NCBI GenBank assembly: GCA_028291515.1
Contig: JAQGHU010000114.1
Span: forward strand, 62,001 to 126,000
Reading direction: 5' to 3'
DNA length: 64,000 nucleotides
Source of the DNA: Schlesneria sp.
GTDB lineage: Bacteria > Planctomycetota > Planctomycetia > Planctomycetales > Planctomycetaceae
This document shows, in pieces, positions 1-64,000 of this stretch. Each line of letters begins with the position of its first letter. Position 1 is the first letter of the stretch. The notes beneath the pieces are model-generated. The model was not told the DNA's origin, did no database searches, and saw only the letters and a list, made by a program, of their open reading frames with translations. A program made the translations under genes and the position numbers.

Positions 1-266
1 GGAAAAGTAATGTTTCTGATAGTTTTAATGGCAACTTGCATACCACAGCCGGAAATCTAAATTTTCCGTTATATTTCTGCTTCAAGGTCACCCAACGAGA
101 CGCAACAACGTCGAATAGATCGACATGGCTGTCGAATCGCGCGACATCTCAATCTGCGATTGAATTCCTGGGACGACTAAGCTCAACTGGCCGCCCACGG
201 CACAAGTAGTCATCGATTCGCGACCCGCTTCAGGTACTTCCGATGCGCCAGGACGACAGAAGTCGA
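1..266. other. Window edge, no gene recognised
   Basis: No convincing gene is seen. The third forward frame stays open from the left edge to a stop near 209, but the roughly 68 residues show no recognisable family. It may be the 3' end of a gene that begins outside the window or simply non-coding DNA. Confidence 0.4.
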
Positions 267-614
267 ATGCTGCGACGTGATTTCACTCGGCAATTTGTCT
301 TGGGTGCCGGGCTTTCCGCCGTTCCCCTGACTACGGCCTCGGCCGCCAGTTCAGATGGCCCTCCGGCCCCAAAGTTGCCCGAGGATCCAGCACCGGTCGC
401 GGCAGAGGTACCACCTGAGGTGCTGCTACTGACCTACCTAGTTCGCCGGTATCCCAGCGACCATCTGGACGAGGTGGCGATCCAAGGCATTTTCCGCGAC
501 ATTCGTGGCGACGTTGCTCGCGGACGGGCTCTTGCTGAATTCCCGCTGCGCAACTCCGATGAACCAGCGTTCGTGTATAGCGCCTATCGCGCTGCCACCG
601 TGTCTAACAGCTAA
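267..614 (+). CDS. Small Tat-signal protein upstream of amidase
   Basis: A 115-residue protein beginning MLRRDFTRQFVLGAG, a twin-arginine type signal (R-R-D-F-T followed by a hydrophobic stretch and an AxA-like cleavage region near residues 25-28). The remainder is a Pro/Ala-rich linker and a small helical domain that I do not recognise. I chose the ATG at 267 over the in-frame ATG at 243 because it places the twin arginine at the very N terminus. It ends 16 bases before the amidase start, so the two genes are probably co-transcribed and the protein may be an exported partner of that enzyme. Its function is unknown. Confidence 0.65.
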   Translation: MLRRDFTRQFVLGAGLSAVPLTTASAASSDGPPAPKLPEDPAPVAAEVPPEVLLLTYLVRRYPSDHLDEVAIQGIFRDIRGDVARGRALAEFPLRNSDEPAFVYSAYRAATVSNS

Positions 615-630
615 GTGCGAGTCCGCTCCC

Positions 631-2052
631 ATGCCTGATACGACTTCGCGTGCATTCGCATCGATCCGAGAACTGGCAGCGGACCTGCGCTCGGGAGCCG
701 TGACATCAGTACAACTGGCAAAGTATTTTCTCGATCGCCTTCAGAAGCACGGGCCAAAGTTCAATGCTGTGGTTCGCGTGACTCATGACGTTGCCTTGGA
801 TCAGGCTGGGCAGGCCGATGAAGAGCTCAAGCGAGGTCAAGATCGGGGTCTGTTGCACGGAATTCCGTACGCAGTCAAAGATTTGCTGGCTACGAAAGGT
901 ATTCCGACCTCTTGGGGAGCGGCCCCGCTGAAAGATCAATTGATCGATGAAGATGCTACGGTGGTCGGTCGACTGCGAGCGGCTGGGGCAGTGCTCTGTG
1001 CCAAATTGTCGATGGTCGAACTCGCAGGTGGCTTTGGGTACAAGCAAGCCAATGCCAGCTTCACCGGTCCCGGATTGAATGCCTGGGACAAAACCTGCTG
1101 GTCGGGGGGATCTTCGTCCGGCCCGGGGTCGGCTGTCGGTGCGGGGCTAATTCCATTTGCGATTGGTTCCGAGACATGGGGATCGATCATGACCCCGTCG
1201 GGTTACAACGGCATCGCTGGGCTGCGCCCCACTTACGGACGAGTCAGCCGTCACGGCGCAATGGCTCTCAGTTGGACGATGGACAAGCTCGGCCCCATGT
1301 GCCGCACGGCAGACGATTGTGGCTTGGTCTTGAATGTGATCGCCGGTCCTGATCCGCTCGATCCCACCAGCATTCCGACACCTTGGACGTATGCTCGTGT
1401 CGGGCCGGCCAAGCCAGAAGCCGGTGCACATCGTCGTTTTCGATTCGCCACGCTGGATGTCGACTTTGACAAACTGGAACCCGAGGTCCGCAAGAACTAC
1501 GAGGGTTCGTTGGAGGTTTTGAAACAGATCGGCACGATCGACGCGATCAAACTGCCGGACCTCCCTTATCCGGTCGTGGCTTCAACAATCATCTCTTGCG
1601 AGATGGGCGCGGCGTTCGGGGAATTCATGACCAGTGGCGATGTATGGGAACTGTCGGCTCCTGAGGATCGCTGGGGTGGTTTTTCGAATCTGTTGATTCC
1701 CGCGCGAGACTACATCAATGCTCTGCGAATTCGTGGTCGGATCCAGAAGGAAGTCGACACCGCGATCAAAGATTTCGATGCGATCGTGACGCCGACGCTG
1801 AATACAGAGGCGGGGCCGATCACTCAAAAGTTCACCGAATGGTCGCGCGGCTTTGTCAGCACCGAGATCAGCGGTGCGGCGAACGCGGCTGGTTTGCCCG
1901 GCATTACGGTTCCAAACGGCTTCGGAGCACGGGGCCTACCGACAGGATTGGAATTTACGAGCCGCGCTCTGTCTGAGAACTCCATTCTCGAAGCTGCCGT
2001 CGCCTTCCAACAACGTACCGACTGGCACAAGCGGACGCCGGTGATTGAATAG
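631..2052 (+). CDS. Amidase signature family hydrolase
   Basis: A 473-residue amidase-signature enzyme hydrolysing an amide bond of unknown substrate. The Ser-cisSer-Lys triad elements are visible: Lys in PYAVKDLLA, the Ser/Gly-rich loop GGSSSGPGSAVGAG, and the nucleophile loop GSETWGSIMTPSG. The usual G-S-D-T-G-G-S is altered to G-S-E-T-W-G-S, so substrate range may differ from GatA. No gatB or gatC is nearby, which argues against a glutamyl-tRNA amidotransferase subunit. The open frame extends upstream to 505, but that part overlaps the preceding Tat gene; the ATG at 631 gives MPDTTSRAFASIREL, a typical amidase N terminus. nagA follows 24 bases downstream. Confidence 0.85.
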   Translation: MPDTTSRAFASIRELAADLRSGAVTSVQLAKYFLDRLQKHGPKFNAVVRVTHDVALDQAGQADEELKRGQDRGLLHGIPYAVKDLLATKGIPTSWGAAPLKDQLIDEDATVVGRLRAAGAVLCAKLSMVELAGGFGYKQANASFTGPGLNAWDKTCWSGGSSSGPGSAVGAGLIPFAIGSETWGSIMTPSGYNGIAGLRPTYGRVSRHGAMALSWTMDKLGPMCRTADDCGLVLNVIAGPDPLDPTSIPTPWTYARVGPAKPEAGAHRRFRFATLDVDFDKLEPEVRKNYEGSLEVLKQIGTIDAIKLPDLPYPVVASTIISCEMGAAFGEFMTSGDVWELSAPEDRWGGFSNLLIPARDYINALRIRGRIQKEVDTAIKDFDAIVTPTLNTEAGPITQKFTEWSRGFVSTEISGAANAAGLPGITVPNGFGARGLPTGLEFTSRALSENSILEAAVAFQQRTDWHKRTPVIE

Positions 2053-2076
2053 AGTCTTCCCAGAGGATCACAAACA

Positions 2077-3246
2077 ATGTTCACGCTGCACGCTCGCAGT
2101 TTCGAAAATGGCGAACCGCTGCAGATCACTGTCCAGGGGGATCGCATTCACTCTGTGGTGCCGGCATGGCCGGCATCCTCGCTGGCAGAGTGGCCGTTTG
2201 TTGCCCCAGCACTATTCGACCTGCAGGTTAACGGCTATGGCGGGATCTGGTTCAGTAATGATGAGCTGACAAGTAGCGACGTGCTGAAAACCTTGAAGCC
2301 ATTCTATCGACACGGCGTGACGCGGCTCTGTCCCACGTTGATCACGAACTCATTCGAAGGTCTGGCTGCGGGTTTCGGCGCGATCCGCGCGGCCTGTGAA
2401 TCTGATCCGGCCGCCGATCGCATGATCTGTGGTTGCCACCTCGAAGGCCCCTTTATCTCGTCCGAAGACGGCCCACGCGGTGCGCATCCCATAGAACACG
2501 TGCGAGCGGCCGACTGGGATGAGTTCCGAAAGCTGCAGGAGATCTCTGGAAACCGCATCAAGCTGGTCACAATCGCACCCGAGGTGGATGGAGCCCTCGA
2601 TTTCATCCGGCAGGCAGTTGCCGCGGGTGTTGTGATCGCAATCGGTCACACCGCGGCGACGCCCGAACAAATTAGCGCCGCAGTCGAGGCCGGCGCGGAA
2701 CTCAGCACGCATCTTGGCAATGGCGCGCACGCCATGATTCACCGACATCGCAATTATATCTTCGAGCAACTCTCTGATCCGCGACTGGTCGCGGGCCTGA
2801 TCGTCGATGGTCATCATCTGCCCGCATCGTTGGTCCGTACGTTCATCAAAGTGAAGTCGACGCGAAGAACCATCATGACGTGCGATGCCGCAGGATGGGC
2901 AGGTTGCCCGCCGGGCATCTACGAGAGCAAACTGGGACGCAGCGAACTACTCGATAACGGCAAACTTGTCGTCGCCGGGCAACGAGAACTGCTGGCCGGA
3001 TCAGCTCAGGCAACAGACACGTGCGTGGCCAAGGTGATCGAGTTCGCCGGAGTCTCGCTGAAAGACGCCGTCGATATGGCGAGCAAGAATCCGGCGAAGC
3101 TGCTGGGATATGAAGTCGTGCGACTACGCCGCGGTTCGTTGGCTGACCTGATGACCTTTCGGATCCCGTCAGAGCATGATCGTCTTGAGATTGAAGCCAC
3201 GATTGCTTCAGGCGAACTGATGTTCGGCCAGGTCGAAGTGCGGTGA
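2077..3246 (+). CDS. nagA: N-acetylglucosamine-6-phosphate deacetylase
   Basis: A 389-residue amidohydrolase-fold enzyme predicted to remove the acetyl group from GlcNAc-6-phosphate, feeding amino-sugar carbon into glycolysis. Family hallmarks are the metal-binding Glu segment HLEGPFIS, the histidines in AIGHTAA and LSTHLGNGAH, the HRHRN substrate segment, and the catalytic Asp region TCDAAGWAG. Length and motif order match the family. A GAGGAT ribosome site sits about 8 bases before the ATG. The final third continues with the ASxNPAKLLG segment common to NagA. It probably forms one operon with the amidase; no nagB is in the window. Confidence 0.9.
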   Translation: MFTLHARSFENGEPLQITVQGDRIHSVVPAWPASSLAEWPFVAPALFDLQVNGYGGIWFSNDELTSSDVLKTLKPFYRHGVTRLCPTLITNSFEGLAAGFGAIRAACESDPAADRMICGCHLEGPFISSEDGPRGAHPIEHVRAADWDEFRKLQEISGNRIKLVTIAPEVDGALDFIRQAVAAGVVIAIGHTAATPEQISAAVEAGAELSTHLGNGAHAMIHRHRNYIFEQLSDPRLVAGLIVDGHHLPASLVRTFIKVKSTRRTIMTCDAAGWAGCPPGIYESKLGRSELLDNGKLVVAGQRELLAGSAQATDTCVAKVIEFAGVSLKDAVDMASKNPAKLLGYEVVRLRRGSLADLMTFRIPSEHDRLEIEATIASGELMFGQVEVR

Positions 3247-3517
3247 TCCACCTGTCTGGTAACTGGTGCTGAGAATGCGATCGAAGTGCGACAAAATGTC
3301 AGGTCAAAACAGCGAGTTTGACGGGGTCGATGGCTCACGGCAACGTGATGGTGGCAACTACAAAAATCGTTACCGAAAAGTAATTAACAGCGCGAAGCAA
3401 CCAGCCAGATCTCACTTTACGGCTGAAAAATAGGCGTCTTGCCTCGGTGAACCAGAGCGCGTCGCGTTCAGAATAAGCTCAGGATCAATGTCGTCACGGA
3501 ATCTGCTCAACTTTCTA

Positions 3518-3546
3518 TTGAGCATTCAGTGATGCCTATGCATAAG
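3518..3546 (+). promoter_or_regulatory. Candidate promoter for the RND efflux operon
   Basis: The 352-base gap between nagA and the efflux operon holds no gene. A plausible sigma70-like promoter is TTGAGC (3518) and CATAAG (3541) with a 17-base spacer, each hexamer matching consensus at four of six positions. A five-codon mini-ORF begins at 3584 and its TGA overlaps the ATG of the membrane fusion gene at 3599. Planctomycete promoters are poorly characterised, so this is tentative. Confidence 0.3.
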
Positions 3547-3598
3547 ATAACAAGTCTCCGTTGATTCCCACCTTCTGATCCGCCATGAGTCTGCCAGC

Positions 3599-5167
3599 AT
3601 GAGCACGAAACCGATGGAAGAAACGTCTCCGACGTCTGCCGACAAACTGATCGCAAGGCCTGCTTCGCCTCAGTTGCCGCATGCCCCATCTGCCCACGCA
3701 CCGGCGATCAAACCATTGGGGTCGCTAAAGACGCAGTCGAACTCCTCTGGCTGGACATCGCTGTTCGGCTGGCTAGTGGTGGGTGGGCTGAGTGTCGCCG
3801 GCTGGTACTATCAGCCTCAATGGCTTCCACAAGTAAAAACATGGCTTGGCATGAACAAGCCAGCTGCCACCAAAGCGGCGAGGGTTGTTCCCGTTTCAAC
3901 AGCCGTTGTCAAGAAACGCGATATGCCGTTGTATCTGAATGGACTGGGCACGGTCACGGCCTTTAAGTCCGTCACGATTCGCAGTCGCGTTGAAGGAGAG
4001 TTGATCAAGGTCGCTTTCTCAGAAGGGCAGATGGTTCACGAGGGAGACTTGCTGGCCGAGATCGACCCGCGTCCTTTTGAGGTTCAGCTCAACCAGGCCG
4101 AAGGACAACTTGCTCGCGATCAGGCGACAGTGAAGACAGCGAAGACGACGCTGAGCCGTTACGAAGGATTGGCTTCCTCCAAGTCCATTGCGGCCCAACA
4201 GGTGGATGATCAAGTCTCAATCGTTCAGCAAACGATGGCGATGATTCAGACTGACGAGGCGACGGTGGCCAATGCTCAATTGCAACTCACCTATTGCCGC
4301 ATCACAGCGCCGATCTCTGGAAGGATCGGCCTGCGATTGGTCGATCAGGGAAACATCGTTCGCGCCAATGACCCCACCGGCCTGGCGGTGATTACTCAAT
4401 TGCAACCGATCGCGCTCGTATTCACCATCCCGCAAGACGACATCGCTCGAGTTCAAAAGCGAACCAACGCGACGGACAATTTAGTGGTGGATGCGTTCGA
4501 TCGTGACTTCAAAGTCAAACTCGCGTCGGGGAAATTGCTGGCCATCGACAACCAGGTTGATGCCACCACCGGGACCGTTCGAATCAAAGCCCAGTTTGCC
4601 AATGACGATGGGATGTTGTTCCCCAATCAATTCGTGAACGCTCGCCTGCTGGTCGATCTGAAGCGCGATGCGATCGTGGTTCCTTCTGCGGCCGTGCAAC
4701 GCGGTCCAACGTCGATGTATGTCTACGTCGTCAAAGAAGACGAAACAGTCGAACTGCGGAATGTCGTCCCGGGCGCCTCCGAAGGTGCTGAGACATCCAT
4801 CGAATCTGGACTTCAGCCAGGGGAACTGGTCGTCACAGACGGACTCGACAAACTGCAACCGGGCGCGAAGATTTCCAGTCGCCAGAAAGAGAAGGACGCC
4901 GCTGGAGAGAAGGCTGGCGGTAAGCCAGGTAAAGAGTCCGCCGCAACCGAGAAAGAGCCAATCAAGGATCCAAAGCCCCCGGCGGATGAACCGCCGAAGA
5001 AGACGACCGCTCCCACGGCTGATCCCGGTGTATCACCTACGACTGCCGAACAGAATCGCGATCCGAAACCGACAGTCACCACGCCATTTAACGGCACGTC
5101 TGATTCGAGGTCCAAACCGGTTCCCTCGTGCGGAGAAGAGGTTTCTGAGGGTAAGGATAACCCATGA
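3599..5167 (+). CDS. RND efflux membrane fusion protein (MdtA/AcrA type)
   Basis: A 522-residue periplasmic adaptor linking inner-membrane RND pumps to an outer-membrane channel. After a Pro/Ser-rich cytoplasmic lead of about 50 residues there is one membrane anchor (roughly 52-75), then the lipoyl/barrel-sandwich halves separated by an alpha-helical hairpin rich in Gln and Ala (about 165-230), a beta-barrel, and a membrane-proximal domain. The C-terminal 100 residues or so are a low-complexity Lys/Glu/Pro/Thr tail absent from E. coli MdtA. The stop overlaps the start of the first pump gene as ATGA, so the operon is translationally coupled. No TolC homologue is in the window. Confidence 0.9.
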
Positions 5168-8100
5168 ACCCGTCACGGCCCTTCATTCTGAGGCCGGTGG
5201 CGACGGTACTGTTCATGGTGGCAATCCTGCTCTCGGGACTTGTCGCTTATCGCCAGTTACCCGTCTCCGCTTTGCCGCAGGTTGACTATCCCACCGTTCA
5301 AGTGCTGACGTTCTATCCAGGGGCTGGCCCGGATGTGATGGCTTCGTCGGTCACTGCTCCACTCGAAAGACAGTTCGGTCAGGTTCCTGGTTTGACCCAA
5401 ATGACCTCGATCAGTTCCGAGAGTTGTTCCGTCATCACGTTACGGTTTGACCTGGCTCTGGACATCGATGTCGCCGCGCAACAGATTCAGGCCGCGATTA
5501 ACGTCGCATCCAGCTTCTTACCGCGCGATCTGCCGAATCCCCCGATCTATACGAAGACCAACCCCGCCGACTCCCCAATCCTGACATTGGCGTTGTCATC
5601 GACATCACTGCCGCTGGCAAAGGTCGAAGACCTGGCGGACACGCGACTGGCGCAGAAGATCTCGCAGTTGCCCGGCGTGGGGATGGTCAGCATCAGCGGC
5701 GGGCAGAAGCCGGCCATTCGCATCCAGGTCAACCCCACGGCATTGTCCGCGATGGGCCTGAACATGGAGGACATCCGGCTGGTATTGGCTGCGGCAAACG
5801 TCAATCAAGCCAAGGGAAGCTTTGACGGGGTCCGTCAGTCATACACAATCGGAACTAATGATCAGCTGTTCACGGTCGAGCAATACGGCCAGTTGATCGT
5901 CGCTTATCGTAATGGCGCGTCGGTAAAGCTATCTGATGTCGCCGAGATCATCGACGGCGCCGAGAACGTCCGGCAAGCAGCCTGGATGAACGATACTCCC
6001 GCGGTCATTCTCAATATCCAGCGACAACCCGGCGCGAACATCATCGAAGTCGTTGACAACGTGAAGTCGCTGCTGCCGCAGTTGCGCGAATCACTCCCGG
6101 CCGCCGTCGAGGTCGAGATCCTGACCGACCGAACGACTACGATACGGGCGTCGGTGGAAGATGTTCAGCGAGAACTGATCACCACGGTCGTGCTCGTGGT
6201 GCTGGTGATCTTCGTATTTCTTCGAAACGTCTCCGCGACAATCATTCCCAGCGTGGCCGTGCCGCTGTCGCTGATCGGCACCTTCGGAGTGATGTATCTG
6301 TTGGGCTACAGCCTCAACAATCTGACCTTGATGGCCCTGACGATCTCAACCGGCTTCGTCGTCGATGATGCAATCGTGATGATTGAAAATATCATGCGAT
6401 ACATCGAAGAGGGCGAATCTCCGATGACCGCTTCGCTGAAAGGGGCCGAGCAGATCGGGTTTACGATCGTCTCGCTCAGCGTGTCGCTGATTGCCGTGCT
6501 AATCCCGCTGCTATTCATGGGCGATATCGTCGGCCGTCTGTTCCGCGAATTCGCGGTGACACTCAGCGTGACGATCCTGATCTCGGCGGTCGTCTCGCTG
6601 ACGCTGACGCCAATGATGTGCGCTCGCTTGCTGCACCATAAGCCTCCGGCCGAGCAAAGCTGGATGTACAAGTCGTCCGAAGAAGTGTTTGAATGGATCA
6701 TCCGGCTGTACGGCCAGACGTTGCAGATCGTCCTGCGGTTTCAGGGGATCACAATGCTGGTCTCGGTACTGACCGTGGTCGCGACCGTGTACTTGTACAT
6801 TATCGTGCCCAAAGGATTCTTTCCGGTTCAGGATACGGGCGTGATCCTGGGCATCTCCGAAGGCCCGCAAAACATCTCGTTCGATGCGATGTCCGAAAAG
6901 CAGCTCAAACTCAATCGCGTCATCATGACCGATCCAGCTGTGGCTAGCCTCTCCAGTTTCATCGGGATCGACGGGACGAACACAACTCTGAACAGTGGCC
7001 GAATTCAGATCAATTTGAAATCGTTGGAAGAACGCCATCACGCCACCGCTGGCGACGTCATTCGCCGCTTGCAACCGAAACTGGCCGAAGTGACTGGGAT
7101 CACGTTATTCATGCAGCCGATTCAGGACTTGACAGTCGAAACGCGTGTGAGCCGTACCCAATACCAATACAGTCTGGAGACGCCCGATGCCAAAGAGCTC
7201 AGCACCTGGGCTCCCAAGTTCCTGGAAAAGCTACAGCAATTGCCTGAACTGCGAGACGTCGCCACTGACCAGCAGAACGACGGACTGCTGGCACGCATCG
7301 TGATTGATCGCGATACGGCATCACGTCTGGGGATCACACCTCAGATGATCGACGATGCCCTGTACGACGCGTTCGGCCAGCGTCAGGTGTCGATCATGTT
7401 CACGCAACTGAATCAGTATCGCCTGGTGCTGGAAGTCAAAGGGGATTTCAAGAATGAACCTCGCGATCTGCACGAGGTCTACATTCACCCGCCCGGTGGC
7501 GGGATGATCCCGATGAGCAGCTTCACTCGCGTTGAAGAAACGACCGCACCGCTCTCGATTAACCACCAAGGACAGTTCCCCGTTGTCACGATTTCGTTCA
7601 ACTTGGCTCAGGGCGTTTCGCTGGGTGACGCAGTGGAAGCCATTGCGAAAGCTCGCCAAGAAGTTGGGATGCCTGACAGTATCGTCGCCGGATTCCAAGG
7701 GACCGCCGCTGCATTCCAGGCCTCGCTGCAGAGCACTCCGCTGCTGATTCTGGCGGCTTTGGTGACGGTCTATATTGTGTTGGGAGTCCTCTATGAGAGC
7801 TACATTCATCCAATCACGATTCTTTCGACGTTGCCTTCGGCCGGTGTGGGTGCACTTGTCGCGATGATGCTTTGCAAGATTGATCTGAGCGTGATCGCAT
7901 TGATCGGGATCATCCTGCTGATCGGAATCGTCAAGAAAAACGCGATCATGATGATCGACTTCGCACTGGATGCGCAACGTCATCAGAACATGTCCTCGCG
8001 CGAAGCCATCTATCAGGCGTGCCTGCTGCGATTCCGCCCGATCATGATGACGACCATGGCGGCTCTATTGGGCGCTGTTCCATTGGCCATGGGTCACGGT

Positions 8101-8271
8101 GTCGGGTCGGAATTGCGTCGCCCGCTGGGGATCACAATCATTGGCGGGCTGATTTTCAGCCAGATGCTGACACTGTACACAACGCCCGTAATCTATCTCT
8201 GGTTCGAATGGCTGGGCTCAAAATTGGGGATGCAGGTCTCCAAAGGCCAACCCGAAGGAGAGGCTGAATGA
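5164..8271 (+). CDS. RND multidrug efflux pump subunit, MdtB-like
   Basis: A 1035-residue inner-membrane proton-drug antiporter of the HAE-1 RND family. It begins with the family-typical N terminus (first membrane helix at about 10-28, then [13 protein letters not shown]), has two large periplasmic loops, and carries the membrane-core segment [12 protein letters not shown] with the paired Asp residues used for proton relay. The C-terminal half repeats the topology ([15 protein letters not shown]). Length is normal. It overlaps both neighbours by ATGA, and the two tandem non-identical pump genes suggest an MdtBC-like heteromultimer. The substrate cannot be read from the sequence. Confidence 0.93.
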
Positions 8272-11200
8272 GCCTCTCCACGCCATTCATTGATCGTCCT
8301 GTGGCAACCACATTGCTGACGCTGGCGATCACGTTGGCGGGCGGGCTTTCGTATGGTTTGCTGCCAGTCTCGTCGCTACCGCAGGTCGATTTCCCTTCGA
8401 TCAGCGTGTCCGCCGCATTGCCGGGAGCAAGCCCTGACACCATGGCTTCGGCGGTGGCGACTCCGCTGGAACGTCAGTTTGGGCGGATCGCTGGTATCAC
8501 GGAAATGACGTCGGCCAGTTCACTCGGCTCGACAACGATCACGATGCAGTTCGATCTGGATCGCGACATCAATGCCGCCGCTCGCGACGTGCAGGCGGCG
8601 ATCAACGCCGCACGAGGTCAATTACCCGCGAACTTGCCGAACAATCCATCCTATCGAAAAGTGAATCCTGCCGATTCGCCGATCATGATTCTGGCACTGA
8701 CATCGGATTCGCACACGCGAGCTCATCTTTACGACGCTGCTTCGACAATCCTGATGCAGCGACTAGCACAAGTGAAGGGAGTGGGTCAAGTCGCCGTGGG
8801 CGGGGGATCACCGCCGGCCGTACGAGTCGACTTGAATCCCACGGTGCTAAACCATTATGGATTGGGCCTGGAAGATGTCCGCCTGGCTCTTGGGGCCGCG
8901 AATGCGAATCGTCCCAAGGGACAGATTGCGGATGAGGATCGCTCGTGGACACTGGCATCGACCGACCAATTGTTCGTCGCGAAAGAATATGAACCGTTGA
9001 TCGTCGCCTATCGCAACGGGGCACCGATCCGATTGGCTGACGTCGCAAAAGTCACGGATTCTGTTGAAGATGTTCGCGCCTACGGACTATGGAACGGAAA
9101 ACCGGCCATTTCGGTTGTGATCTTTCGACAACCCGGCGCCAACATTATCGATACGGTCGACAGAATTACGGCACTTCTGCCGCAACTAGACGCGCAAATC
9201 CCCGCTGCAATGGAATTGGAAGTCGCCAGTGACCGAACCGCCACGATCCGCGCGTCCTTGCACGATGTTCAATTCACGCTGTTGATCTCCGTGGGACTGG
9301 TGATCCTGGTGGTATTCGTCTTCCTGCGCGACCTGCGATCGACACTGATTCCCAGCGTGGCCGTTCCGGTTTCTTTGATCGGAACGTTCGGAGTAATGTA
9401 TCTCTGTGGCTATAGCCTCGACAACCTGTCATTGATGGCATTGACCATCGCCACAGGCTTCGTCGTCGACGACGCCATCGTCGTGATCGAGAACATTACG
9501 CGCCATATCGAAGCCGGAATGTCTCCGCTGCAGGCCTCGCTGCTGGGGGCAAAAGAAATCGGGTTCACCGTGCTGTCGATCAGCGTCTCACTGGTCGCGG
9601 TTTTCATTCCGATCATGCTGATGAACGGTATTGTGGGACGGCTGTTCCGTGAGTTCGCGGTGACGCTGTCTGTCGCCATCGCCGTCTCGCTAGTGGTTTC
9701 GCTGACGACAACGCCGATGATGTGTGCGACTCTTCTAAAAGCCAATCACGACCAGAAGCATGGTCGCCTGTATCGAATGAGCGAGTGGTTCTTCGACGCG
9801 ATTCTGGCAGTGTATGAATGGAGCCTGCGAATCGTTCTGCGGCACCAGCGAATCACGTTGTTTGTCACGCTCTCGACGATCGGCTTCACGGTCTATCTCT
9901 ATGTCATCATTCAGAAAGGCTTCTTCCCGCAGCAGGACACAGGCCGGCTGAGCGGAAATTTGATGGCTGATCAGGATACGTCGTTCCAATCGATGTCAAA
10001 ACTGCTGGAGCAGTACACTCAAATTATCAGCGAGAATCCCGCTGTTGCCGGCGTGACCTCGTCTATTGGCGGGGGAGGAATGGGCGGCGGCGGGGCGAGC
10101 AACACGGCTCGAATGTTCATCTCGCTCAAGCCGTTAGAAGAACGAAACAAGACTGCCGATGCCATTATCGCCGAGATTCGCGGTAAGGCGGCGAAGCTGT
10201 CTGGCGCGACGCTCGTATTGCAGCCATTCCAAGATCTGCGAGTCGGTGGTCGGGCCAGCAGCGCGCAGTACCAGTATACATTGCGCGGCGATAATCTGGC
10301 AGAGTTGACTCAATGGAGCAGCAAGTTGTTGGCCGCGATTCGAAAAATCGATGGCATCGTCGACGTGAACTCAGATCAGCAGACGCGAGGCCTGCAAACA
10401 CGACTGAACATCGATCGCGACTCGGCCAGCCGCCTAGGACTGGACATGGCGACAATCGACAACACGCTGTACGACGCCTTCGGCCAGCGCCCTGTCTCGA
10501 CGATTTATAAGCCACTCAATCAATACCGAGTGGTGATGCAGGTCGAACCTGAATTCTCCCAGAATCCAGAATCAATTCGGCATATCTTCGTGCGCGGACA
10601 GAACGACGCACAAATTCCGCTGTCGGCGCTGTATCGACAGACATCGACGAACACGGCACTCTCCGCGAACCACTCCGGACAGTTTCCGTCAGTCACGATC
10701 TCATTTAATCTGCGGGAAGGAATCTCGCTGGGCGAAGTTGTTCCACTCGTCGAAAAGGCGTCTCGGGATTTGGGGCTGCCTGAAAACATCCAAGGTCGCT
10801 TCCAGGGGACAGCGCAGGCATTTCAAGACTCTCTAAGCAATATGCCACTGCTGGTTCTCGCAGCCCTCGCCTCGGTCTACATCGTGCTTGGGATCCTGTA
10901 CGAAAGCTACATTCACCCAATTACGATCTTGTCGACTTTGCCGTCTGCCGGGGTCGGTGCCCTGCTGGCATTGCTCTACTGCAAGGTCGAGCTGAACATC
11001 ATGGCGCTGATCGGCATTTTGTTGCTGATCGGGATCGTCAAAAAGAATGCGATCATGATGATCGACTTCGCCCTGGAAGCGGAACGCAACCAGGGAAAGT
11101 CACCTGATGAAGCAATCTTCGCTGCTTGCATCCTGCGTTTCCGTCCAATCACCATGACCACGCTCGCCGCGCTCCTGGGGGGACTACCCTTGGCAATCGG

Positions 11201-11378
11201 GACCGGAAATGGAGCCGAGTTGCGCCGTCCCCTTGGAATCGCGATTGTTGGCGGCTTGATCTTCAGTCAGATGCTGACGCTGTACACCACGCCGGTCGTC
11301 TACTTGTACCTGGATCGTCTGAGCCTGTGGATGGCTGGTCGCAGATCGAGCCATCAGGACCCTGCCGCCGAAGCGTGA
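8268..11378 (+). CDS. RND multidrug efflux pump subunit, MdtC-like
   Basis: A 1036-residue second RND permease, clearly paralogous to the preceding pump along its whole length (for example [12 protein letters not shown] against [12 protein letters not shown], and the same [20 protein letters not shown] segment). Proton-relay Asp pair and two six-helix halves are intact. A Gly-rich insertion ([11 protein letters not shown]) lies in the second periplasmic loop and is absent from its partner. It is the last gene of the operon; an inverted repeat pair lies just downstream. Tandem duplication followed by divergence, as in mdtB/mdtC, is the simplest origin. Confidence 0.93.
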
Positions 11379-11387
11379 TTCGATTCC

Positions 11388-11508
11388 GTCATTCCCGCGC
11401 AGGCGGGAATCCAGCGAAGTCGTAGACGCCAGAATTACGTACGTTGTCCTGAGCACATCGTTGGTAGATATAGCCTAATCACTGGATTCCCGCCTCCGCG
11501 GGAATGAC
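11388..11508. repeat. Inverted pair of REP-like palindromic repeats
   Basis: A 27-base unit at 11388-11414 is repeated in inverted orientation at 11482-11508 with a single mismatch. Each unit is itself a hairpin built on ATTCCCGC...GCGGGAAT. The spacer is 67 bases without a gene. This core sequence is widespread in intergenic DNA of many bacteria as a REP/MITE-like element. Lying between the ends of two convergent genes (pump and sulfatase) it could act as a bidirectional terminator or mRNA stabiliser. Confidence 0.8.
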
Positions 11509-11542
11509 ATAAGAGTAGGAAGTAGGCCACTGACAATCAGGG

Positions 11543-13105
11543 CTAATCTTTCTTTGCGCCGGGCAGTTGCTCTCCCTCAAACGATTGATTCCCATATGCC
11601 GCGCGGGGTGGCGCATCGGTTTCCTTGACTTCTTTTCGCAGGCGATCAAGTTCTGCGTGCAGTTCTTTCACAGTCTCAGCATAGGCGGGATCGCTGTAGA
11701 AGTTCTTCACTTCCAAGGGGTCGGCCTGACGATCGAGAAGCTCCCAATCGTCAACATCGGGCTTGTAGTAATGGATCAGCTTGTAGCGGTCGGTGATGAC
11801 ACCGTAATGCGGTCGCACCCTATGCGGCACGGGGAACTCGTAGTAGTGGTAGTACAGACTCTTGCGCCAATCCGCGGGAGTCTGCCCCTTGAATAGAGGT
11901 AGCAGGCTATGTCCCTGCATGTCAGCGGGGATCGGCACACCAGCCACGTCCAGAAACGTCTCGGCAAAATCGACCAGCGAAACGATGCTCGAACTGACTC
12001 CGCCAGGCTTGATCACAGCCGGCCAACGCACCAGCAGCGGCGTCCGCAACGACTCTTCAAAGATCCATCGCTTGTCAAACCAGCCATGCTCGCCAAGAAA
12101 GAATCCCTGATCTGACGAACAGACCACGATTGTGTTCTCAGCCAGTCCCTCACTGTCCAGATAGTCCAGCATCCGCCCAATGTTCTCATCAACCGCTTTC
12201 ACGCATGCCAGGTAATCATGCATGTACCTGTTGTAGCGCCAACGGACTAGATCCTTACCTGTTGGCTTCGCCTTTTGAAAGGCTTCATTCCGAGGTTCGT
12301 AATACGTGTTCCAAGCTTTGAGTTGCTCTGGAGTCATGTTCGGCGAGGGCCGGAACTTCGCATCCAGATCTGTGAACGTCCGATCAAGCCCCATGTCATG
12401 ATCGCTGACCGCTTTGCTGCGGCCATGGTAGTCGTCGAACAATGTTTCCGGTTCAGGGTACTGCCGATCCTGATCCCAACCGAGGTGCCGGACAGCCGGA
12501 GCCCATTCGCGATGCGGTGCCTTATGCTGACTCATCAGCAAAAACGGCTTCGACTTGTCGCGGTTTTTCAGCCATTCCAGCGACAGATCGGTGATCACAT
12601 CCGTGGTATACCCGGAATGCTTCACTGGCTTGCCCTGGTCATTCATCGGCGGATTGTAGTAGATCCCTTGACCGGGCAGGATGTGCCAATAGTCGAAGCC
12701 CGTCGGATCACTCATCAAATGCCATTTGCCAATGACCGCGGTCGAGTAACCAGCACCCTGCAATAGTTTGGGAAACGTCTGCTGACTGCTATCGAACCGG
12801 CTGTTGCTGTTGTTGTAGAAGCCGTTCAGGTGCGAGTACTTCCCTGTCAAGATCGTCGCACGACTGGGGCCACAAATCGAATTGGTCACCAGGCAACGAT
12901 CAAACCGCATCCCTTCGTGACCGATCCGGTCCATGTTCGGCGTGTTCAACAGTTGACGCTTATCACCATAGGCGCTGATCGCCTGACAGGTTAGATCGTC
13001 AGAAAACAAAAACAGGATATTGGGCGGACGTTGCTGCGCCCGGCATTCACCAGCCAGTGCGAAAGTCGATAGCAGCAACCCCAAAGCAAGGCATCGATTC
13101 AACAT
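11543..13105 (-). CDS. Secreted sulfatase, formylglycine type
   Basis: A 520-residue type I sulfatase of the alkaline-phosphatase superfamily, predicted to release sulfate from sulfated glycans, an expanded family in planctomycetes. It has a signal peptide (residues 1-24, ending near AGECRAQQ), metal-binding Asp residues in [10 protein letters not shown], and the modification motif C78-G-P-S-R followed by TILTGKY, where the Cys becomes formylglycine. Further hallmarks are VIGKWHL, the [12 protein letters not shown] helix and [17 protein letters not shown]. It is complete. A ribosome site AGGAT lies about nine bases before the ATG. No dedicated maturase is nearby. Confidence 0.92.
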
Positions 13106-13430
13106 GATGCATCAATCCTGTCGTTTTTAAGCATTCAGATGGCGGAGAATCCAAGCGATTTTGGAGGGCACTCGGCGGTGGCCTTCTTCCTATTCGAGCG
13201 TGCAGCGGTACATCACACGCAGTTTTCGAAGCCTCAGCAAGCGTACGCCGCCGACCAACCGACATTTTCTGCCGACAAGCGTTGCGACTTGTCAAATTGC
13301 CTCGACTCCGCGATCGGTCGGGGCGATTTCGTCTATCAGGAACAAGCCTCTTCAGATACAGTTTGCGAACTTGATGAAGTGCCGCGGTGCGTCCCACATC
13401 GTGGCCAATGTCTCCGGGAAAGGACGCCCG

Positions 13431-14249
13431 ATGCGCAGCATTTGTGTGATGAATCAAAAAGGGGGCGTCGGCAAGACGACCTCCAGCGTGAACCTTGCCG
13501 CCGGCTTGGCGAAGCAGGGGCGATCTGTCTGCCTGATCGATCTCGATCCTCAAGGCCACGCCTCGCTGCATCTCGGTGTCGAAGCGTTTGGTCAAACGCC
13601 AACGGTCTACGATGTCTTCTCGGGCAAAAAGACGCTGTCAGACGTCAAACAACTCGCCGTCGACAACCTGTGGGTGATCCCTTCGGATCTGGACCTGGCG
13701 GCGACAGAAATCGAATTGGTGGATGCTCCAGGGCGCGAACTGATCCTGCGCGGAGCCATCGACCGCTTGAATCAGACTCAGCCGTTTGACTACGTCATCA
13801 TGGACTGCCCTCCCTCGCTGGGCGTGCTGACGATCAATGCGTTGACTGCCGCGAAGGAAGTCTTCATCCCTTTGCAACCGCACTTCCTGGCCCTGCAAGG
13901 TTTGTCGAAGCTGTTTGAAACGACAGCCTTGGTGAAGCGACGACTGAATCGCGAGCTCAAGGTTAGCGGTATCGTGCTGTGCCTGTATGAAACAGCGACG
14001 CGATTGGCGGCCGATATCACCGACGACTTGATGCGGTTTCTGGAACACAGCGATCCTCAGGCTCCCTGGTACAAGGCTCGTATTTTCGACAGCCGTATTC
14101 GTCGCAACATTAAGCTGGCGGAAGCTCCCAGCTTTGGGCAGTCAATCTTCGATTACGCGGCGAAGAGTTCCGGCGCGATCGACTATGCCGCCCTGGTGAC
14201 AGAAGTTATCGCCTCTGAGGCATCTGCCGTTCAGCCGGCTGCGGCTTGA
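13431..14249 (+). CDS. ParA/Soj-family ATPase
   Basis: A 272-residue ParA/MinD-like partition ATPase. The deviant Walker A is KGGVGKTT with the signature lysine, followed by the switch segment [15 protein letters not shown] and the Walker B-like [13 protein letters not shown]. The family normally moves chromosomes, plasmids or protein clusters by ATP-dependent patterning on the nucleoid. The ATG at 13431 is chosen because [17 protein letters not shown] is the standard N terminus, although the frame is open from 13161. There is no parB next to it. A conserved DNA-binding-like gene follows 50 bases later, so this may be an orphan ParA with a lineage-specific partner. Confidence 0.88.
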
Positions 14250-14299
14250 CGGTCAAGCCATCGAGATCCGGCACCCACTTCCTCCCGACTGACCGCCTG

Positions 14300-14977
14300 A
14301 TGGAATCGTCGCTGCATCGCCAGTTGAAGTTATTCTACGGCGGTCACGTCGATGATGTGGAAGTCCAGGTCGACGGCTATCGAATCGATGCCGTTGTTCG
14401 CGGACGCCTGTTCGAGATTCAACAGGCATCGTTATCGGCGCTTCGCGACAAAGTCCACGATTTGCTCGAACGCCATCGCGTGATCGTCGTTAAGCCCTTA
14501 GTCAGCCGCAAGTTGCTGATTCGGCGAGATCAACCCGGCGGCGAAATTGTCTCGACGCGATTCAGCCCTATTCGCGAATCGGTGTTGCACCTGTTTGAAG
14601 ACTTGGTTCATTTCGTCAACGTCTTTCCTCATCCACGTCTGACACTGGAAGTTGTGCTCACGGAGCAGGAAGAACATCGCATCACCCGAATCCGTCGACG
14701 ACGACGAGGCCCCGACTATCGCGTCCAGGATCGACTGCTCACTCAGATCGTCTCGACCACCAAACTGAAAACCGCCGCCGACCTGAGACGGCTGCTACCG
14801 GCGTCAATGCCGCCCACTTTCACCACAGGTGACTTGGCGACGCACGCACAGATCCCTCGCTGGCTCGCTCAGAAGATGGCGTATTGTCTGCGAAAGACGG
14901 GTGCCATTGAATTATTGGGGAAGCAACGAAACGCGCTGTTGTACGGAGTCACTCGCAAAGGCCGCCGCGCCGCGTGA
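14300..14977 (+). CDS. Conserved hypothetical, possible winged-helix partner of ParA
   Basis: A 225-residue protein that I do not recognise by name. The N-terminal half (HRQLKLFYGG..VEVQVDGYRIDAVVRG.LFEIQQASLSALRDKV) resembles a nuclease-like alpha/beta fold with conserved D-A and E-I-Q positions; the C-terminal third is a helix-turn-helix-like segment (FTTGDLATHAQIPRWLAQKMAYCLRKTGAI). A stretch of six basic residues lies in the middle. A TTG at 14246 overlapping the parA-like stop could also be the start. Tight linkage to the ParA-like ATPase suggests a shared function. Confidence 0.6.
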   Translation: MESSLHRQLKLFYGGHVDDVEVQVDGYRIDAVVRGRLFEIQQASLSALRDKVHDLLERHRVIVVKPLVSRKLLIRRDQPGGEIVSTRFSPIRESVLHLFEDLVHFVNVFPHPRLTLEVVLTEQEEHRITRIRRRRRGPDYRVQDRLLTQIVSTTKLKTAADLRRLLPASMPPTFTTGDLATHAQIPRWLAQKMAYCLRKTGAIELLGKQRNALLYGVTRKGRRAA

Positions 14978-15141
14978 GCATTCCCTTGCCAATGCCACCA
15001 AACAAGTGCTATTGCCTAAAAAACTTGCCAACTCCGTCTAGGAGGAATCGGCAGTTTCGGCTACTTTCCGCCCGACGGTCTCGCGTGATCGGCGCGGGAG
15101 CAAATTGTCTGTTCTTCTCACTTCAGGAAGGATCTTGAAGC

Positions 15142-16833
15142 ATGTCTCGGCTCTCCATTCTTGTTGAACTCACTTCTGTCGGACATGGGGCAAGATTCGC
15201 TGCTCTGATGTTGGCTGGTATCGGCCTGGTGGCATCGGCCGCACCAGTGCAGGCTCAAGCACAAGGCCAGGGGGTACCTGCTCGCCGAGCAGCCTACACA
15301 CGCGACGACACGCGCGGACTGATCGACGACTACAGCGAATCGTTGCAGGGCGGCAATCGCTTTGGAAACAGTCGCCGCCCCGCAGTACCGAACAACCCCG
15401 GTGCTGGCATCACGGCAGAAATGAAACAGATCCGTCCGTTGATCCATAGCTTCGCCGAAGCGGCCTCACAATTGACGTACTCGATGAATGAGCAGATCAC
15501 GCGGTTCCCTGGACTGCGATCGCTCTATTCAGACGCTCTCACCGTGAGCGCCGAAGCGATTGGTCTCGATCGCCACGCCGCTCAACTCAGCGACCATCGT
15601 TCATTGCTCGACGACTTCGAACAACTCGACGCCGACTGGCGAGAACTCGCTTATAAGCTGCAGAACGTCCGCGGGCTGCCTGCTGAAACTCGCGACGCAA
15701 TCTCTGATCTGACCGCCCTGGATCAGCAGATTCGCAAGTCGCTGAACACGCAACCGCAGATCAACCGTCAGGACTTGGCTCTGGAAGCCGCGGGACTGGC
15801 TGGCGATCTGGAAAACCTGCAGGAAGACATCTCTGCCGAATTGGGGCGAACTCAGCAGGCACAGCAGTATCTGATTCAAGCAGGTCGTTCACGTCAGCAG
15901 ATTTTGGCTGTGGTCGCGATGTCGCGCGATTCTCAGTACGACACCGCCGGACTGGTGCGTGAATTCAAGCAATATGAAGCCTTCTGGCAGCCATTGGCCG
16001 CCAAGCTGCAGGCCGAAGACAATCGGTATCTGGAGCGAGGTATCCGACGCATCAGCCTGTCGACCAGCAAAATCCATCAGTTGCTGCTGCTTCCTCAAAC
16101 AATCGACAAGGCACAACTCGTCTATATGGCTGCAACTTTAAAGAAGGACATCGACGACTTCTTCTCACGTACTCCGCTGATCATGGTCATGCATCTGCCA
16201 AAGGCTTCTCGAGCCTTGGCCACAGCCGACCAGTTTTATGGCGTCTGCGAACACTTCGTTGATCAAGTGAATCGCGGCGAAGGACATGAAGAACTCGTGG
16301 ACTCGTTCCGATACATCGAAGAAGCGGATCATGGCTTTACGGAAGTGTACGCGGCAGTCAACAGTGATAAAGCGGTCGCCTCGCTCCAGCGCATCGAACA
16401 AACTGTCGCGACCATTCGCACGTCGTTGCATATCCAGCGCGAAGATTTCGACCGAACTGCCGCGATTGAACTTGCCGCATCGATTGCGAACTTGACCGAG
16501 CAACTCGACATGGCGACAAAGCAGTGGTTGGCAAACGACAATCAATCGTTCACGAACCAGTGCCGACAGGAAACCGCGACCCTGGTCAGCCAAGCCACAG
16601 CTATCCATAACGATCTAGTGCGCGGCGTCCCCGTCTCGCAACTGCAACGTGAGATCGACCTGAGCTACGATCACTGGAGAACGGCTTACAAGTACCTGGT
16701 GAAGTGCCAGACAGAAGACCGTCCCGCCCTGGGACGCTTGTCCGGCCGACTGACTCCAGCACTCGTCGAACTGCGAACCATGATCTCGCAATCGACGATC
16801 GAGCAAACGGCTCAGCGACCCGTGCGACGCTAG
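15142..16833 (+). CDS. Exported helical repeat protein, function unknown
   Basis: A 563-residue protein with a long signal peptide (hydrophobic region about 20-38, AxA-type cleavage near AQAQAQ). The mature part is almost entirely amphipathic helices rich in Gln, Arg, Ala and Leu, with repeated segments of the type DYSE..LQ, suggesting a periplasmic or surface helical bundle. No catalytic motif is seen. A strong AGGAAGGA ribosome site lies about 12 bases upstream of the ATG. It is monocistronic: an intrinsic terminator follows at 16862. Probably a planctomycete-restricted envelope protein. Confidence 0.7.
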   Translation: MSRLSILVELTSVGHGARFAALMLAGIGLVASAAPVQAQAQGQGVPARRAAYTRDDTRGLIDDYSESLQGGNRFGNSRRPAVPNNPGAGITAEMKQIRPLIHSFAEAASQLTYSMNEQITRFPGLRSLYSDALTVSAEAIGLDRHAAQLSDHRSLLDDFEQLDADWRELAYKLQNVRGLPAETRDAISDLTALDQQIRKSLNTQPQINRQDLALEAAGLAGDLENLQEDISAELGRTQQAQQYLIQAGRSRQQILAVVAMSRDSQYDTAGLVREFKQYEAFWQPLAAKLQAEDNRYLERGIRRISLSTSKIHQLLLLPQTIDKAQLVYMAATLKKDIDDFFSRTPLIMVMHLPKASRALATADQFYGVCEHFVDQVNRGEGHEELVDSFRYIEEADHGFTEVYAAVNSDKAVASLQRIEQTVATIRTSLHIQREDFDRTAAIELAASIANLTEQLDMATKQWLANDNQSFTNQCRQETATLVSQATAIHNDLVRGVPVSQLQREIDLSYDHWRTAYKYLVKCQTEDRPALGRLSGRLTPALVELRTMISQSTIEQTAQRPVRR

Positions 16834-16861
16834 TCTAAGAATCTGCGAATTGAAAAGAAGA

Positions 16862-16895
16862 AGCCCGGAACATGTCTGTGTCCCGGGCTTTTTCG
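16862..16895 (+). terminator. Intrinsic terminator
   Basis: An AGCCCGG...CCGGGCT stem extended by ACA/TGT, with a short loop and a following TTTTT run. It lies between two convergent genes; the A-rich left flank also gives a T-rich tail on the other strand, so it may serve both. Confidence 0.85.
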
Positions 16896-16923
16896 TTGAT
16901 TGTCGCCGATCAGGCAACCATGG

Positions 16924-17982
16924 TCACTCATCGTACTTCAACAGGAATTGCGGGTTAATAACCTTGAAACTCAATCGCCCACCCACGTCCTGATCAAACT
17001 GTTCCACATCGGGACGAAACACAATCCCTTCCCGTTGCGTCTTCGACTGCAACGTGCTGACTCCAATCGAGAGTTCAACCAGTTGATCGATTGTGTGATC
17101 CAGAACAATCGGGCCTAGCTCAGGAACCCCCATAAGTTCGACGGCTACCAATGCCTGCAAGTACACTGAACGATCAATCAAGCGATACTGACCGATGTCG
17201 AAAATGTTGAAGACTCGCAGATCGACTCGATCCAGGCCGTACTTGTTTTTCTGGATTCCAGGGCCAATCACTTCACCTTGAATCGCCGGCTGAAATCCAA
17301 AGCGATTCTGGATTCGTGCCAGCTTTCCCGGTAGGTCGAGTGTTTTAGCGACTCGGACCATCACATTCGTTTCGTCGGCTTCATCCAGCCATTGGTTGCG
17401 ACTGCAGATGCCAAACTCACCGTCACGCAAGAACGCAGTCATCGATGAACCATCCAGCTTTTCTGTCATCTGAAACGTTTGACCACGATATCGCTCCAGG
17501 ATTGGCTCCAAAACTTGGATTCGAATCTCATCGGTCTTCGACAGAAAAGCGGGGAACGTCCCTTTGATGCGACCACCCATCCCAACGGGAATCGGCGGTT
17601 CGTACTTGATGATGTCGAGGTCGCTGGTCACGTCGGAACCGATCTCAATCGGCGCTCCAGGTGAGAGCATCGACAGCGGAAAGCAAATTCCCTGCGACAC
17701 CTGTTCGCGCAACTTGACCGTCTTGATCCGAAAACCCGCTCGTTGAATCGTGACATCCCCATCCATGACTGCCGCTTTGAAACTGCTGGCGCGCAGGAAT
17801 TCAAATTCGGGTCGCTCGGGTAGCAGCGAGTCGATTTCGCAATAGACGACGCGATCGCCGAGGCGATATTCCCCCTTCTTGCAAACAACCCACCAGCCCA
17901 GGATCTTGACCCGTTCGATGGCGTCAGCGTTTGGAATCGGCTCCGTCAATGTGACCGTTTGAATGCTGGCCAATCTTCGCAT
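16924..17982 (-). CDS. RNA ligase, DRB0094/Rnl5 family
   Basis: A 352-residue ATP-dependent RNA ligase-like protein related to Deinococcus DRB0094. The N-terminal 120 residues form the family's OB-like domain (KGEYRLGDRVVYCEIDSLLP). The nucleotidyltransferase core has motif I with the adenylated lysine K175 in EKLDGSS, motif III-like DLRVFNIFDI, motif IV EGIVFRP and motif V LSFKVINPQFL. The Deinococcus enzyme seals nicks whose 3'-OH strand is RNA; this one presumably repairs RNA or RNA-DNA nicks in the cytoplasm. It stands alone on the minus strand with no kinase or phosphatase partner nearby. Confidence 0.88.
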   Translation of the reverse strand: MRRLASIQTVTLTEPIPNADAIERVKILGWWVVCKKGEYRLGDRVVYCEIDSLLPERPEFEFLRASSFKAAVMDGDVTIQRAGFRIKTVKLREQVSQGICFPLSMLSPGAPIEIGSDVTSDLDIIKYEPPIPVGMGGRIKGTFPAFLSKTDEIRIQVLEPILERYRGQTFQMTEKLDGSSMTAFLRDGEFGICSRNQWLDEADETNVMVRVAKTLDLPGKLARIQNRFGFQPAIQGEVIGPGIQKNKYGLDRVDLRVFNIFDIGQYRLIDRSVYLQALVAVELMGVPELGPIVLDHTIDQLVELSIGVSTLQSKTQREGIVFRPDVEQFDQDVGGRLSFKVINPQFLLKYDE

Positions 17983-18095
17983 GATCGAACTCCTTCCAAA
18001 ACGCCGCAGATCTATCTACTGAAGCTTGAGACAGCGGGCGGCCGGAAAAGTTCGGGGGACGACCAATCGCGGTGGTGACTGAACCACGACGACGA

Positions 18096-19076
18096 TCAGG
18101 ACTCGACAGGCACGGAGGTTCCGACCCTCCCCGATATCAATACCGCTTGGGTCAAGTCGTACACCGGTAGCGCGGCCGAAGGGGGCGAGATCTCCTCCGC
18201 CCCCAATAAGATCGAATCCAGGAACCCGCTGACGGGTGTTGATTCCGGTTCATCCACCGGCAATAGTTCCATACCGCCATCGCGAGCGATCCAAAGTTCG
18301 CCATGCCGAATCATCAGATCGGCTCGTTCGCAGTGAATAGTCAGGTCTTCACCGAGATATTGCGCGTGCCCGACAAAGTCGATTGTGGTGGTGACATTGT
18401 CACTCAGCAGAGCCGAAACGCTCGTCACGATCTCGACCTGACTGCCCCAATTCTGGCAGCGAGCGAATACTTCGCGAGGCTTTAGACCTGTGATGTAGAA
18501 GATCGAGTCCAGCTTGTGGCTGCCAGCATCTGTCAGATAGCCGCCGGGGTTTTGCTGTGGATCATCCCGCCAGGTTCCGGCAATCGTTTGCTGCCAGTTC
18601 TCGACATTGTGTGACACGATCGCTCGGACCGCACCCCAGCGCCCCGATCGCACCTCTCGGCGAATCGTCCGATAGAGCGCCGTGTGTCGCCGCTGGTAGC
18701 CCAGGGAGAAGACTTGACCAGCTTTCTTAGCCACATCTGCGCGCGCTATCAAGTCCATGATCTCTGCCCGATTGGCAGCCAGAGGCTTCTCACAAAGCAG
18801 ATGCCAGCCACGATCTAAGCATGCGATCGTCTGACGATGATGTTCGGCTGTCGGCGTACAGATGATCGCGGCATCAATCCTGTCAAAAGCCACGAGCGAT
18901 TCGAGACTGACTGCGATGCGTGCGGTTGGGCAATATTTGCTACGCAGCGATTCAGCCGCGGAGTATTGTGCATCGTACAGTGCCACAATCTCTGCACGCC
19001 CATCTTCGATCAACTTCTGTGCGTGATGCTGCCCCATCCGACCACATCCGAGAATTGCAAACCTTGTGCGATTCAT
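18096..19076 (-). CDS. Gfo/Idh/MocA-family oxidoreductase
   Basis: A 326-residue NAD(P)-dependent dehydrogenase. The N terminus has the Rossmann GCGRMGQHHA motif, then CTPTAEHH and the family-typical CEKPLAANRAE segment with the catalytic lysine; the second domain contains GGYLTDAGSHKLDSIFYITG. Members oxidise or epimerise sugars and inositols; the exact substrate cannot be told. It is transcribed away from the HAD phosphatase gene at 19209 with a 132-base divergent promoter region between. Confidence 0.88.
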   Translation of the reverse strand: MNRTRFAILGCGRMGQHHAQKLIEDGRAEIVALYDAQYSAAESLRSKYCPTARIAVSLESLVAFDRIDAAIICTPTAEHHRQTIACLDRGWHLLCEKPLAANRAEIMDLIARADVAKKAGQVFSLGYQRRHTALYRTIRREVRSGRWGAVRAIVSHNVENWQQTIAGTWRDDPQQNPGGYLTDAGSHKLDSIFYITGLKPREVFARCQNWGSQVEIVTSVSALLSDNVTTTIDFVGHAQYLGEDLTIHCERADLMIRHGELWIARDGGMELLPVDEPESTPVSGFLDSILLGAEEISPPSAALPVYDLTQAVLISGRVGTSVPVES

Positions 19077-19208
19077 TGTTGGCTGATACTCCTGCGGGCC
19101 TGATCATCTGTCGAAGGTGAGGTGCAAATGTTACGATGTCTGTTCGCGAGATTCGATGATCCTTTAATTCATTGAGTCGATTTTAAGTTTGCTGAGGAAA
19201 CGCTCTGA

Positions 19209-19886
19209 ATGCACGTTTTGCTGTTTGATATTGATGGAACGCTGATCGATGCCGGCGGAGCAGGACAATCGGCGATGGAACAGGCGGTCGTTCAACTGTT
19301 CGGCCATACTCGCCCCGTCGTAGGGATTCATGCAGCGGGTCGGACTGACCGCGCGATCGGTCGCGATTTGTTCGAGTATTACTCCATTCCAGCCACTGAT
19401 GACAACTGGTCCCGCTATTTGCAGGCCTATCTGTCGTTGCTTCCTGATTCACTGAAGACGAAACCGGGCAGCATTCTGCCAGGGGTCATGCCGCTCATCG
19501 AACGCTTGAGCAGCCATGACGACGTTTTCTTAGGGCTGTTGACCGGGAACTTTGCCGAGGGGGCTCGCCTCAAGCTGCAACACTTTGGTTTGCACCATCA
19601 TTTCAAGATGGGTGGCTACGGAGATGCTCATATCCACCGCGACGATGTCGCTCGCGAGGCCTATGTCACGGTGCAGGGTCATCTGCCGCAAGTTGCACCC
19701 GAACACGTCTGGGTCGTAGGCGATACTCCGGCCGATATCCAATGTGCGCGAGCGATCGGAGCCAATGTCCTCGCCGTCTCGACAGGGATCTACTCCTTTG
19801 ACGATCTAGCACCGCACCGGCCTGATATCTTGATGAACGATCTGACCGCGGCGGAAACGTGGCTGACAAGCTTGGGCTTGTCATAG
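19209..19886 (+). CDS. HAD hydrolase, phosphoglycolate phosphatase-like
   Basis: A 225-residue HAD-superfamily phosphatase. Motif I DIDGTLI (nucleophile Asp near residue 8), motif II LTGN, motif III Lys/Arg region, and motif IV GDTPADIQCA are all present. The helical cap between motifs I and II is of the C1 type. It resembles phosphoglycolate phosphatases (Gph) but assignment to one substrate is not possible. A DoxX-like gene follows 33 bases later on the same strand. Confidence 0.87.
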   Translation: MHVLLFDIDGTLIDAGGAGQSAMEQAVVQLFGHTRPVVGIHAAGRTDRAIGRDLFEYYSIPATDDNWSRYLQAYLSLLPDSLKTKPGSILPGVMPLIERLSSHDDVFLGLLTGNFAEGARLKLQHFGLHHHFKMGGYGDAHIHRDDVAREAYVTVQGHLPQVAPEHVWVVGDTPADIQCARAIGANVLAVSTGIYSFDDLAPHRPDILMNDLTAAETWLTSLGLS

Positions 19887-19919
19887 CGACACGATCATAT
19901 TGACGAAATCGCAGAGATT

Positions 19920-20408
19920 ATGACGACGCCCCTGATCTTGCTCGTGCTCATGACGGCACCGTATCTGATAGTCAGGGCGTATGCATCCGCAACGAAGCGA
20001 CCGATCGACGGTCGCCATGCCGCATCTGTTGGAGCAGGCCTGTTGTTTGTCTTCACAGGTGTGGGACATTTCGTCGAAACGGAGTCGATGTTGCAGATGC
20101 TACCACCGTGGGTGCCATATCGGGGGTTGCTCGTTTATGCCACGGGCCTGCTCGAGTTCGCCATCGCAGTCGGCTTCTTCGTGCCAACAACAAGACGAGC
20201 GACAGGTTGGATCGCGATCGGACTTTTGGTGCTGTTCTTTCCCGTCAACGTCTACGCAGCGTTGAATCGTATTGAGATGGGTGGCCACTCCTGGGGTCCG
20301 GCGTATCTGTTGATCCGGGCTCCGCTACAAGTCATCATTTTGCTCTGGATCTATTGGTTTGCTGTCCGAGCACCAAGAATCGGCCGCACCAGTCACGATG
20401 CGGCCTGA
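19920..20408 (+). CDS. DoxX-like integral membrane protein
   Basis: A 162-residue protein with four or five hydrophobic helices (about 4-20, 37-50, 70-90, 98-118, 132-152) and the family's FVFTGVGHFVE segment in the second helix. DoxX-like proteins are small quinone- or redox-associated membrane proteins of loosely defined role. It probably shares a transcript with the upstream HAD gene and converges on lptB. Confidence 0.7.
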   Translation: MTTPLILLVLMTAPYLIVRAYASATKRPIDGRHAASVGAGLLFVFTGVGHFVETESMLQMLPPWVPYRGLLVYATGLLEFAIAVGFFVPTTRRATGWIAIGLLVLFFPVNVYAALNRIEMGGHSWGPAYLLIRAPLQVIILLWIYWFAVRAPRIGRTSHDAA

Positions 20409-20440
20409 ACTGTGCCAGATGAATCAAAGACCTGGCAATC

Positions 20441-21226
20441 CTAAGCGGCGTCGGCGTGATCGCCGTAGTGCGTCTGAAACGCGCCCTTGCTCTCGATGAT
20501 CGATGTCGCGTCGAAGCGTTTGCCGAAGTAATGTTTCTGCGCTTTCTCGTCGTTCAGCACAGTCTCCGCATCGCCGCTGACCAGGATGCGGCCCGCGAAG
20601 ACGATATAGCTGCGGTCCGTGATCGTCAGTGTTTCACGTTCGCGGTGGTCAGTCAGCAGAATCGAGATGCCTCGATTTCGCAGATCGGCAATGATGTCTT
20701 GAATGCTGTGAATCGTGACGGGATCGATACCAGTAAAGGGTTCGTCCAGCAGAATCAGACGTGGATCGCTGGCCAGGCAACGGGCGATTTCCAAACGACG
20801 ACGTTCGCCACCGGATAGCGTTCCAGCGGTCTGTTTGCGTTTGTCCGCCAGCCCGAACATATCCAGCAGTTCGTCGGCACGAGTGATTCGATCGCGGTGC
20901 GACTTGGGTTGAAATTCCAACACCGCATGCAGGTTCTGCTCGACCGAGAGTTTGCTGAAACAGCTGTCATTCTGCGGCAGATATCCCATTCCGTGTTGAG
21001 CACGTTTATAAAGCGGCCAGTGGGTGACATCGACGTCATTGAAGATCACTTGGCCAGCTGTCGGTTTGACCAACCCGCAAGCCATACTGAAGCTGGTCGA
21101 CTTGCCGGCCCCGTTCGGTCCCAGCAATCCCACGATTTCGCCCGGTTCGACATGAAAGCTGACGCCATCCACGGCGCGCTTGCCGGGATACTGCTTCACC
21201 AGTCCGTTGCATTGCAGTAATGACAC
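20441..21226 (-). CDS. lptB: LPS export ABC transporter ATP-binding protein
   Basis: A 261-residue ABC ATPase most like LptB, which powers extraction of lipopolysaccharide from the inner membrane. Walker A GPNGAGKST, signature LSGGERRRLEIAR, Walker B LILLDEPFTGIDP and the H-loop TDHRERET are intact; GIGYLPQ-type and YLGEDF-type LptB positions are represented by GMGYLPQ and YFGKRF. The open frame extends upstream, but a GGAGGA site precedes a GTG at 21226 by five bases, which is the likely start. It lies 31 bases downstream of lepB and is probably co-transcribed with it. It supports a Gram-negative outer envelope. Confidence 0.88.
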   Translation of the reverse strand: MSLLQCNGLVKQYPGKRAVDGVSFHVEPGEIVGLLGPNGAGKSTSFSMACGLVKPTAGQVIFNDVDVTHWPLYKRAQHGMGYLPQNDSCFSKLSVEQNLHAVLEFQPKSHRDRITRADELLDMFGLADKRKQTAGTLSGGERRRLEIARCLASDPRLILLDEPFTGIDPVTIHSIQDIIADLRNRGISILLTDHRERETLTITDRSYIVFAGRILVSGDAETVLNDEKAQKHYFGKRFDATSIIESKGAFQTHYGDHADAA

Positions 21227-21257
21227 GTTCGTCCTCCATGACGACTGGGGATCTGAC

Positions 21258-23108
21258 TTAGCGAATTCGCTTCCACCGCCACCACTGCGGATAGAACGGA
21301 ACAGAATACTCGGGATACTCCCAAGCCTCTTTCTGTTCCTCTGGAAATTGATCTCGATTGAATTGCCCATCATTTGGCGGTACGGCGCGATGCCCGATCA
21401 ACGTAAAGCCGTGGCCTCCATTGAGGAATGGAATTCCGTGCGGCCAGTAGATAAAGAATGCCTTGCCGATCAAGGCCTGGCGTTCGACAGCATGACGGTT
21501 CGGTGCGTGTCGAACCTCGTTTGGCCAGAGCCGGCTATCCTGGCTGCGAGGACTGTTATCCCCCATCACGAAGAACTGATTGGCCTCCAGTTGCCGGAAC
21601 TCCACCTTTTGCGAGTTATTCTCGTAGATGTCGCCCCATTGCTGAGGATCGACCAACGCCTCTCGCAGTCGCAACCCTTCGTCCACTTCGTGATGTGGAG
21701 GCGAGTAGTTACCCGCGTCGTTCGACACGTTCTCGGCGCGATAGTAAATGTCGCGTTCGAGTAGCAACCTTGAGACGCTCGCGGTGAGCCCTTGAGCTGT
21801 GAAAGCCGCAGGTCGCAAGTCAGCGTCTTGTGGGCGTCGGTTTGAAGGGGCGTCGTACTCGGCTCCCGCACCAAATTCAATCAGCCCTGAACGCAGCCAG
21901 TTGTCGTTCACCCACAGGCAAAGCCGATCGTCGACATTAGCAAACCGCAGGTTGTAAGTTCCTGCACCTTTGATAGGCGTCTGTGCTTTCGCAAGTTCGA
22001 TCTGCGGTGCCGTTGCAGGATCAGCAGCCAGATCGTCGCTTCGAGTTAACGTCGCGAGGCCACTCGTTGGATTGATCGTGCAGCGATAGCGTCGCACGCC
22101 TTCATTCAGTTCCAGCGTAAAGTTGGCTTCGGGGTCGGCGACAGCTCCGATCTTCAGCGTGCAACTCAGGGTCAAATCGCCAACCCAGTAACAATCATCG
22201 TCAAGCCCCGGAGATCGTCCACCGGTGTAGGCATTGTAGCCACAGAAGTCGGAAACTAACTGTGGTCGAGGATTGGGAGTCGCCGACTTGTCCTGATCCG
22301 CGGCGGCCCAGTCGGGAATTGAAGGGACATAATGCGAATAGCGCACTGTCTGCGGCGTTGGTGATGCCGTGACTTTAAACTGCCGCGTCTGAGGATCCTG
22401 CTTCCATCCTCCCTCGGATTCTGAATTCCACGCCTCCGGCCAGCCGTTCTTGATTAAGCCAACCGGCGCATGCCGATCATCATAGACCGCCTGCTGCAAA
22501 AGTTTTTGCTTGTTCGGGTCCTGCTTCCGCAAGATCTGGAATGGGCCAGTCTGATCGCGACGAGCGTAGATGTCGCCACGCTCGACACGAATCGTCTCGC
22601 CGGGAAGGCCGATCAGTCGTTTGATGTAATTTTTCTGAGTGTCTTCCGGATATCGAAACACGATAACATCCCAACGACTGGGATTCTGAAATTGATACGC
22701 CGCTTTGTTGACCAGGATTCGATCACCCTTGAACACTGGCAGCGACCGCACGTCATGAATGTGTCGGCAATTCGGACACATCGACTGCTCGATGCGCCGC
22801 GAGGGGATCAAAAAGGTGCCCCCTTCATCCAACTCGTCGCTGGCCCCAATCGCATACTGAAAACCGCAGGCGGGACAATCAACTTCTTTATTGCGCCCAT
22901 AAAGCGTGGGGGCCATCGAACCAGTCGGGATCACGAAGGCTTCTGCGACAAATGTCCGAAACAGCAGCGCCAGTACGAACGCGAATGCAATTGATTCAAG
23001 GGTCTCACGAAAGACGCCTTGATGGTTGGAATGCTGCGGAACCCGTTCCAATTCGGGCGTTTTTTTGATAACCGGCATACCGACCGGCTGACTGTTGGCT
23101 TTCGACAA
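21258..23108 (-). CDS. lepB: Signal peptidase I with zinc ribbon and large inserted domain
   Basis: A leader peptidase of 616 residues, about twice the usual length. After a cytoplasmic lead and one membrane helix (about 37-58) comes the catalytic serine S64 in VIPTGSMAPTLYG. A four-cysteine zinc-ribbon insert (CPACG then CPNCR) follows before the box with the catalytic lysine (RWDVIVFRYPED..NYIKRLIGLPGE). Next is an insertion of roughly 300 residues resembling a beta-sandwich (GDLTLSCTLKIG..FTLELNEG), and finally the conserved MGDNSPRSQDSR box. A TTG start at 23108 is preferred because AAGGA lies eight bases upstream; the ATG at 23081 gives a shorter alternative. Confidence 0.85.
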   Translation of the reverse strand: MSKANSQPVGMPVIKKTPELERVPQHSNHQGVFRETLESIAFAFVLALLFRTFVAEAFVIPTGSMAPTLYGRNKEVDCPACGFQYAIGASDELDEGGTFLIPSRRIEQSMCPNCRHIHDVRSLPVFKGDRILVNKAAYQFQNPSRWDVIVFRYPEDTQKNYIKRLIGLPGETIRVERGDIYARRDQTGPFQILRKQDPNKQKLLQQAVYDDRHAPVGLIKNGWPEAWNSESEGGWKQDPQTRQFKVTASPTPQTVRYSHYVPSIPDWAAADQDKSATPNPRPQLVSDFCGYNAYTGGRSPGLDDDCYWVGDLTLSCTLKIGAVADPEANFTLELNEGVRRYRCTINPTSGLATLTRSDDLAADPATAPQIELAKAQTPIKGAGTYNLRFANVDDRLCLWVNDNWLRSGLIEFGAGAEYDAPSNRRPQDADLRPAAFTAQGLTASVSRLLLERDIYYRAENVSNDAGNYSPPHHEVDEGLRLREALVDPQQWGDIYENNSQKVEFRQLEANQFFVMGDNSPRSQDSRLWPNEVRHAPNRHAVERQALIGKAFFIYWPHGIPFLNGGHGFTLIGHRAVPPNDGQFNRDQFPEEQKEAWEYPEYSVPFYPQWWRWKRIR

Positions 23109-23796
23109 TTCCACTATCCTTACATGGTCAGCGGCTCGACGCCTTTGGCGACATCCGTTCGACAACCAGATCATCGTCGCGTCGATAGCCTCTTGACGCA
23201 CGATCCACGCCCGCAATCCCTTTGGGCCAATCCAGCCTGGAAACTATAACCGATCCAGTTCTCGCAGAAAATGCGTCCTTTCGACTTTTACCAAAAGGAT
23301 TTGCGGCTCCAAACCACGCCTTGATGAGCAACCGTCAACGTTCAGCGACAATGAGGGTCAACGCGCGGAATGTCACGGGAAGCTGTCATCGCCACCTCGA
23401 CGACGTGCCAACAAAAGTATCAGGAATGCTGGGTCGATGCGGCGGTCGTGTCACTCGGACGACCGGAATTAACACCCGAGAATGCCCTCGCTCCAACTTG
23501 ACCAACCGCTGACTAAAATCGTAAGTCATTTGGAATAAATAGATTAAGGGTGACATAACAGCATCATTTCGCATTCCTGCACAAGCCTGACTCATGTCCG
23601 ACCCTGTCCAGCTCAGGGTTGCAACCGGCACGGAGATTTGCCACAATCTTCCATTCCCACAATGGTTAGCTACAAGTCTAACGTAGTTGGCCAGCTTGCT
23701 TAGGTGGGGCGCTGCAATGCTACGGACAGCATCCGCGATTGGTTGCGATTGCTGTGATCTGTTTTTGAGTCATTTTGTTAGAGAGATTCGCGGGTT
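23109..23796. other. Intergenic region between lepB and the tRNA-proximal gene
   Basis: No gene is seen. Short frames exist on both strands but lack family features and ribosome sites. The left end must hold the lepB-lptB promoter and the right end that of the small gene at 23797. Confidence 0.5.
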
Positions 23797-24042
23797 ATGC
23801 CTCTATCGCGCACCACGCTCGAACGTCAAATTCAAACGGCGAAGGACGCCCTCGCAGATTGGGTCAAGACACTGACCGGGCAGGGCCTCGAACGTCCTCA
23901 GTTCAAGAAAAACCCTCGCTGGCGCCAGTTGAACGCTGATTGCAATGCAATTCGCCGCCGCTTGGATCGAGTTGCGGAAATCGAAGCCAATAACGCCGAA
24001 GTCGCCGAGCGTAAATCCGCAAAGCTAGCTCCTGCCGAGTAA
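23797..24042 (+). CDS. Small conserved hypothetical protein
   Basis: An 81-residue basic, all-helical protein (two predicted helices around 5-25 and 43-75, the second rich in Arg, Ala and Glu) with no catalytic motif. A weak GAGAG lies about 15 bases upstream. It sits directly before tRNA-Ser and may mark the undisturbed chromosome side of the integration site. Function unknown. Confidence 0.5.
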   Translation: MPLSRTTLERQIQTAKDALADWVKTLTGQGLERPQFKKNPRWRQLNADCNAIRRRLDRVAEIEANNAEVAERKSAKLAPAE

Positions 24043-24129
24043 CTCGCGAATCAACTGTTCGATTGCCGTTCGACTTCTGCACAACAGGGTTCGCGTAGCG
24101 CAATCGCGATAGATCGAGATCCGAATACT

Positions 24130-24216
<87 letters not shown>

Positions 24217-24273
24217 AATACTTTCCTGCTGTCGCCGCAACTACTTATAAATAAGTGAGTTGCGAGCAGGAAT

Positions 24274-24316
24274 CCTGATTGGCACAGTCGAGTGTGCCAC
24301 GACTGTGCCAATCAGG
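24274..24316. repeat. Perfect 17-bp inverted repeat between tRNA and integrase
   Basis: CCTGATTGGCACAGTCG at 24274-24290 is matched by its exact reverse complement at 24300-24316, separated by nine bases. It lies 58 bases after the tRNA and about 120 bases beyond the integrase stop. No T-run follows on the integrase strand, so it is not a standard terminator. It could be a recombinase arm site, a core of an att structure, or a stem protecting the integrase mRNA end. Confidence 0.75.
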
Positions 24317-24437
24317 GAGCGACAGAAGTTGGGACAGGTCTCAGTCATGAGATTCTCAATCGCCGGCTGGGCGAGTTGTCTCCTACTTAACGAACACTCG
24401 GACTTCCCCACCATCACTCTGATGCTGGGCTGCTGCT

Positions 24438-25622
24438 TCAATACAGTTTCACCTGTTTCATCTGGCGAATCGATTCTTCGTCGTGCAGGTGATAGTAGCG
24501 ATGGACCATGCGGCTATTCCGATGGCCCAGCCATTTCATGAGCACTCGTTCCGGAACTTTGCTATTGGCACAGTTGGAGCAGAAATAATGCCGAAAGCTG
24601 TGCAGCCGTCCATCAACGAAACCGAGTTCATCAACCGCTGAAGGAAACTGCGGAGATAGCGGCGTCAGAACATCACGGATCAGAATACGACGGACGGTGT
24701 CTGCTTTGATTTTGCCGTCCAGAGGTCCATGGAAGACTCGCCCGTCTGAATGGTGCGGCAGCAACCCCAAGACCTCCAGGAGGGTTTTGTGAATCGGAAA
24801 CGTTCGATCACGTCCCGATTTTGTCGTTCGTTTTTCCTTGCCTTGGCGGGATTTCTTTGTGGTCTCATCGGTCAGGCTGATCAGCCCCTTTTCCATGTCG
24901 ACGTCCGACCACCTGAGCGATGCCAGTTCTGAGATCCGAAGGCCGGTCGCTGCTAGACCGATGACGACACCCCGAAGCCAGGCCAACTCTGGCGTCTCAC
25001 AATGCTTCAGGATCGCCTTGACTTCCACCGTCCTGTAGCAGTACGTGTCAGTTCCGTCGGGCTTCCGCAGCGGGTATTTAAGGGCGACAGCGCTGGGTAG
25101 GTGGTGATTCTCGATCAGGAATTTCAGAATCTGCTTCAGCGTCGTAAGCTCCAAGTATTCCGTCGCATAAGCATATGATTCGCCATCGAGCCAACCGGCA
25201 TAGTCGTCCATCAGTTGGCGATTCAGTTCGTTCCACGTTCTTCGCCGCTGCTCCTCCGCAAAAGGAATGAACTTGTCAAGCACTGCCTTATAACGTTTCG
25301 CAGTTGATCGCCGGGGACCACCCGAGACTTGAGGGCGATTGATATAGCTCTCGTACAGCGTGCGACCGTCCGCCCATGTCAGGATTTGATGCGCCTCTGT
25401 GTTCAGCAGATTGGCATCAGCCAATCCCAGTTGCACAGCCATCGTCAAATCTAACTCTTCAAGAATCGTTAGGGCTTCTGCACGATCTCGCGTTTCCAGA
25501 GTTCGCCGACCCAATGACGGGTGACTGCCACGGCCGTCGGCGAAGTAAATCCCATTCCGCTGGCCTATCAGCCAGCGAAAATATCGACACCGAAGCTCTT
25601 CCTTCTTCTTGGGTCTGGGCAT
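24438..25622 (-). CDS. Tyrosine recombinase / integrase
   Basis: A site-specific recombinase of 394 residues. The C-terminal catalytic domain has the first Arg in [16 protein letters not shown], the H-x-x-R box in [12 protein letters not shown], the second His in MKWLGHRNS and the nucleophilic Tyr in the [11 protein letters not shown] segment. An N-terminal SAM-like core-binding domain precedes it. The ATG at 25622 has GAAGGA eleven bases upstream; an in-frame ATG at 25646 lacks one. Position next to tRNA-Ser and an excisionase-like gene upstream identify it as the integrase of a mobile island. Confidence 0.93.
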
Positions 25623-25661
25623 AGTCAAAGAAATCCTTCGAAGCATTTGGAATGGTTGATC

Positions 25662-25949
25662 TTATGTCTTCTGACGCCAGCGTCCTCTTGATCGAGATGC
25701 AGGGATGGCCGCAGATGTTTTGCGATCGTGAGTAGTGATCACAGGCGGCTGCGCCGCTTGCGCTGATGATGGCTGCCGCGTGGGGAGGCTCGTAACGGGG
25801 ATCAAGATCCTCGTCCCTGGTCCGCCCGGTTGCCACACGCCTATGGATCCGTCGCGAATCCGGCGACGTACCGTTTTGTCCGATAAAGATGTCAGCGTGA
25901 CATACTCTTCGATCGTCACGTATTCACGACCGTCGATTACCGTTTCCAT
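25662..25949 (-). CDS. Excisionase-like DNA-binding protein
   Basis: A 95-residue protein whose first 60 residues (YVTIEEYVTLTSLSDKTVRRRIRDGSIGVWQPG) form a MerR/Xis-type winged helix; the tail is Pro/Arg-rich. Such proteins direct integrases towards excision. It ends 39 bases before the integrase start and is transcribed with it. A role as a transcription regulator of the integrase is also possible. Confidence 0.7.
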   Translation of the reverse strand: METVIDGREYVTIEEYVTLTSLSDKTVRRRIRDGSIGVWQPGGPGTRILIPVTSLPTRQPSSAQAAQPPVITTHDRKTSAAIPASRSRGRWRQKT

Positions 25950-26070
25950 GGTTTGCTCGCGATCGCCGCACTGTTCGTTGTCACGTCACAGGCGAGATCA
26001 AACCAGAGCAACCACCTGCAAAGAAGTGGTTATCCATGCAAGGATTTTCACCATTTCGCCGAGCAGGCGA

Positions 26071-27138
26071 TCAAGAGAGGCCCACGTAACGACGCTGCCA
26101 CTCATGGCCCAGGAGGTCTTCAATTTTCCTCAAGTCCAATTTGATCGTGTCGGTATTGACATTGAGGAAAGTTGCAAAGGCTTCAATGAGGCGGGTCTTC
26201 TTCCGCCGCAAGGGTTCAGGAAAGCGACGATGAAGCAACCGCCAATAATGTTGCAGGCGAAACCAGCGTTCGTACATGGGAATGACTTTTTTTCCCAAGT
26301 TTCCAGATCGAACAATCGCGAGCCATTCATGCAGGTTTTCCGGTGCAGTGGTGCCTCGGATCGCGTCCTCAATCATTTCGTGGAACGGCCCACGACCGGG
26401 AGTTGTATAGATGTCCGGGATCGACGCTTTGAGAATTCCGGAATCGTCCTCGGCCGCGGCGGGTTGGACGGTGGGGATTTCAAAGGGCAGAGGATATGGC
26501 AGGTATGGATGCGCCAACGATTGCAAACGCCAGCGAGAATAGAACCGATGGCAGTCTGCGACCCACTCAGCAGTTTCAGCAACGCTGATGTCCAGACCGT
26601 CGCTGCTGGAGCGTAGGGGCTGAGGGAATCCGTGTTGCTGGATCGGAGTTCGGTGCCGAGTTAGCAGCAAATCATGCTCGTCAAGAAACGCTCGTCGCGT
26701 CAACAACCATCCCAAGTATCCGCGACGGACGACGTCCACCGTCTGAAGCCGGGCATTTGACGTACGAGCCAACAGCCTCGCCTGCGCGCGATTTCCAAAA
26801 TCTTGTGTCGCTTCGGTATCGAGAGGGTTCGAGTAGTCCAAGTCGTAATGCTGGACATAGCGGCCTTTGTGGATCGCGACATTTCCCCATTTGCTACCCG
26901 CCGCTTGACCGAGCTCAGCTTCTCGCTCCAACGCCAGCGTCGAAAATCTCCCGCTGCCAACGCGCTCAATGACGAGAGTCATCAATCGTGGAGGGACAAT
27001 GTAGCAGGTGCCCCCATCGAGAACAGCAGCATGATTCCAAGATAGTGGAACGTAAAATTGATCAACATCGTATTCGGCCAAGGTTGCAAACAGAGGTTTA
27101 CGTAGCATCACATTCCAATCCACCGAGAGTCCGTCCAT
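26071..27138 (-). CDS. Island hypothetical protein, 355 aa
   Basis: I do not recognise this protein. It has a mixed alpha/beta N-terminal 150 residues, several Arg/Trp-rich segments (RRGYLGWLLTRRAFLDEHDLLL, HRFYSRWRLQSLAHPYLPYPLP), and a helical C terminus. No membrane helix, signal peptide or catalytic motif is obvious. A start at the ATG of residue 11 is possible. It lies between the DUF4230-like gene and the recombination module and is part of the minus-strand island. The 190-base gap upstream of it holds no gene. Confidence 0.6.
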   Translation of the reverse strand: MDGLSVDWNVMLRKPLFATLAEYDVDQFYVPLSWNHAAVLDGGTCYIVPPRLMTLVIERVGSGRFSTLALEREAELGQAAGSKWGNVAIHKGRYVQHYDLDYSNPLDTEATQDFGNRAQARLLARTSNARLQTVDVVRRGYLGWLLTRRAFLDEHDLLLTRHRTPIQQHGFPQPLRSSSDGLDISVAETAEWVADCHRFYSRWRLQSLAHPYLPYPLPFEIPTVQPAAAEDDSGILKASIPDIYTTPGRGPFHEMIEDAIRGTTAPENLHEWLAIVRSGNLGKKVIPMYERWFRLQHYWRLLHRRFPEPLRRKKTRLIEAFATFLNVNTDTIKLDLRKIEDLLGHEWQRRYVGLS

Positions 27139-27328
27139 TGCTTCATCTGCAAACCCTTACTTGCCGAACGAGTGATGAAGCCACACATTTGCTTGGACTA
27201 TTCGCCGTACTGCATTATCAATTCGTCTGGTGCGAGATTCCAGCATGCCGCAGTTTTGCGAAGTCCGAATGCGGGATAGTGACTTTGCACCACCCTCGGA
27301 TATCGCCCCCTCACCTCGGCAGGGACTG

Positions 27329-27913
27329 TCAATCACTCCACTCGACGGTCACCCTCCAATCTATGATGTCATACAGTTGCCCTATCAGCCGTTCGGCCTG
27401 CGCTCGGGCAGGCGTGAGATGCCGTTCCGAGCCAGCCGCAGCCGCAATCAATTGTTGTGCGTGAACCATCGCTGCATCACGGAACGCTCCCTGATCGCCC
27501 CATTTCCAGGGCAGCCAGGTGTTACGCTCCACGCTCCACGTCCGGGTCTTTTCATGGTCAATCCGGGCCGAGATCACATGCAGGGGAGGCAGGCGAATTG
27601 TCGCGGTCCGCTTGGTGTTATCGACGCGGACGATCTTCGCTTGCGAGAGATCGCACGACAACAGAGCATCTCCCCCGATCAACCACACGCCCCGCAGACC
27701 TTGGCCCTCTGCGGTCAAGATGTCGGTCACGTGAATCCTCGTCGTAGCGAGCTCACCGATTCGCTCAAGCTGAGCAATCGACGGGCGAAGGGCGCGAGAG
27801 TGTTTTTCAAGGTCTCGTTGGTTCCATTGGTCATGCCAGAATATCCCGGCTAACATCGCTCCCGACAGTAGAAGCGCACTGGCCCACCAGATTAAGTTCC
27901 TTGGAAAAAACAT
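27329..27913 (-). CDS. DUF4230-like membrane-anchored protein
   Basis: A 194-residue protein with one N-terminal membrane helix (about 5-25) and an extracytoplasmic domain resembling DUF4230 (LATTRIHVTDILTAEGQGLRGVWLIGGDALLSCDLSQAKI...ATIRLPPLHVISARIDHEKTRTW). The function of that family is unknown; its members are anchored extracytoplasmic domains. The frame is open far upstream, but the ATG at 27913 overlaps the stop of the preceding gene as TAATG, indicating translational coupling. It is the last gene of the run that follows the E1 gene. Confidence 0.75.
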   Translation of the reverse strand: MFFPRNLIWWASALLLSGAMLAGIFWHDQWNQRDLEKHSRALRPSIAQLERIGELATTRIHVTDILTAEGQGLRGVWLIGGDALLSCDLSQAKIVRVDNTKRTATIRLPPLHVISARIDHEKTRTWSVERNTWLPWKWGDQGAFRDAAMVHAQQLIAAAAGSERHLTPARAQAERLIGQLYDIIDWRVTVEWSD

Positions 27914-28293
27914 TAGGGTGGTCCTTTTTGCTGAATTTGTCGGTTTTGGGAATGAGCTGAAGTGGAACCACTGTAGTTGTAGTCCAGCCCTTGATAACGA
28001 ACCGTTCCCGATGACTCCGGTCGTTTTGGACCAGATACGGCCGTCTGATTTGATGTGGATCGCTGGAGATGAGCAGACTGATGCGCGCAGCTCATCAGGA
28101 ATGGCAGCATGAACAGCGCCAGCGAAACACTGAAGGCGACGCTGCGGTCGCGGGTCACGAGAACCGTCAAGCGTGCTGGAGCCACAATTCGCCGATGACG
28201 CCGTCGAACCTGCCAACGTCGCTGGTTGGATCGCGGGGTTCGGAGGCCAGTACGACGCCGGACATGACGACGGCTTCGAGGAGAGTGAGACAT
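27913..28293 (-). CDS. Small lipoprotein-like membrane protein
   Basis: A 126-residue protein with a very Arg-rich N terminus (about 45 residues), one hydrophobic segment (VAFSVSLALFMLPFLMSCA) ending in a lipobox-like LMSC, and a Ser/Gln-rich tail. The frame is open to 28362; the ATG at 28293 is chosen tentatively because the upstream part looks out of character. Its stop overlaps the next ATG (TAATG). Function unknown; probably a partner of the DUF4230-like protein. Confidence 0.5.
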   Translation of the reverse strand: MSHSPRSRRHVRRRTGLRTPRSNQRRWQVRRRHRRIVAPARLTVLVTRDRSVAFSVSLALFMLPFLMSCAHQSAHLQRSTSNQTAVSGPKRPESSGTVRYQGLDYNYSGSTSAHSQNRQIQQKGPP

Positions 28294-28399
28294 GAATCGA
28301 CTCCTAAAAAGGTCGAGAGAAGCGGAGCAGAGATGTGCGAACGAAAGCGCGTTCGTCCGCACCTTGGAGAGGACGGAATATCTTGAATCCCGATGACAT

Positions 28400-29047
28400 T
28401 CAGGCAGCCGTGAGCTCGCCGGCCAACAAGTTCAACGTGAGATCTCGCTCAACAGAGACACCGCGGAGCCAGCGGGCGAATTGATGCACCATGATTCCTG
28501 CGGCCAGACTGGCCGTGTAAATCGTGCTGCGAGCGGTACAGCGGCCGGGTTGAGCTTCCGAAGCCGCAAATAGCGTCGTGGGATAGTGCTCGCGACCAGT
28601 GTCTTGCGTGACCGCCAACACGCGAATCACTTCGCCCAGCATTCGACCGTCAGTCCAAAAGTCACAAGTTTTGTTAACGGATCGCCAGATGGCAGCGCGC
28701 GTGGTAATCGAATCGACGCAGCAGAATACAGCTTCACCAATTGGATGAGTAACACGATAACGATCAGTAATCGTACTGACCTCAATCGTAGCATCGATTT
28801 GACGAACGACAGCTGCGGTGGCCGCGACTTTGGGTGACGAGATATCGATGGTGAAATACCCCTGCGTGGTGACATTTTTCTCTTCCACCATGTCAAAATC
28901 GATGAGCTGGAGTTGTCGCACGCCGAGCGCGGCCAGTTGCAGCGCCACCTGCCGCCCGATCGCTCCGACACCGATCACGGTCGCCGTGATGTTTTCTAAG
29001 GCCTGGCTGGGAACAAGATCCTGCTGTCGAATGAAGCGGTCTGTCAA
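28400..29047 (-). CDS. ThiF/E1-like adenylating enzyme
   Basis: A minimal E1 of 215 residues consisting of one Rossmann-type adenylation domain. It should adenylate the C terminus of the small modifier encoded upstream and pass it on as a thioester. Seen: nucleotide loop GVGAIG (26-31), ID50FD52 and N58 for ATP/Mg, K73, and CVDSITTR (D112, R117). Cys170 in PGRCTARST is the best candidate for the transfer cysteine. No metal-binding CxxC pair of canonical ThiF/MoeB is present. I use the TTG at 29047, preceded by AGAAAGGG; the frame is open to 29350 but that part lies inside the JAB gene in another frame. Confidence 0.85.
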
Positions 29048-29102
29048 AGAAATACCCTTTCTTGTGGAGTTGAGCAGTTGACTGCTGACGCAGATGAACG
29101 CG

Positions 29103-29771
29103 TCAGACAAGATCACTGGGAGAGCGGATCGACGAGTTAAGGAAGTCGAAGTCGTCCGGATAGAACTCCGTCCGATCGTTGAAGAAATCGAGTCCGTCGA
29201 GAATCGTGCCTGACTTCGCCTGTGAGACACAGGTACGGTATTCGCGATCCCAGACGAGGAGGTCCGCGGCTGGGAACGGATGTTCGTAGTCCACTTCGAA
29301 TGGTAACAGTTGCTCGCCGCCAGGACCGATTGAGAACCGGAGTCTGGCATAGGACTGTCCGCCGCAAGCCAGAATTGCCATCACGGCCCAGTCACTACGA
29401 CCAAAGACGCGGCGAAACGTCTCTTCGTCGACAGAACTCGGCCTGGCCGAGTTACCGGGATGCGTGTGGATCCAGACCCGACCAAATTGTTCCGGCCGCC
29501 GTCCTGCATCGATCTGATCGTCGAAGAATTCCGCGACGGATGTATCGTCAAACGCGACGCTTACCGTCGTGCAGACCTGCTGAATCAGAATCACGTCTTC
29601 GACCAGCAACAGATCATTGGGATGAGAGATCCCGAAGCCGCCAACTTCCGTGTCACCAGCATCACGCAGGTATAGCAGCTTCGCCCACGCGGTCGGTGTG
29701 AACCGCAGACTCGCTGGACGTGTCCGACTCCTCCTCTTCTTCCGCATTCGCTTCTTCATTCCTCGCAGCAT
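29103..29771 (-). CDS. JAB/MPN (JAMM) metallopeptidase
   Basis: A 222-residue protein with a complete JAMM zinc-isopeptidase motif: E42 in TEVGGFG, H102-T-H104-P, S112 and D115, spaced exactly as E...HxH(x7)S(x2)D. In ubiquitin-like systems such enzymes mature the modifier or remove it from targets. The N-terminal 20 residues are strongly basic. The ATG at 29771 has GAGGA five bases upstream and is the best start, although it lies inside the E2 gene: the two genes overlap by 110 bases in different frames. The C-terminal 90 residues beyond the JAB fold are acidic and unrecognised. The modifier's Gly-Ala end is a likely substrate. Confidence 0.88.
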
Positions 29772-30690
29772 CGCAATCCTCGCAAAGTTGATTGATCAGA
29801 CAGTTTGAGCAGTACTTCAGGCGGCAATCGGGGCAGACTGCGAGACAGCTGGCGCAGGATCGCTCTTCGCAACGGCTGCAGGTTTCACGACAGTCGTCGC
29901 AGGAGGTCTGGTAGCAGTGATCGCAGTAGGTGCTGCAGCTGTCGCAGACATCCTGTTCGCAGTGATCACAGCAACAAGAGTCATCGTCACTGACAGAGTC
30001 ATCACAGATCCGGCACCTGGTTCCGTTCCAATCGGAGAGCGAGACATAAGGGCTGCTGCTGTTGTAGGTCAGCAGCGTTTGTTGGATGATCAGAAAGAAA
30101 TCAACGAATCGCCCATCCCACAGTGCATTCTGGAGCGGAACAGTGGCGTCTCCTTCGCAAAGTCGATTGTCGTTAACATGCGGGTGGGTGATATCCGGAC
30201 GAGAGACTGCGGGATTGGCATCCACCGCGATGACCTGAGACAGTCCCGTTACCAGGTCTTTGCCACTGAGGACGACACGAAATCGGCCCAGTTCGATTTC
30301 TTCCAAAGTGATCGGCGTGGTGATGACACTGATCGTTTCTTCGCGGAGGTCGAATTCAACATCCTCGAATTCTTCCGAGAGCGTTTTCAGTTCCTCGTAG
30401 AGCAAGCGTTGCGTCGGCAATACAGACAGCAGCGGTGTGCTTAGCGATTCCGCAATTTCATCGAGATGCCGACAGCTACGGATCAACTGTGTTTGCAGTT
30501 CGCGCACGGAATGCTGAAGAGCAATGGGCCAGCCGCGATGGACGCTCTGTTCGATCCGCTCAGCCAGACTCTGCAGCTGGGCAAACCGCTTGGGAGTGAA
30601 GTCCAAATTGACGGCAGGCTGAGGTTGTAGAGCCAGGCGATTGGCAAGCTTACCCGCCAATCGCCAGAGCGTCCGGTTGAAAGTTGGCAT
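29662..30690 (-). CDS. E2-like (UBC fold) conjugating enzyme with C-terminal zinc-knuckle repeats
   Basis: A 342-residue fusion. Residues 1-110 are mostly helical. Residues 112-215 look like a UBC fold, with the E2-style active site H169-P-H...L177-C178-E-G. Residues 226-306 contain 22 cysteines. Within 241-300 there are four consecutive 15-residue units of the form CxxCxxxxCxxCxxx, flanked by single CRIC and CEDC knuckles. This array may act as an E3-like or substrate-binding module, but lacks the C3HC4 spacing of a RING finger. The last 35 residues are very acidic. An AAGGAAA ribosome site precedes the ATG. The gene lies just after a terminator-like hairpin behind the modifier gene. Confidence 0.82.
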
Positions 30691-30701
30691 CGACGTTTCC
30701 T

Positions 30702-30742
30702 TGCAAAAGAAAGTGAGCCACCGAGTTGATTCGGTGGCTCAC
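30702..30742 (-). terminator. Terminator-like hairpin between modifier and E2 genes
   Basis: A perfect 12-bp stem, GTGAGCCACCGA (30713-30724) against TCGGTGGCTCAC (30731-30742), with a six-base loop. Read on the minus strand it is followed by TTTCTTTTG, the layout of an intrinsic terminator. It lies 36 bases after the modifier stop and about 23 before the E2 start, so it should end most transcripts after the modifier and let only part read through into E2, JAB and E1. Confidence 0.85.
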
Positions 30743-30778
30743 CGCCAGTGTGGATTACGAGGGAGGAAGCGCGGGGTC

Positions 30779-30997
30779 TCAGGCCCCTTCGATCTTCACT
30801 GGTGTGAAGCTGATCCGGTCTCCTTCTTGAAGGACCTGATCCGCGGCAGCGGGCTGACGATTCACCCGAATCAGATAGTCGCCCGCTTTCCCGGTGGGTA
30901 CGCGCTGTGCAAACAATTTTGAGACCGTAGTGCCAGTTTCCACTTCAATGTGGTCAGCAAACCCGGCACCGTCATTGTTGATGTAGAGGATTTTCAT
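30779..30997 (-). CDS. Ubiquitin-like beta-grasp modifier (ThiS/MoaD-like)
   Basis: A 72-residue protein with the pattern of a ThiS/MoaD/ubiquitin beta-grasp fold: strand 1 MKILYINND, strand 2 ADHIEVE, the central helix [11 protein letters not shown], strand YLIRVNRQP, and the family-typical [11 protein letters not shown] near the end. It finishes Lys-Ile-Glu-Gly-Ala rather than Gly-Gly. Removal of the last Ala would leave a Gly terminus suited to E1 adenylation, as with precursor forms of ubiquitin. It is encoded immediately upstream of E2, JAB and E1, which identifies it as the conjugated protein or a sulfur carrier. The terminator-like hairpin behind it suggests higher expression than the enzymes. 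Confidence 0.82.
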
Positions 30998-31051
30998 ACG
31001 TGAGGCTCCAAAGGAACAAGTAGGGGTCAGTTCAAGTCGTAGGTCCGTGAT

Positions 31052-31348
31052 CTACCAGCAAGGAGTTAAGGCCGATTCGGCGAGATCGTGGTCGGGGAGA
31101 AAGACTTCGTGTTCTTCGTACGGATAGGCGATGTCGCACTGTTCGCACTCGGCCCACTCAGGAAGACTTCCACGATCGGATGTCAGCTGGACGTCTGCAC
31201 CACAACCGGGGCAGGAGAGGCAAAGTTGCGGAGCGGGTGTGGCAAAGGGCACATCGAGTCTTAGCAGGCTAAAACCTCGCTGGCGAATGGTCCGTGATGA
31301 CTCTCCGGTGGCGGTCGCCACCAGACTGTTTAAGCGAGATCGAGACAT
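31052..31348 (-). CDS. Small zinc-ribbon protein
   Basis: A 98-residue protein with two CxxC pairs (CPGC and CEQC, about 24 residues apart) forming a rubredoxin-like zinc ribbon, an N-terminal basic region (SRSRLNSLVATATGESSRTIRQRG) and an acidic tail (YPYEEHEVFLPDHDLAES). It might present substrates or contact RNA or ribosomes, but this is conjecture. A CTGGAG ribosome site precedes the ATG. It is 54 bases upstream of the modifier gene, in the same operon. Confidence 0.72.
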   Translation of the reverse strand: MSRSRLNSLVATATGESSRTIRQRGFSLLRLDVPFATPAPQLCLSCPGCGADVQLTSDRGSLPEWAECEQCDIAYPYEEHEVFLPDHDLAESALTPCW

Positions 31349-31374
31349 GACTGACTCCAGAAAGTAACGGAAAC

Positions 31375-31422
31375 TTCCTAAAGCGCATCACGTCCCAAAG
31401 ACGTGATAAACACGTTTAGGAA
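31375..31422. repeat. Nested inverted repeats in operon leader
   Basis: An inner perfect repeat ATCACGTC (31387-31394) and GACGTGAT (31400-31407) is enclosed by an outer perfect repeat TTCCTAAA (31375-31382) and TTTAGGAA (31415-31422). It sits between two operon genes, about 27 bases upstream of the zinc-ribbon start. No T-run follows at once, so an RNA-processing or protein-binding role is more likely than termination. Confidence 0.6.
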
Positions 31423-31491
31423 CGGGTAGCTGACACTGCCGAGGCGGCGTCTAAGGAAATTGCGATCAGCGAGTCGTTATGACTGGCGGCG

Positions 31492-31737
31492 TCAATCGCT
31501 GGGGCTGATGTTCAGGACATGGTTGATCAGCCACTGCTGTTCAGCAGTGAGTGCCTCACTGCGGCGGCAAAACGGTCCGAGCGTCGGTCCGTCGATGAGG
31601 TACGCGAACCACTGCCCGGTTGAATCCGGCTCGACATGGCTGGCCCGGGCGATCTGCATCATCCCGAGGGACGACAAATCCAGAAGTTCGTCGTAGAGCG
31701 TGGCGACTTCACCATTTGGGCGAATGTACAGGTCCAT
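31492..31737 (-). CDS. Small conserved protein of the ubiquitin-like operon
   Basis: An 81-residue soluble alpha/beta protein beginning MDLYIRPNGEVATLYDELLDL, with a central RASHVEPDSTGQWFAYLIDGPTLGPF segment that looks strongly conserved in style. Its ATG overlaps the stop of the 321-residue gene (TAATG), so the two are coupled and probably act together. I recognise no domain and assign no function. Confidence 0.7.
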   Translation of the reverse strand: MDLYIRPNGEVATLYDELLDLSSLGMMQIARASHVEPDSTGQWFAYLIDGPTLGPFCRRSEALTAEQQWLINHVLNISPSD

Positions 31738-32702
31738 TAGGGTTCCTCTCGCCGGCTTGGTCGCAGGATGTTGCGGCGCGGACGATCGACCATCAAACCA
31801 TCCAAAGATGATTGGACACTTGACAGTTGTGTCGCCAACCGATGGCGCAGTGGACCATCGTCACGCAGTTGCTGCGGTGCCACGCCGCTCATTGCCCGTT
31901 GGGCTCGCTGGACGAGTTCATCCAACTGGTCATTGGAGTGAACGTTCAAGGAGCGAAATCGCTCGAAGAACTCGGTCAGATTCGTGACGGCCGTGTCTCG
32001 GAAGACTTTTTGTTTACCGTCTGCATTACCGTTCAGACGTTCACCGAGGTGATCCACGAGCTTGGACAGTTCTTCCAGAAACGCTTGCTCCGCCAATTGC
32101 ACTGCTTCATCGAACCGTGTTTGGACTCGTCGACATTCCTGTTCATACAACTCTGGATTCAGCTGCCGCAAATAATCTGGCGGTTCGACTGACGGATATT
32201 CGTGCTCGATGCCGAAAAGGCCAATCAACGTTGGCGGATAGTCTCTCGCATCATACAAGTTTCCAAGTCGGCGTCGAGCCGCGGATCGGAGCTCGTCATA
32301 GCGCTGATCGAGTGTCGCAACGGCATCGGTCAATTCTTCTTGGAAGCCCGCCAGCTGTCGATCGAAATCACCGATCACGCGCTGGGGAATCAGTCGGATA
32401 CCTGGCTCTGGATACGGCAACGAAATCGCTCGCCAATAGCTTTGGCAACGCCCCTTGATACCTGTGACGACCTTGAAGGCGGGATGTGATGTGTCGAGGA
32501 GCTTCTTGCCAGCGGACAGAAATTTGCCCTCGGCCCCGAATGAGTCGGCGGCTTGGTTTTTCTGTTCGACAGTCAGCGTCTTGCGGGTGCCGGGCCAGGT
32601 GAAGCTCAGCTTGATGGCTGCCATCGTGCCGCGCAGCCTAACCGATGCCACTGAAGCGTGAGACGAACCGGTTGTCGGCTCGTCGAGGAGTGAGGTCGCC
32701 AT
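31737..32702 (-). CDS. Coiled-coil protein at head of the modifier operon
   Basis: A 321-residue largely helical, charged protein with long predicted coiled-coil stretches (about 110-150 and 185-235) and a motif region SAGKKLLDTSHPAFKVVTGIKGRCQSYWRAISLPYPEPGIRLIP. That central part is reminiscent of DUF3150-like proteins of phages and plasmids, but I am not certain. It follows a strong terminator and so is probably the first gene of the transcript carrying the 81-aa protein, zinc ribbon and modifier. No membrane helix is seen. Confidence 0.7.
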   Translation of the reverse strand: MATSLLDEPTTGSSHASVASVRLRGTMAAIKLSFTWPGTRKTLTVEQKNQAADSFGAEGKFLSAGKKLLDTSHPAFKVVTGIKGRCQSYWRAISLPYPEPGIRLIPQRVIGDFDRQLAGFQEELTDAVATLDQRYDELRSAARRRLGNLYDARDYPPTLIGLFGIEHEYPSVEPPDYLRQLNPELYEQECRRVQTRFDEAVQLAEQAFLEELSKLVDHLGERLNGNADGKQKVFRDTAVTNLTEFFERFRSLNVHSNDQLDELVQRAQRAMSGVAPQQLRDDGPLRHRLATQLSSVQSSLDGLMVDRPRRNILRPSRREEP

Positions 32703-32731
32703 GTGGTTCCTTTCTCAAAATAAGTCCGTGT

Positions 32732-32775
32732 GAAAACAAAAACGCCGCTCGATTCTGTGAAGAACCGAACGGCGT
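32732..32775 (-). terminator. Intrinsic terminator ahead of the modifier operon
   Basis: On the minus strand an ACGCCG...CGGCGT stem, extended by a second paired block around a four-base loop, is followed by TTTTTGTTTT. It separates the lipoprotein pair from the downstream modifier operon, whose own promoter must lie in the short stretch between this site and 32702 or in the terminator itself. Confidence 0.88.
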
Positions 32776-32821
32776 GAGACTTGCGATCCCTCAGCCAATC
32801 GACATAGCACCAATCAAGCAG

Positions 32822-33268
32822 TTACTTCTGATTGGATTTCCAGTTATTGCGGACCCAGGCATCGCGCCACTGATGCGTTTTGATTCCATTGCCGTAAATG
32901 GCGAACTCGATGGGAATCTCCTGCTCTGGATCGTAATTTCGCAGAGGAAATGACAATGTGATCGCATGGGACTTGTTGGGTTCCCAGACCTCATAGCTGT
33001 GTTCCTTCAAGTCATCTCCATACAACCGGACCCTGAACGTTCCATTCCGGAGATTACCCGTATGCTGATGCCAAGCTGTCATTTCGAGGGTCGGGGCACC
33101 AAAGAGAACTGGGTGCTGAACTCGTGCCGAAAGGCGCGGTATCACAACCGGTGTTGTTTCTTCGACGTGTTGGACGTAGAAGGAAAACCCCAGAAAGCAC
33201 AGGAACCCAGCGACGATTAAAGCTATTACGACAGTGCCACCGTCCTGATACCAATGTTTATCACTCAT
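32822..33268 (-). CDS. Membrane-anchored beta-sandwich protein
   Basis: A 148-residue protein with one N-terminal membrane helix (about 11-31) and an extracytoplasmic domain of beta character (LSARVQHPVLFGAPTLEM..HQHTGNLRNGTFRVRLYG). Its ATG overlaps the stop of the lipoprotein gene (ATGA), so both are coupled. The pair may form an envelope complex. No known family is recognised. Confidence 0.65.
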   Translation of the reverse strand: MSDKHWYQDGGTVVIALIVAGFLCFLGFSFYVQHVEETTPVVIPRLSARVQHPVLFGAPTLEMTAWHQHTGNLRNGTFRVRLYGDDLKEHSYEVWEPNKSHAITLSFPLRNYDPEQEIPIEFAIYGNGIKTHQWRDAWVRNNWKSNQK

Positions 33269-34518
33269 CAGTAGGAGGCTCCCGCTTCAATCTTTTCCGT
33301 GATCTGGCCATCAGACTGGATCAGGTGAAGTTCTGCCTGCTTGCCAGTGGCGTCTAGCAGGGAAACCAAAATGTGCCGACCGTCGGGCGCGGGAAACAGG
33401 TGATGAACGAAGAAATTGGCGGGGAGCGTCCCTTCCAAAAGCACGCGCCGCCGCGCCAGCTTTCTATCAATCAGATCGACGCGGGCCTGCAAACTGTCCG
33501 CTCGTTGTCGGCAGTGGAGTGCGAAATCGCCTTCTCGAAAGGCAGCAGTTTGAATTGTCCTCCAGCCCGAATCCGCGTCATCCGCCGTGGTGATCGCCGC
33601 GAACTCTTGTTGCTGGGATGGCGTTAACGGCTCCTTTTCGATCCGGCGCTTCTTGATATCAATCGCAATCGTCCCTGTTCGCAACGTGAATCTCAGAACG
33701 TCGTCGGTCCAAACTCCTTGCGGCAGCGGAAAACAATTCCGAATCCATTTTTCATCTACCGCTCCTTCGGTCGACTTCACATTCAAGATCGCTGCAAAAG
33801 CGGTCCCAGTTTGCATTTCCTTCCGCAAATCCAGCGATTCAGCTGCTTCGTCGCTGACTGCCAGCGGATACTCCCAACCGTCCCAACTGACAAAGACAAA
33901 TTTCGGTCCATTGTCAGCTAACTTCATCCCAAGATAGCCCTGTCCACTCGGGCACAGTGGTGACACATGGATCGCTTGTGCCAAGATGACTGCCGGGGGT
34001 GTTGTCGTTAACTCGGTCAGTTTCTTCGATTTCACATCAAAGACGGCGAAACTTCCGAAAGGGGTACTGGACTTGATGAGGTCAGGGACCGCCAGCTTGT
34101 GTTGAGACCAAACGAGAATTCGTTCGCCAGCAGCACTCCAGAAGCAACTGGTCACCGCGACCTGCCGAACCCCATTCATGTCCCCCCAGTTTGTTGGGTC
34201 TGACCAGCCGATCTTGCCGTCGGTCAGCATTCCGAATCCAACCTGTGCCGAGCGACCTTCGGATCCCAGGCCTGCGTTTGCGAAGCAGATGGCTGGTTCT
34301 CGAGGGGACAGCGCCACGAGACAGGGGCGTTGTGCGCCCGGATTGAGGAAGGTACGCGTCGCCCGCTGCTCCAAATCGAATTGGAGGATCGAGCCATCGC
34401 TTTTGGGAAAGAAAAAGTGGCGAGAGTCGTTACTCCAGAGCGGCTGTGGTGCGGGACCACAGCCAGCCATCAGCGGGCTTATCACGACCAATGCCATGAT
34501 CACAAAAGTGGATCGCAC
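33268..34518 (-). CDS. Predicted lipoprotein, beta-propeller-like
   Basis: A 416-residue protein with a lipoprotein signal peptide (hydrophobic 5-17, lipobox LMAGC at about 15-19). The mature part has repeated blocks such as PLWSNDSRHFFFPKSDGSILQFDLEQ and FVHHLFPAPDGRHILVSLLDATGK, typical of WD40/TolB-like propeller blades. No enzyme motif is visible. It is divergent from the C-protein-like gene and shares the 120-base control region that carries the C-box repeats, so it may be under the same control. Confidence 0.7.
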   Translation of the reverse strand: MRSTFVIMALVVISPLMAGCGPAPQPLWSNDSRHFFFPKSDGSILQFDLEQRATRTFLNPGAQRPCLVALSPREPAICFANAGLGSEGRSAQVGFGMLTDGKIGWSDPTNWGDMNGVRQVAVTSCFWSAAGERILVWSQHKLAVPDLIKSSTPFGSFAVFDVKSKKLTELTTTPPAVILAQAIHVSPLCPSGQGYLGMKLADNGPKFVFVSWDGWEYPLAVSDEAAESLDLRKEMQTGTAFAAILNVKSTEGAVDEKWIRNCFPLPQGVWTDDVLRFTLRTGTIAIDIKKRRIEKEPLTPSQQQEFAAITTADDADSGWRTIQTAAFREGDFALHCRQRADSLQARVDLIDRKLARRRVLLEGTLPANFFVHHLFPAPDGRHILVSLLDATGKQAELHLIQSDGQITEKIEAGASY

Positions 34519-34571
34519 GATTTACTCCTTGCGGTTGAAAGGTGAAGGACGAGCATCACGGAGGCCGCGAC

Positions 34572-34631
34572 GATACCTATAGTCATCCTTCACTAATGAT
34601 ACTCATAGTCCGTGGAGCGATACTCATTGTC
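34572..34631. promoter_or_regulatory. Three C-box-like operator repeats
   Basis: Three copies of GATAC(C/T)(T/C)AT(A/T)GTC: 34572-34584, 34598-34610 and 34619-34631. The last two are 21 bases apart (two helical turns). Copy two is followed by CGTGG, as in many C-boxes where half sites of the ACT..AGT type flank a CCGTGG-like spacer. They lie immediately before the controller-like gene at 34641 and 54 bases upstream of the divergent lipoprotein gene. The last copy ends nine bases before the ATG, so the transcript could be nearly leaderless. Confidence 0.7.
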
Positions 34632-34640
34632 AACAGTCCA

Positions 34641-34880
34641 ATGGGTCGCATGAAACGGAAAGGACGAACCACTGATATTCTGGGACGATTTGGCCAGCGC
34701 GTCCGCGACCTGCGGAAGGAGCAAGGCTATTCCCAAGAGAGCTTCGCTGCAGTTTGCGAACTCGATCGGACATACGTCGGTGGAATTGAGCGAGGCGAAC
34801 GGAACGTTGCGCTGGAGAATATTGAGAAGATCGCCGTGCAGTTAGGGATGAGTCTGGCGGAGCTGATGGAGGGACTGTGA
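34641..34880 (+). CDS. XRE-family regulator resembling restriction-modification C proteins
   Basis: A 79-residue helix-turn-helix protein. The core [59 protein letters not shown] matches the C-protein subgroup of XRE regulators, notably the [15 protein letters not shown] block in the recognition helix. C proteins activate and then repress their own gene through C-boxes and delay toxic endonuclease expression after transfer. No restriction or methylase gene is seen within the window. It is the only plus-strand gene in the island. Starts at 34641 or 34650 are both possible. Confidence 0.85.
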
Positions 34881-34890
34881 GTTCGACGGC

Positions 34891-35199
34891 TCACCGTTTC
34901 GGTGGCAGGACGACCGTGACCATTTCGTATCTCGCATCCGCCACCCCCGAAACAATTGCATTCGCGGCCAAGTGAAGGGCGAAGTCGATCAATCTGTCGT
35001 CGGTCGGTGAATAAATCGCATACCTCAATTCGCAATTCCGCAGGTAGGTCTGAAGGTCACGAAGCTCGCGAGATGTCCATTCGACCGTCGGTTCTTCGTC
35101 AAAATAGAGGCGCATGACGTCCATCCCATGTGGCCCCATTTCATCGTCAAAGTATTGCAGAGCCGCGCGAAGCAGGGCCAGATGCGATTTTGTCAGCAC
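34891..35199 (-). CDS. Island hypothetical protein, 102 aa
   Basis: A 102-residue alpha/beta protein (LTKSHLALLRAALQYFDDEMGPHGMDVMRLYFDEEPTVEWTSRELRDLQTYLRNCELRYAIYSP) that I do not recognise. It follows the AAA+ gene by about 40 bases and is probably the last gene of that operon, converging with the controller-like gene at a gap of ten bases. Confidence 0.6.
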   Translation of the reverse strand: MLTKSHLALLRAALQYFDDEMGPHGMDVMRLYFDEEPTVEWTSRELRDLQTYLRNCELRYAIYSPTDDRLIDFALHLAANAIVSGVADARYEMVTVVLPPKR

Positions 35200-35240
35200 A
35201 TTGACTGTCCTTTCTAGGATACCCCTTCGGAGGAAACTGC

Positions 35241-36722
35241 TTAATTCAGGGATGAATCACGGCTAACCTTCCGCCGCGATCCCGATTTAGAGCTGGAATG
35301 GTAGTAGATGCCAGGAGACTGCGCCGAGAGGCAGCGTCCGCTGGCCCATTGCCGGAGTCGATCCACCGATTCCGCCGCCGTAATGGCGACAGGGACCACG
35401 TTTTGGGCTGACTGGATCAGCGGTACATCGAGCAACGCCGACAGTCGACAACAGGCTTTAATCTCGGCTCCCGTCCAATTCGCGTCGTCGGGCATTCGTT
35501 GCTCGCGATCAATCTCGAACTGGTCTAAGTAGAGACTCCAGATCGCGTCTTTTTCTTCACGGGTCGGCAGATCCAGGAAGAAGATCCCATCAAACCGTTC
35601 GGAGCGGCCGAATTCCGGCGGGAGCTTCGACACATCGTTGGCGGTACAAACGACAAACACGTCCGACGTATGGTCGTTCAGCCAACTCAAGAATGTCCCA
35701 AACATCCGCGAGGTGACGCCGGAATCACCGCTGCCATTAATTCCCGCGAAGGCTTTTTCGACCTCGTCGATCATCGCCACGCACGGGGCCATCGCATCGA
35801 TGATCTTGAGGGCCTGGCGGGTTCGTTCTTCGGATTGCCCGACGAGCGATCCCATCAGGCTGCCCACATCCAGGATCAGCACCGGTCTGCCGACCTCCTT
35901 ACCAAGCGATTTGCAGAATTGGCTCTTGCCACACCCTGGCGGTGACAACAGCAGCACGCCGCGAGGTCGTTTGGCTGGATTACCGCGACTGGGTTGGAGT
36001 AGCGCCCGTTTACAAAAACTCTTGAGGGATGCCAGTCCGCCGAGACTGCTGAATTCTTCCTGGCCCCGATGCAGTTCCAGCAGTCCAGACTTTTTGAGCA
36101 TTCCCGATTTCAATTTCCAGATGGCTTCACTGGTAATCCGACCGTATCGAACGAGCGACAAACTGAACGCGTTTTCCGCTTCTAACCGCGTCAGCCCTGA
36201 CGCGGCATCGAGCACGGTTTCCAGTTCTGGGCCAACAGGAAGCTCCGCCGCTTCCGTGGCAATTTCCCGTGCGATCTCGTCGAGCTGCTGACGGTCGGGA
36301 AGTTCATGCTCGATCACCACGAACAGTTTTTCGATCTCGATTGGCAACTGCACCACAGGTGCAAGGATGACGATGATCGTTCGGTTCTGTTTGCCGTTCA
36401 AAATCTGCTGCGACAGGGCCTGCACGATCTCTGCGGACGATAAGAATCGATGGAAGTTTTCCAAGACCATGACCGCGGTGCCGGTCGCCGTCGCCAACGA
36501 ACTTACCGATCGGATGGCTGCCAGCGGATCACCGCCGTTTTGTTCGATGGCGGCACCGGCAACCCGCAATCCTTGATCGAGATTCCAGGTTGCGAGTTGC
36601 CACTGCTCACGTTGGCACAACTGCGCGATGGCGGCCGTCGCTTCGTGTTGTTCGTGAGTTTCGATCCAAATGGCTGTAAAGCACGCGCGTACGTACTCTG
36701 CCAGCTGCTCGGTGAGCGCCAT
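35241..36722 (-). CDS. AAA+ ATPase, Ycf46-like
   Basis: A 493-residue protein. Residues 1-215 form an N-terminal domain like that of Ycf46/FtsH-related AAA proteins, with a degenerate ATPase-like fold (IWIETHEQHEA...AVMVLENFHRFL). The AAA+ module has Walker A SPPGCGKS (260-267), Walker B VAMIDE (315-320), sensor region CTANDVSKLPPEF and Arg fingers around R373/R376. It presumably remodels or unfolds a protein, perhaps a conjugated substrate. The upstream genes for DUF2997 and DUF1257 proteins are in the same operon; relatives of these three occur together in cyanobacteria and plastid genomes. Confidence 0.85.
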   Translation of the reverse strand: MALTEQLAEYVRACFTAIWIETHEQHEATAAIAQLCQREQWQLATWNLDQGLRVAGAAIEQNGGDPLAAIRSVSSLATATGTAVMVLENFHRFLSSAEIVQALSQQILNGKQNRTIIVILAPVVQLPIEIEKLFVVIEHELPDRQQLDEIAREIATEAAELPVGPELETVLDAASGLTRLEAENAFSLSLVRYGRITSEAIWKLKSGMLKKSGLLELHRGQEEFSSLGGLASLKSFCKRALLQPSRGNPAKRPRGVLLLSPPGCGKSQFCKSLGKEVGRPVLILDVGSLMGSLVGQSEERTRQALKIIDAMAPCVAMIDEVEKAFAGINGSGDSGVTSRMFGTFLSWLNDHTSDVFVVCTANDVSKLPPEFGRSERFDGIFFLDLPTREEKDAIWSLYLDQFEIDREQRMPDDANWTGAEIKACCRLSALLDVPLIQSAQNVVPVAITAAESVDRLRQWASGRCLSAQSPGIYYHSSSKSGSRRKVSRDSSLN

Positions 36723-36956
36723 GTAACTTTCCTTTGCGAGTTGTTGTGTCGGAATTAGTCCAAAGATGGGCTCATCGTGAAGTCGTTGATGAGCGAATAG
36801 GATCGCACGCGATTCGGGACGATGAACTCTCCCTAAGACGAGGGTATTCTCATCCGTGCTAAGTCTGGGCTTACGTTCGTAGGGAGTCTAAGTTTCAGCG
36901 TTGCTGTTAGTTGCGTATGTTCAGTGCGGTTGAAGCACTCGACGCGAAGGTTGCGG

Positions 36957-37151
36957 CTATTGGCCCTCCCTCAACTGCTGCTTAACTGCCGTCGACTGAT
37001 AGAACTCCGCTTTCAGAATTTCTTTGGATTGTTGTCCGAGTGCGAGCTCGATGAACTGACTTGCACTCCGACATTCGGCACCGACGAATCCTTTCGTCTC
37101 GATTCGTGATTGTCCATTGGGAGCCACGATGATCTCGATAGTCTTGCTCAA
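36957..37151 (-). CDS. DUF2997 family protein
   Basis: A 64-residue protein (SKTIEIIVAPNGQSRIETKGFVGAECRSASQFIELALGQ) matching the small DUF2997 family in length and in the ETKGF.G..C.....F motif. The start is a TTG whose TTGA overlaps the stop of the DUF1257 gene, so it is translationally coupled. The family is usually found beside DUF1257; its role is unknown. Confidence 0.82.
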   Translation of the reverse strand: MSKTIEIIVAPNGQSRIETKGFVGAECRSASQFIELALGQQSKEILKAEFYQSTAVKQQLREGQ

Positions 37152-37516
37152 GCCGTACCTCCAACCTGGATGGTGAGTTTGATGGATCCGTCCGACAGGG
37201 ATTGTTCAGTCACGGTGTGCCCGTGGCGTCTGGCTTCGATCTGTGCTTTCGATACGGCATATCCTTGGAGGAAGAGGTCCAATTGCTTCTGATCGCCCCA
37301 GCGTCCGCCGAAGTTGTCGAAGGCAATCTTCGCTGTAGTGACGTCGCAGACGACCGGATATCTCCAGTCTGGCAAGCGAACCGCCCAGCCTACGGCCGAG
37401 GTACTAAAGAGTTTCGCCTCGCCGAACGTAGGTTCAGGCAATGACAGCCGACCACATGCCGCCTGAATGGCCATGGGGTCACGAATTTCCGTTTGAATCT
37501 GCACGACATGCGACAC
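37148..37516 (-). CDS. DUF1257 family protein (Ycf35-like)
   Basis: A 122-residue protein with the DUF1257 pattern SHVVQIQTEIRD...LACGRL.LPEP, WAVRLPDWRYPVVCDVTTAKIAFDNFGGRWGDQKQLDLFLQGYAV and the basic C-terminal IEARRHGHTVTEQ. This family includes the algal plastid Ycf35. Its start is a GTG preceded by GGAGC. It heads the DUF1257-DUF2997-AAA+ operon. Function is unknown, but repeated linkage to a Ycf46-like ATPase suggests a complex. Confidence 0.85.
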   Translation of the reverse strand: MSHVVQIQTEIRDPMAIQAACGRLSLPEPTFGEAKLFSTSAVGWAVRLPDWRYPVVCDVTTAKIAFDNFGGRWGDQKQLDLFLQGYAVSKAQIEARRHGHTVTEQSLSDGSIKLTIQVGGTA

Positions 37517-38083
37517 GATGTTAAAGCTCCGTTTAGGTAACTGCGTGGGACCACCACCGATTCTCAGCCATTTAGCGTAAGGGTGAAGAAAACTCGGCGC
37601 AGGCTGGTTGAAGCCGGCTCCGCGAGGGTTTGGTTCCCCCGAAGGCAGGCGCTGAGAGCTACATTACAGGCATCATCTTATATGACGCATTTTCGTCGAG
37701 ATTTTAGAACGGTCTGGTTGGGGCAGCACACCGTCTGAATTGGGGCTTCGTCTTAGCAGAATTTCTTATTGCAGGCCGTTTCGGAGTGACAATCTGGACG
37801 CAGACATACAGCAGTGAGCCGCAAAATTCGATAATTTCAGCGAATGGCGACGACAATTGGTCATCTGAATGAGTCCCATCGTCGGCGAGGGATGTAACTC
37901 GCAATCCACGCGCGAGATCCCAAATTCCCAGCGTCAAGTCCGAGCGAAGGGCATGCTCGTTGAGTCACGTTCAACTTCGTCGGGTTCAAAACGTCTGTAC
38001 CCTCAATCCCGTGAAGGCGGCATGAATGTCGTCGGTGAGCTTTGCGATTAAGGACAATCGAAAGACTCTTTGGTGAGGTGGTA
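37517..38083. other. Intergenic region within island
   Basis: About 570 bases without a gene between the terminator of the coiled-coil winged-helix gene and the DUF1257 operon. It must contain the operon promoter. Frames on both strands lack family features. Short GC-rich potential stems occur near 37595-37630, but none is convincing. Confidence 0.45.
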
Positions 38084-38120
38084 GAAACGAAACAACCCCG
38101 CGAGTTCACTCGCGAGGTTG
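38084..38120 (-). terminator. Intrinsic terminator
   Basis: On the minus strand CAACCTCGCGAG pairs with CTCGCGGGGTTG around a TGAA loop (one wobble pair), followed by TTTCGTTTC. It ends the transcript of the gene at 38173-38577. Confidence 0.88.
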
Positions 38121-38172
38121 CCGGGGAATCTGGGAACGTCGTCAACGGGACGACTTCCTTAATGGTTCGGTG

Positions 38173-38577
38173 TCACTTCTGGAGCTTGTAGAGGCCGGTC
38201 TTCTCATCACGGCCAATGTCGGCGGAATTGTAGACGGCTTGGTACAGGACATTGCGGAAGTTGCTGCTCCCGCTCTTGTAACCCGTCTCAGTGACGGCAG
38301 TTTCCAGCTCAGACAATGACAAGCCCTTCTTGTTCTTGGCCAAGACCTCTTTGATGACCGCCTTGAGGGACATTTCATTCTTCAGCCGCCGTTTACGGCT
38401 AGATCGTCGCGTCAGCGGACCGTCCACACTGGCGGCACCTTGAATCTGAGCATCGAGTTTGTCCAGCTCTTTCTGTAAGCGGTCTCGTTCTTGGACGAGA
38501 CTCTGGAGTCGTGCTTTTTTCTCGTCTAACAGTCGCTCCAGATCGGCGATACTTGTGGCGGGGCTGGGGTTGCTCAT
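38173..38577 (-). CDS. Coiled-coil plus winged-helix protein
   Basis: A 134-residue protein. Residues 8-48 form a strong coiled coil (DLERLLDEKKARLQSLVQERDRLQKELDKL), then a basic linker (RRSSRKRRLKNE), then a winged helix similar to the HARE-HTH type (MSLKAVIKEVLAKNKKGLSLSELETAVTETGY..NFRNVLYQAVYN). It may be a dimeric DNA-binding, nucleoid-like protein. It has its own terminator and so forms its own transcript. Similar small proteins are common in planctomycetes. Confidence 0.75.
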   Translation of the reverse strand: MSNPSPATSIADLERLLDEKKARLQSLVQERDRLQKELDKLDAQIQGAASVDGPLTRRSSRKRRLKNEMSLKAVIKEVLAKNKKGLSLSELETAVTETGYKSGSSNFRNVLYQAVYNSADIGRDEKTGLYKLQK

Positions 38578-39376
38578 TCAGTCGTTCCTAAAAATGCAGA
38601 AGAACACTCAAGAACGCTCGAACGTAGCTGAGGAGCATCGCCGCTGCAAATGTGTCATTTTCAGACAGCCGATTGGGAAGGTCCGTCAATGAGTTTGCTG
38701 TTGCCGTTGATCAGCGGTGACGTGGGACTCGGCGGTCAATTCCTCGGCCTGCCTGAGCCCGAATGCCTTTTCGGACGACTCGGTCGCATCGCGACAGCTG
38801 AGGCCTGCACATCCCTTTGTCCCGATTTGGGTATTTTCCAGGATTCAGACCGATTGTTCGCAACAGTCTAATGTTGCTGCAGGATTCGCCTCCAAGTGTA
38901 CTGGCTCATGAAAGTCACCTTATCCCAACAGAGGGGACTCGGCAGTTGAGGCAAGACTTGCAATCTACGCGGCCCTTTCATCTACAGACCGTGCGTTCAC
39001 TTCGCACTGAGTTAACCGCTGCGCTGACGTTCGAAGCGCCCCCCTCACTGCATCCCCAGTCATGTTCCTGCGTTCGGTCGCTACAACCCACTTTGAAACC
39101 GAAGTTCGCTTATTCACTACGGTCCGAAACAGCGACGAAGCGTCGGTCGATGTGAGGAAATACTCCCCTCGCTAATGAATTTATTCCGTGCGGTGGAGCC
39201 GAACAGCGGGTTCGTTCGCGACGACGACTAACAACTCCTGACGTTCCTCTTTTCGCCGGCCCATTGCCTTAGAAAACACCTCCGTGATGAAACCCAACCT
39301 TGACCGCGGCAGTAGCGTAGCGCAATTTCTCCGGCCTTCAACCGCAACCAGGGCTTTTACCACAGGCTGCTAGCAA
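38578..39376. other. Intergenic region, possible element boundary
   Basis: Eight hundred bases with no convincing gene on either strand. A 60-residue minus-strand frame at 39181-39363 has no support. The change from tightly packed island genes to sparse sequence makes this one candidate for the right end of the tRNA-Ser island, but no copy of the tRNA 3' end is visible here. Confidence 0.4.
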
Positions 39377-41485
39377 TTATCGGCGAAATTCAGTCCAACT
39401 GCATGCTTGCAACGCTGCTCGTGCGCACGAGTCCCAAGTGTATTTATCGATGATGTACTTTCGAAGCTTGTCCGCGGCAGAAAAGTATCGATCTAAATTC
39501 GTCGAAATCTTGAAAAGAGCATCTGCGACTTCCTTGATATCATTCTCATCCGGATCGGATGCGTGGGTCGATCCCCGAACATCCACCATTGTCAGGCAAT
39601 CGGCTCCAAATGTGTTGTCATCTTCGGCCAACAATTTGTACAAGCCCGTATGTTTCGAAACGATCAATGGGACACCCGCAGCAATAGCCTCCCATCCCAC
39701 TAGGCCAAACCCTTCATGCCACGAAAGCATCATTGCGACTTCATTATCGGCCAAGGCTTGGTATAGACTCGTTCGATCTTCCGTGTAGGGCGTCGCATTT
39801 ACCGCAACAACGCGTTCTGCCTCACGATGCATGAGCGCTTTAATCGCGGCTTCTTCGGTCGAATATTGCGCCTCCGAAAGCCCGAACATGCTGAATCGAT
39901 GTTCGCGCCAGTGAATCTGATTTGCAGACATTTTGATATATCTGCCGTACCCTGCAACTGCAAGGGAACCTTGTTTGATTGGATCGTCTTCCCCGCCCAG
40001 CCGCCCGAAGGTAATTGCGCGAAACGCATTTTTGGCGCGGTGCGTTATCTTCGTGATGGTCGCCAATCCCGGTACCACCATTGGTATATCCCGTTGGCAC
40101 AACCGCTCGGCAGACTCCTTTAGAAGCGGCCCGACCGCGACAACAAACTTGGCTTTTTGGAAGACATTCCGCTGTTCATCGTCCATTTCTCTAGCAGTTC
40201 GACCAGATCTCTTGATCGCCTGATAACTGATATAACTCATGTGGTGGAAAACAAGCGATTGCGCATGAAGCACCTGACTCAATGAAATGGCAATTGCACC
40301 CGTAATTACGTCATGACCACAGACGAGAGGCACATTCCTGAATTGATACTTGCGCAGAAGCACCGCAGCACTTGTTGCGACATCGTCGGAGATCACATCA
40401 TTGATTCGTGGCAACGTCACAAGTCTAATGTTGTACTGTTCCTCATAGAACGAACGTGTCACATCATCGACGCCACTCGTCACGCAGACAACGCATGTGT
40501 CATCACTTACGATTCTGCTCAATGCCAAGCAAAAATCGATGTTGAAGGAATTAATTCCTCCAAAGGAGGGACCCCACCCCGTTGCAACGACGACAATCGC
40601 GCTTTGGCAACTCTGAGGTCTAACGCGCGTACTCAATTCGTTAGCAGGAATCATGCGTTCTTCGCGATCAGCTTCCCGACCCGCACAGCTATCATCAGAT
40701 GGAAGGAGGGGAGAATCTGTGGAACCCTGACTGGATGATTTACTTACTGACGCGGAACTGGTAGGTACAAAATGATGAGACAGGAGCTTCTTCATGTTCT
40801 TCGCAAATTTTCTCGGTCGATTTCGGTATTTGGGATAGAACGTGCCATTTTCCAAATTCTCAAACCACTCAATGACCATAGGATCGTCTGTTTTTGAGAG
40901 CGCGACAATTCTAACGAACTGATCAATGTCGCGAAGCTCGCCAGCGAGTGCCTCACCGGTCCGATAGCCACCAACGGTTCTTTCGTGGCCCAAGATCCTT
41001 CCCGGATCCATCCTAACGTCAAGAATTATTGCCACAAATGGACACGCCAATGCCAAGCGAAGCGCAGAGTCAGCATTATCAACTCGAAAGACTTCAAATC
41101 CGACCGCAGCCAAGGCATAGGAGTAGTCTTGGTTGTCATAATAATCATCATCGACAAACATTATCTTTGGAGCGTTGCTATTGTTTGCGGGCAATACTTC
41201 GTAATCGTCGTCTCTAAGCAGCGCCAAATCGTCGTCGAGCAGCCAGTCGGGACTGTAGTTCCAAACAGATCCGCGGTCATCTTGCAACTCATCCGTAATT
41301 GCTTCCTCTTCAGTCGGGATGGGTGCATCATCGCCTGCTTTTTTGCGATGTCCATGCGTTTTAAATCGCTCGTCAAACATCTTGTACACTTCGTGACGCG
41401 TTTTAGGAGTACAAAGACTCACTGTTGTGCCAGCATATGCATCAAGTTGAACGTGGACAGCTTCAACACGGTACTGTGAGCGCAT
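39377..41485 (-). CDS. Receiver-like domain fused to a GT4-type glycosyltransferase
   Basis: A 702-residue protein of unusual layout. Residues about 105-230 form a response-regulator-like domain (IMFVDDDYYDNQDYS, then IILDVRM with the acceptor-position Asp, and ALSKTDD). A Ser-rich linker follows. Residues about 300-700 are a GT-B glycosyltransferase: a glycine-rich start (GWGPSFGGINSFN) and the C-terminal WHEGFGLVGWEAIAAGVPLIVSK nucleotide-sugar box with the E-x7-E pattern. It may glycosylate a target under phosphorylation or allosteric control. The start is uncertain; an internal ATG near residue 35 is an alternative. No histidine kinase is adjacent. Confidence 0.75.
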   Translation of the reverse strand: MRSQYRVEAVHVQLDAYAGTTVSLCTPKTRHEVYKMFDERFKTHGHRKKAGDDAPIPTEEEAITDELQDDRGSVWNYSPDWLLDDDLALLRDDDYEVLPANNSNAPKIMFVDDDYYDNQDYSYALAAVGFEVFRVDNADSALRLALACPFVAIILDVRMDPGRILGHERTVGGYRTGEALAGELRDIDQFVRIVALSKTDDPMVIEWFENLENGTFYPKYRNRPRKFAKNMKKLLSHHFVPTSSASVSKSSSQGSTDSPLLPSDDSCAGREADREERMIPANELSTRVRPQSCQSAIVVVATGWGPSFGGINSFNIDFCLALSRIVSDDTCVVCVTSGVDDVTRSFYEEQYNIRLVTLPRINDVISDDVATSAAVLLRKYQFRNVPLVCGHDVITGAIAISLSQVLHAQSLVFHHMSYISYQAIKRSGRTAREMDDEQRNVFQKAKFVVAVGPLLKESAERLCQRDIPMVVPGLATITKITHRAKNAFRAITFGRLGGEDDPIKQGSLAVAGYGRYIKMSANQIHWREHRFSMFGLSEAQYSTEEAAIKALMHREAERVVAVNATPYTEDRTSLYQALADNEVAMMLSWHEGFGLVGWEAIAAGVPLIVSKHTGLYKLLAEDDNTFGADCLTMVDVRGSTHASDPDENDIKEVADALFKISTNLDRYFSAADKLRKYIIDKYTWDSCARAALQACSWTEFRR

Positions 41486-42353
41486 TCATTTCGGAAGCGT
41501 CGCGGAGTGATGGCATTGAGAAGCACTCAATCGGCAAAGCTCAACATAGCATCCTTCCCTCTCTGTATGCCACCAAGCACAGCTGCTGCCCCTTGGACGG
41601 AAAACATGGGATTTTCCGGTCCGAATCGCCATCCCGTAGTCGGATTCCAGCTTTGTTGAAAGAGATCATCCAAATTCCGAATTGATCCTCTGTACTTGGC
41701 TCCGTGGTAGCACGTTTTGTTTCTTCAGTCTGGTGTTCCAACCATCGACCGCCATCTGCAGGTCGTTGGCGTACGCGATTCTTCTCTCGGAGATTGACAG
41801 TGGTGGGAGCTACATCGATATCGGTGACCGACTTTGAATCTTGTGAGTGCTGAAATTGCGTCGGTCCGACACACCGATGCAGGCGAAATTGCGCCCGTGG
41901 CGATCAAAACACGATGTTGAAATCTCGCTACGTGGTTGAGAGTCGCCGGTGCGGAGGTGTTAGCCACTATCGGTTTAGCAGCCATTTAATCTAGCGGAGG
42001 AGTGCGGGATTAAAGCGCACGACCTCTCGCATGCCATAAACCATTCACCAAACAGGTGTCAGCAGAAAATCGCTTGATTTGTAGAGTATACAGGCCTTTT
42101 GAACTATCGCAACCACTCTCATGTCCGCTCATTCTATTTCGCGAACTCGTGGTGTTTCGGCCGAAATGTGGTAGGACTGCTAATAACGCCAATCGGGTAT
42201 TCCGCTCGCTCGCTGCCTGCGAAAATCCTCGAGAGATCATGGACCGGTCTATACCAAATCTCACGACCGGACCGATGCACATTCATCCGATCAGCTGGCT
42301 GTCCAGGCCTAACGATCGCTCCTCATATTTGCTACTACATCGGCGACGTTGCT
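41486..42353. other. Intergenic region without recognisable gene
   Basis: About 870 bases separate the receiver-glycosyltransferase gene from the kinase gene. No frame has family features. The 17-mer TCGGTCCGACACACCGA at 41861-41877 recurs exactly at 60464-60480 in another gene-free stretch. Confidence 0.45.
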
Positions 42354-45300
42354 TTACCTTGGCCCATCCGTGCGATTGATTAAAACGACAAGTTCGTCCC
42401 ACAGCGCGTGGCAGTCCTTACGCTCGTCCGCCGTTAACTTCACGAGTTCGTTCGGTTCTCGAAGTCCAGCCAAGTCAAGCGATTCTCGTATGCGAACCAG
42501 TACCACACGCACCCTCTCGCCTTGCCCAACCGGATCCATGTCCAGGGCCGACCGGCAAGAGGCCAGTTCTGCACTAAGCCACCGCCGCGCTTGCGCTCGC
42601 CACTTTTCTCGTTCTGGATCCCCAATATTCGCTCCTTTCTCGCACGGGCCGCAGCCGGCCAGGGCGGCGTACCGGGCAGCATTAAAGCGGTGTGCTGTCG
42701 CGAGGTCCCACACGAGGTTCGGGTCAGCGGCAAAGATGTCGGCGTAGAGGCGGGCCGAATCTGGGAACCGCTTCGCGAACAAGTAGCCTCCCAGCATTAT
42801 CAGACGCTCGTCGTTGTCGCGGGGTTGTCGCGTGCCGTCGAGAAGGGCCGGCAGGTCGGGCAGTATTAATTCCTCGGCCTCGCGCCGAATCAGGTGGCAG
42901 ATCCAACCGTCCTGGTCGCGGATACGTTCGGGTCGCCAATCGTAAGTTGAGACGGCCTCAGCGAGCGTCTTCTGCGCCCTTACGACGCTTCCACTCCGAT
43001 GTTGAGCCATTGCGATAACCAGACGCGGGGCGGGTCCAAGCGCGCGTGACGCGTCCCCTTCCATTGTCGATATGGCCAGGTCGTACTGGCCCTGACGATA
43101 TTCAGCCAACCCCTTAACGAAAAGGAAGGCGTGGTAGACGCCTTGGTATTTCGACCTATCAACGTCCACGGCCCGGAAGGCGAGTATGACGGCCTGTTTG
43201 AGTTCGTTACCTGCGGCGGATCGCAGCAAACACGCCCGACTGATTCGTTCCGCAATATAAGGATCGGTGGTCGCCCCGAACTTTGCGAGCAAGGACCGAC
43301 GGGTGCGGAGGTATGCCTCGTCACGGCCGAGGAAAAGACAGAGTTCGGCGTACCCATACCAGTCGTCGTGGTCTGGCGGGTCGGCGGCGAGGCACGCGGC
43401 CCAAGCATCGAGCAGCTCATCAGCCCTTCCGAGTCGCAGGAGAAGGTTGCGGAGCTCCCGATGGGCGTCTCGGTGTTTCGGATCGATCACAACGGTCCGG
43501 CGGAGTTCAGCAAGGGCCTCCAAGGGGCGGTTCGTGGCCTCCAGGCTCTTACCCAAGATAGTATGAATGAGGGCGCTTTCGAGGCCCAATCTGAGTGCCT
43601 CCTCGGCCTCCTCAATGACCTCAACGTGCCGCCCCGCGACCAACAAGATGCGGGCGTAATCACACCGTACGAAGGCCGCCGTCGGATCGAGGCGGACGGA
43701 GTCCCGCAACTGCGCGAGTGCCTCATCATACCGGCGCATGTCCGAAAGCAGTATTCCGAGGTTGTGGTGCACAATGCCCACCCCAGGCCGTAGCGCCGCC
43801 GCCGCCTGGTAGTAACCAATCGCCTCCGACGGGGTGGCGTAGTTTGTCAACATAGCCGCCAGTCGCATATTCACCCAGAAGTCGCGCGGGTGCGCGCTGT
43901 GGACCCGCTTGAGAAAGTCGAGGCGGGTATCACTACCCACGGTCGCCACGAACTCGATCGCCAGCAGAAGTGTCACGGACAGCTCCGGAACCGGGGCCGT
44001 GTCAATCAGATTGAATAGTGCTGCCTTGTCCTTCCAGATCGCGGGGTCGTGGGCGCGGGCTCGCCAGGCATTCGCCTCGCCGTCGGCACGCTCCGTTACC
44101 TCATCTACCCAGCGCCGGCGGCCCGGGTCGGGCGTGCACACGGACCAGTAGTCGAGGGCGGACACGAGGGCGTTGCGAATGTGAGACGCCTTGACTCGCG
44201 CCGCCACCTCCTCCGGGGAATCCCCGACCCGCCCGAGCCCTGCCTCGTGGAACGCCGCTTCGTACTTCTCGTCGGTTCGGGTAAAGTCCAGTACGGCCCC
44301 CACACGGGTGTAACCCGTCAAGCGGATGGCATCCAGTCGGGCTGCCAGTTCCAGGTCGCGCCCGCCCTGGGCCACACGCGTTTGAAGTTCCTCGGATCCC
44401 TGCGTGCCCAGCCACGCCTTTGCCCGTTCCAAGGCGGCGAGTGCCTCGACCCAGGACGACGAATTCATATTCTCGACCATCTCCCGCAAATGTTCGTCTG
44501 CTGCCCGTTCTGCGGCGGCCTTATCTGCGTCCATCCGGCGTGCGGTTGCCGCGCGTTCGGCAATCAGCCACATCCCAGCACTGATCGTGAATCCCGTAAA
44601 CAGCATTCCCAATACGAGCGCGGCCGAAAGTTCCGGCCGTTGACGGACGCGCCGCGTCAGGCGCTCAAACCGGCCCTCGGGCCTCGCCGTGATCGCCTCA
44701 CCCCGTAAGAAACAGCCAAGGTCTTCCTTGAGAGCGGACGCGTCGGCGTATCGGAACGCAGGGTCCTTGCGCAGGCACTTCAAACATATAATCTCCAGGT
44801 CACGGGGCACTTTGCAGTGTAGCCGCGACGGTGGTAAGGGGTCTCGGGTCAGGACTTGCTGAACCGTTTCCGCCGCCGTCCCTGCTCGGAACGGTGGCCG
44901 ACCGGTCAGAAGTTCGTACAGGATGGCACCAAGCGCGTAAATGTCGATCGCGGGTTCGGCCGCGACCCTTTTGCCAGCGGCTTGCTCCGGGGCCATGTAA
45001 CTCGGCGTCCCGACTGCGGTGCCGGTGCGAGTGAGTGCGGCCTCGTCGTCCAAACGTCGGGCGAGTCCGAAGTCACTGATCTTTGGGGTGCCGGCGGCGG
45101 TGAGGAGCACGTTCGAGGGTTTCAGATCACGGTGCACTATCCCACCTTGATGGGCTGCATGGATAGCGTCAGAAAGTGTCGCCAGAAGCGTCGCCGCCTC
45201 ACGGGGCGGTTGGGGAGCACCGTCCAACTTTCGCGACAGGCTTCCACCCTCGACATATTCCATAGTAAAAAACGGCCGTCCGTCGGATGCCCCGACATCG

Positions 45301-45722
45301 TAGACCTGCACGACGTTCGGGTGCCGGAGACCTGCCACGGCCTCCGCCTCCCGTTGGAACCGCTCACGCTCGCGCGGTGACGCATACTCGCCGGCAAGCA
45401 CCATCTTCAACGCGACGATGCGGTTAAGGCCCAGGTGCCGCACCCGGAAGACGACTCCCATACCGCCTTGCCCGAGTACGGACTCGACTTCGTACCCGGA
45501 GATTTTCGGAAGCGGTGCGTCCTTTTGGGGAGGTGCAGCCGTGCCGCCTCCCTGGAATGGAGGGAAAAGCAAGTCGAGTTCGGACCGGGCCTGACACAAT
45601 TCATACCATCGCTCGCGGACCTCGGGGAGCAGATCGGGGCAGGAACGACAGACGTTTTCCGGCGTGGATTCAGTATCGAGCAGTTCGGCGAGTAGTTCGA
45701 GTACGCGCGGTTCGTGGGACAT
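42354..45722 (-). CDS. Membrane Ser/Thr protein kinase with TPR-like C terminus
   Basis: A 1122-residue Hanks-type kinase. An N-terminal segment of about 70 residues precedes the kinase domain (about 75-340): GQGGMG loop, VALKM lysine, HRDLKPSN catalytic loop, DFGLA and APEQ. A single membrane helix (around 380) follows, then about 700 residues of helical repeats including TPRs (YQAAAALRPGVGIVHHNLGILLSDMRRYDEALAQL). The kinase should sense something through the external repeats and phosphorylate cytoplasmic targets. AGGAG lies eight bases before the ATG. It lies 61 bases after the ECF sigma gene, the ECF-kinase pairing common in planctomycetes. Confidence 0.92.
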   Translation of the reverse strand: MSHEPRVLELLAELLDTESTPENVCRSCPDLLPEVRERWYELCQARSELDLLFPPFQGGGTAAPPQKDAPLPKISGYEVESVLGQGGMGVVFRVRHLGLNRIVALKMVLAGEYASPRERERFQREAEAVAGLRHPNVVQVYDVGASDGRPFFTMEYVEGGSLSRKLDGAPQPPREAATLLATLSDAIHAAHQGGIVHRDLKPSNVLLTAAGTPKISDFGLARRLDDEAALTRTGTAVGTPSYMAPEQAAGKRVAAEPAIDIYALGAILYELLTGRPPFRAGTAAETVQQVLTRDPLPPSRLHCKVPRDLEIICLKCLRKDPAFRYADASALKEDLGCFLRGEAITARPEGRFERLTRRVRQRPELSAALVLGMLFTGFTISAGMWLIAERAATARRMDADKAAAERAADEHLREMVENMNSSSWVEALAALERAKAWLGTQGSEELQTRVAQGGRDLELAARLDAIRLTGYTRVGAVLDFTRTDEKYEAAFHEAGLGRVGDSPEEVAARVKASHIRNALVSALDYWSVCTPDPGRRRWVDEVTERADGEANAWRARAHDPAIWKDKAALFNLIDTAPVPELSVTLLLAIEFVATVGSDTRLDFLKRVHSAHPRDFWVNMRLAAMLTNYATPSEAIGYYQAAAALRPGVGIVHHNLGILLSDMRRYDEALAQLRDSVRLDPTAAFVRCDYARILLVAGRHVEVIEEAEEALRLGLESALIHTILGKSLEATNRPLEALAELRRTVVIDPKHRDAHRELRNLLLRLGRADELLDAWAACLAADPPDHDDWYGYAELCLFLGRDEAYLRTRRSLLAKFGATTDPYIAERISRACLLRSAAGNELKQAVILAFRAVDVDRSKYQGVYHAFLFVKGLAEYRQGQYDLAISTMEGDASRALGPAPRLVIAMAQHRSGSVVRAQKTLAEAVSTYDWRPERIRDQDGWICHLIRREAEELILPDLPALLDGTRQPRDNDERLIMLGGYLFAKRFPDSARLYADIFAADPNLVWDLATAHRFNAARYAALAGCGPCEKGANIGDPEREKWRAQARRWLSAELASCRSALDMDPVGQGERVRVVLVRIRESLDLAGLREPNELVKLTADERKDCHALWDELVVLINRTDGPR

Positions 45723-45783
45723 AGTGTGGTCTCCTAGCTAGCCGGTTGCGGTCCCGTCACCGCCGAACGCCGCAGACTCGCCT

Positions 45784-46401
45784 TTAGTTCGGGTCCGGCG
45801 TGGAGGCACCGGGGCGCAGATCGCGTAAATTCTGCGTCAGGATCAGGAGGCCACGGTCCAACCTCCGCTTCACCGTTTTCGGCGACACCCCAAGGACCTC
45901 GCCGGCCTCGGGCGGCGTCATCCCCTGGATCCGCACCAGATCGAACGCCTCACGCTCGTCCGAGGGCAGGCTGTCAATGGCCGCAATCATGCGGCAGCCT
46001 TCTGGGGTCAGCCCGGAACCGCTGTCAGGCGGGGCCGGCACCGAGCCATCGAGTGCCTCCACAATGACGGACTGACTATCTAAGCGTCGGGCCAGGTCGT
46101 TCAACTCCCATCGCATATGCTGGCCGGCGAGAGCGAAGAACTGGCGGACCGTTGCCGGCCGTGCCTCGCGGAGCGCCTTGAGCAGCCGTTCCACCAGGGC
46201 ACCGAGGATCTCGTCGGCTTGCAAATTCAGAGGGGGCCGCGTCAGTCGAGGATAGCCGCGGTATAGGACTGTCGCGCACAACTGCTGAAGTCGACACACG
46301 GCTCGGTCCAGCAGTAAGCGGACAACCGGTTCGGCAGGACCGTCCCCGGCCAAAGCTTCTAAGTATCGCTGGACGACGGCAGTGGTTTGTTCCTCGTCCA
46401 T
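45784..46401 (-). CDS. ECF-type RNA polymerase sigma factor
   Basis: A 205-residue sigma-70 family protein with region 2 (ADEILGALVERLLKAL...RQFFALAGQHMRWELNDLARR) and region 4 helix-turn-helix (LPSDEREAFDLVRIQGMTPPEAGEVLGVSPKTVKRRLDRG). It fits the planctomycete ECF groups encoded beside Ser/Thr kinases, where the kinase rather than a classical anti-sigma factor is thought to control the sigma. The frame is open to 46500; ATG 46401 has GAGGGA just upstream and is preferred. It is the first gene of a two-gene operon. Confidence 0.85.
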   Translation of the reverse strand: MDEEQTTAVVQRYLEALAGDGPAEPVVRLLLDRAVCRLQQLCATVLYRGYPRLTRPPLNLQADEILGALVERLLKALREARPATVRQFFALAGQHMRWELNDLARRLDSQSVIVEALDGSVPAPPDSGSGLTPEGCRMIAAIDSLPSDEREAFDLVRIQGMTPPEAGEVLGVSPKTVKRRLDRGLLILTQNLRDLRPGASTPDPN

Positions 46402-46740
46402 AGCTTCCCTCGGCCAATTTGCGTCGGCACCAGATTGTTTTTTAGCCCGTGTCCGCGTTCCACGCTTGGTTATGTGAGCGGGGACGAGGGAATGGGCCAT
46501 GAGAGAAGACTATCGCGTTTCAGCAGTAACTTCGCCGGTTCCACAAAGTGGGAGCCGCTACTCGCCCCTACGAGGACTCAAGATGCGTTTCAGAATACCA
46601 GAAAACCAGCAACATGTTCGCGCCAAGCAATGCTGCCGAGGGAACTTCATCATTTTATACGAAAGCGGTTTAAAAAACAGGATTGTCGGAAGGACGGATC
46701 GTTTCACTCGCTTTATGCACCCCTGTAACGGAGAAGCCGG

Positions 46741-47631
46741 ATGAGTACTCGCAAAGTTTTGATCACAGGCGCGACGGGCGATACCGGACGCGCCGCTACA
46801 AAGGAATCGATCAACCGTGGTCTCGTCGTCCGAGCTATGGTGCATCGCAAGGATGATCGGTCGACGGCATTGGAAAAGCTGGGTGCCGAGGTCGTGATCG
46901 GCGATCTACAGGAGATCGACACCATCCGCGAGGCAATGGAAGGCATCGATGCGGCGTACCTGGTCTACCCGGTCCAACCCGGGCTTATCAACGCTACCGT
47001 CAACTTCGCGCAGGCCGCCAAAGAGTCTGGCGTCTCCGCAGTGATAAACTTGTCCCAGCGATCGGCGGACCGCCATTCAAAAAGCCACTCGTGTCGAGAC
47101 CATTTTATCGCCGAGCAGGTCCTCAACTGGTCGGGCCTCGCGGTCACCCATCTTCGCCCCACCTACTTCCTCGAATGGCTGTTCTACCCCTGGCAGCTTC
47201 CTCTCTTCCTTGAGAAGGGCGTTCTTCGTTTGCCTGTCGGCAAAGGGCGGCATTCTCCCATCGGTGCAGAGGACCAAGGACGCGTCATCGCAGCACTTCT
47301 TCAAAACCCGAACGAGCACGCCGGTCAAACTTATCCGCTTTTCGGGCCGGTCGAGATGGATCACGATCAAATGGCAATAGAACTCAGCGAAGCACTGGGG
47401 CGCAAAATCGTTTTCCAGAACGTAACGATCGATGAGTACTGCCAGTCATTGAAAATGCTGGGTGTTCCAGATTACGTCGTCCAGCATCTTGGAGGTGCCA
47501 TGGACGCCTACCAGCATGGTGTCATGGCGGGAACGAACGATAACGTCGAACGGCTGTCGGGTCAAAAGCCAACGAGTGTCGGCGTGTTCGCCCGAATGCA
47601 TGCGGACCGCTTAAATCCGAAGCCACGCTAA
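46741..47631 (+). CDS. NmrA-like NAD(P)-binding protein
   Basis: A 296-residue atypical short-chain reductase of the NmrA family. The N terminus [18 protein letters not shown] is a dinucleotide-binding GxxGxxG; the family segment LGAEVVIGDLQEIDTIREAMEGIDAAYLVYP follows. The usual SDR Tyr-xxx-Lys is absent, as in NmrA proteins, which may sense redox cofactors or act as quinone/alcohol reductases. GGAGAAG precedes the ATG. It starts the plus-strand cluster and is a clear paralogue of the gene at 48995. Confidence 0.85.
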   Translation: MSTRKVLITGATGDTGRAATKESINRGLVVRAMVHRKDDRSTALEKLGAEVVIGDLQEIDTIREAMEGIDAAYLVYPVQPGLINATVNFAQAAKESGVSAVINLSQRSADRHSKSHSCRDHFIAEQVLNWSGLAVTHLRPTYFLEWLFYPWQLPLFLEKGVLRLPVGKGRHSPIGAEDQGRVIAALLQNPNEHAGQTYPLFGPVEMDHDQMAIELSEALGRKIVFQNVTIDEYCQSLKMLGVPDYVVQHLGGAMDAYQHGVMAGTNDNVERLSGQKPTSVGVFARMHADRLNPKPR

Positions 47632-47761
47632 GCCGTCTGTTACAGCATCAGCAGTTGTTGTTATTTCGCCACATGCGATGTCACACGATTGACGGGAATG
47701 TTGACCCGAGTCTGTCGCATCGAAACGACTAATCTTCAAAACACAAAAGTAGGAGCAGTTC

Positions 47762-48508
47762 ATGAATATCGCCGGTTCAATTGCCTTGGTGACAGGTGCG
47801 AATCGTGGCATCGGGCAATCCTTTGTCTCGGAATTGCTGAAACGGGGCGCAGCAAAAGTCTATGTCGCGGTACGTGACCCGGCGTCCCTTTCAGACCTGT
47901 TGCGAACGGGCGGTGGTCGCCTCGTGCCGCTCATGCTGGATCTAACCGATCCCACCCAGATGGAAGCTGCGGCGAAGGCGGCGCCGGACGTAACGCTACT
48001 CATAAACAATGCGGGTTACGCGGCCTTCGAAGGTGCCATTTCCGCGCCCGACCTGGCCGGCGCGAGACAGGAGATGGAGGTGAACTACTTCGGCCCCCTC
48101 GCCCTGACCCGCGCCTTTGCGCCGGTCCTGGCCAACTCCGGTGGAGGCACTGTTCTGAACATGCTGTCGATGGTCGCCCTGGTCAGCCTGCCGATGGCCG
48201 CAACGTACTCGGCATCTAAGGCGGCATTTCTCTCTCTCACTCGTAGTGTTCGAGCCGAGTTGGGTGCCCAACACACACTCGTCATCGGTGTCATGGCGGT
48301 CCAGACCGAGACTGAACTCGGCGCGCGCCTTCCATCTCCTCGCCTGGCCCCGCAGGAAGTCGTTTCCGATGCCCTCGACGCGGTCGAAGCCGGCACGAAC
48401 GAAGAGGTGTTCGCGGGGGGCCTGACCCGTGGAGCGTACGAAGCCTTCTCTGCCGACCCGAAGGCGTTTCAGGCCAAGATGTCCACCAGGCTGCCAGCCC
48501 GAGCCTGA
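47762..48508 (+). CDS. Short-chain dehydrogenase/reductase
   Basis: A 248-residue classical-type SDR. TGANRGIGQSF cofactor loop, NNAGYA, the catalytic Ser region LNMLSMVALVSLP, and YSASKAA with Tyr and Lys are present. A Glu/Asp-rich region after strand 2 suggests NADP preference is not certain. AGGAG lies about six bases before the ATG. It belongs to the cluster of small redox genes; substrate unknown. Confidence 0.88.
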   Translation: MNIAGSIALVTGANRGIGQSFVSELLKRGAAKVYVAVRDPASLSDLLRTGGGRLVPLMLDLTDPTQMEAAAKAAPDVTLLINNAGYAAFEGAISAPDLAGARQEMEVNYFGPLALTRAFAPVLANSGGGTVLNMLSMVALVSLPMAATYSASKAAFLSLTRSVRAELGAQHTLVIGVMAVQTETELGARLPSPRLAPQEVVSDALDAVEAGTNEEVFAGGLTRGAYEAFSADPKAFQAKMSTRLPARA

Positions 48509-48573
48509 TCGGGCCGGCAGGCAAGAATCGTCTCGAAAGGCATTCGTTTCAATTTTCACCACCGGAGAAGACC

Positions 48574-48864
48574 ATGAAAGTGATGGCAATCGGCACATTG
48601 AAGCCACTCTCGCAGGAGCAGCGTCAGCGCTACCTGCCGGCAGAAGTCCCAGCGACGCTGCAATTCTACCTCGACGGCAAGATGGAGCAGTTCTGGCTTC
48701 GCGACAAAGAGGTGGGCGTCATCTTCCTGATGAGCGTAGACTCGGTCGATGAGGCGGATCGGCTGCTCAAGGCGCTCCCGCTAGTTCATGCCAACCTACT
48801 GACTTTCGACCTCATGCCGGTCGGGCCTTTGATGCCACTCGGCATGTTGATGCAGTCGAAATAA
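48574..48864 (+). CDS. YCII-like/dimeric alpha-beta barrel small protein
   Basis: A 96-residue protein with the ferredoxin-like fold pattern of YCII or muconolactone isomerase-like proteins (MKVMAIGTLKPLSQEQRQRYLPAEVPATLQFYLDGKMEQFW...GVIFLMSVDSVDEADRLLKALPLV). These small dimers often assist oxidations or isomerisations of aromatic or quinone-like compounds. It lies 66 bases after the SDR gene with GGAGAAG before its ATG. Confidence 0.75.
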   Translation: MKVMAIGTLKPLSQEQRQRYLPAEVPATLQFYLDGKMEQFWLRDKEVGVIFLMSVDSVDEADRLLKALPLVHANLLTFDLMPVGPLMPLGMLMQSK

Positions 48865-48994
48865 CACAATCCAGCGAGGCGTAAGTAACAAGCACGCATA
48901 GAAAGCACCGGCTTGTGCTTGGCATTGTCGTTCTGCACTCGCTTTGGCGATGCAAAGCATTGGATTCTTTTGGACATCTTGGAGGGAACGAGCG

Positions 48995-49897
48995 ATGGAT
49001 TCGACTTCAAGGGCAAGTATCACCGGCGCGTTGAGCAAAACGATTCTGGTGACGGGTGCCACAGGCGACACGGGCCGACCGACCGTAGAACTATTGCTCG
49101 AAAAGGGGCATCGTGTCAGGGCGTTGGCCCGTAGAGATGATGAGCGGTCTAAGAGGCTCAGAGATCTGGGGGCGGAAGTCGTTTTTGGTGACTTGCTGAA
49201 ACTGAATGATATGCGTGCGGCATTGGAAGGCGTCTCCCGTGCTTACTTCGTCTACCCGCTTGCGGATGGCTTGGTTGAAGCGACCGTACTCTTCGCACAA
49301 GCAGCGAAGGAACAGGGATTGGAACATATCGCCAACATGTCCCATAAGCAGTCCCGCCCCTTTGCGAGGAGCAAAGCGACGCTAAATCACTGGCTCTCCG
49401 AGCAGGTGTTCGGTTGGTCGGGCTTAAGTGTGACACACCTGAGGGTCACGTTCTTTGCTGAATGGCTGCTCTACATCGCACCGCTGATCCGCCAAGGGCG
49501 GTACGTCGTACCTTTTGACGCGGAGAGCCGTTTCGCTCCAATTCCGGCCAGCGATATCGCACGTGTCGTAATCGGCATCCTGGAGAATCCTGAGAAGCAT
49601 GCCGGAAAGGCCTACCCTCTTCACGGTCCTGTCGAATACAGCCACAAAGAACTCGCCGCCATCGTCAGTCGCGTGTTGGGGAAGGAAATCGTGTTCGAAC
49701 AGGTGAGCGTCCCCGCGTTCCTCAAACTGCTCGGACTCGAGGGAAACAGCACTTTCAGGAGTCACTTCGAAGCGGTTCGGGTGGACCAGCAAGAACGCCT
49801 TCTTGAAGGCACCGATGATGTCGGGACCGCAATCATTGGGCGGCCGTTGATGCCTATCGAGGAGTTCATCTCAAATCACCGTGAGGTACTGACTTAA
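48995..49897 (+). CDS. NmrA-like NAD(P)-binding protein, second copy
   Basis: A 300-residue paralogue of the 46741 gene product: [57 protein letters not shown], and similar spacing throughout. A GGAGGG site nine bases upstream selects the ATG at 48995 over an upstream in-frame start at 48944. The two copies probably work on related substrates or cofactors; no Tyr-xxx-Lys motif is seen. Confidence 0.82.
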
Positions 49898-50015
49898 TGG
49901 CGGCGATCCGCACACGAGCGAAACTGAGTCGGCACGCCACTCTTCAAGTTCGCGAACCCGCACCGACAACCCCGATTGCAATTATCCTCAACGCTATTCA
50001 AACAAGGACTTTCTC

Positions 50016-50993
50016 ATGACCGTCATCAAAGCTGCCGCCGTCCAGTTAAGCCCGGTGCTCTACAGCCGCGAAGGCACTGTGGACAAGGTTATCCGAAAGA
50101 TACTCGAACTCGGGCGCCAGGGCGTGCAATTCGCCACCTTCCCGGAAACGGTGGTGCCGTACTACCCCTACTTCTCCTTTGTGCAGGTACCCTACAAGAT
50201 AGGGGCGGAATTCTACCGGCTACTAGAACATTCAGTCACCGTTCCATCGGCCGCTACGCAAGCCATTGGCGAGGCCTGTCGACAAACGGGAATGGTGGTC
50301 TCAATCGGCGTCAACGAGCGAGACAGCGGCACGATTTACAACGCGCAGTTGCTGTTCAATTCCGACGGCACCCTGATCCAGCACCGTCGCAAGATCTCTC
50401 CGACTTATCACGAACGCATGATCTGGGGGCAAGGAGATGGCTCCGGGTTGCGAGTGGTCGATAGCGCGGTCGGACGGGTGGGCCAACTGGCGTGCTGGGA
50501 ACACTACAACCCCCTAGCCCGGTACGCCCTGATGGCCGACGGCGAGCAGATCCACTCGGCGATGTACCCTGGCTCTTTCGCGGGCGACCTGTTCTCCGAG
50601 CAAATCCAAGTCAACATTCGCCAACATGCCCTCGAAGCCGGTTGCTTCGTCGTCAATGCCACCGCCTGGTTGGACGCGGACCAGCAGGCCCAAATCATGA
50701 AGGATACCGGCTGCGAGATCGAGCCGATTTCGAGCGGCTGCTTCACCGCGATCGTTTCGCCGGAAGGCGAGTTGATGGGCGAGCCCTTGCGCTCCGGTGA
50801 GGGGGAAGTGATCGCCGATCTCGATTTCTGGATGATCGACAAACGGAAGCGAATGATGGACTCACGTGGACACTACAGCCGCCCGGAATTACTCACCTTG
50901 TTGATCGACCGTACCCCGACCGCCCACATGCGTGAGGGGAGCACTCGCCCGATGTCGATGCCCGCCGAGGAATGCGAAGATGTAAAGAACTGA
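50016..50993 (+). CDS. Nitrilase (carbon-nitrogen hydrolase)
   Basis: A 325-residue nitrilase-superfamily enzyme. The Glu-Lys-Cys triad is E44 in [14 protein letters not shown]126 in [20 protein letters not shown] and C160 in [15 protein letters not shown]. These segments are characteristic of true aliphatic/aromatic nitrilases (nitrile to carboxylate plus ammonia), not amidases. The C-terminal part, including [15 protein letters not shown], is typical. A CAAGGA site precedes the ATG. It lies in the same plus-strand cluster as the reductases. Confidence 0.9.
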
Positions 50994-51044
50994 GGAATCG
51001 GCAAGAAATCGACCGTTTTTTTTGGAACAATAGGAGTATTTTCG

Positions 51045-51533
51045 ATGAACAGCTTTAGATACACGGCAATCCACGTTCAAACGACAACGGATAAGGGATT
51101 CGACGAGGTGACCAGCGCGTTCGAAGCGCAACTGAATCCGTGGGAGCCAGACGTACTTGATGTCCTTGCTTCGGATGGGGATATCAAGGCGGTTAGCACC
51201 CGGATGGAAGCAATGGTTGGACCCAGTGGCTTCCTCTTGTTTACCCGGATCGACCACGGGGCACTTCTGCGGGTAGCCGGCATGACTCGGAAGTCTGTGC
51301 AGTACGTCGTCGGAAATCCGCTCTTCGCGTTGCAGATGACACGGCACGACGTGCGAGCCGCACTGTACGCCCCACTGCGGGTACTGATCTATGAGGACGC
51401 GACAGGTAAGACGTGTGTGGAGTACGACACCCCGTCGTCCCAATTCGGGCAGTTCGGCAATGAGAATATTGACACAACTGCGACGATGCTGGATGAGAAA
51501 ATGGCAGCGATGGTCACGGCAGCAATCGGGTAG
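51045..51533 (+). CDS. DUF302 family protein
   Basis: A 162-residue protein resembling DUF302 proteins, small alpha/beta folds of uncertain role, with RKSVQYVVGNPLFALQMTRHDVRAALYAPLRVLIYED as the recognisable core and a conserved TCVEYDTPSSQ loop. The long first 60 residues are less typical. It follows the nitrilase gene by 51 bases and is probably co-transcribed. Confidence 0.75.
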   Translation: MNSFRYTAIHVQTTTDKGFDEVTSAFEAQLNPWEPDVLDVLASDGDIKAVSTRMEAMVGPSGFLLFTRIDHGALLRVAGMTRKSVQYVVGNPLFALQMTRHDVRAALYAPLRVLIYEDATGKTCVEYDTPSSQFGQFGNENIDTTATMLDEKMAAMVTAAIG

Positions 51534-51617
51534 CAACCGCACGGCAAGCGGAACCTGGTGAGGTGACTTTCACGACTACTTCCATTGGCGTGTTGATACC
51601 CCGGAATCAGATCTCAT

Positions 51618-51651
51618 TCAAGTAGGACATCGTTTACTTTGTCCTACTTGA
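51618..51651. promoter_or_regulatory. Perfect 12-bp palindromic operator-like repeat
   Basis: TCAAGTAGGACA (51618-51629) and its exact reverse complement TGTCCTACTTGA (51640-51651) are separated by ten bases and end 16 bases before the next ATG. It has no T-run. It looks like a repressor binding site or a 5' stem controlling the membrane protein gene. Confidence 0.6.
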
Positions 51652-51667
51652 TCGGAGCTAAGACCCA

Positions 51668-52165
51668 ATGCAAATTCCCGACTCCGCGTTACCGACCTTC
51701 ACGATCATTCACGTCGGCATCAGCCTGGTGGCGATCATCTCGGGGTTCGCCGTGGTGATCGGACTGTTGGGGAATCGGCGGCTCGACTCCTGGACGGCTA
51801 TATTCCTGATGACGACGGTGCTGACCAGCGTGACCGGATTCCTTTTCCCGTTTAAGGGAGTGACGCCCGGCATCATTGTCGGAATCGTCTCCATGGCGAC
51901 GCTGGCCCTAGCGATCTTCGCATGCTACGTCGGCCGTCTGGACGGACGTTGGCGGAAGACGTTCGTGATCTATGCGGTGGCCTCGCTATACTTCAATGTC
52001 TTCGTTCTGATCGTTCAATCATTCCAAAAGGTGGGCTTCTTGAACGCCCTCGCCCCACACCAATCCGAACCGCCGTTCCTGGTCGCGCAGGCGGTGGCGT
52101 TTTTCGTGTTACTCGCAGCAGGGTGGTTTGGGACGAAACAGTTTCGGGACCGGTCTCCGAAATAG
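51668..52165 (+). CDS. Small four-helix membrane protein
   Basis: A 165-residue protein with four hydrophobic helices (about 13-35, 42-62, 68-92, 103-122) and a fifth near the C terminus (about 138-158). No family is recognised with confidence; it resembles small DUF-type membrane proteins encoded with redox genes. It is the last gene of the plus-strand cluster and its expression may depend on the palindrome upstream. Confidence 0.7.
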   Translation: MQIPDSALPTFTIIHVGISLVAIISGFAVVIGLLGNRRLDSWTAIFLMTTVLTSVTGFLFPFKGVTPGIIVGIVSMATLALAIFACYVGRLDGRWRKTFVIYAVASLYFNVFVLIVQSFQKVGFLNALAPHQSEPPFLVAQAVAFFVLLAAGWFGTKQFRDRSPK

Positions 52166-52687
52166 CTGGGTGTCTGCCTCACACGACCAAGGCCGAAGAA
52201 TTATCGAGACTAAAGACGCTTCTAGACCTGCGTCACTATGGCTCGGCTGACACCGACATGGCGGGCAAGTTTCAGCGGTTCACCGGCCGACTGGTGTTCC
52301 CGATCGCGCGCAACGGGCACGTGGAAATCCAACAGATGCCTCCCAGACGTGGTAAACCTACCACGGGCACTACAGGATTTTCCGCAGCGGTACCAGCATT
52401 GATCGGCGATGCAACTCTTTCCGATAGCAGGAGACAGGAACTCCATGGAGTGAAAGGAGCCTTCGGTGACCTCTTCCTATGTAAGAAACGCGCAACCGAG
52501 CTGCGTCCGAACTCTCCAAGGCGATTAAGGCGCTCGCATCGGTCGATGTGACCGAGGCAAGGAAAGACGCCAGTTAACACTCGCACCCGGGACAGTGTCG
52601 TTGTTATTTATCGCGCGTTGAAACGACCGCCAAGAAAACTGTCGTATGCTGGTCCGCAGCCTATCGAGGACGCAAAGAGATACGATC
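52166..52687. other. Degenerate intergenic region
   Basis: No intact gene. A minus-strand stretch near 52200-52260 reads LARHVGVSRAIVTQV, similar to the helix-turn-helix of recombinase-associated proteins, but the surrounding frame is short and unsupported. This may be a decayed mobile-gene remnant. Confidence 0.35.
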
Positions 52688-53012
52688 ATGCCTAGAATCT
52701 TCCTCTCTTACGCCCGTGGCGACGATTGCGAGCCGTTCGATCCGGCCAGTTCTTTCGTCGGCCGTCTGCAATGGGCTCTGACGTCCGTGGGATTCGATGT
52801 CTAGTTAGACCGCGTCTCGATGACGAGCCGGTCGCCGACTTCTCACCAGGAGATTCGCGACGCAGTCGCGGCTTGAAATCGTTTTATGCTCGTCATTGAG
52901 CCGAAAGCGATGGAGTCGCTCTACGTCCGCCAGGAATGGCAATTCGCGTATTTCGAGGCGGCGAAGATCGTCACGCCAATATTGCGGCTAGGTGACTACT
53001 CGAACGCCACTT
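52688..53012 (+). pseudogene. TIR-domain protein, disrupted
   Basis: Starting at the ATG at 52688 the frame reads MPRIFLSYARGDD...FVGRLQWALTSVGFDV, then TAG, LDRVSMTSRSPTSHQEIRDAVAA, then TGA, then NRFMLVIEPKAMESLYVRQEWQFAYFEAAKIVTPILRLGDY. These blocks are in one frame and match a TIR domain from its first strand through its last helix. Two stops of different types mean it cannot be read as one protein without two changes. The rest of the presumed gene is not recognisable. Such TIR domains usually belong to NADase effectors of defence systems. Confidence 0.85.
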
Positions 53013-53220
53013 TGGGGAGCTCGTGCACAGGCACGGCGGCGAGTTCTTCATGCGCTGCCCACAGGGAGTCTCGCTCAATCCGACTCCAGCGCGTTTATTT
53101 ATCTTGACACCTCAAATCTCTCGCACCATCGCCAGAATCGAGATTCGTTGCAACATCGGGAAAACCGAGCCTATCCCCCTTCCCGGTCTGTGAACGTTCA
53201 CTCGAAGTTTTATACAGGAG

Positions 53221-54750
53221 TCACACAAGGAAATAATCGACCCAGAGTTCGGTCTCCTGGACCCGGCCGCCGAGACGACCTCCCAACATACCTTGCGGAG
53301 CATCCATGCGGAGAAATCCGTCGCCACATTTGTTTTCCAACGCCGTACACAAGGATTGCTTTGGGATTTGCTTCCAGTCCCCCTTGCGTTTGCTGGTCAC
53401 AGCATGCACCACAGGGCACATGGCGACAAGACCGGATGATGGCATCAGCTGCAGGCCGTGGACATCGAGTGTGCCATTGTGGCTGCCGTGATGACCGACT
53501 TTATAGAAAACGGTGCGTCGCAGAAGATCCTCGCCCGTCACCGTGGAACTCGTTCCGGCGGCGTCCGTCAATTTCCATTTCACGTTACGCCAGGTTTCCC
53601 AATTCTCGATTTGGGCATCACCAGGAAAGAGAAGCACTTCGCCGGTCTCGACAAGTTCGATGGCCAGAACGAGGCTCGTATTGTTGGTCGCGGAATCGAG
53701 CTGCATTGCGAATTCGGCACCGGCGAGCAACCAATCGCTATCAATTCGCCTCCAAGGGGTTTCGTTGTATCGCTTCTTCAGTTTCTTCAGCGAACTTGAT
53801 GCTTGTCCGGACGTCACCTTTTCAAATGGACGTGAATTTGGATCGTCTGTCGCAGCTGCAGCCACAGCGAGGCTGTAAGCCTGAGCCCGAATATCGCCAT
53901 CGACCAGATGGAAAATGTCATCCTTGGGTCCATGTCGCGGCGATTTGTCGAGGTCTTCAATCCGTGGCGGCCCCAAGACAAAGACGCGGACCTTGTCTTT
54001 GGGAATCCCTGGCACGGCATGGGGAGGTTCTCCCGGCCGAAACTTAAGGAATCCCGACTCGGGAACGCGGCTTTTGACGTGCTCCATCGCCGCGCGAACG
54101 GTCGTGGATAGCGCCAGCCCCATCGAAGTGGAAACGGCCGCCCCCAGCCGCAACTGGCCGGTGGACTTGGCAGCTTGGCCGTCGGGTAGTCCCCAATTGC
54201 TCAGGATATCTGCGACATCTGCCGCCGACTCACCGGCCCGCGCATTGAATCGGCCTGGCCGTTCGTCCGTGGCCGCCGCTTTCAGTTTCGGAAGGATGGC
54301 GGCCGCTGCCAGCGCCTGCATCCCAAGTTGTCCGTTGAGTTTCTTCGCAATCTTGTCATCAGGATCTTCCGTCCATGCCATCCAGACTTGCTTCACCGGA
54401 ACCCCATCGAGGTTTTGCGTCGCTTTTTTCTTGGGTTCGAATCCGGAGACATGGTCGGCGTGTTCGTGAGTGACGACAATGACGTCCAGAGTCCCGCCGT
54501 TGGCAATCACCTCATCGCGCACCGCTGCGGTAACCGCCTCAAGGTGATTGAACTCCGCGGGTGAGGCTGGCAAAACGCCGCAATCGAACAGCATATGGAC
54601 CGGGCTGCCTCCGTTTTTGAATGTAACCAGAAAACAGTCCCCGACTCCCTGACGGTGCATCCGTATGCGTACGCGCCAGTCTGCCGGTGGTCCCACAGCC
54701 CGTCTCTTGCGATCGCCTGGTTTCGGAGTGGATTTCTTTTTCACAGGCAT
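53221..54750 (-). CDS. Metallo-beta-lactamase-fold hydrolase (ComEC-like domain)
   Basis: A 509-residue soluble protein with an MBL fold: HxHxDH motif VVTHEHADHVSGF (about residues 95-107), a later metal His in VGHHGSHNG, and strand-rich flanks. It resembles the standalone version of the ComEC/Rec2 hydrolase domain. The N-terminal 30 residues are Lys/Arg/Pro-rich. No signal peptide is seen. Phosphodiesterase or nuclease activity is plausible but not proved. It follows a zinc peptidase gene by 57 bases on the same strand. Confidence 0.8.
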   Translation of the reverse strand: MPVKKKSTPKPGDRKRRAVGPPADWRVRIRMHRQGVGDCFLVTFKNGGSPVHMLFDCGVLPASPAEFNHLEAVTAAVRDEVIANGGTLDVIVVTHEHADHVSGFEPKKKATQNLDGVPVKQVWMAWTEDPDDKIAKKLNGQLGMQALAAAAILPKLKAAATDERPGRFNARAGESAADVADILSNWGLPDGQAAKSTGQLRLGAAVSTSMGLALSTTVRAAMEHVKSRVPESGFLKFRPGEPPHAVPGIPKDKVRVFVLGPPRIEDLDKSPRHGPKDDIFHLVDGDIRAQAYSLAVAAAATDDPNSRPFEKVTSGQASSSLKKLKKRYNETPWRRIDSDWLLAGAEFAMQLDSATNNTSLVLAIELVETGEVLLFPGDAQIENWETWRNVKWKLTDAAGTSSTVTGEDLLRRTVFYKVGHHGSHNGTLDVHGLQLMPSSGLVAMCPVVHAVTSKRKGDWKQIPKQSLCTALENKCGDGFLRMDAPQGMLGGRLGGRVQETELWVDYFLV

Positions 54751-54806
54751 GGCCTAAATTGTTGAGCGATCGAAAAAACGATTGCGACATAGATTAACGG
54801 CGGCGC

Positions 54807-56717
54807 TCAGGAACGGCAGCCGTGGCCGCGATGAAGCATTGCAAACGGCTCCCCATCCCAGGAAGACTGAACCGAAGTCCCCGCGGCACGCATGCCGACG
54901 ATCTGCTGCAAACGCTCGGAGTCGGCCCGCAAATTCTTGCTAACCGCATACCGCAGGCAGTAATGGTCTAGATCAAAAATCATCGTGCACCCGCCCCAGA
55001 CATCGACACCGTTTTGGCGTGTATGGGTCTCGCCAATCGCGTAGTGACGCCGGCGCTGCAATAGCGTTAACACTGCCAGATTTCGCGTCCCGCCGTTTTC
55101 GTCCATTCTTTGTACCAGCGAAAGTGTATAGACGTGAAGGCGGCGATATTTCAACTCAGCCTGATCTTCATAGCTGAAATCAAGCCCAGTCAACTGCTCA
55201 AACCGACCGGGACCGCCCGAGGTCGTCTCATCCGTGCGGAGGAAACCATCGAGTAGCGTCCACAGCTCGCGCCGTTCCTCATAGGCCTTTTGCCAGCGTC
55301 GTTGCCGGTCGGTGATGAAACTGACGGACGAAAGGAAATTTCTCAGGCGAGCAATGACCTGGCTCAGTTGATCCTGCTGTTGTTCCTGTTCGGGCACCGA
55401 ATCCCAGACCAGACTTTGTTCCGACAGTGACCGCAGTCCCTTCGGGTAGATGCCGTGACTGCGAAATGAATCGATGAAAGCCACGCGATAGCCACGTTCG
55501 TCAGTCGGATAGACGTCTTGGTCAGCCGTGATCAATGCCCGCAGAAAGTCACCGAACGTGATGTCGACCGGCGGAATATAATCGATCGATCGGATGCACA
55601 TCGTCAGCACGTGTTGTGCGCTCCGCGCCGCTTCATCGGCGAACCGGGCAACCAGATCCGGGTGCAGGTGGCCCGCCGGAAGGATGCCGGAACCGCCCGA
55701 TGCGATTCGCTGCAGGTCGGCGATCCGGGTGCGATAAATCGTCAAGAACGCATCGAATACCGCCGCCACCAGGATCGCTCCGCGCAGGTGGGGCTCAGTC
55801 GTGCTTGCCAACCGCGCAGGATCGGGGATCCGTCGCTCCCACTTCCCCGTTCGCGCATTCACCGAACCAAGTGCATCGCGCAGCGCACCATGAGTCCCCG
55901 TCGCGCGGCCAAACTCTTGGGCCAACGCACCCAGCAGGTTTTCTGTTTCCAAGTCCCCACGCGTTCGGGCAATCTGATGCTGTAGGACTTCACGAAATGT
56001 GAAGTGTTGAAACAACGCGACGATGTCGGCAAACGCTTCGTGGAAGGCGGGCCCGTCCGGCTGCGTCCATTCCGTCAGTCGTGGGTGCACTCCATCGAGC
56101 AACGCGTGCGTCATTTCATGAGCAATCACGTCATGTGAAAGACAAGTGAAGACCATTCCGCCCGGATACTGACCCTCCGCCGTCATATCTCCGGTGGGAA
56201 AGTAGCCGAACAGCAATGCGATCTTTTCCGGCGAATAGTATGCATTCGCCTCGCGTAGCGCATGTGGATAAATCCTGAGAACCGGGATCCATTCCTCCTC
56301 AGCGGGCTCCTTCCGAGCACCCGGAAGCGGCGCAACACTTTTCCGCTTCGTGCGCCAGACCGCGGGCCGGCCGAGTGCCCGCTCAAAATTTCGAATCGTC
56401 GTCATCCCCACCGCATAGACCATCTGCTGATGAAATTGCGGGTTTGAGGCATCCGGCGGTAATCCATCCTGTGCTAGTAACCGCGGGTCGTTGAGATCGA
56501 CGGGCTCGTACCAAAGCCCGCTGGCCGGGTCGAAGTCCAGCACTTCCAGATAGTTTCCCACCGGTCCGGGCGTCAGGTCGATCTCCCAATGAACGGGGTA
56601 GACCCGTTCATTCACAACACGCGTCTCTAGCCGCGACGAGAGACTCGGATCGAATGAGAACGCACGCAATCGTCTCGCGGTCGGAAAGTTGATGGGACGA
56701 ATATGAGTCGGCGGCAT
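54807..56717 (-). CDS. Zinc metallopeptidase, gluzincin type
   Basis: A 636-residue protein with HExxH in IAHEMTHALLDG (near residue 200) and the third ligand Glu in the downstream FHEAFADIVALF helix, the layout of thermolysin-like gluzincins. The N-terminal domain has no signal peptide or propeptide, so it may act in the cytoplasm. The last 330 residues are helical and unassigned. It sits between two MBL-fold genes on the same strand, suggesting a shared function. Confidence 0.82.
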   Translation of the reverse strand: MPPTHIRPINFPTARRLRAFSFDPSLSSRLETRVVNERVYPVHWEIDLTPGPVGNYLEVLDFDPASGLWYEPVDLNDPRLLAQDGLPPDASNPQFHQQMVYAVGMTTIRNFERALGRPAVWRTKRKSVAPLPGARKEPAEEEWIPVLRIYPHALREANAYYSPEKIALLFGYFPTGDMTAEGQYPGGMVFTCLSHDVIAHEMTHALLDGVHPRLTEWTQPDGPAFHEAFADIVALFQHFTFREVLQHQIARTRGDLETENLLGALAQEFGRATGTHGALRDALGSVNARTGKWERRIPDPARLASTTEPHLRGAILVAAVFDAFLTIYRTRIADLQRIASGGSGILPAGHLHPDLVARFADEAARSAQHVLTMCIRSIDYIPPVDITFGDFLRALITADQDVYPTDERGYRVAFIDSFRSHGIYPKGLRSLSEQSLVWDSVPEQEQQQDQLSQVIARLRNFLSSVSFITDRQRRWQKAYEERRELWTLLDGFLRTDETTSGGPGRFEQLTGLDFSYEDQAELKYRRLHVYTLSLVQRMDENGGTRNLAVLTLLQRRRHYAIGETHTRQNGVDVWGGCTMIFDLDHYCLRYAVSKNLRADSERLQQIVGMRAAGTSVQSSWDGEPFAMLHRGHGCRS

Positions 56718-57195
56718 GGCATGACCTGCATCATCTTCATGAACAAAGCGCTAAATTAAATCGTCGGGAATCCCATTCCAAACCGCCCGGTCACGAACCC
56801 GGCGACGTTCCTAAAATCGGTACGGATACCGACCGATGATTGTCCTGACGATCCATATCACGTACACGATCTCGTTGGATCACGTGCGATGTCAAGCCTG
56901 CATTAGGGTTGGCTCACGTTCGGTGGTCGCTTTCGTGATTGGACTAGGAGCAGTTAGGCGGAGAGAAAAGTCGGTTGACGACTCAAATCTTTATCGCGAA
57001 TAATCCTGACCATTCCTCCAAACCGCTCGCACTCAGCAATTCACGACGAGACTTGTGGTCAATGGGACCAACACACGCAACTCACCTGTCCTGTGGATAA
57101 TTGAAGGATAACTGCAAACATTCCAGATGCGGATGTACAGACTCCCGTCAGCAACTCACAAGTTGCGGATCACGTCAGCAAGCAAGGTGCGTTTC
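56718..57195. other. Intergenic region
   Basis: About 480 bases with no recognised gene between the peptidase gene and the large MBL gene. Both genes lie on the minus strand, so this stretch should hold the promoter of the peptidase operon. No strong hairpin is evident. Confidence 0.5.
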
Positions 57196-60075
57196 TTACT
57201 CGGGTTGCGTAGGAGCCACCCGCTCCCGCCCAAGACGCGCGGAAATCTTCATGGTGATTGGCTTGACGTCCGCTGTTAGGTCCGGAAGCACCGTATTGTT
57301 CTGCAACCACTGCAATAAAGCTACGATACGCGCGAACCGCTCGATGCGGCGGTAGGGCGGGAACGATGCGTAAGCAGTTTTAAGGTAGTCGGATTCGTCA
57401 TATTCAAGATTGCTGAGGGTCCGCTTTCCAGTTTTTTCCGCCTCCCCGTGTTCGCGCACCAACCTAACAAAAGCTGTGAATCTTGCTTTGTTTTCGCAGA
57501 GCTCAATCAAAGCCCAGGGATCCTGCAACAATCCTTCTTCCTCGATCAACTTGAAATACTCCGCATTCATTTCCTGATCTGTAGGGTTCTTACCATCGGG
57601 AGCATTTCGCGATTTCAGAATGATGTTTCTTCGAAGCACTTGCCGTTTAAAAGCGCTTTCGGTATCGAGTTTCTCAGCCGCGACGAGGTCCCGGTACTGC
57701 TTCCAGACTTCCGCTTCGTCCGCATCGTCAGGCGATTCTCCCGAGACTCGCCGGGTGACATCGTCGGCGTTCAGCCGTTTCGCCACGAGGGCGACTGCTT
57801 TCTGCTTCAATCGGGCGAGTTTTCGCGGCGTCTCACTGTCGAGGTTGGCGTTCTTCCAGAGTGCGTCCAACCGCTCGTTCCGATCGTTCTCAAAGGCCAG
57901 TTGCAGCGAGCCGTTCGACTTCGGATGCCGGGCTTCGTTCGACTCCTTTTGCAGTTCGATCTCCAACGCAAGCTCGGCCCGCCGCAGACGGCACTCTGCC
58001 ATATTATTGATCTTCAAGTTCGAGGCGACTTCATCGAAATCGTCCAGCAACAATTTCTGCAATTCCGAAACTCCCGAGAGTTCTTCCTTGACGCCCCAAA
58101 GCCTGAACCGCATCAGCGGACTTGAAGGGTCGGACTTGGGGCGGATCATCAGCCGCCCTTCGTGCTGCGTAACCGCCGCGTTTTGATCGTACCATTGATA
58201 AGTGTCGTAACGAGGCACTTTCGGATAATCGAGTGACCGGCAGCTTAAGAGCATATCGAGGTGCATCGCATCGCGGCCAATGACGGTTCTTGCAATCGCC
58301 GGATGAATCCCGAATTTCCATTCTTCGTTCAATTCGAAGAAGAAGCGCCGCCCCGTGTAGCCGACTAGGCCCGTGGAGGATTCCCCCACTCCAAACGACT
58401 CCTGCATCTTTTTTGTCGGTCGGATGAAATAATAGGCCGACCACAGCTCCGTCATGGTCACATCATCGTAAACCAGGGTCCCGACTCCGGCTTTGTCTGC
58501 GATATCCACTTCGATCTCGACTCGCTCGTCGTTAGTGCGATAGCGGGCTTCCAAAGGCCTCATCTCACTGGTGACGGCACCGCAGAGAATGACGCCCCCT
58601 TTGATGGGTCTGATCCGTTTCTCGGCTTCTCCCGATTCGGCTCGCGATTTGGCTTCCGGAAGAAGTTCTCGCGAAATAGCTTCCAATGATTTCACATCGC
58701 CTGAACCACTGCCGGGGTTGGGTTCCCCAGCTTGCCGGACAACGGGCTTGCCGCCGTTCTGAGGCCCAAGCGCTTTCGGCCGCTTCGATGGCTCGCTGGG
58801 GCTGCCCGGATCCCACGGCTTGTCACCCGGCGGGAGGAATAGCGGAGGATTCTTTCTCAGGTGTTCGCGAATGTGGTAATCGATCCACTCCAGCGCTTCG
58901 AACGACTCCATATGCTTCTCGAGTTCACGAAAGACCTTCGCCTCCGCGTCGCCACCCGCCGCGCGCTCCTCGAAAATCTGATCTTGCAATAGGTCTTGAG
59001 CGGCTCTCGCCTCGATCAGCCGTGGCGCGATGAACAAGTCGTGCATTCGCCGGATTTCCTGCGGCGTGGACTCGGCGACTCCCGCTGTGGTGATTCGCAC
59101 GTTTTCTCGCACGCCATCGATTCCGGGCGCGAGTCGGCCCGTAATGTGGACGTTTTTCAATCCCACGAGCCGGATCGCGGTCTCCATGTTCCGTGCCCCG
59201 GGATGTTTGAACTTGTTCCGTGGATTCACCGTGAACACTGTGCTCTGCCAATTCAGTTTCAATTTCGGATCCAGTAGGGGCGACAGATCCGTATTGTTCG
59301 AACCATGGTGCGGGACGATGCAGATGAGCGGTGTCCTTGCCTTGCCAAGTGTTTCAACCCTCTGGCGGATCCACTCTCCAACCAGACCGTTCTCCGCGTC
59401 GTCGAAATTGACTGCAATCGATTTGACGCCGCCTTCGCCAATAAGCGAATGCTCGACGATTAGTGCTTGATCGTGCGGTCGACCGCCCGTGATCGTGTAA
59501 GACAGGTTCGCGACTTTCAATTGCTCCGTGCCTGCCAATTCACCGGTGAAAGCGTTTACGATCTTGTCGCCTTTGCGAGCACTTTTATGCTCGACTTTGT
59601 CGTATGCTGGATGGAATTCTTGAAAAGTCTTGAACAATGACTTTTTGGCGTCGGTCGGAAGCACCTCGCCATCAACTTCGGTATCGACGAATGTGATGCG
59701 ATCGAATTGTTCCAGATCCGTGTCGTTCTCATTTTTGTTTTTGACTATCGCCATCAGGCCACCCATGTGGTCGCGGTCCGGATGAGAACAGACAAAGACG
59801 AGGTGTTTAATCGAGTAATCATTCAAAAGGGCTTGGAGAATCGGCTTGTCGTTCAGACGCGCAGTGGTGATACCCGTGGTGGCTTCACCGCCGTCAAGGA
59901 TGTAAGCGGTATCGCTAACAACGTTTTCCTTCGTATTGTTCGGAATCATTACTGTCGCAGTGCCTTTGCCCTGGATGGTGAGGCAGATGACCTCCTGCGC
60001 ATTCGCAGTTTCCGGTGCGAAATACAGCAGCAGGCCCATTACTGCCAGCGTCACCTTTGAAAGCCTTGATGTCAT
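57196..60075 (-). CDS. Secreted multidomain metallo-beta-lactamase-fold protein
   Basis: A 959-residue protein with a signal peptide (residues 1-26, ending ETANAQ). The MBL domain (about 30-330) has a modified metal motif, HPDRDHMGG in place of HxHxDH (the first His is kept, the second replaced by Arg), and a later VPHHGSNNTD. The rest includes a Pro/Gly linker (about 420-480), a middle domain with a gene-specific DDVTMTELWSAYYFIRPTKK region, and a charged helical C terminus. A structural or regulatory role is as likely as hydrolysis. Its promoter region carries three phased repeats. Confidence 0.75.
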   Translation of the reverse strand: MTSRLSKVTLAVMGLLLYFAPETANAQEVICLTIQGKGTATVMIPNNTKENVVSDTAYILDGGEATTGITTARLNDKPILQALLNDYSIKHLVFVCSHPDRDHMGGLMAIVKNKNENDTDLEQFDRITFVDTEVDGEVLPTDAKKSLFKTFQEFHPAYDKVEHKSARKGDKIVNAFTGELAGTEQLKVANLSYTITGGRPHDQALIVEHSLIGEGGVKSIAVNFDDAENGLVGEWIRQRVETLGKARTPLICIVPHHGSNNTDLSPLLDPKLKLNWQSTVFTVNPRNKFKHPGARNMETAIRLVGLKNVHITGRLAPGIDGVRENVRITTAGVAESTPQEIRRMHDLFIAPRLIEARAAQDLLQDQIFEERAAGGDAEAKVFRELEKHMESFEALEWIDYHIREHLRKNPPLFLPPGDKPWDPGSPSEPSKRPKALGPQNGGKPVVRQAGEPNPGSGSGDVKSLEAISRELLPEAKSRAESGEAEKRIRPIKGGVILCGAVTSEMRPLEARYRTNDERVEIEVDIADKAGVGTLVYDDVTMTELWSAYYFIRPTKKMQESFGVGESSTGLVGYTGRRFFFELNEEWKFGIHPAIARTVIGRDAMHLDMLLSCRSLDYPKVPRYDTYQWYDQNAAVTQHEGRLMIRPKSDPSSPLMRFRLWGVKEELSGVSELQKLLLDDFDEVASNLKINNMAECRLRRAELALEIELQKESNEARHPKSNGSLQLAFENDRNERLDALWKNANLDSETPRKLARLKQKAVALVAKRLNADDVTRRVSGESPDDADEAEVWKQYRDLVAAEKLDTESAFKRQVLRRNIILKSRNAPDGKNPTDQEMNAEYFKLIEEEGLLQDPWALIELCENKARFTAFVRLVREHGEAEKTGKRTLSNLEYDESDYLKTAYASFPPYRRIERFARIVALLQWLQNNTVLPDLTADVKPITMKISARLGRERVAPTQPE

Positions 60076-60110
60076 GGTGCGGCTCTTACGACGAGATTTG
60101 GTAGGATTAA

Positions 60111-60162
60111 AGTACTAACAGAAAATAGTAAAGTACTAACATCAATTAGTACAGTACTAACA
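60111..60162. promoter_or_regulatory. Three 21-bp-phased operator-like repeats
   Basis: AGTACTAACA occurs at 60111-60120, 60132-60141 and 60153-60162, exactly 21 bases apart (two helical turns). The last copy is part of a perfect palindrome TTAGTAC-A-GTACTAA (60146-60160); the others keep only the right half with partial left halves. They lie 36-87 bases upstream of the minus-strand start at 60075, so they probably bind a regulator of that gene on one helix face. Confidence 0.7.
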
Positions 60163-60704
60163 GAAACCAGCATAGTCGTTTCTCGCTGCGACCGTGAGAA
60201 AAAGGCAATTGTCCCCCAAACAACAGGCTAAATTGACGTACCCGCGGAGTGGCGCCGAATAAAGTCTGGTATGGAAATCCGAGGTAAGATCAACAACACC
60301 AATTCCACGCCCCAAGGGTGTTGGTGCGAAGGAACTCGGAAAGGCGGAAAGGGAGCAGTTTTGACCTTCCTCATCGTAGACTGAAAACGGTTTCGGAACT
60401 GAAATCCCGGCAACCACTCAATTCCACATGCTGAGGTTGCGAACAAGGCACCCAAAACCTGCTTCGGTCCGACACACCGAATCTGACGCTGGCTTGGATG
60501 TCAATACGATGTGCCACTGCTTCACGTTTCAAGCAATACCACCCAGTAGGTGAATTGAATGAAGAGCGGGGTGCAGCTTCTGGAGGCGAGCCAACATCAT
60601 TACATCACAGGCGATCACTATTGTGAGCCGGAGTGGGGTGGTAGGATCTTCGGCTCTCTTCATCAGCACACTCCGACAGGAGCACCGCCATCCCAACTCT
60701 GAGC
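60163..60704. other. Intergenic divergent region
   Basis: About 540 bases with no convincing gene between the secreted MBL gene and the FAD oxidoreductase gene, which are transcribed away from each other. It contains the 17-mer TCGGTCCGACACACCGA (60464-60480) that also occurs at 41861-41877. Confidence 0.5.
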
Positions 60705-63596
60705 TTGACTGCAGCACATAAGCTCGAAATATCCTTTCAAGGACGTATCACGTCGATACACGAGGCTCAAGCTGAGTTCCTCGGTAAGCCCACTGTCCTC
60801 ATCCCCGAGTCGACCGAAGATGTGGAGCGAGCACTCCGATTGGCGCGAGCCGCCGATCTGCGACTTTTCGTTCGAAGCGGCCACAGCGTCGCGGCCACTG
60901 ATGTAGTCAAATCAGCCAGCTCTCGAAAATCGATGACCGCGATCATGAGCATGGAGGCGTTCCGGAATATTGCAATCGATGGCCAGAGGGTCACCGTTGG
61001 AGCGGCCGCAACGACCGCCGATGTCGCAGATCAGTTGGCCGGCACCGAGCTCTTCTTGCCACTTGGTGATAACCCGACTCAGAGCATTGGGTCAGCGGTG
61101 CTCAGCATGGATGCTTCGCCGTTCCTTCGCAGCGGAGGTGGGGCTGGACCACTCCGCGACGCAGTCGTGAAGGCAGACGTCGTGCCAACCGACGGAACCG
61201 GTGCGGGCAAAACCAGGACGATCCAAGGCAAGGCACTACGAGACCTTCTAGCCGGGGGGCGTCCCGCCGTCATCGCGAATCTCGTCTTCGACACAACGGC
61301 CCTCAAGGTGGATGATTCGACGCGCTGGATGCAGGCTTGGACAATGTCCTATGATCCGAAGGCATTCGCCAAGCTGTGTGATGCGCTATTTGGTCCCCGC
61401 AGTGGTTCGATTCCGGAACGGGTCGATCTCAGTCTCCGCGTGACATCGGCCGCATTTTCAATGAAGCTCGTCATTGTCCGGATCACGGGGCACGGCGACT
61501 CTGACAACGCGGCGGCGGCCACCGTCGTCCAATTGGCCCTTGAGCGGTCCAATTTCCACGTCATTGACTCCACTCGGGAAGATGGTCCCGGTTCGAGCGT
61601 CGCTGCCTGGGTGGCGACGGGTCCGAACGCCGCTGCGGAGGGTGAGGCATTGAGACGGTTCGGCAGCAACAGCGTGCCTCGCCCATTTGCCAGGTTTCGG
61701 AAACCACTTCTCGACGCCCTCAATTTCGCGATCGGAATCAGCCCTCGCACCGGTCGAAAGCGCGCCCCCGGCATTCGAGAATGGGTCGAGCTTCAACTGG
61801 CACCGGATGGGAACGTAGTCGCCCGCGCGGAGATGACCGATGGAGATGCTGAGACAAAAGTCGCTCTGGAAGCGGCGCGGCGCATGGCCGATGCCATCCC
61901 CGCCGACAAGATCTCCCCGACCGCTGCAGTTCCCAGCCGAGCGGTGGTTCGGCGCGCCGAGGCCAGAGCTGTGACGCGCGGGATCGCGGTTTTGCCTGCA
62001 TTCGCGCCGACAGTTGGTTTTAATCTGGCGCCGAGCAACATGGTCGGCAGCGCCGTCATCCCCGGTTTCCGGGGCGACGTCTATCCGGCATCCTCCGGCG
62101 CGCAGTATCAACATCAGATCCGGCAACAGTACGCGTTTTCGTCATACTCGCCGCAAGTCAGAGCGGCCCGCATGAGCCCACAGTACGTCGCATTGCCGTT
62201 GGACGCGGAGGATGTTGCCAAAGCCGTCAAGTACGCTGAGGATCACAGCCTGAAGATCGTCACCAGATCCGGCGGACACCAGTACTGCGGCCTCTCGTCA
62301 GGTGGCAATCAAACCTTGCTTCTGGACATGAAGCTTTTCGCGAACGTCGTCTTTTCTCCCTCAATAGGAACTCCAACCCAGGTCACCGCGGGACCGGGTG
62401 TCTCACTTAAAGACCTCTCCAAAATGCTGCTCGCCAAGAGGGTCGTGATTCCCCACGGCGAGTGCCCGCTCGTCAGGCTCGGTGGTCACGTGCAGACGGG
62501 CGGTATCGGCCACCAACTCCGTAGTCTTGGCGCGACGTTGGACTGGGTCAGTTCTTTCAAGATGGTGACGCGCGACCCGCAGTCTCCCGCAGTCAGCGCG
62601 TATGCGGAGCACAAGTTCAACCGGCCGCTGGCGACCGGGGCTCTGTTGACGGACGAGGTGTTCCGGTCAGTGCTCGGTGGCGGCCCGAGCAGTTGGGGCG
62701 TCTTGACGGAAATCACCTTCGAGTTGGTCTCTGATGGGACATTTCCCACTTCGGAAGGATATTCACGTAATTACCCGTACGACAGGGATGGATTCAGCGC
62801 CGCTATGGATCAACTGCGGCGGTGGGCGGACCGCCAGGCGAGCGGCCAGTTGCTGCAGGGGATTGACCTATTTCTCTCTGTCGTTTCGGGTGACCTTCCC
62901 AGACCTGGCGCGCTGCTCATCGAGACGATGTGCAGGGACGCCAGCGGTGTCGACGAAATCAATAGAGTCGTGGATGCCGTTGACGAAGCGATATCCTTCT
63001 TTACCCCGGCTTACAGTACAATTCATGGGCCTGTGGGCCTTTCCGTCATCGCAGACAAGGGTGTTCGTGAGATCGGCGCGTTCGGCCTGCCGGCAAGTGG
63101 CCACGAGTTCGATTTGCCGTACAAGAAGTCTCTGCACATCACGACGACGACGTTCTCGCAGGCCTTCTGTGACCAATTCGTCGACCTCGTCGATACGGTC
63201 TTCAACCATTCCGGCCTGAAGGTGGTGGTCCAGGCCGTCGTCGGTGGCGGCGAGTTCACTGCCAATGGGCAGAAGAATACAACTCGCATGCAACGGCGAG
63301 ACGGCCTGGTACAACTCGTTTTTGACGTGTTCTACGAGGATGGTTTTGAGGCCGTCGCCGAACATTTCCAGGCACAGATGAAGGGGTTGCTGAACCTGTA
63401 TAGCGGCGGCGCAGACCTGCGCATGTTCTGGGGCACGTTTGAGGATGCGAATACAAATGGAACACAACTCGACATGAGCCAGCAACAAGTCCAGAGCTTC
63501 TACTACGATTCACACAACGAGTATGCGCGACTGAAACAGATCAAAACGTCCATCGACCCCGACGATGTTTTCCATACATCCTTTACGGTGCAATAG
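60705..63596 (+). CDS. Oxidoreductase with two tandem FAD-binding (PCMH) domains
   Basis: A 963-residue flavoprotein. The first PCMH-type domain (about 10-280) has LFVRSGHSVAATD but lacks the full GGH motif and may bind FAD weakly. The second (about 500-700) is complete: TRSGGHQYCGLSSGG with the flavinylation His, and GECPLVRLGGHVQTGG with a Cys suited to a second covalent link. The C-terminal BBE-type segment YYDSHNEYARLKQIKTSIDPDDVF follows. It resembles berberine-bridge-like oxidases of sugars or alcohols. The TTG at 60705 is the nominal start; the AGGAG at 60678 lies too far away for it, so an unusual upstream start is possible. Confidence 0.82.
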   Translation: MTAAHKLEISFQGRITSIHEAQAEFLGKPTVLIPESTEDVERALRLARAADLRLFVRSGHSVAATDVVKSASSRKSMTAIMSMEAFRNIAIDGQRVTVGAAATTADVADQLAGTELFLPLGDNPTQSIGSAVLSMDASPFLRSGGGAGPLRDAVVKADVVPTDGTGAGKTRTIQGKALRDLLAGGRPAVIANLVFDTTALKVDDSTRWMQAWTMSYDPKAFAKLCDALFGPRSGSIPERVDLSLRVTSAAFSMKLVIVRITGHGDSDNAAAATVVQLALERSNFHVIDSTREDGPGSSVAAWVATGPNAAAEGEALRRFGSNSVPRPFARFRKPLLDALNFAIGISPRTGRKRAPGIREWVELQLAPDGNVVARAEMTDGDAETKVALEAARRMADAIPADKISPTAAVPSRAVVRRAEARAVTRGIAVLPAFAPTVGFNLAPSNMVGSAVIPGFRGDVYPASSGAQYQHQIRQQYAFSSYSPQVRAARMSPQYVALPLDAEDVAKAVKYAEDHSLKIVTRSGGHQYCGLSSGGNQTLLLDMKLFANVVFSPSIGTPTQVTAGPGVSLKDLSKMLLAKRVVIPHGECPLVRLGGHVQTGGIGHQLRSLGATLDWVSSFKMVTRDPQSPAVSAYAEHKFNRPLATGALLTDEVFRSVLGGGPSSWGVLTEITFELVSDGTFPTSEGYSRNYPYDRDGFSAAMDQLRRWADRQASGQLLQGIDLFLSVVSGDLPRPGALLIETMCRDASGVDEINRVVDAVDEAISFFTPAYSTIHGPVGLSVIADKGVREIGAFGLPASGHEFDLPYKKSLHITTTTFSQAFCDQFVDLVDTVFNHSGLKVVVQAVVGGGEFTANGQKNTTRMQRRDGLVQLVFDVFYEDGFEAVAEHFQAQMKGLLNLYSGGADLRMFWGTFEDANTNGTQLDMSQQQVQSFYYDSHNEYARLKQIKTSIDPDDVFHTSFTVQ

Positions 63597-64000
63597 CCAG
63601 ACTGATTGGGCCAGCGCATATGACGCGTAAACAACTTCCGCCGGATGAGTGGGCCGCATTTTATGCGCCGATATAGCAAACTAACACCAGATGGCTGCTG
63701 AACCTTGTCGACAGTCACTTCGCTCGAAATGTCGCTTCGAACCAACACGCCGCGCCCGATCTCGAGAAAAACAAGCTGGCATTCGGAATGGCTAAACTCC
63801 TGTCGCCGCGCGATTTCCGCCGCTGTTGTTGATTGCCGGGCTCACAGCTCCTGACCATTCGACAGGTGGCGCATCAGGAAATCAAACACGACAAAAGTTA
63901 CACTATGATTTCCCGCATCGAATCATTTCAGCGCGTTCTTACCGAGCGACCATCTGCATTAACCATATGAGTCTTTTAGGGCATCGGCCTTTCGCTGTCG
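63597..64000. other. Window edge, no gene recognised
   Basis: No convincing gene in the last 400 bases. Short frames on both strands lack family features or ribosome sites. The left end could hold a terminator for the FAD gene, but no clear hairpin with a T-run is seen. Confidence 0.45.

Follow-up and report, generated by a model that had tools for sequence, protein, structure and literature searches.

A compact modifier, E2, JAB and E1 gene cassette on planctomycete mobile islands and phages, with a proposed role in reversible protein tagging

Described Ubl operons and the window cassette

Bacterial ubiquitin-style conjugation has been discussed mainly as host defence, and the Bil system tags phage proteins. 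Bil resembles the cassette analysed here in holding Ubl, E1, E2 and JAB genes in one operon, but its E1 (BilD) has two domains and its BilA two Ubl domains. Ubiquitylation operons of planctomycetes, actinobacteria and acidobacteria were reportedly described by Burroughs et al. in 2011; the bacterial cassette family may overlap with that description, and a prior account of it may exist. A review also names planctomycetes as carriers of related ubiquitylation operons (PMC4197634), and Bub operons are ubiquitination-like operons without demonstrated protection against phage (PMC13373217). In Caldiarchaeum subterraneum, a Ub/E1/E2/srfp/Rpn11 operon has been described whose Rpn11-type JAMM cuts a nine-residue tail off pro-ubiquitin before E1 activation (PMC5654768). 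Iyer et al. 2006 define the prokaryotic Ubl operons 6a-6e, with 6d comprising Ubl, JAB, E1-like and E2-like proteins and a helical protein (PMC1779556), and Kaur et al. 2020 place FtsH ternary conflict systems in planctomycetes (PMC7159879).

We analysed a window of 64,000 nucleotides of Schlesneria sp. DNA, in which the open reading frame listing contains all four cassette genes named by the first-pass annotation (modifier, E2, JAB and E1) on the minus strand at 28400-30997 (Table 1). The Caldiarchaeum operon is similarly compact, and Rpn11 is the best match of the JAMM here. It differs in encoding its E2 and small RING protein separately and in a trimming step that uncovers GG (PMC5654768); the window cassette joins its E2 to a CxxC-repeat domain, and it has a single conserved Gly in the modifier and a ThiF-sized E1. 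Operons 6a-6e likewise hold Ubl, JAB, E1 and E2 as separate genes and are called mobile, but the classical His is missing from the 6d E2, the 6d JAB carries an extra domain, and the accessible sections make no mention of a CxxC-repeat fusion, an AAA/DUF1257/DUF2997 module or a phage with the whole set (PMC1779556). FtsH ternary systems also place JAB, E1, E2, Ubl and RING-type proteins beside AAA ATPases and helical proteins; in those systems, however, the Ubl forms a fusion with E2 and EAD1, and the RING protein and vWA-MoxR-FtsH have genes of their own (PMC7159879). In the window cassette the fusion partner of the E2 is the CxxC domain, the modifier has a separate gene, and a scan of 21 window proteins reported neither a vWA nor an FtsH-peptidase family.

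Table 1 Features of the cassette, its partners and the island in the window.
Feature	Position	Strand	Remarks
Ubiquitin-like modifier (ThiS-like), 72 aa	30779..30997	-	C-terminus ...KIEGA
UBC-like E2 (HPHV...LC178), 342 aa	29662..30690	-	N-terminal helices and C-terminal CxxC-repeat domain
JAMM/JAB metallopeptidase, 222 aa	29103..29771	-	110-nt overlap with E2 gene
Minimal ThiF-type E1, 215 aa from TTG	28400..29047	-	Conserved Cys in GxCT
Linker protein ZNR	31052..31348	-	Conserved N-terminus ATGE..RGF (HTH-like by eye), zinc ribbon here
g31s, 81-aa partner of AAA/CC module	31492..31737	-	
CC, 321-aa conserved protein, putative coiled-coil	31737..32702	-	59-68% identity, five homologues
TM33, small, hydrophobic N-terminal stretch by eye	32822..33268	-	Occasional module member
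s35, 102 aa	34891..35199	-	Occasional module member
AAA ATPase, 493 aa, putatively Ycf46-like	35241..36722	-	
DUF2997 protein	36957..37151	-	
DUF1257 (Ycf35)-like protein	37148..37516	-	E=0.0076, under Pfam cut-off
Tyrosine recombinase of island	24438..25646	-	
tRNA-Ser(GGA), presumed attachment gene	24129..24217	+	

Conservation of the four proteins

A total of 97 distinct modifier loci were collected, 80 with enough downstream DNA. E2, JAB and E1 accompanied the modifier in 71 of the 80, the grouping that defines prokaryotic Ubl-conjugation operons in general, and one or more enzymes were missing nearby in the other nine. The gene order was identical in all 71 complete loci, far beyond chance. 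The locus counts, the E2 alignment and the E1 tree excluded fragments, near-duplicates and rows with X; one set comprised 20 of the E2 matches and another the best 80 of 129, and the 80-row E2 alignment was built without L058, L126, L142 and L156 of 83. Gaps and X were set aside in residue counts, with rows containing inner stops kept as X.

The exact E/HxH/S/D motif claimed for the JAB was retained across the family (E 81/81, H 81/81 and 80/80, S 81/81, D 81/81), giving the full residue set of an active JAMM peptidase. The E1 was likewise confirmed as a minimal ThiF-type protein (ThiF profile E=1.6e-20, over the cut-off), at 215 residues close in size to an adenylation domain on its own. Its homologues align from a TTG codon at 29045-29047; the 316-aa reading (ORF 28400-29350) extends into the JAB gene in another frame. 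The E1 cysteine (C169, or C170 counting Met) was present in 74/74, and the GxGxxG, DxD, N...Q, K and D residues were invariant or almost so; one of the E1 alignments behind this took 40 of 70 rows. D49, D51, N57, Q61, K72, D111 and C169 were kept in 10/10 rows, four of them viral.

The other profile searches proposed by the first-pass annotation gave less than that for ThiF. Prok-JAB matched the window JAB at E=4.7e-5 (23.7 bits against a cut-off of 25), and the best match of the JAB profile was Rpn11 (E=1.8e-5). ThiS matched the window modifier under its cut-off (E=0.0029) and 12 of 13 homologues at E<=0.1 (best 1.2e-4); a Pfam search of the E2 returned no family, including any Pfam E2 model. 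The modifier profile matched no solved structure in the PDB.

Most modifiers lack a C-terminal GG and have a single conserved Gly instead, which in the window is the penultimate Gly71 (93/94 alignment rows). The following residue was Ala in 87 and Gly in three of the 90 modifiers (of 97) that fit the C-terminal pattern, and 74 of 88 with EGA carried 1-48 further residues. Because the conserved Gly is followed by 1-49 residues, the modifier looks like a precursor trimmed by JAB. In viral modifiers Ser, Pro, Glu or Asp also occur directly after the Gly, and this variation points to cleavage at the Gly itself.

The HP...LC active site claimed for the E2 held in every bacterial row (HPH 87/87, C178 87/87). 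The cysteine-repeat fusion is also present, but it is not unusual as the first-pass annotation had it: all 87 E2s scorable there carry it, making it the norm of the family. In the window this C-terminal domain has ten CxxC pairs with spacers of 3-4 residues, and it weakly matches B-box, RING, FYVE, PHD and LIM domains. An apparently conserved E2 C-terminal tail was rejected after inspection by hand, because within the 110-nt gene overlap it is the JAB stretch WAKLLYLR read in a different frame. An initial E2 model, built from 13 sequences, rendered the cysteine domain poorly; the AF2 model that replaced it reached pLDDT 91.9 and pTM 0.76. Its order is UBC-like (helix, strands, HPH-Cys, two helices), and E2s made up seven of the first 11 Foldseek matches in the PDB, at E-values that were not significant; the top match was UBE2H (E=0.19, TM by target 0.48), and none fell below 0.001. 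The E2 profile scored 16.2 against four eukaryotic E2s, barely above the maximum of 15.9 in 50 column-shuffled controls. The UBC fold, whose absence from the predicted structure would have spoken against the first-pass annotation, is weakly supported: the predicted topology agrees with it, the database scores only faintly.

Partner module, mobile carriers and phage copies

The locus is modular, and the cassette is one of its payloads. A DUF1257-DUF2997-AAA-CC module with the small linker ZNR lies either beside the cassette or beside an alternative payload, a DnaN-like clamp plus a PD-(D/E)XK nuclease; ZNR occurs next to either, and a few loci contain both. The partner linkage noted earlier, to an AAA ATPase and a second conserved protein, was found, but it concerns a separable module that stood without the cassette in 20/20 loci (CC in all 20, AAA in 19, with one locus running into a contig edge). 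These 20 were hand-picked as CC matches in genomes without an E2 match; one of them is a second copy from the genome of the window itself. Conversely, CC was not found near 32 of the 71 complete cassettes, some of which lie near contig ends, and the CC profile had no match in the PDB. The zinc ribbon of the first-pass annotation holds in part: in ZNR it is present in the window and in three of 12 aligned homologues, but the conserved part is only the first ~28 residues. The nuclease profile includes one fused row and also matches clamp genes; its A-only matches were counted as 13, a 14th (L081, short) being doubtful. A GT4-conflict glycosyltransferase gene lies 1.9 kb beyond the DUF1257 gene.

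Cassettes sit in tRNA-Ser integrase islands and in one Tn7-like transposon. The window island is tRNA-linked, as had been proposed, by tRNA-Ser(GGA) and a tyrosine recombinase; a search for a second attachment site in the window and three loci returned only matches of 11-14 bases, including a 12-mer of T-loop sequence. Such carriers are what would be expected if the cassette served host anti-phage defence, tagging phage proteins on infection in the manner of Bil or of type II CBASS accessory genes and spreading in the patchy, mobile way of a defence system. The distribution is indeed patchy (53 of 397 class genomes, some matches fragmentary, with up to five copies in one genome where five candidates were scored per genome), the payloads are interchangeable and include a PD-(D/E)XK nuclease, and the glycosyltransferase is also in keeping with this. 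The E1 weakly matches the PADLOC models for CBASS E1-E2 (best 1.7e-12) and BilD (5.4e-6; 23 bits, a model without a stated cut-off); its match to BilD and to BubCD is only that of a ThiF relative, and for the modifier, the E2 and the JAB the PADLOC scan listed none of the Bil models. However, NCBIfam models for 6A-MBL (34.4 of 320 bits), Cap3 (12.6 of 200) and PRTRC_ThiF (26.1 of 144.75) fell far below their cut-offs, and no defence model matched the modifier, CC, ZNR or g31s. Defence is possible, but we do not favour it. Pup was not found in the window's genome (0 matches; the control was positive in Corynebacterium).

The complete cassette was also detected on 23 IMG/VR viral contigs, 12 with a terminase match. 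This is a surprise, ubiquitin-style tagging not being expected in bacterial viruses, and none of the top-ranked papers from open-access literature searches reported a complete Ubl cassette carried by a phage. Since phages carry complete cassettes, simple host defence is not the default, and the phage-defence role suggested by the first-pass annotation is not supported in that form. The diversity of the viral E1 lineages also speaks against defence. The same contigs raise the tentative alternative of a weapon of phages or mobile elements that tags host proteins, in takeover or counter-defence, or rivals, with bacterial copies as captured or resident elements. Tandem modifiers in two viral contigs (L207 and L208) fit this, as do AAA and weak CC matches (the latter at E 2e-5 to 6e-9) downstream in L224, L225, L231 and L232 and in L226, where the cassette is cut, though the AAA matches may be generic. 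In the E1 tree (41 of 71 bacterial rows, 40 chosen at random with the window and L076 kept, 24 viral rows and six of 10 remote ones), a clade of 38 rows held 37 bacterial and one viral E1 (support 100/98), and most of the diverse viral lineages fell outside it. The direction of transfer is nevertheless not fixed by this tree, with weak inner support (80/80), a bootstrap that had not settled and a few bacterial rows among the viral ones. Named crAss-like, Flavobacterium, Xanthomonas and Erwinia phages had only remote ThiF-like E1s; within 5 kb on each side of E1 in two of them, no modifier, E2 or JAB match fell below E=0.1, and scans of plasmids and named phages for E2, and of plasmids for E1, gave no match. 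With T4 gp23, 22 viral records gave no match either, nor did the controls of that search.

A sulfur-carrier system, with a ThiS-like carrier, a ThiF-like activator and JAB only trimming as in cysteine/thiamine-type biosynthesis, would suit the ThiS and ThiF matches but is quite improbable given the invariant HPH/Cys of the E2-like partner and E1 scores below the NCBIfam ThiF and MoeB cut-offs (best 66.6 of 159 bits). No gene for sulfur transfer caught the eye among the recurring neighbours.

A proposed tagging pathway

Our favoured reading, with a probability of roughly 0.6, is that mobile elements and phages use the cassette to tag proteins reversibly, through a pathway that is itself mobile. 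The analysis shows the gene content and order, the conserved catalytic residues, the modifier tails, the exchange of modules and the presence in integrase islands, a Tn7-like transposon and phages; conjugation and each chemical step, zinc binding, the targets and any part in conflicts among genetic elements are what we infer. Weighing against the reading are the low E2 fold scores, the usual lack of a GG end and of a structural match for the modifier, the small E1, the nine incomplete loci and the want of Pup matches in this genome. JAB would trim the modifier precursor after the conserved Gly or after the next residue. The minimal E1, probably a homodimer, would then adenylate the modifier C-terminus and form a thioester on C169, from which the modifier would be handed to C178 of the E2. 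The cysteine-rich, presumably zinc-binding tail of the E2 may act as a substrate or E3-like module, in which case no separate E3 would be needed. The modifier would be joined to target proteins and the conjugation undone by JAB; the AAA/CC/DUF1257-DUF2997 module probably senses or remodels the targets, and ZNR would connect it to the payload.

A more specific version, which we regard as unlikely, is that dsDNA phages and related mobile elements have a complete pathway of their own, an AAA remodeller and tandem poly-modifier precursors included, with which host or replication proteins are tagged in the course of infection. In its bold form the target would be the machinery of DNA replication, which would make the tag a counterpart in bacterial viruses of PCNA ubiquitination in eukaryotes; this target is proposed because the partners are shared with the DnaN-like clamp and nuclease payload, a few loci carrying both payloads. 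With a complete cassette common to phages and the mobile islands of planctomycetes, its E2 fused to a cysteine-rich module and its partners exchangeable, protein tagging encoded by phages would become open to testing; the four genes also offer a compact system whose E2 may have E3 function built in.

Cassette proteins and their active sites

All four minus-strand genes of the cassette were found where the first-pass annotation had placed them. The modifier (72 aa) is weakly ThiS-like when the window protein is searched alone, and ThiS was matched by 12 of 13 homologues. Pfam places the E1 in the ThiF family (E=1.6e-20). The JAB fell slightly under the Prok-JAB cut-off, and its profile nonetheless retrieved Rpn11. 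The E2 matched none of the Pfam E2 models, either as a single sequence or with 13 homologues.

In the AlphaFold2 model of the E2 (80 homologues; pLDDT 91.9, pTM 0.76), three N-terminal helices are followed by a further helix, strands, the HPH motif, C178 and two helices, and then by a cysteine-rich domain, also modelled with confidence, and a final helix. E2s were seven of the 11 top PDB matches, with UBE2H first (probability 0.87). Because the best E-value was 0.19, and a profile comparison aligning HPHV..LC in register with HPNI..IC scored barely above 50 shuffled controls, we call the modelled fold UBC-like and do not regard it as a proven UBC. Ten CxxC pairs are typical of the tail (counted in 36 of the 66 tails scored, within a range of 5-13), which has weak matches to FYVE, PHD, LIM, RING and B-box domains; it is plausibly a built-in E3 or substrate module and not a demonstrated RING.

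The catalytic positions are highly conserved. H169, P170, H171 and C178 of the E2 were each present in 87/87 sequences, as were E (81/81), both H (81/81 and 80/80), S (81/81) and D (81/81) of the JAB and the conserved Cys of the E1 (74/74), in which GxGxxG, DxD, N, Q and K are near-invariant. The modifier has Gly71 in 93/94 and Ala72 in 91/94 relatives, with GG in three. Among 88 EGA modifiers, 14 end at EGA and 74 continue for a further 1-48 residues; in viral copies the residue following Gly is variable. These tails and this variability suggest that the modifier is a precursor that would be trimmed to a single Gly, in the manner of UFM1 or ATG8.

Gene order, distribution and partner genes

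A search of relatives detected the E2 in 12 of 59 genomes; across the class it was present in 53 of 397, fragments being included among the matches and several copies occurring in some genomes; the modifier was present in 9 of 294 genomes of the phylum. In GTDB contigs 129 relatives were confirmed, and the best 80 of them were used. Carrier records are mostly titled as planctomycetes (Schlesneria, Pirellulales, Phycisphaerae, Gemmataceae and others), some as "bacterium" only; misbinning may account for the lone MAGs that bear the labels Chloroflexota, Actinomycetes and Emcibacter.

Merging near-duplicates left 97 modifier loci, and in 80 of them the available sequence extends 2.9 kb or more downstream. 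E2, JAB and E1 all lay downstream in 71 of these 80, in identical order in all 71; the others had E2 and JAB (2), E2 alone (2) or no enzyme (5). The E2 and JAB genes overlap in 79/82, judged by model start. For the modifier genes at L171, L180 and L190, some of them apparently decayed, none of the enzyme genes was found nearby.

A second module comprises DUF1257, DUF2997, an AAA ATPase (AAA), a conserved 321-aa protein (CC) and an 81-aa protein. CC was found in 118/397 genomes and in 42 of the 53 with E2 (odds ratio 13.5, p=9e-16, uncorrected for relatedness). At 20 hand-picked CC loci without the cassette (L077-L096), the 81-aa protein was present in 20, AAA in 19 and the small linker protein ZNR in 18, and 13 of the loci continue with a clamp/nuclease-group protein. 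The clamp profile matched beta clamps best in the PDB (E=5e-4) and none of the Pfam clamp families; the nuclease is PD-(D/E)XK (1.8e-30). Five of 11 further loci chosen by ZNR had ZNR with clamp and/or nuclease and no AAA or CC in the stretch examined. At 13 of L077-L096 and at L194, L195, L198-L200 and L204, the DnaN-like clamp and/or nuclease thus stands next to ZNR in the role of an alternative payload, with or without AAA/CC; ZNR homologues at L193, L201 and L202 had no other module genes found nearby. The clamp also occurs in 5/106 cassette loci (two being the same contig). ZNR was found in 31/98 genomes, all 31 with CC or E2 when the lists were compared, and lies on the cassette's strand in 52 of 71 complete cassettes, 14 of the 52 without CC.

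The related ~240-aa proteins of L012 and L016, whose genes sit between those for JAB and E1 or close to the AAA gene, are TOPRIM/OLD-like by eye and had no Pfam match. In the window, a kinase-TPR protein and a sigma factor come after the GT4-conflict glycosyltransferase gene.

The searches detected recombinase relatives at seven places: the window, L021, L026, L028, L069, L081 and L089. A tRNA scan of the window, L021, L069, L081 and L089 found tRNA-Ser close by in all except L089, including the cassette-free L081. At L013, the E1 is followed by short ORFs and then TnsA, a TnsB-type transposase, TniB and TniQ, and L020 has homologues of this gene row.

Coordinates of cassette genes and associated features
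Feature	Source	Coordinates	Remark
Modifier	Window	30779-30997	Terminal EGA, no extension
E2	Window	29662-30690	
JAB	Window	29103-29771	
E1	Window	28400-29047	Conserved start TTG at 29045-29047, giving 215 aa
GT4-conflict glycosyltransferase	Window	39377-41485	PF20706, E=2.6e-76; upstream of DUF1257/AAA/CC module
~240-aa protein	L012	8892-9602	
~240-aa protein	L016	15224-15979	
AAA	L017	13872-15344	Stop within reading
Tandem modifier protein	L207	5560-6225	Two clear repeats, each ending KVEGA or KVQGA
Tandem modifier protein	L208	5551-6216	Two clear repeats, each ending KVEGA or KVQGA

Cassettes in viral contigs

Scans of IMG/VR retrieved four contigs with the modifier and 36 loci with the E1, the final ten remote. 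Profile searches recovered the full cassette at 27 loci on 23 contigs (four caught twice), or 21 on merging two near-identical pairs. A large terminase match was present in 12 of the 23, two of them under the Pfam cut-off; missing genes mean little here because the records give no completeness estimate. Among complete-cassette contigs without a terminase match, the PHROGs search covered those of L207, with tape-measure-, UvsX-, exonuclease- and RNA-ligase-like genes, and L208, with an RNA ligase. Relatives of AAA and weak relatives of CC lie downstream of the cassette at L224, L225, L231 and L232, and also at L226, where the cassette is cut.

Both L207 and L208 carry an additional, divergent E2-JAB-E1 set whose E2 and JAB matched weakly and of which, in L208, the E1 alone is firm; a Rad50/SbcC-like gene (named by eye) lies in between, near the second set. 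Their tandem modifier proteins, which have an extra stretch ahead of the repeats that is beta-grasp-like by eye, resemble a poly-modifier precursor.

In the E1 tree, 37 of 41 bacterial rows grouped with one viral row (support 100/98); most viral lineages fell outside this clade, with weak deeper order and a bootstrap that had not settled. Remote ThiF-like E1 genes also occur in crAss-like, Flavobacterium, Xanthomonas and Erwinia phages (L253, L254 and others), several annotated as thiamine proteins; the cassette was not found beside them in the two such phages examined (5 kb on each side).

Proposed pathway and relation to known systems

The anatomy of the cassette is that of a conjugation cascade. 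The modifier would be trimmed, adenylated and transferred onto the E2, ligation would be helped by the fused tail of the E2, and the JAB would reverse the modification. Host defence is a possible, if doubtful, role for this pathway, and a benefit to the carrier elements and phages themselves is rated about equally likely. A sulfur-carrier role for the cassette is unlikely, since the E2 is invariant.

Prokaryotic Ubl/E1/E2/JAB operons have been known since 2006 (PMC1779556), with Bil and Bub as later cases (PMC11354881, PMC13373217), and planctomycetes were listed among carriers of related operons in 2011, according to PMC4197634. As far as our searches reach, what is new within the literature searched is an E2-CxxC fusion family with a single-Gly modifier, swappable partners and complete phage cassettes.
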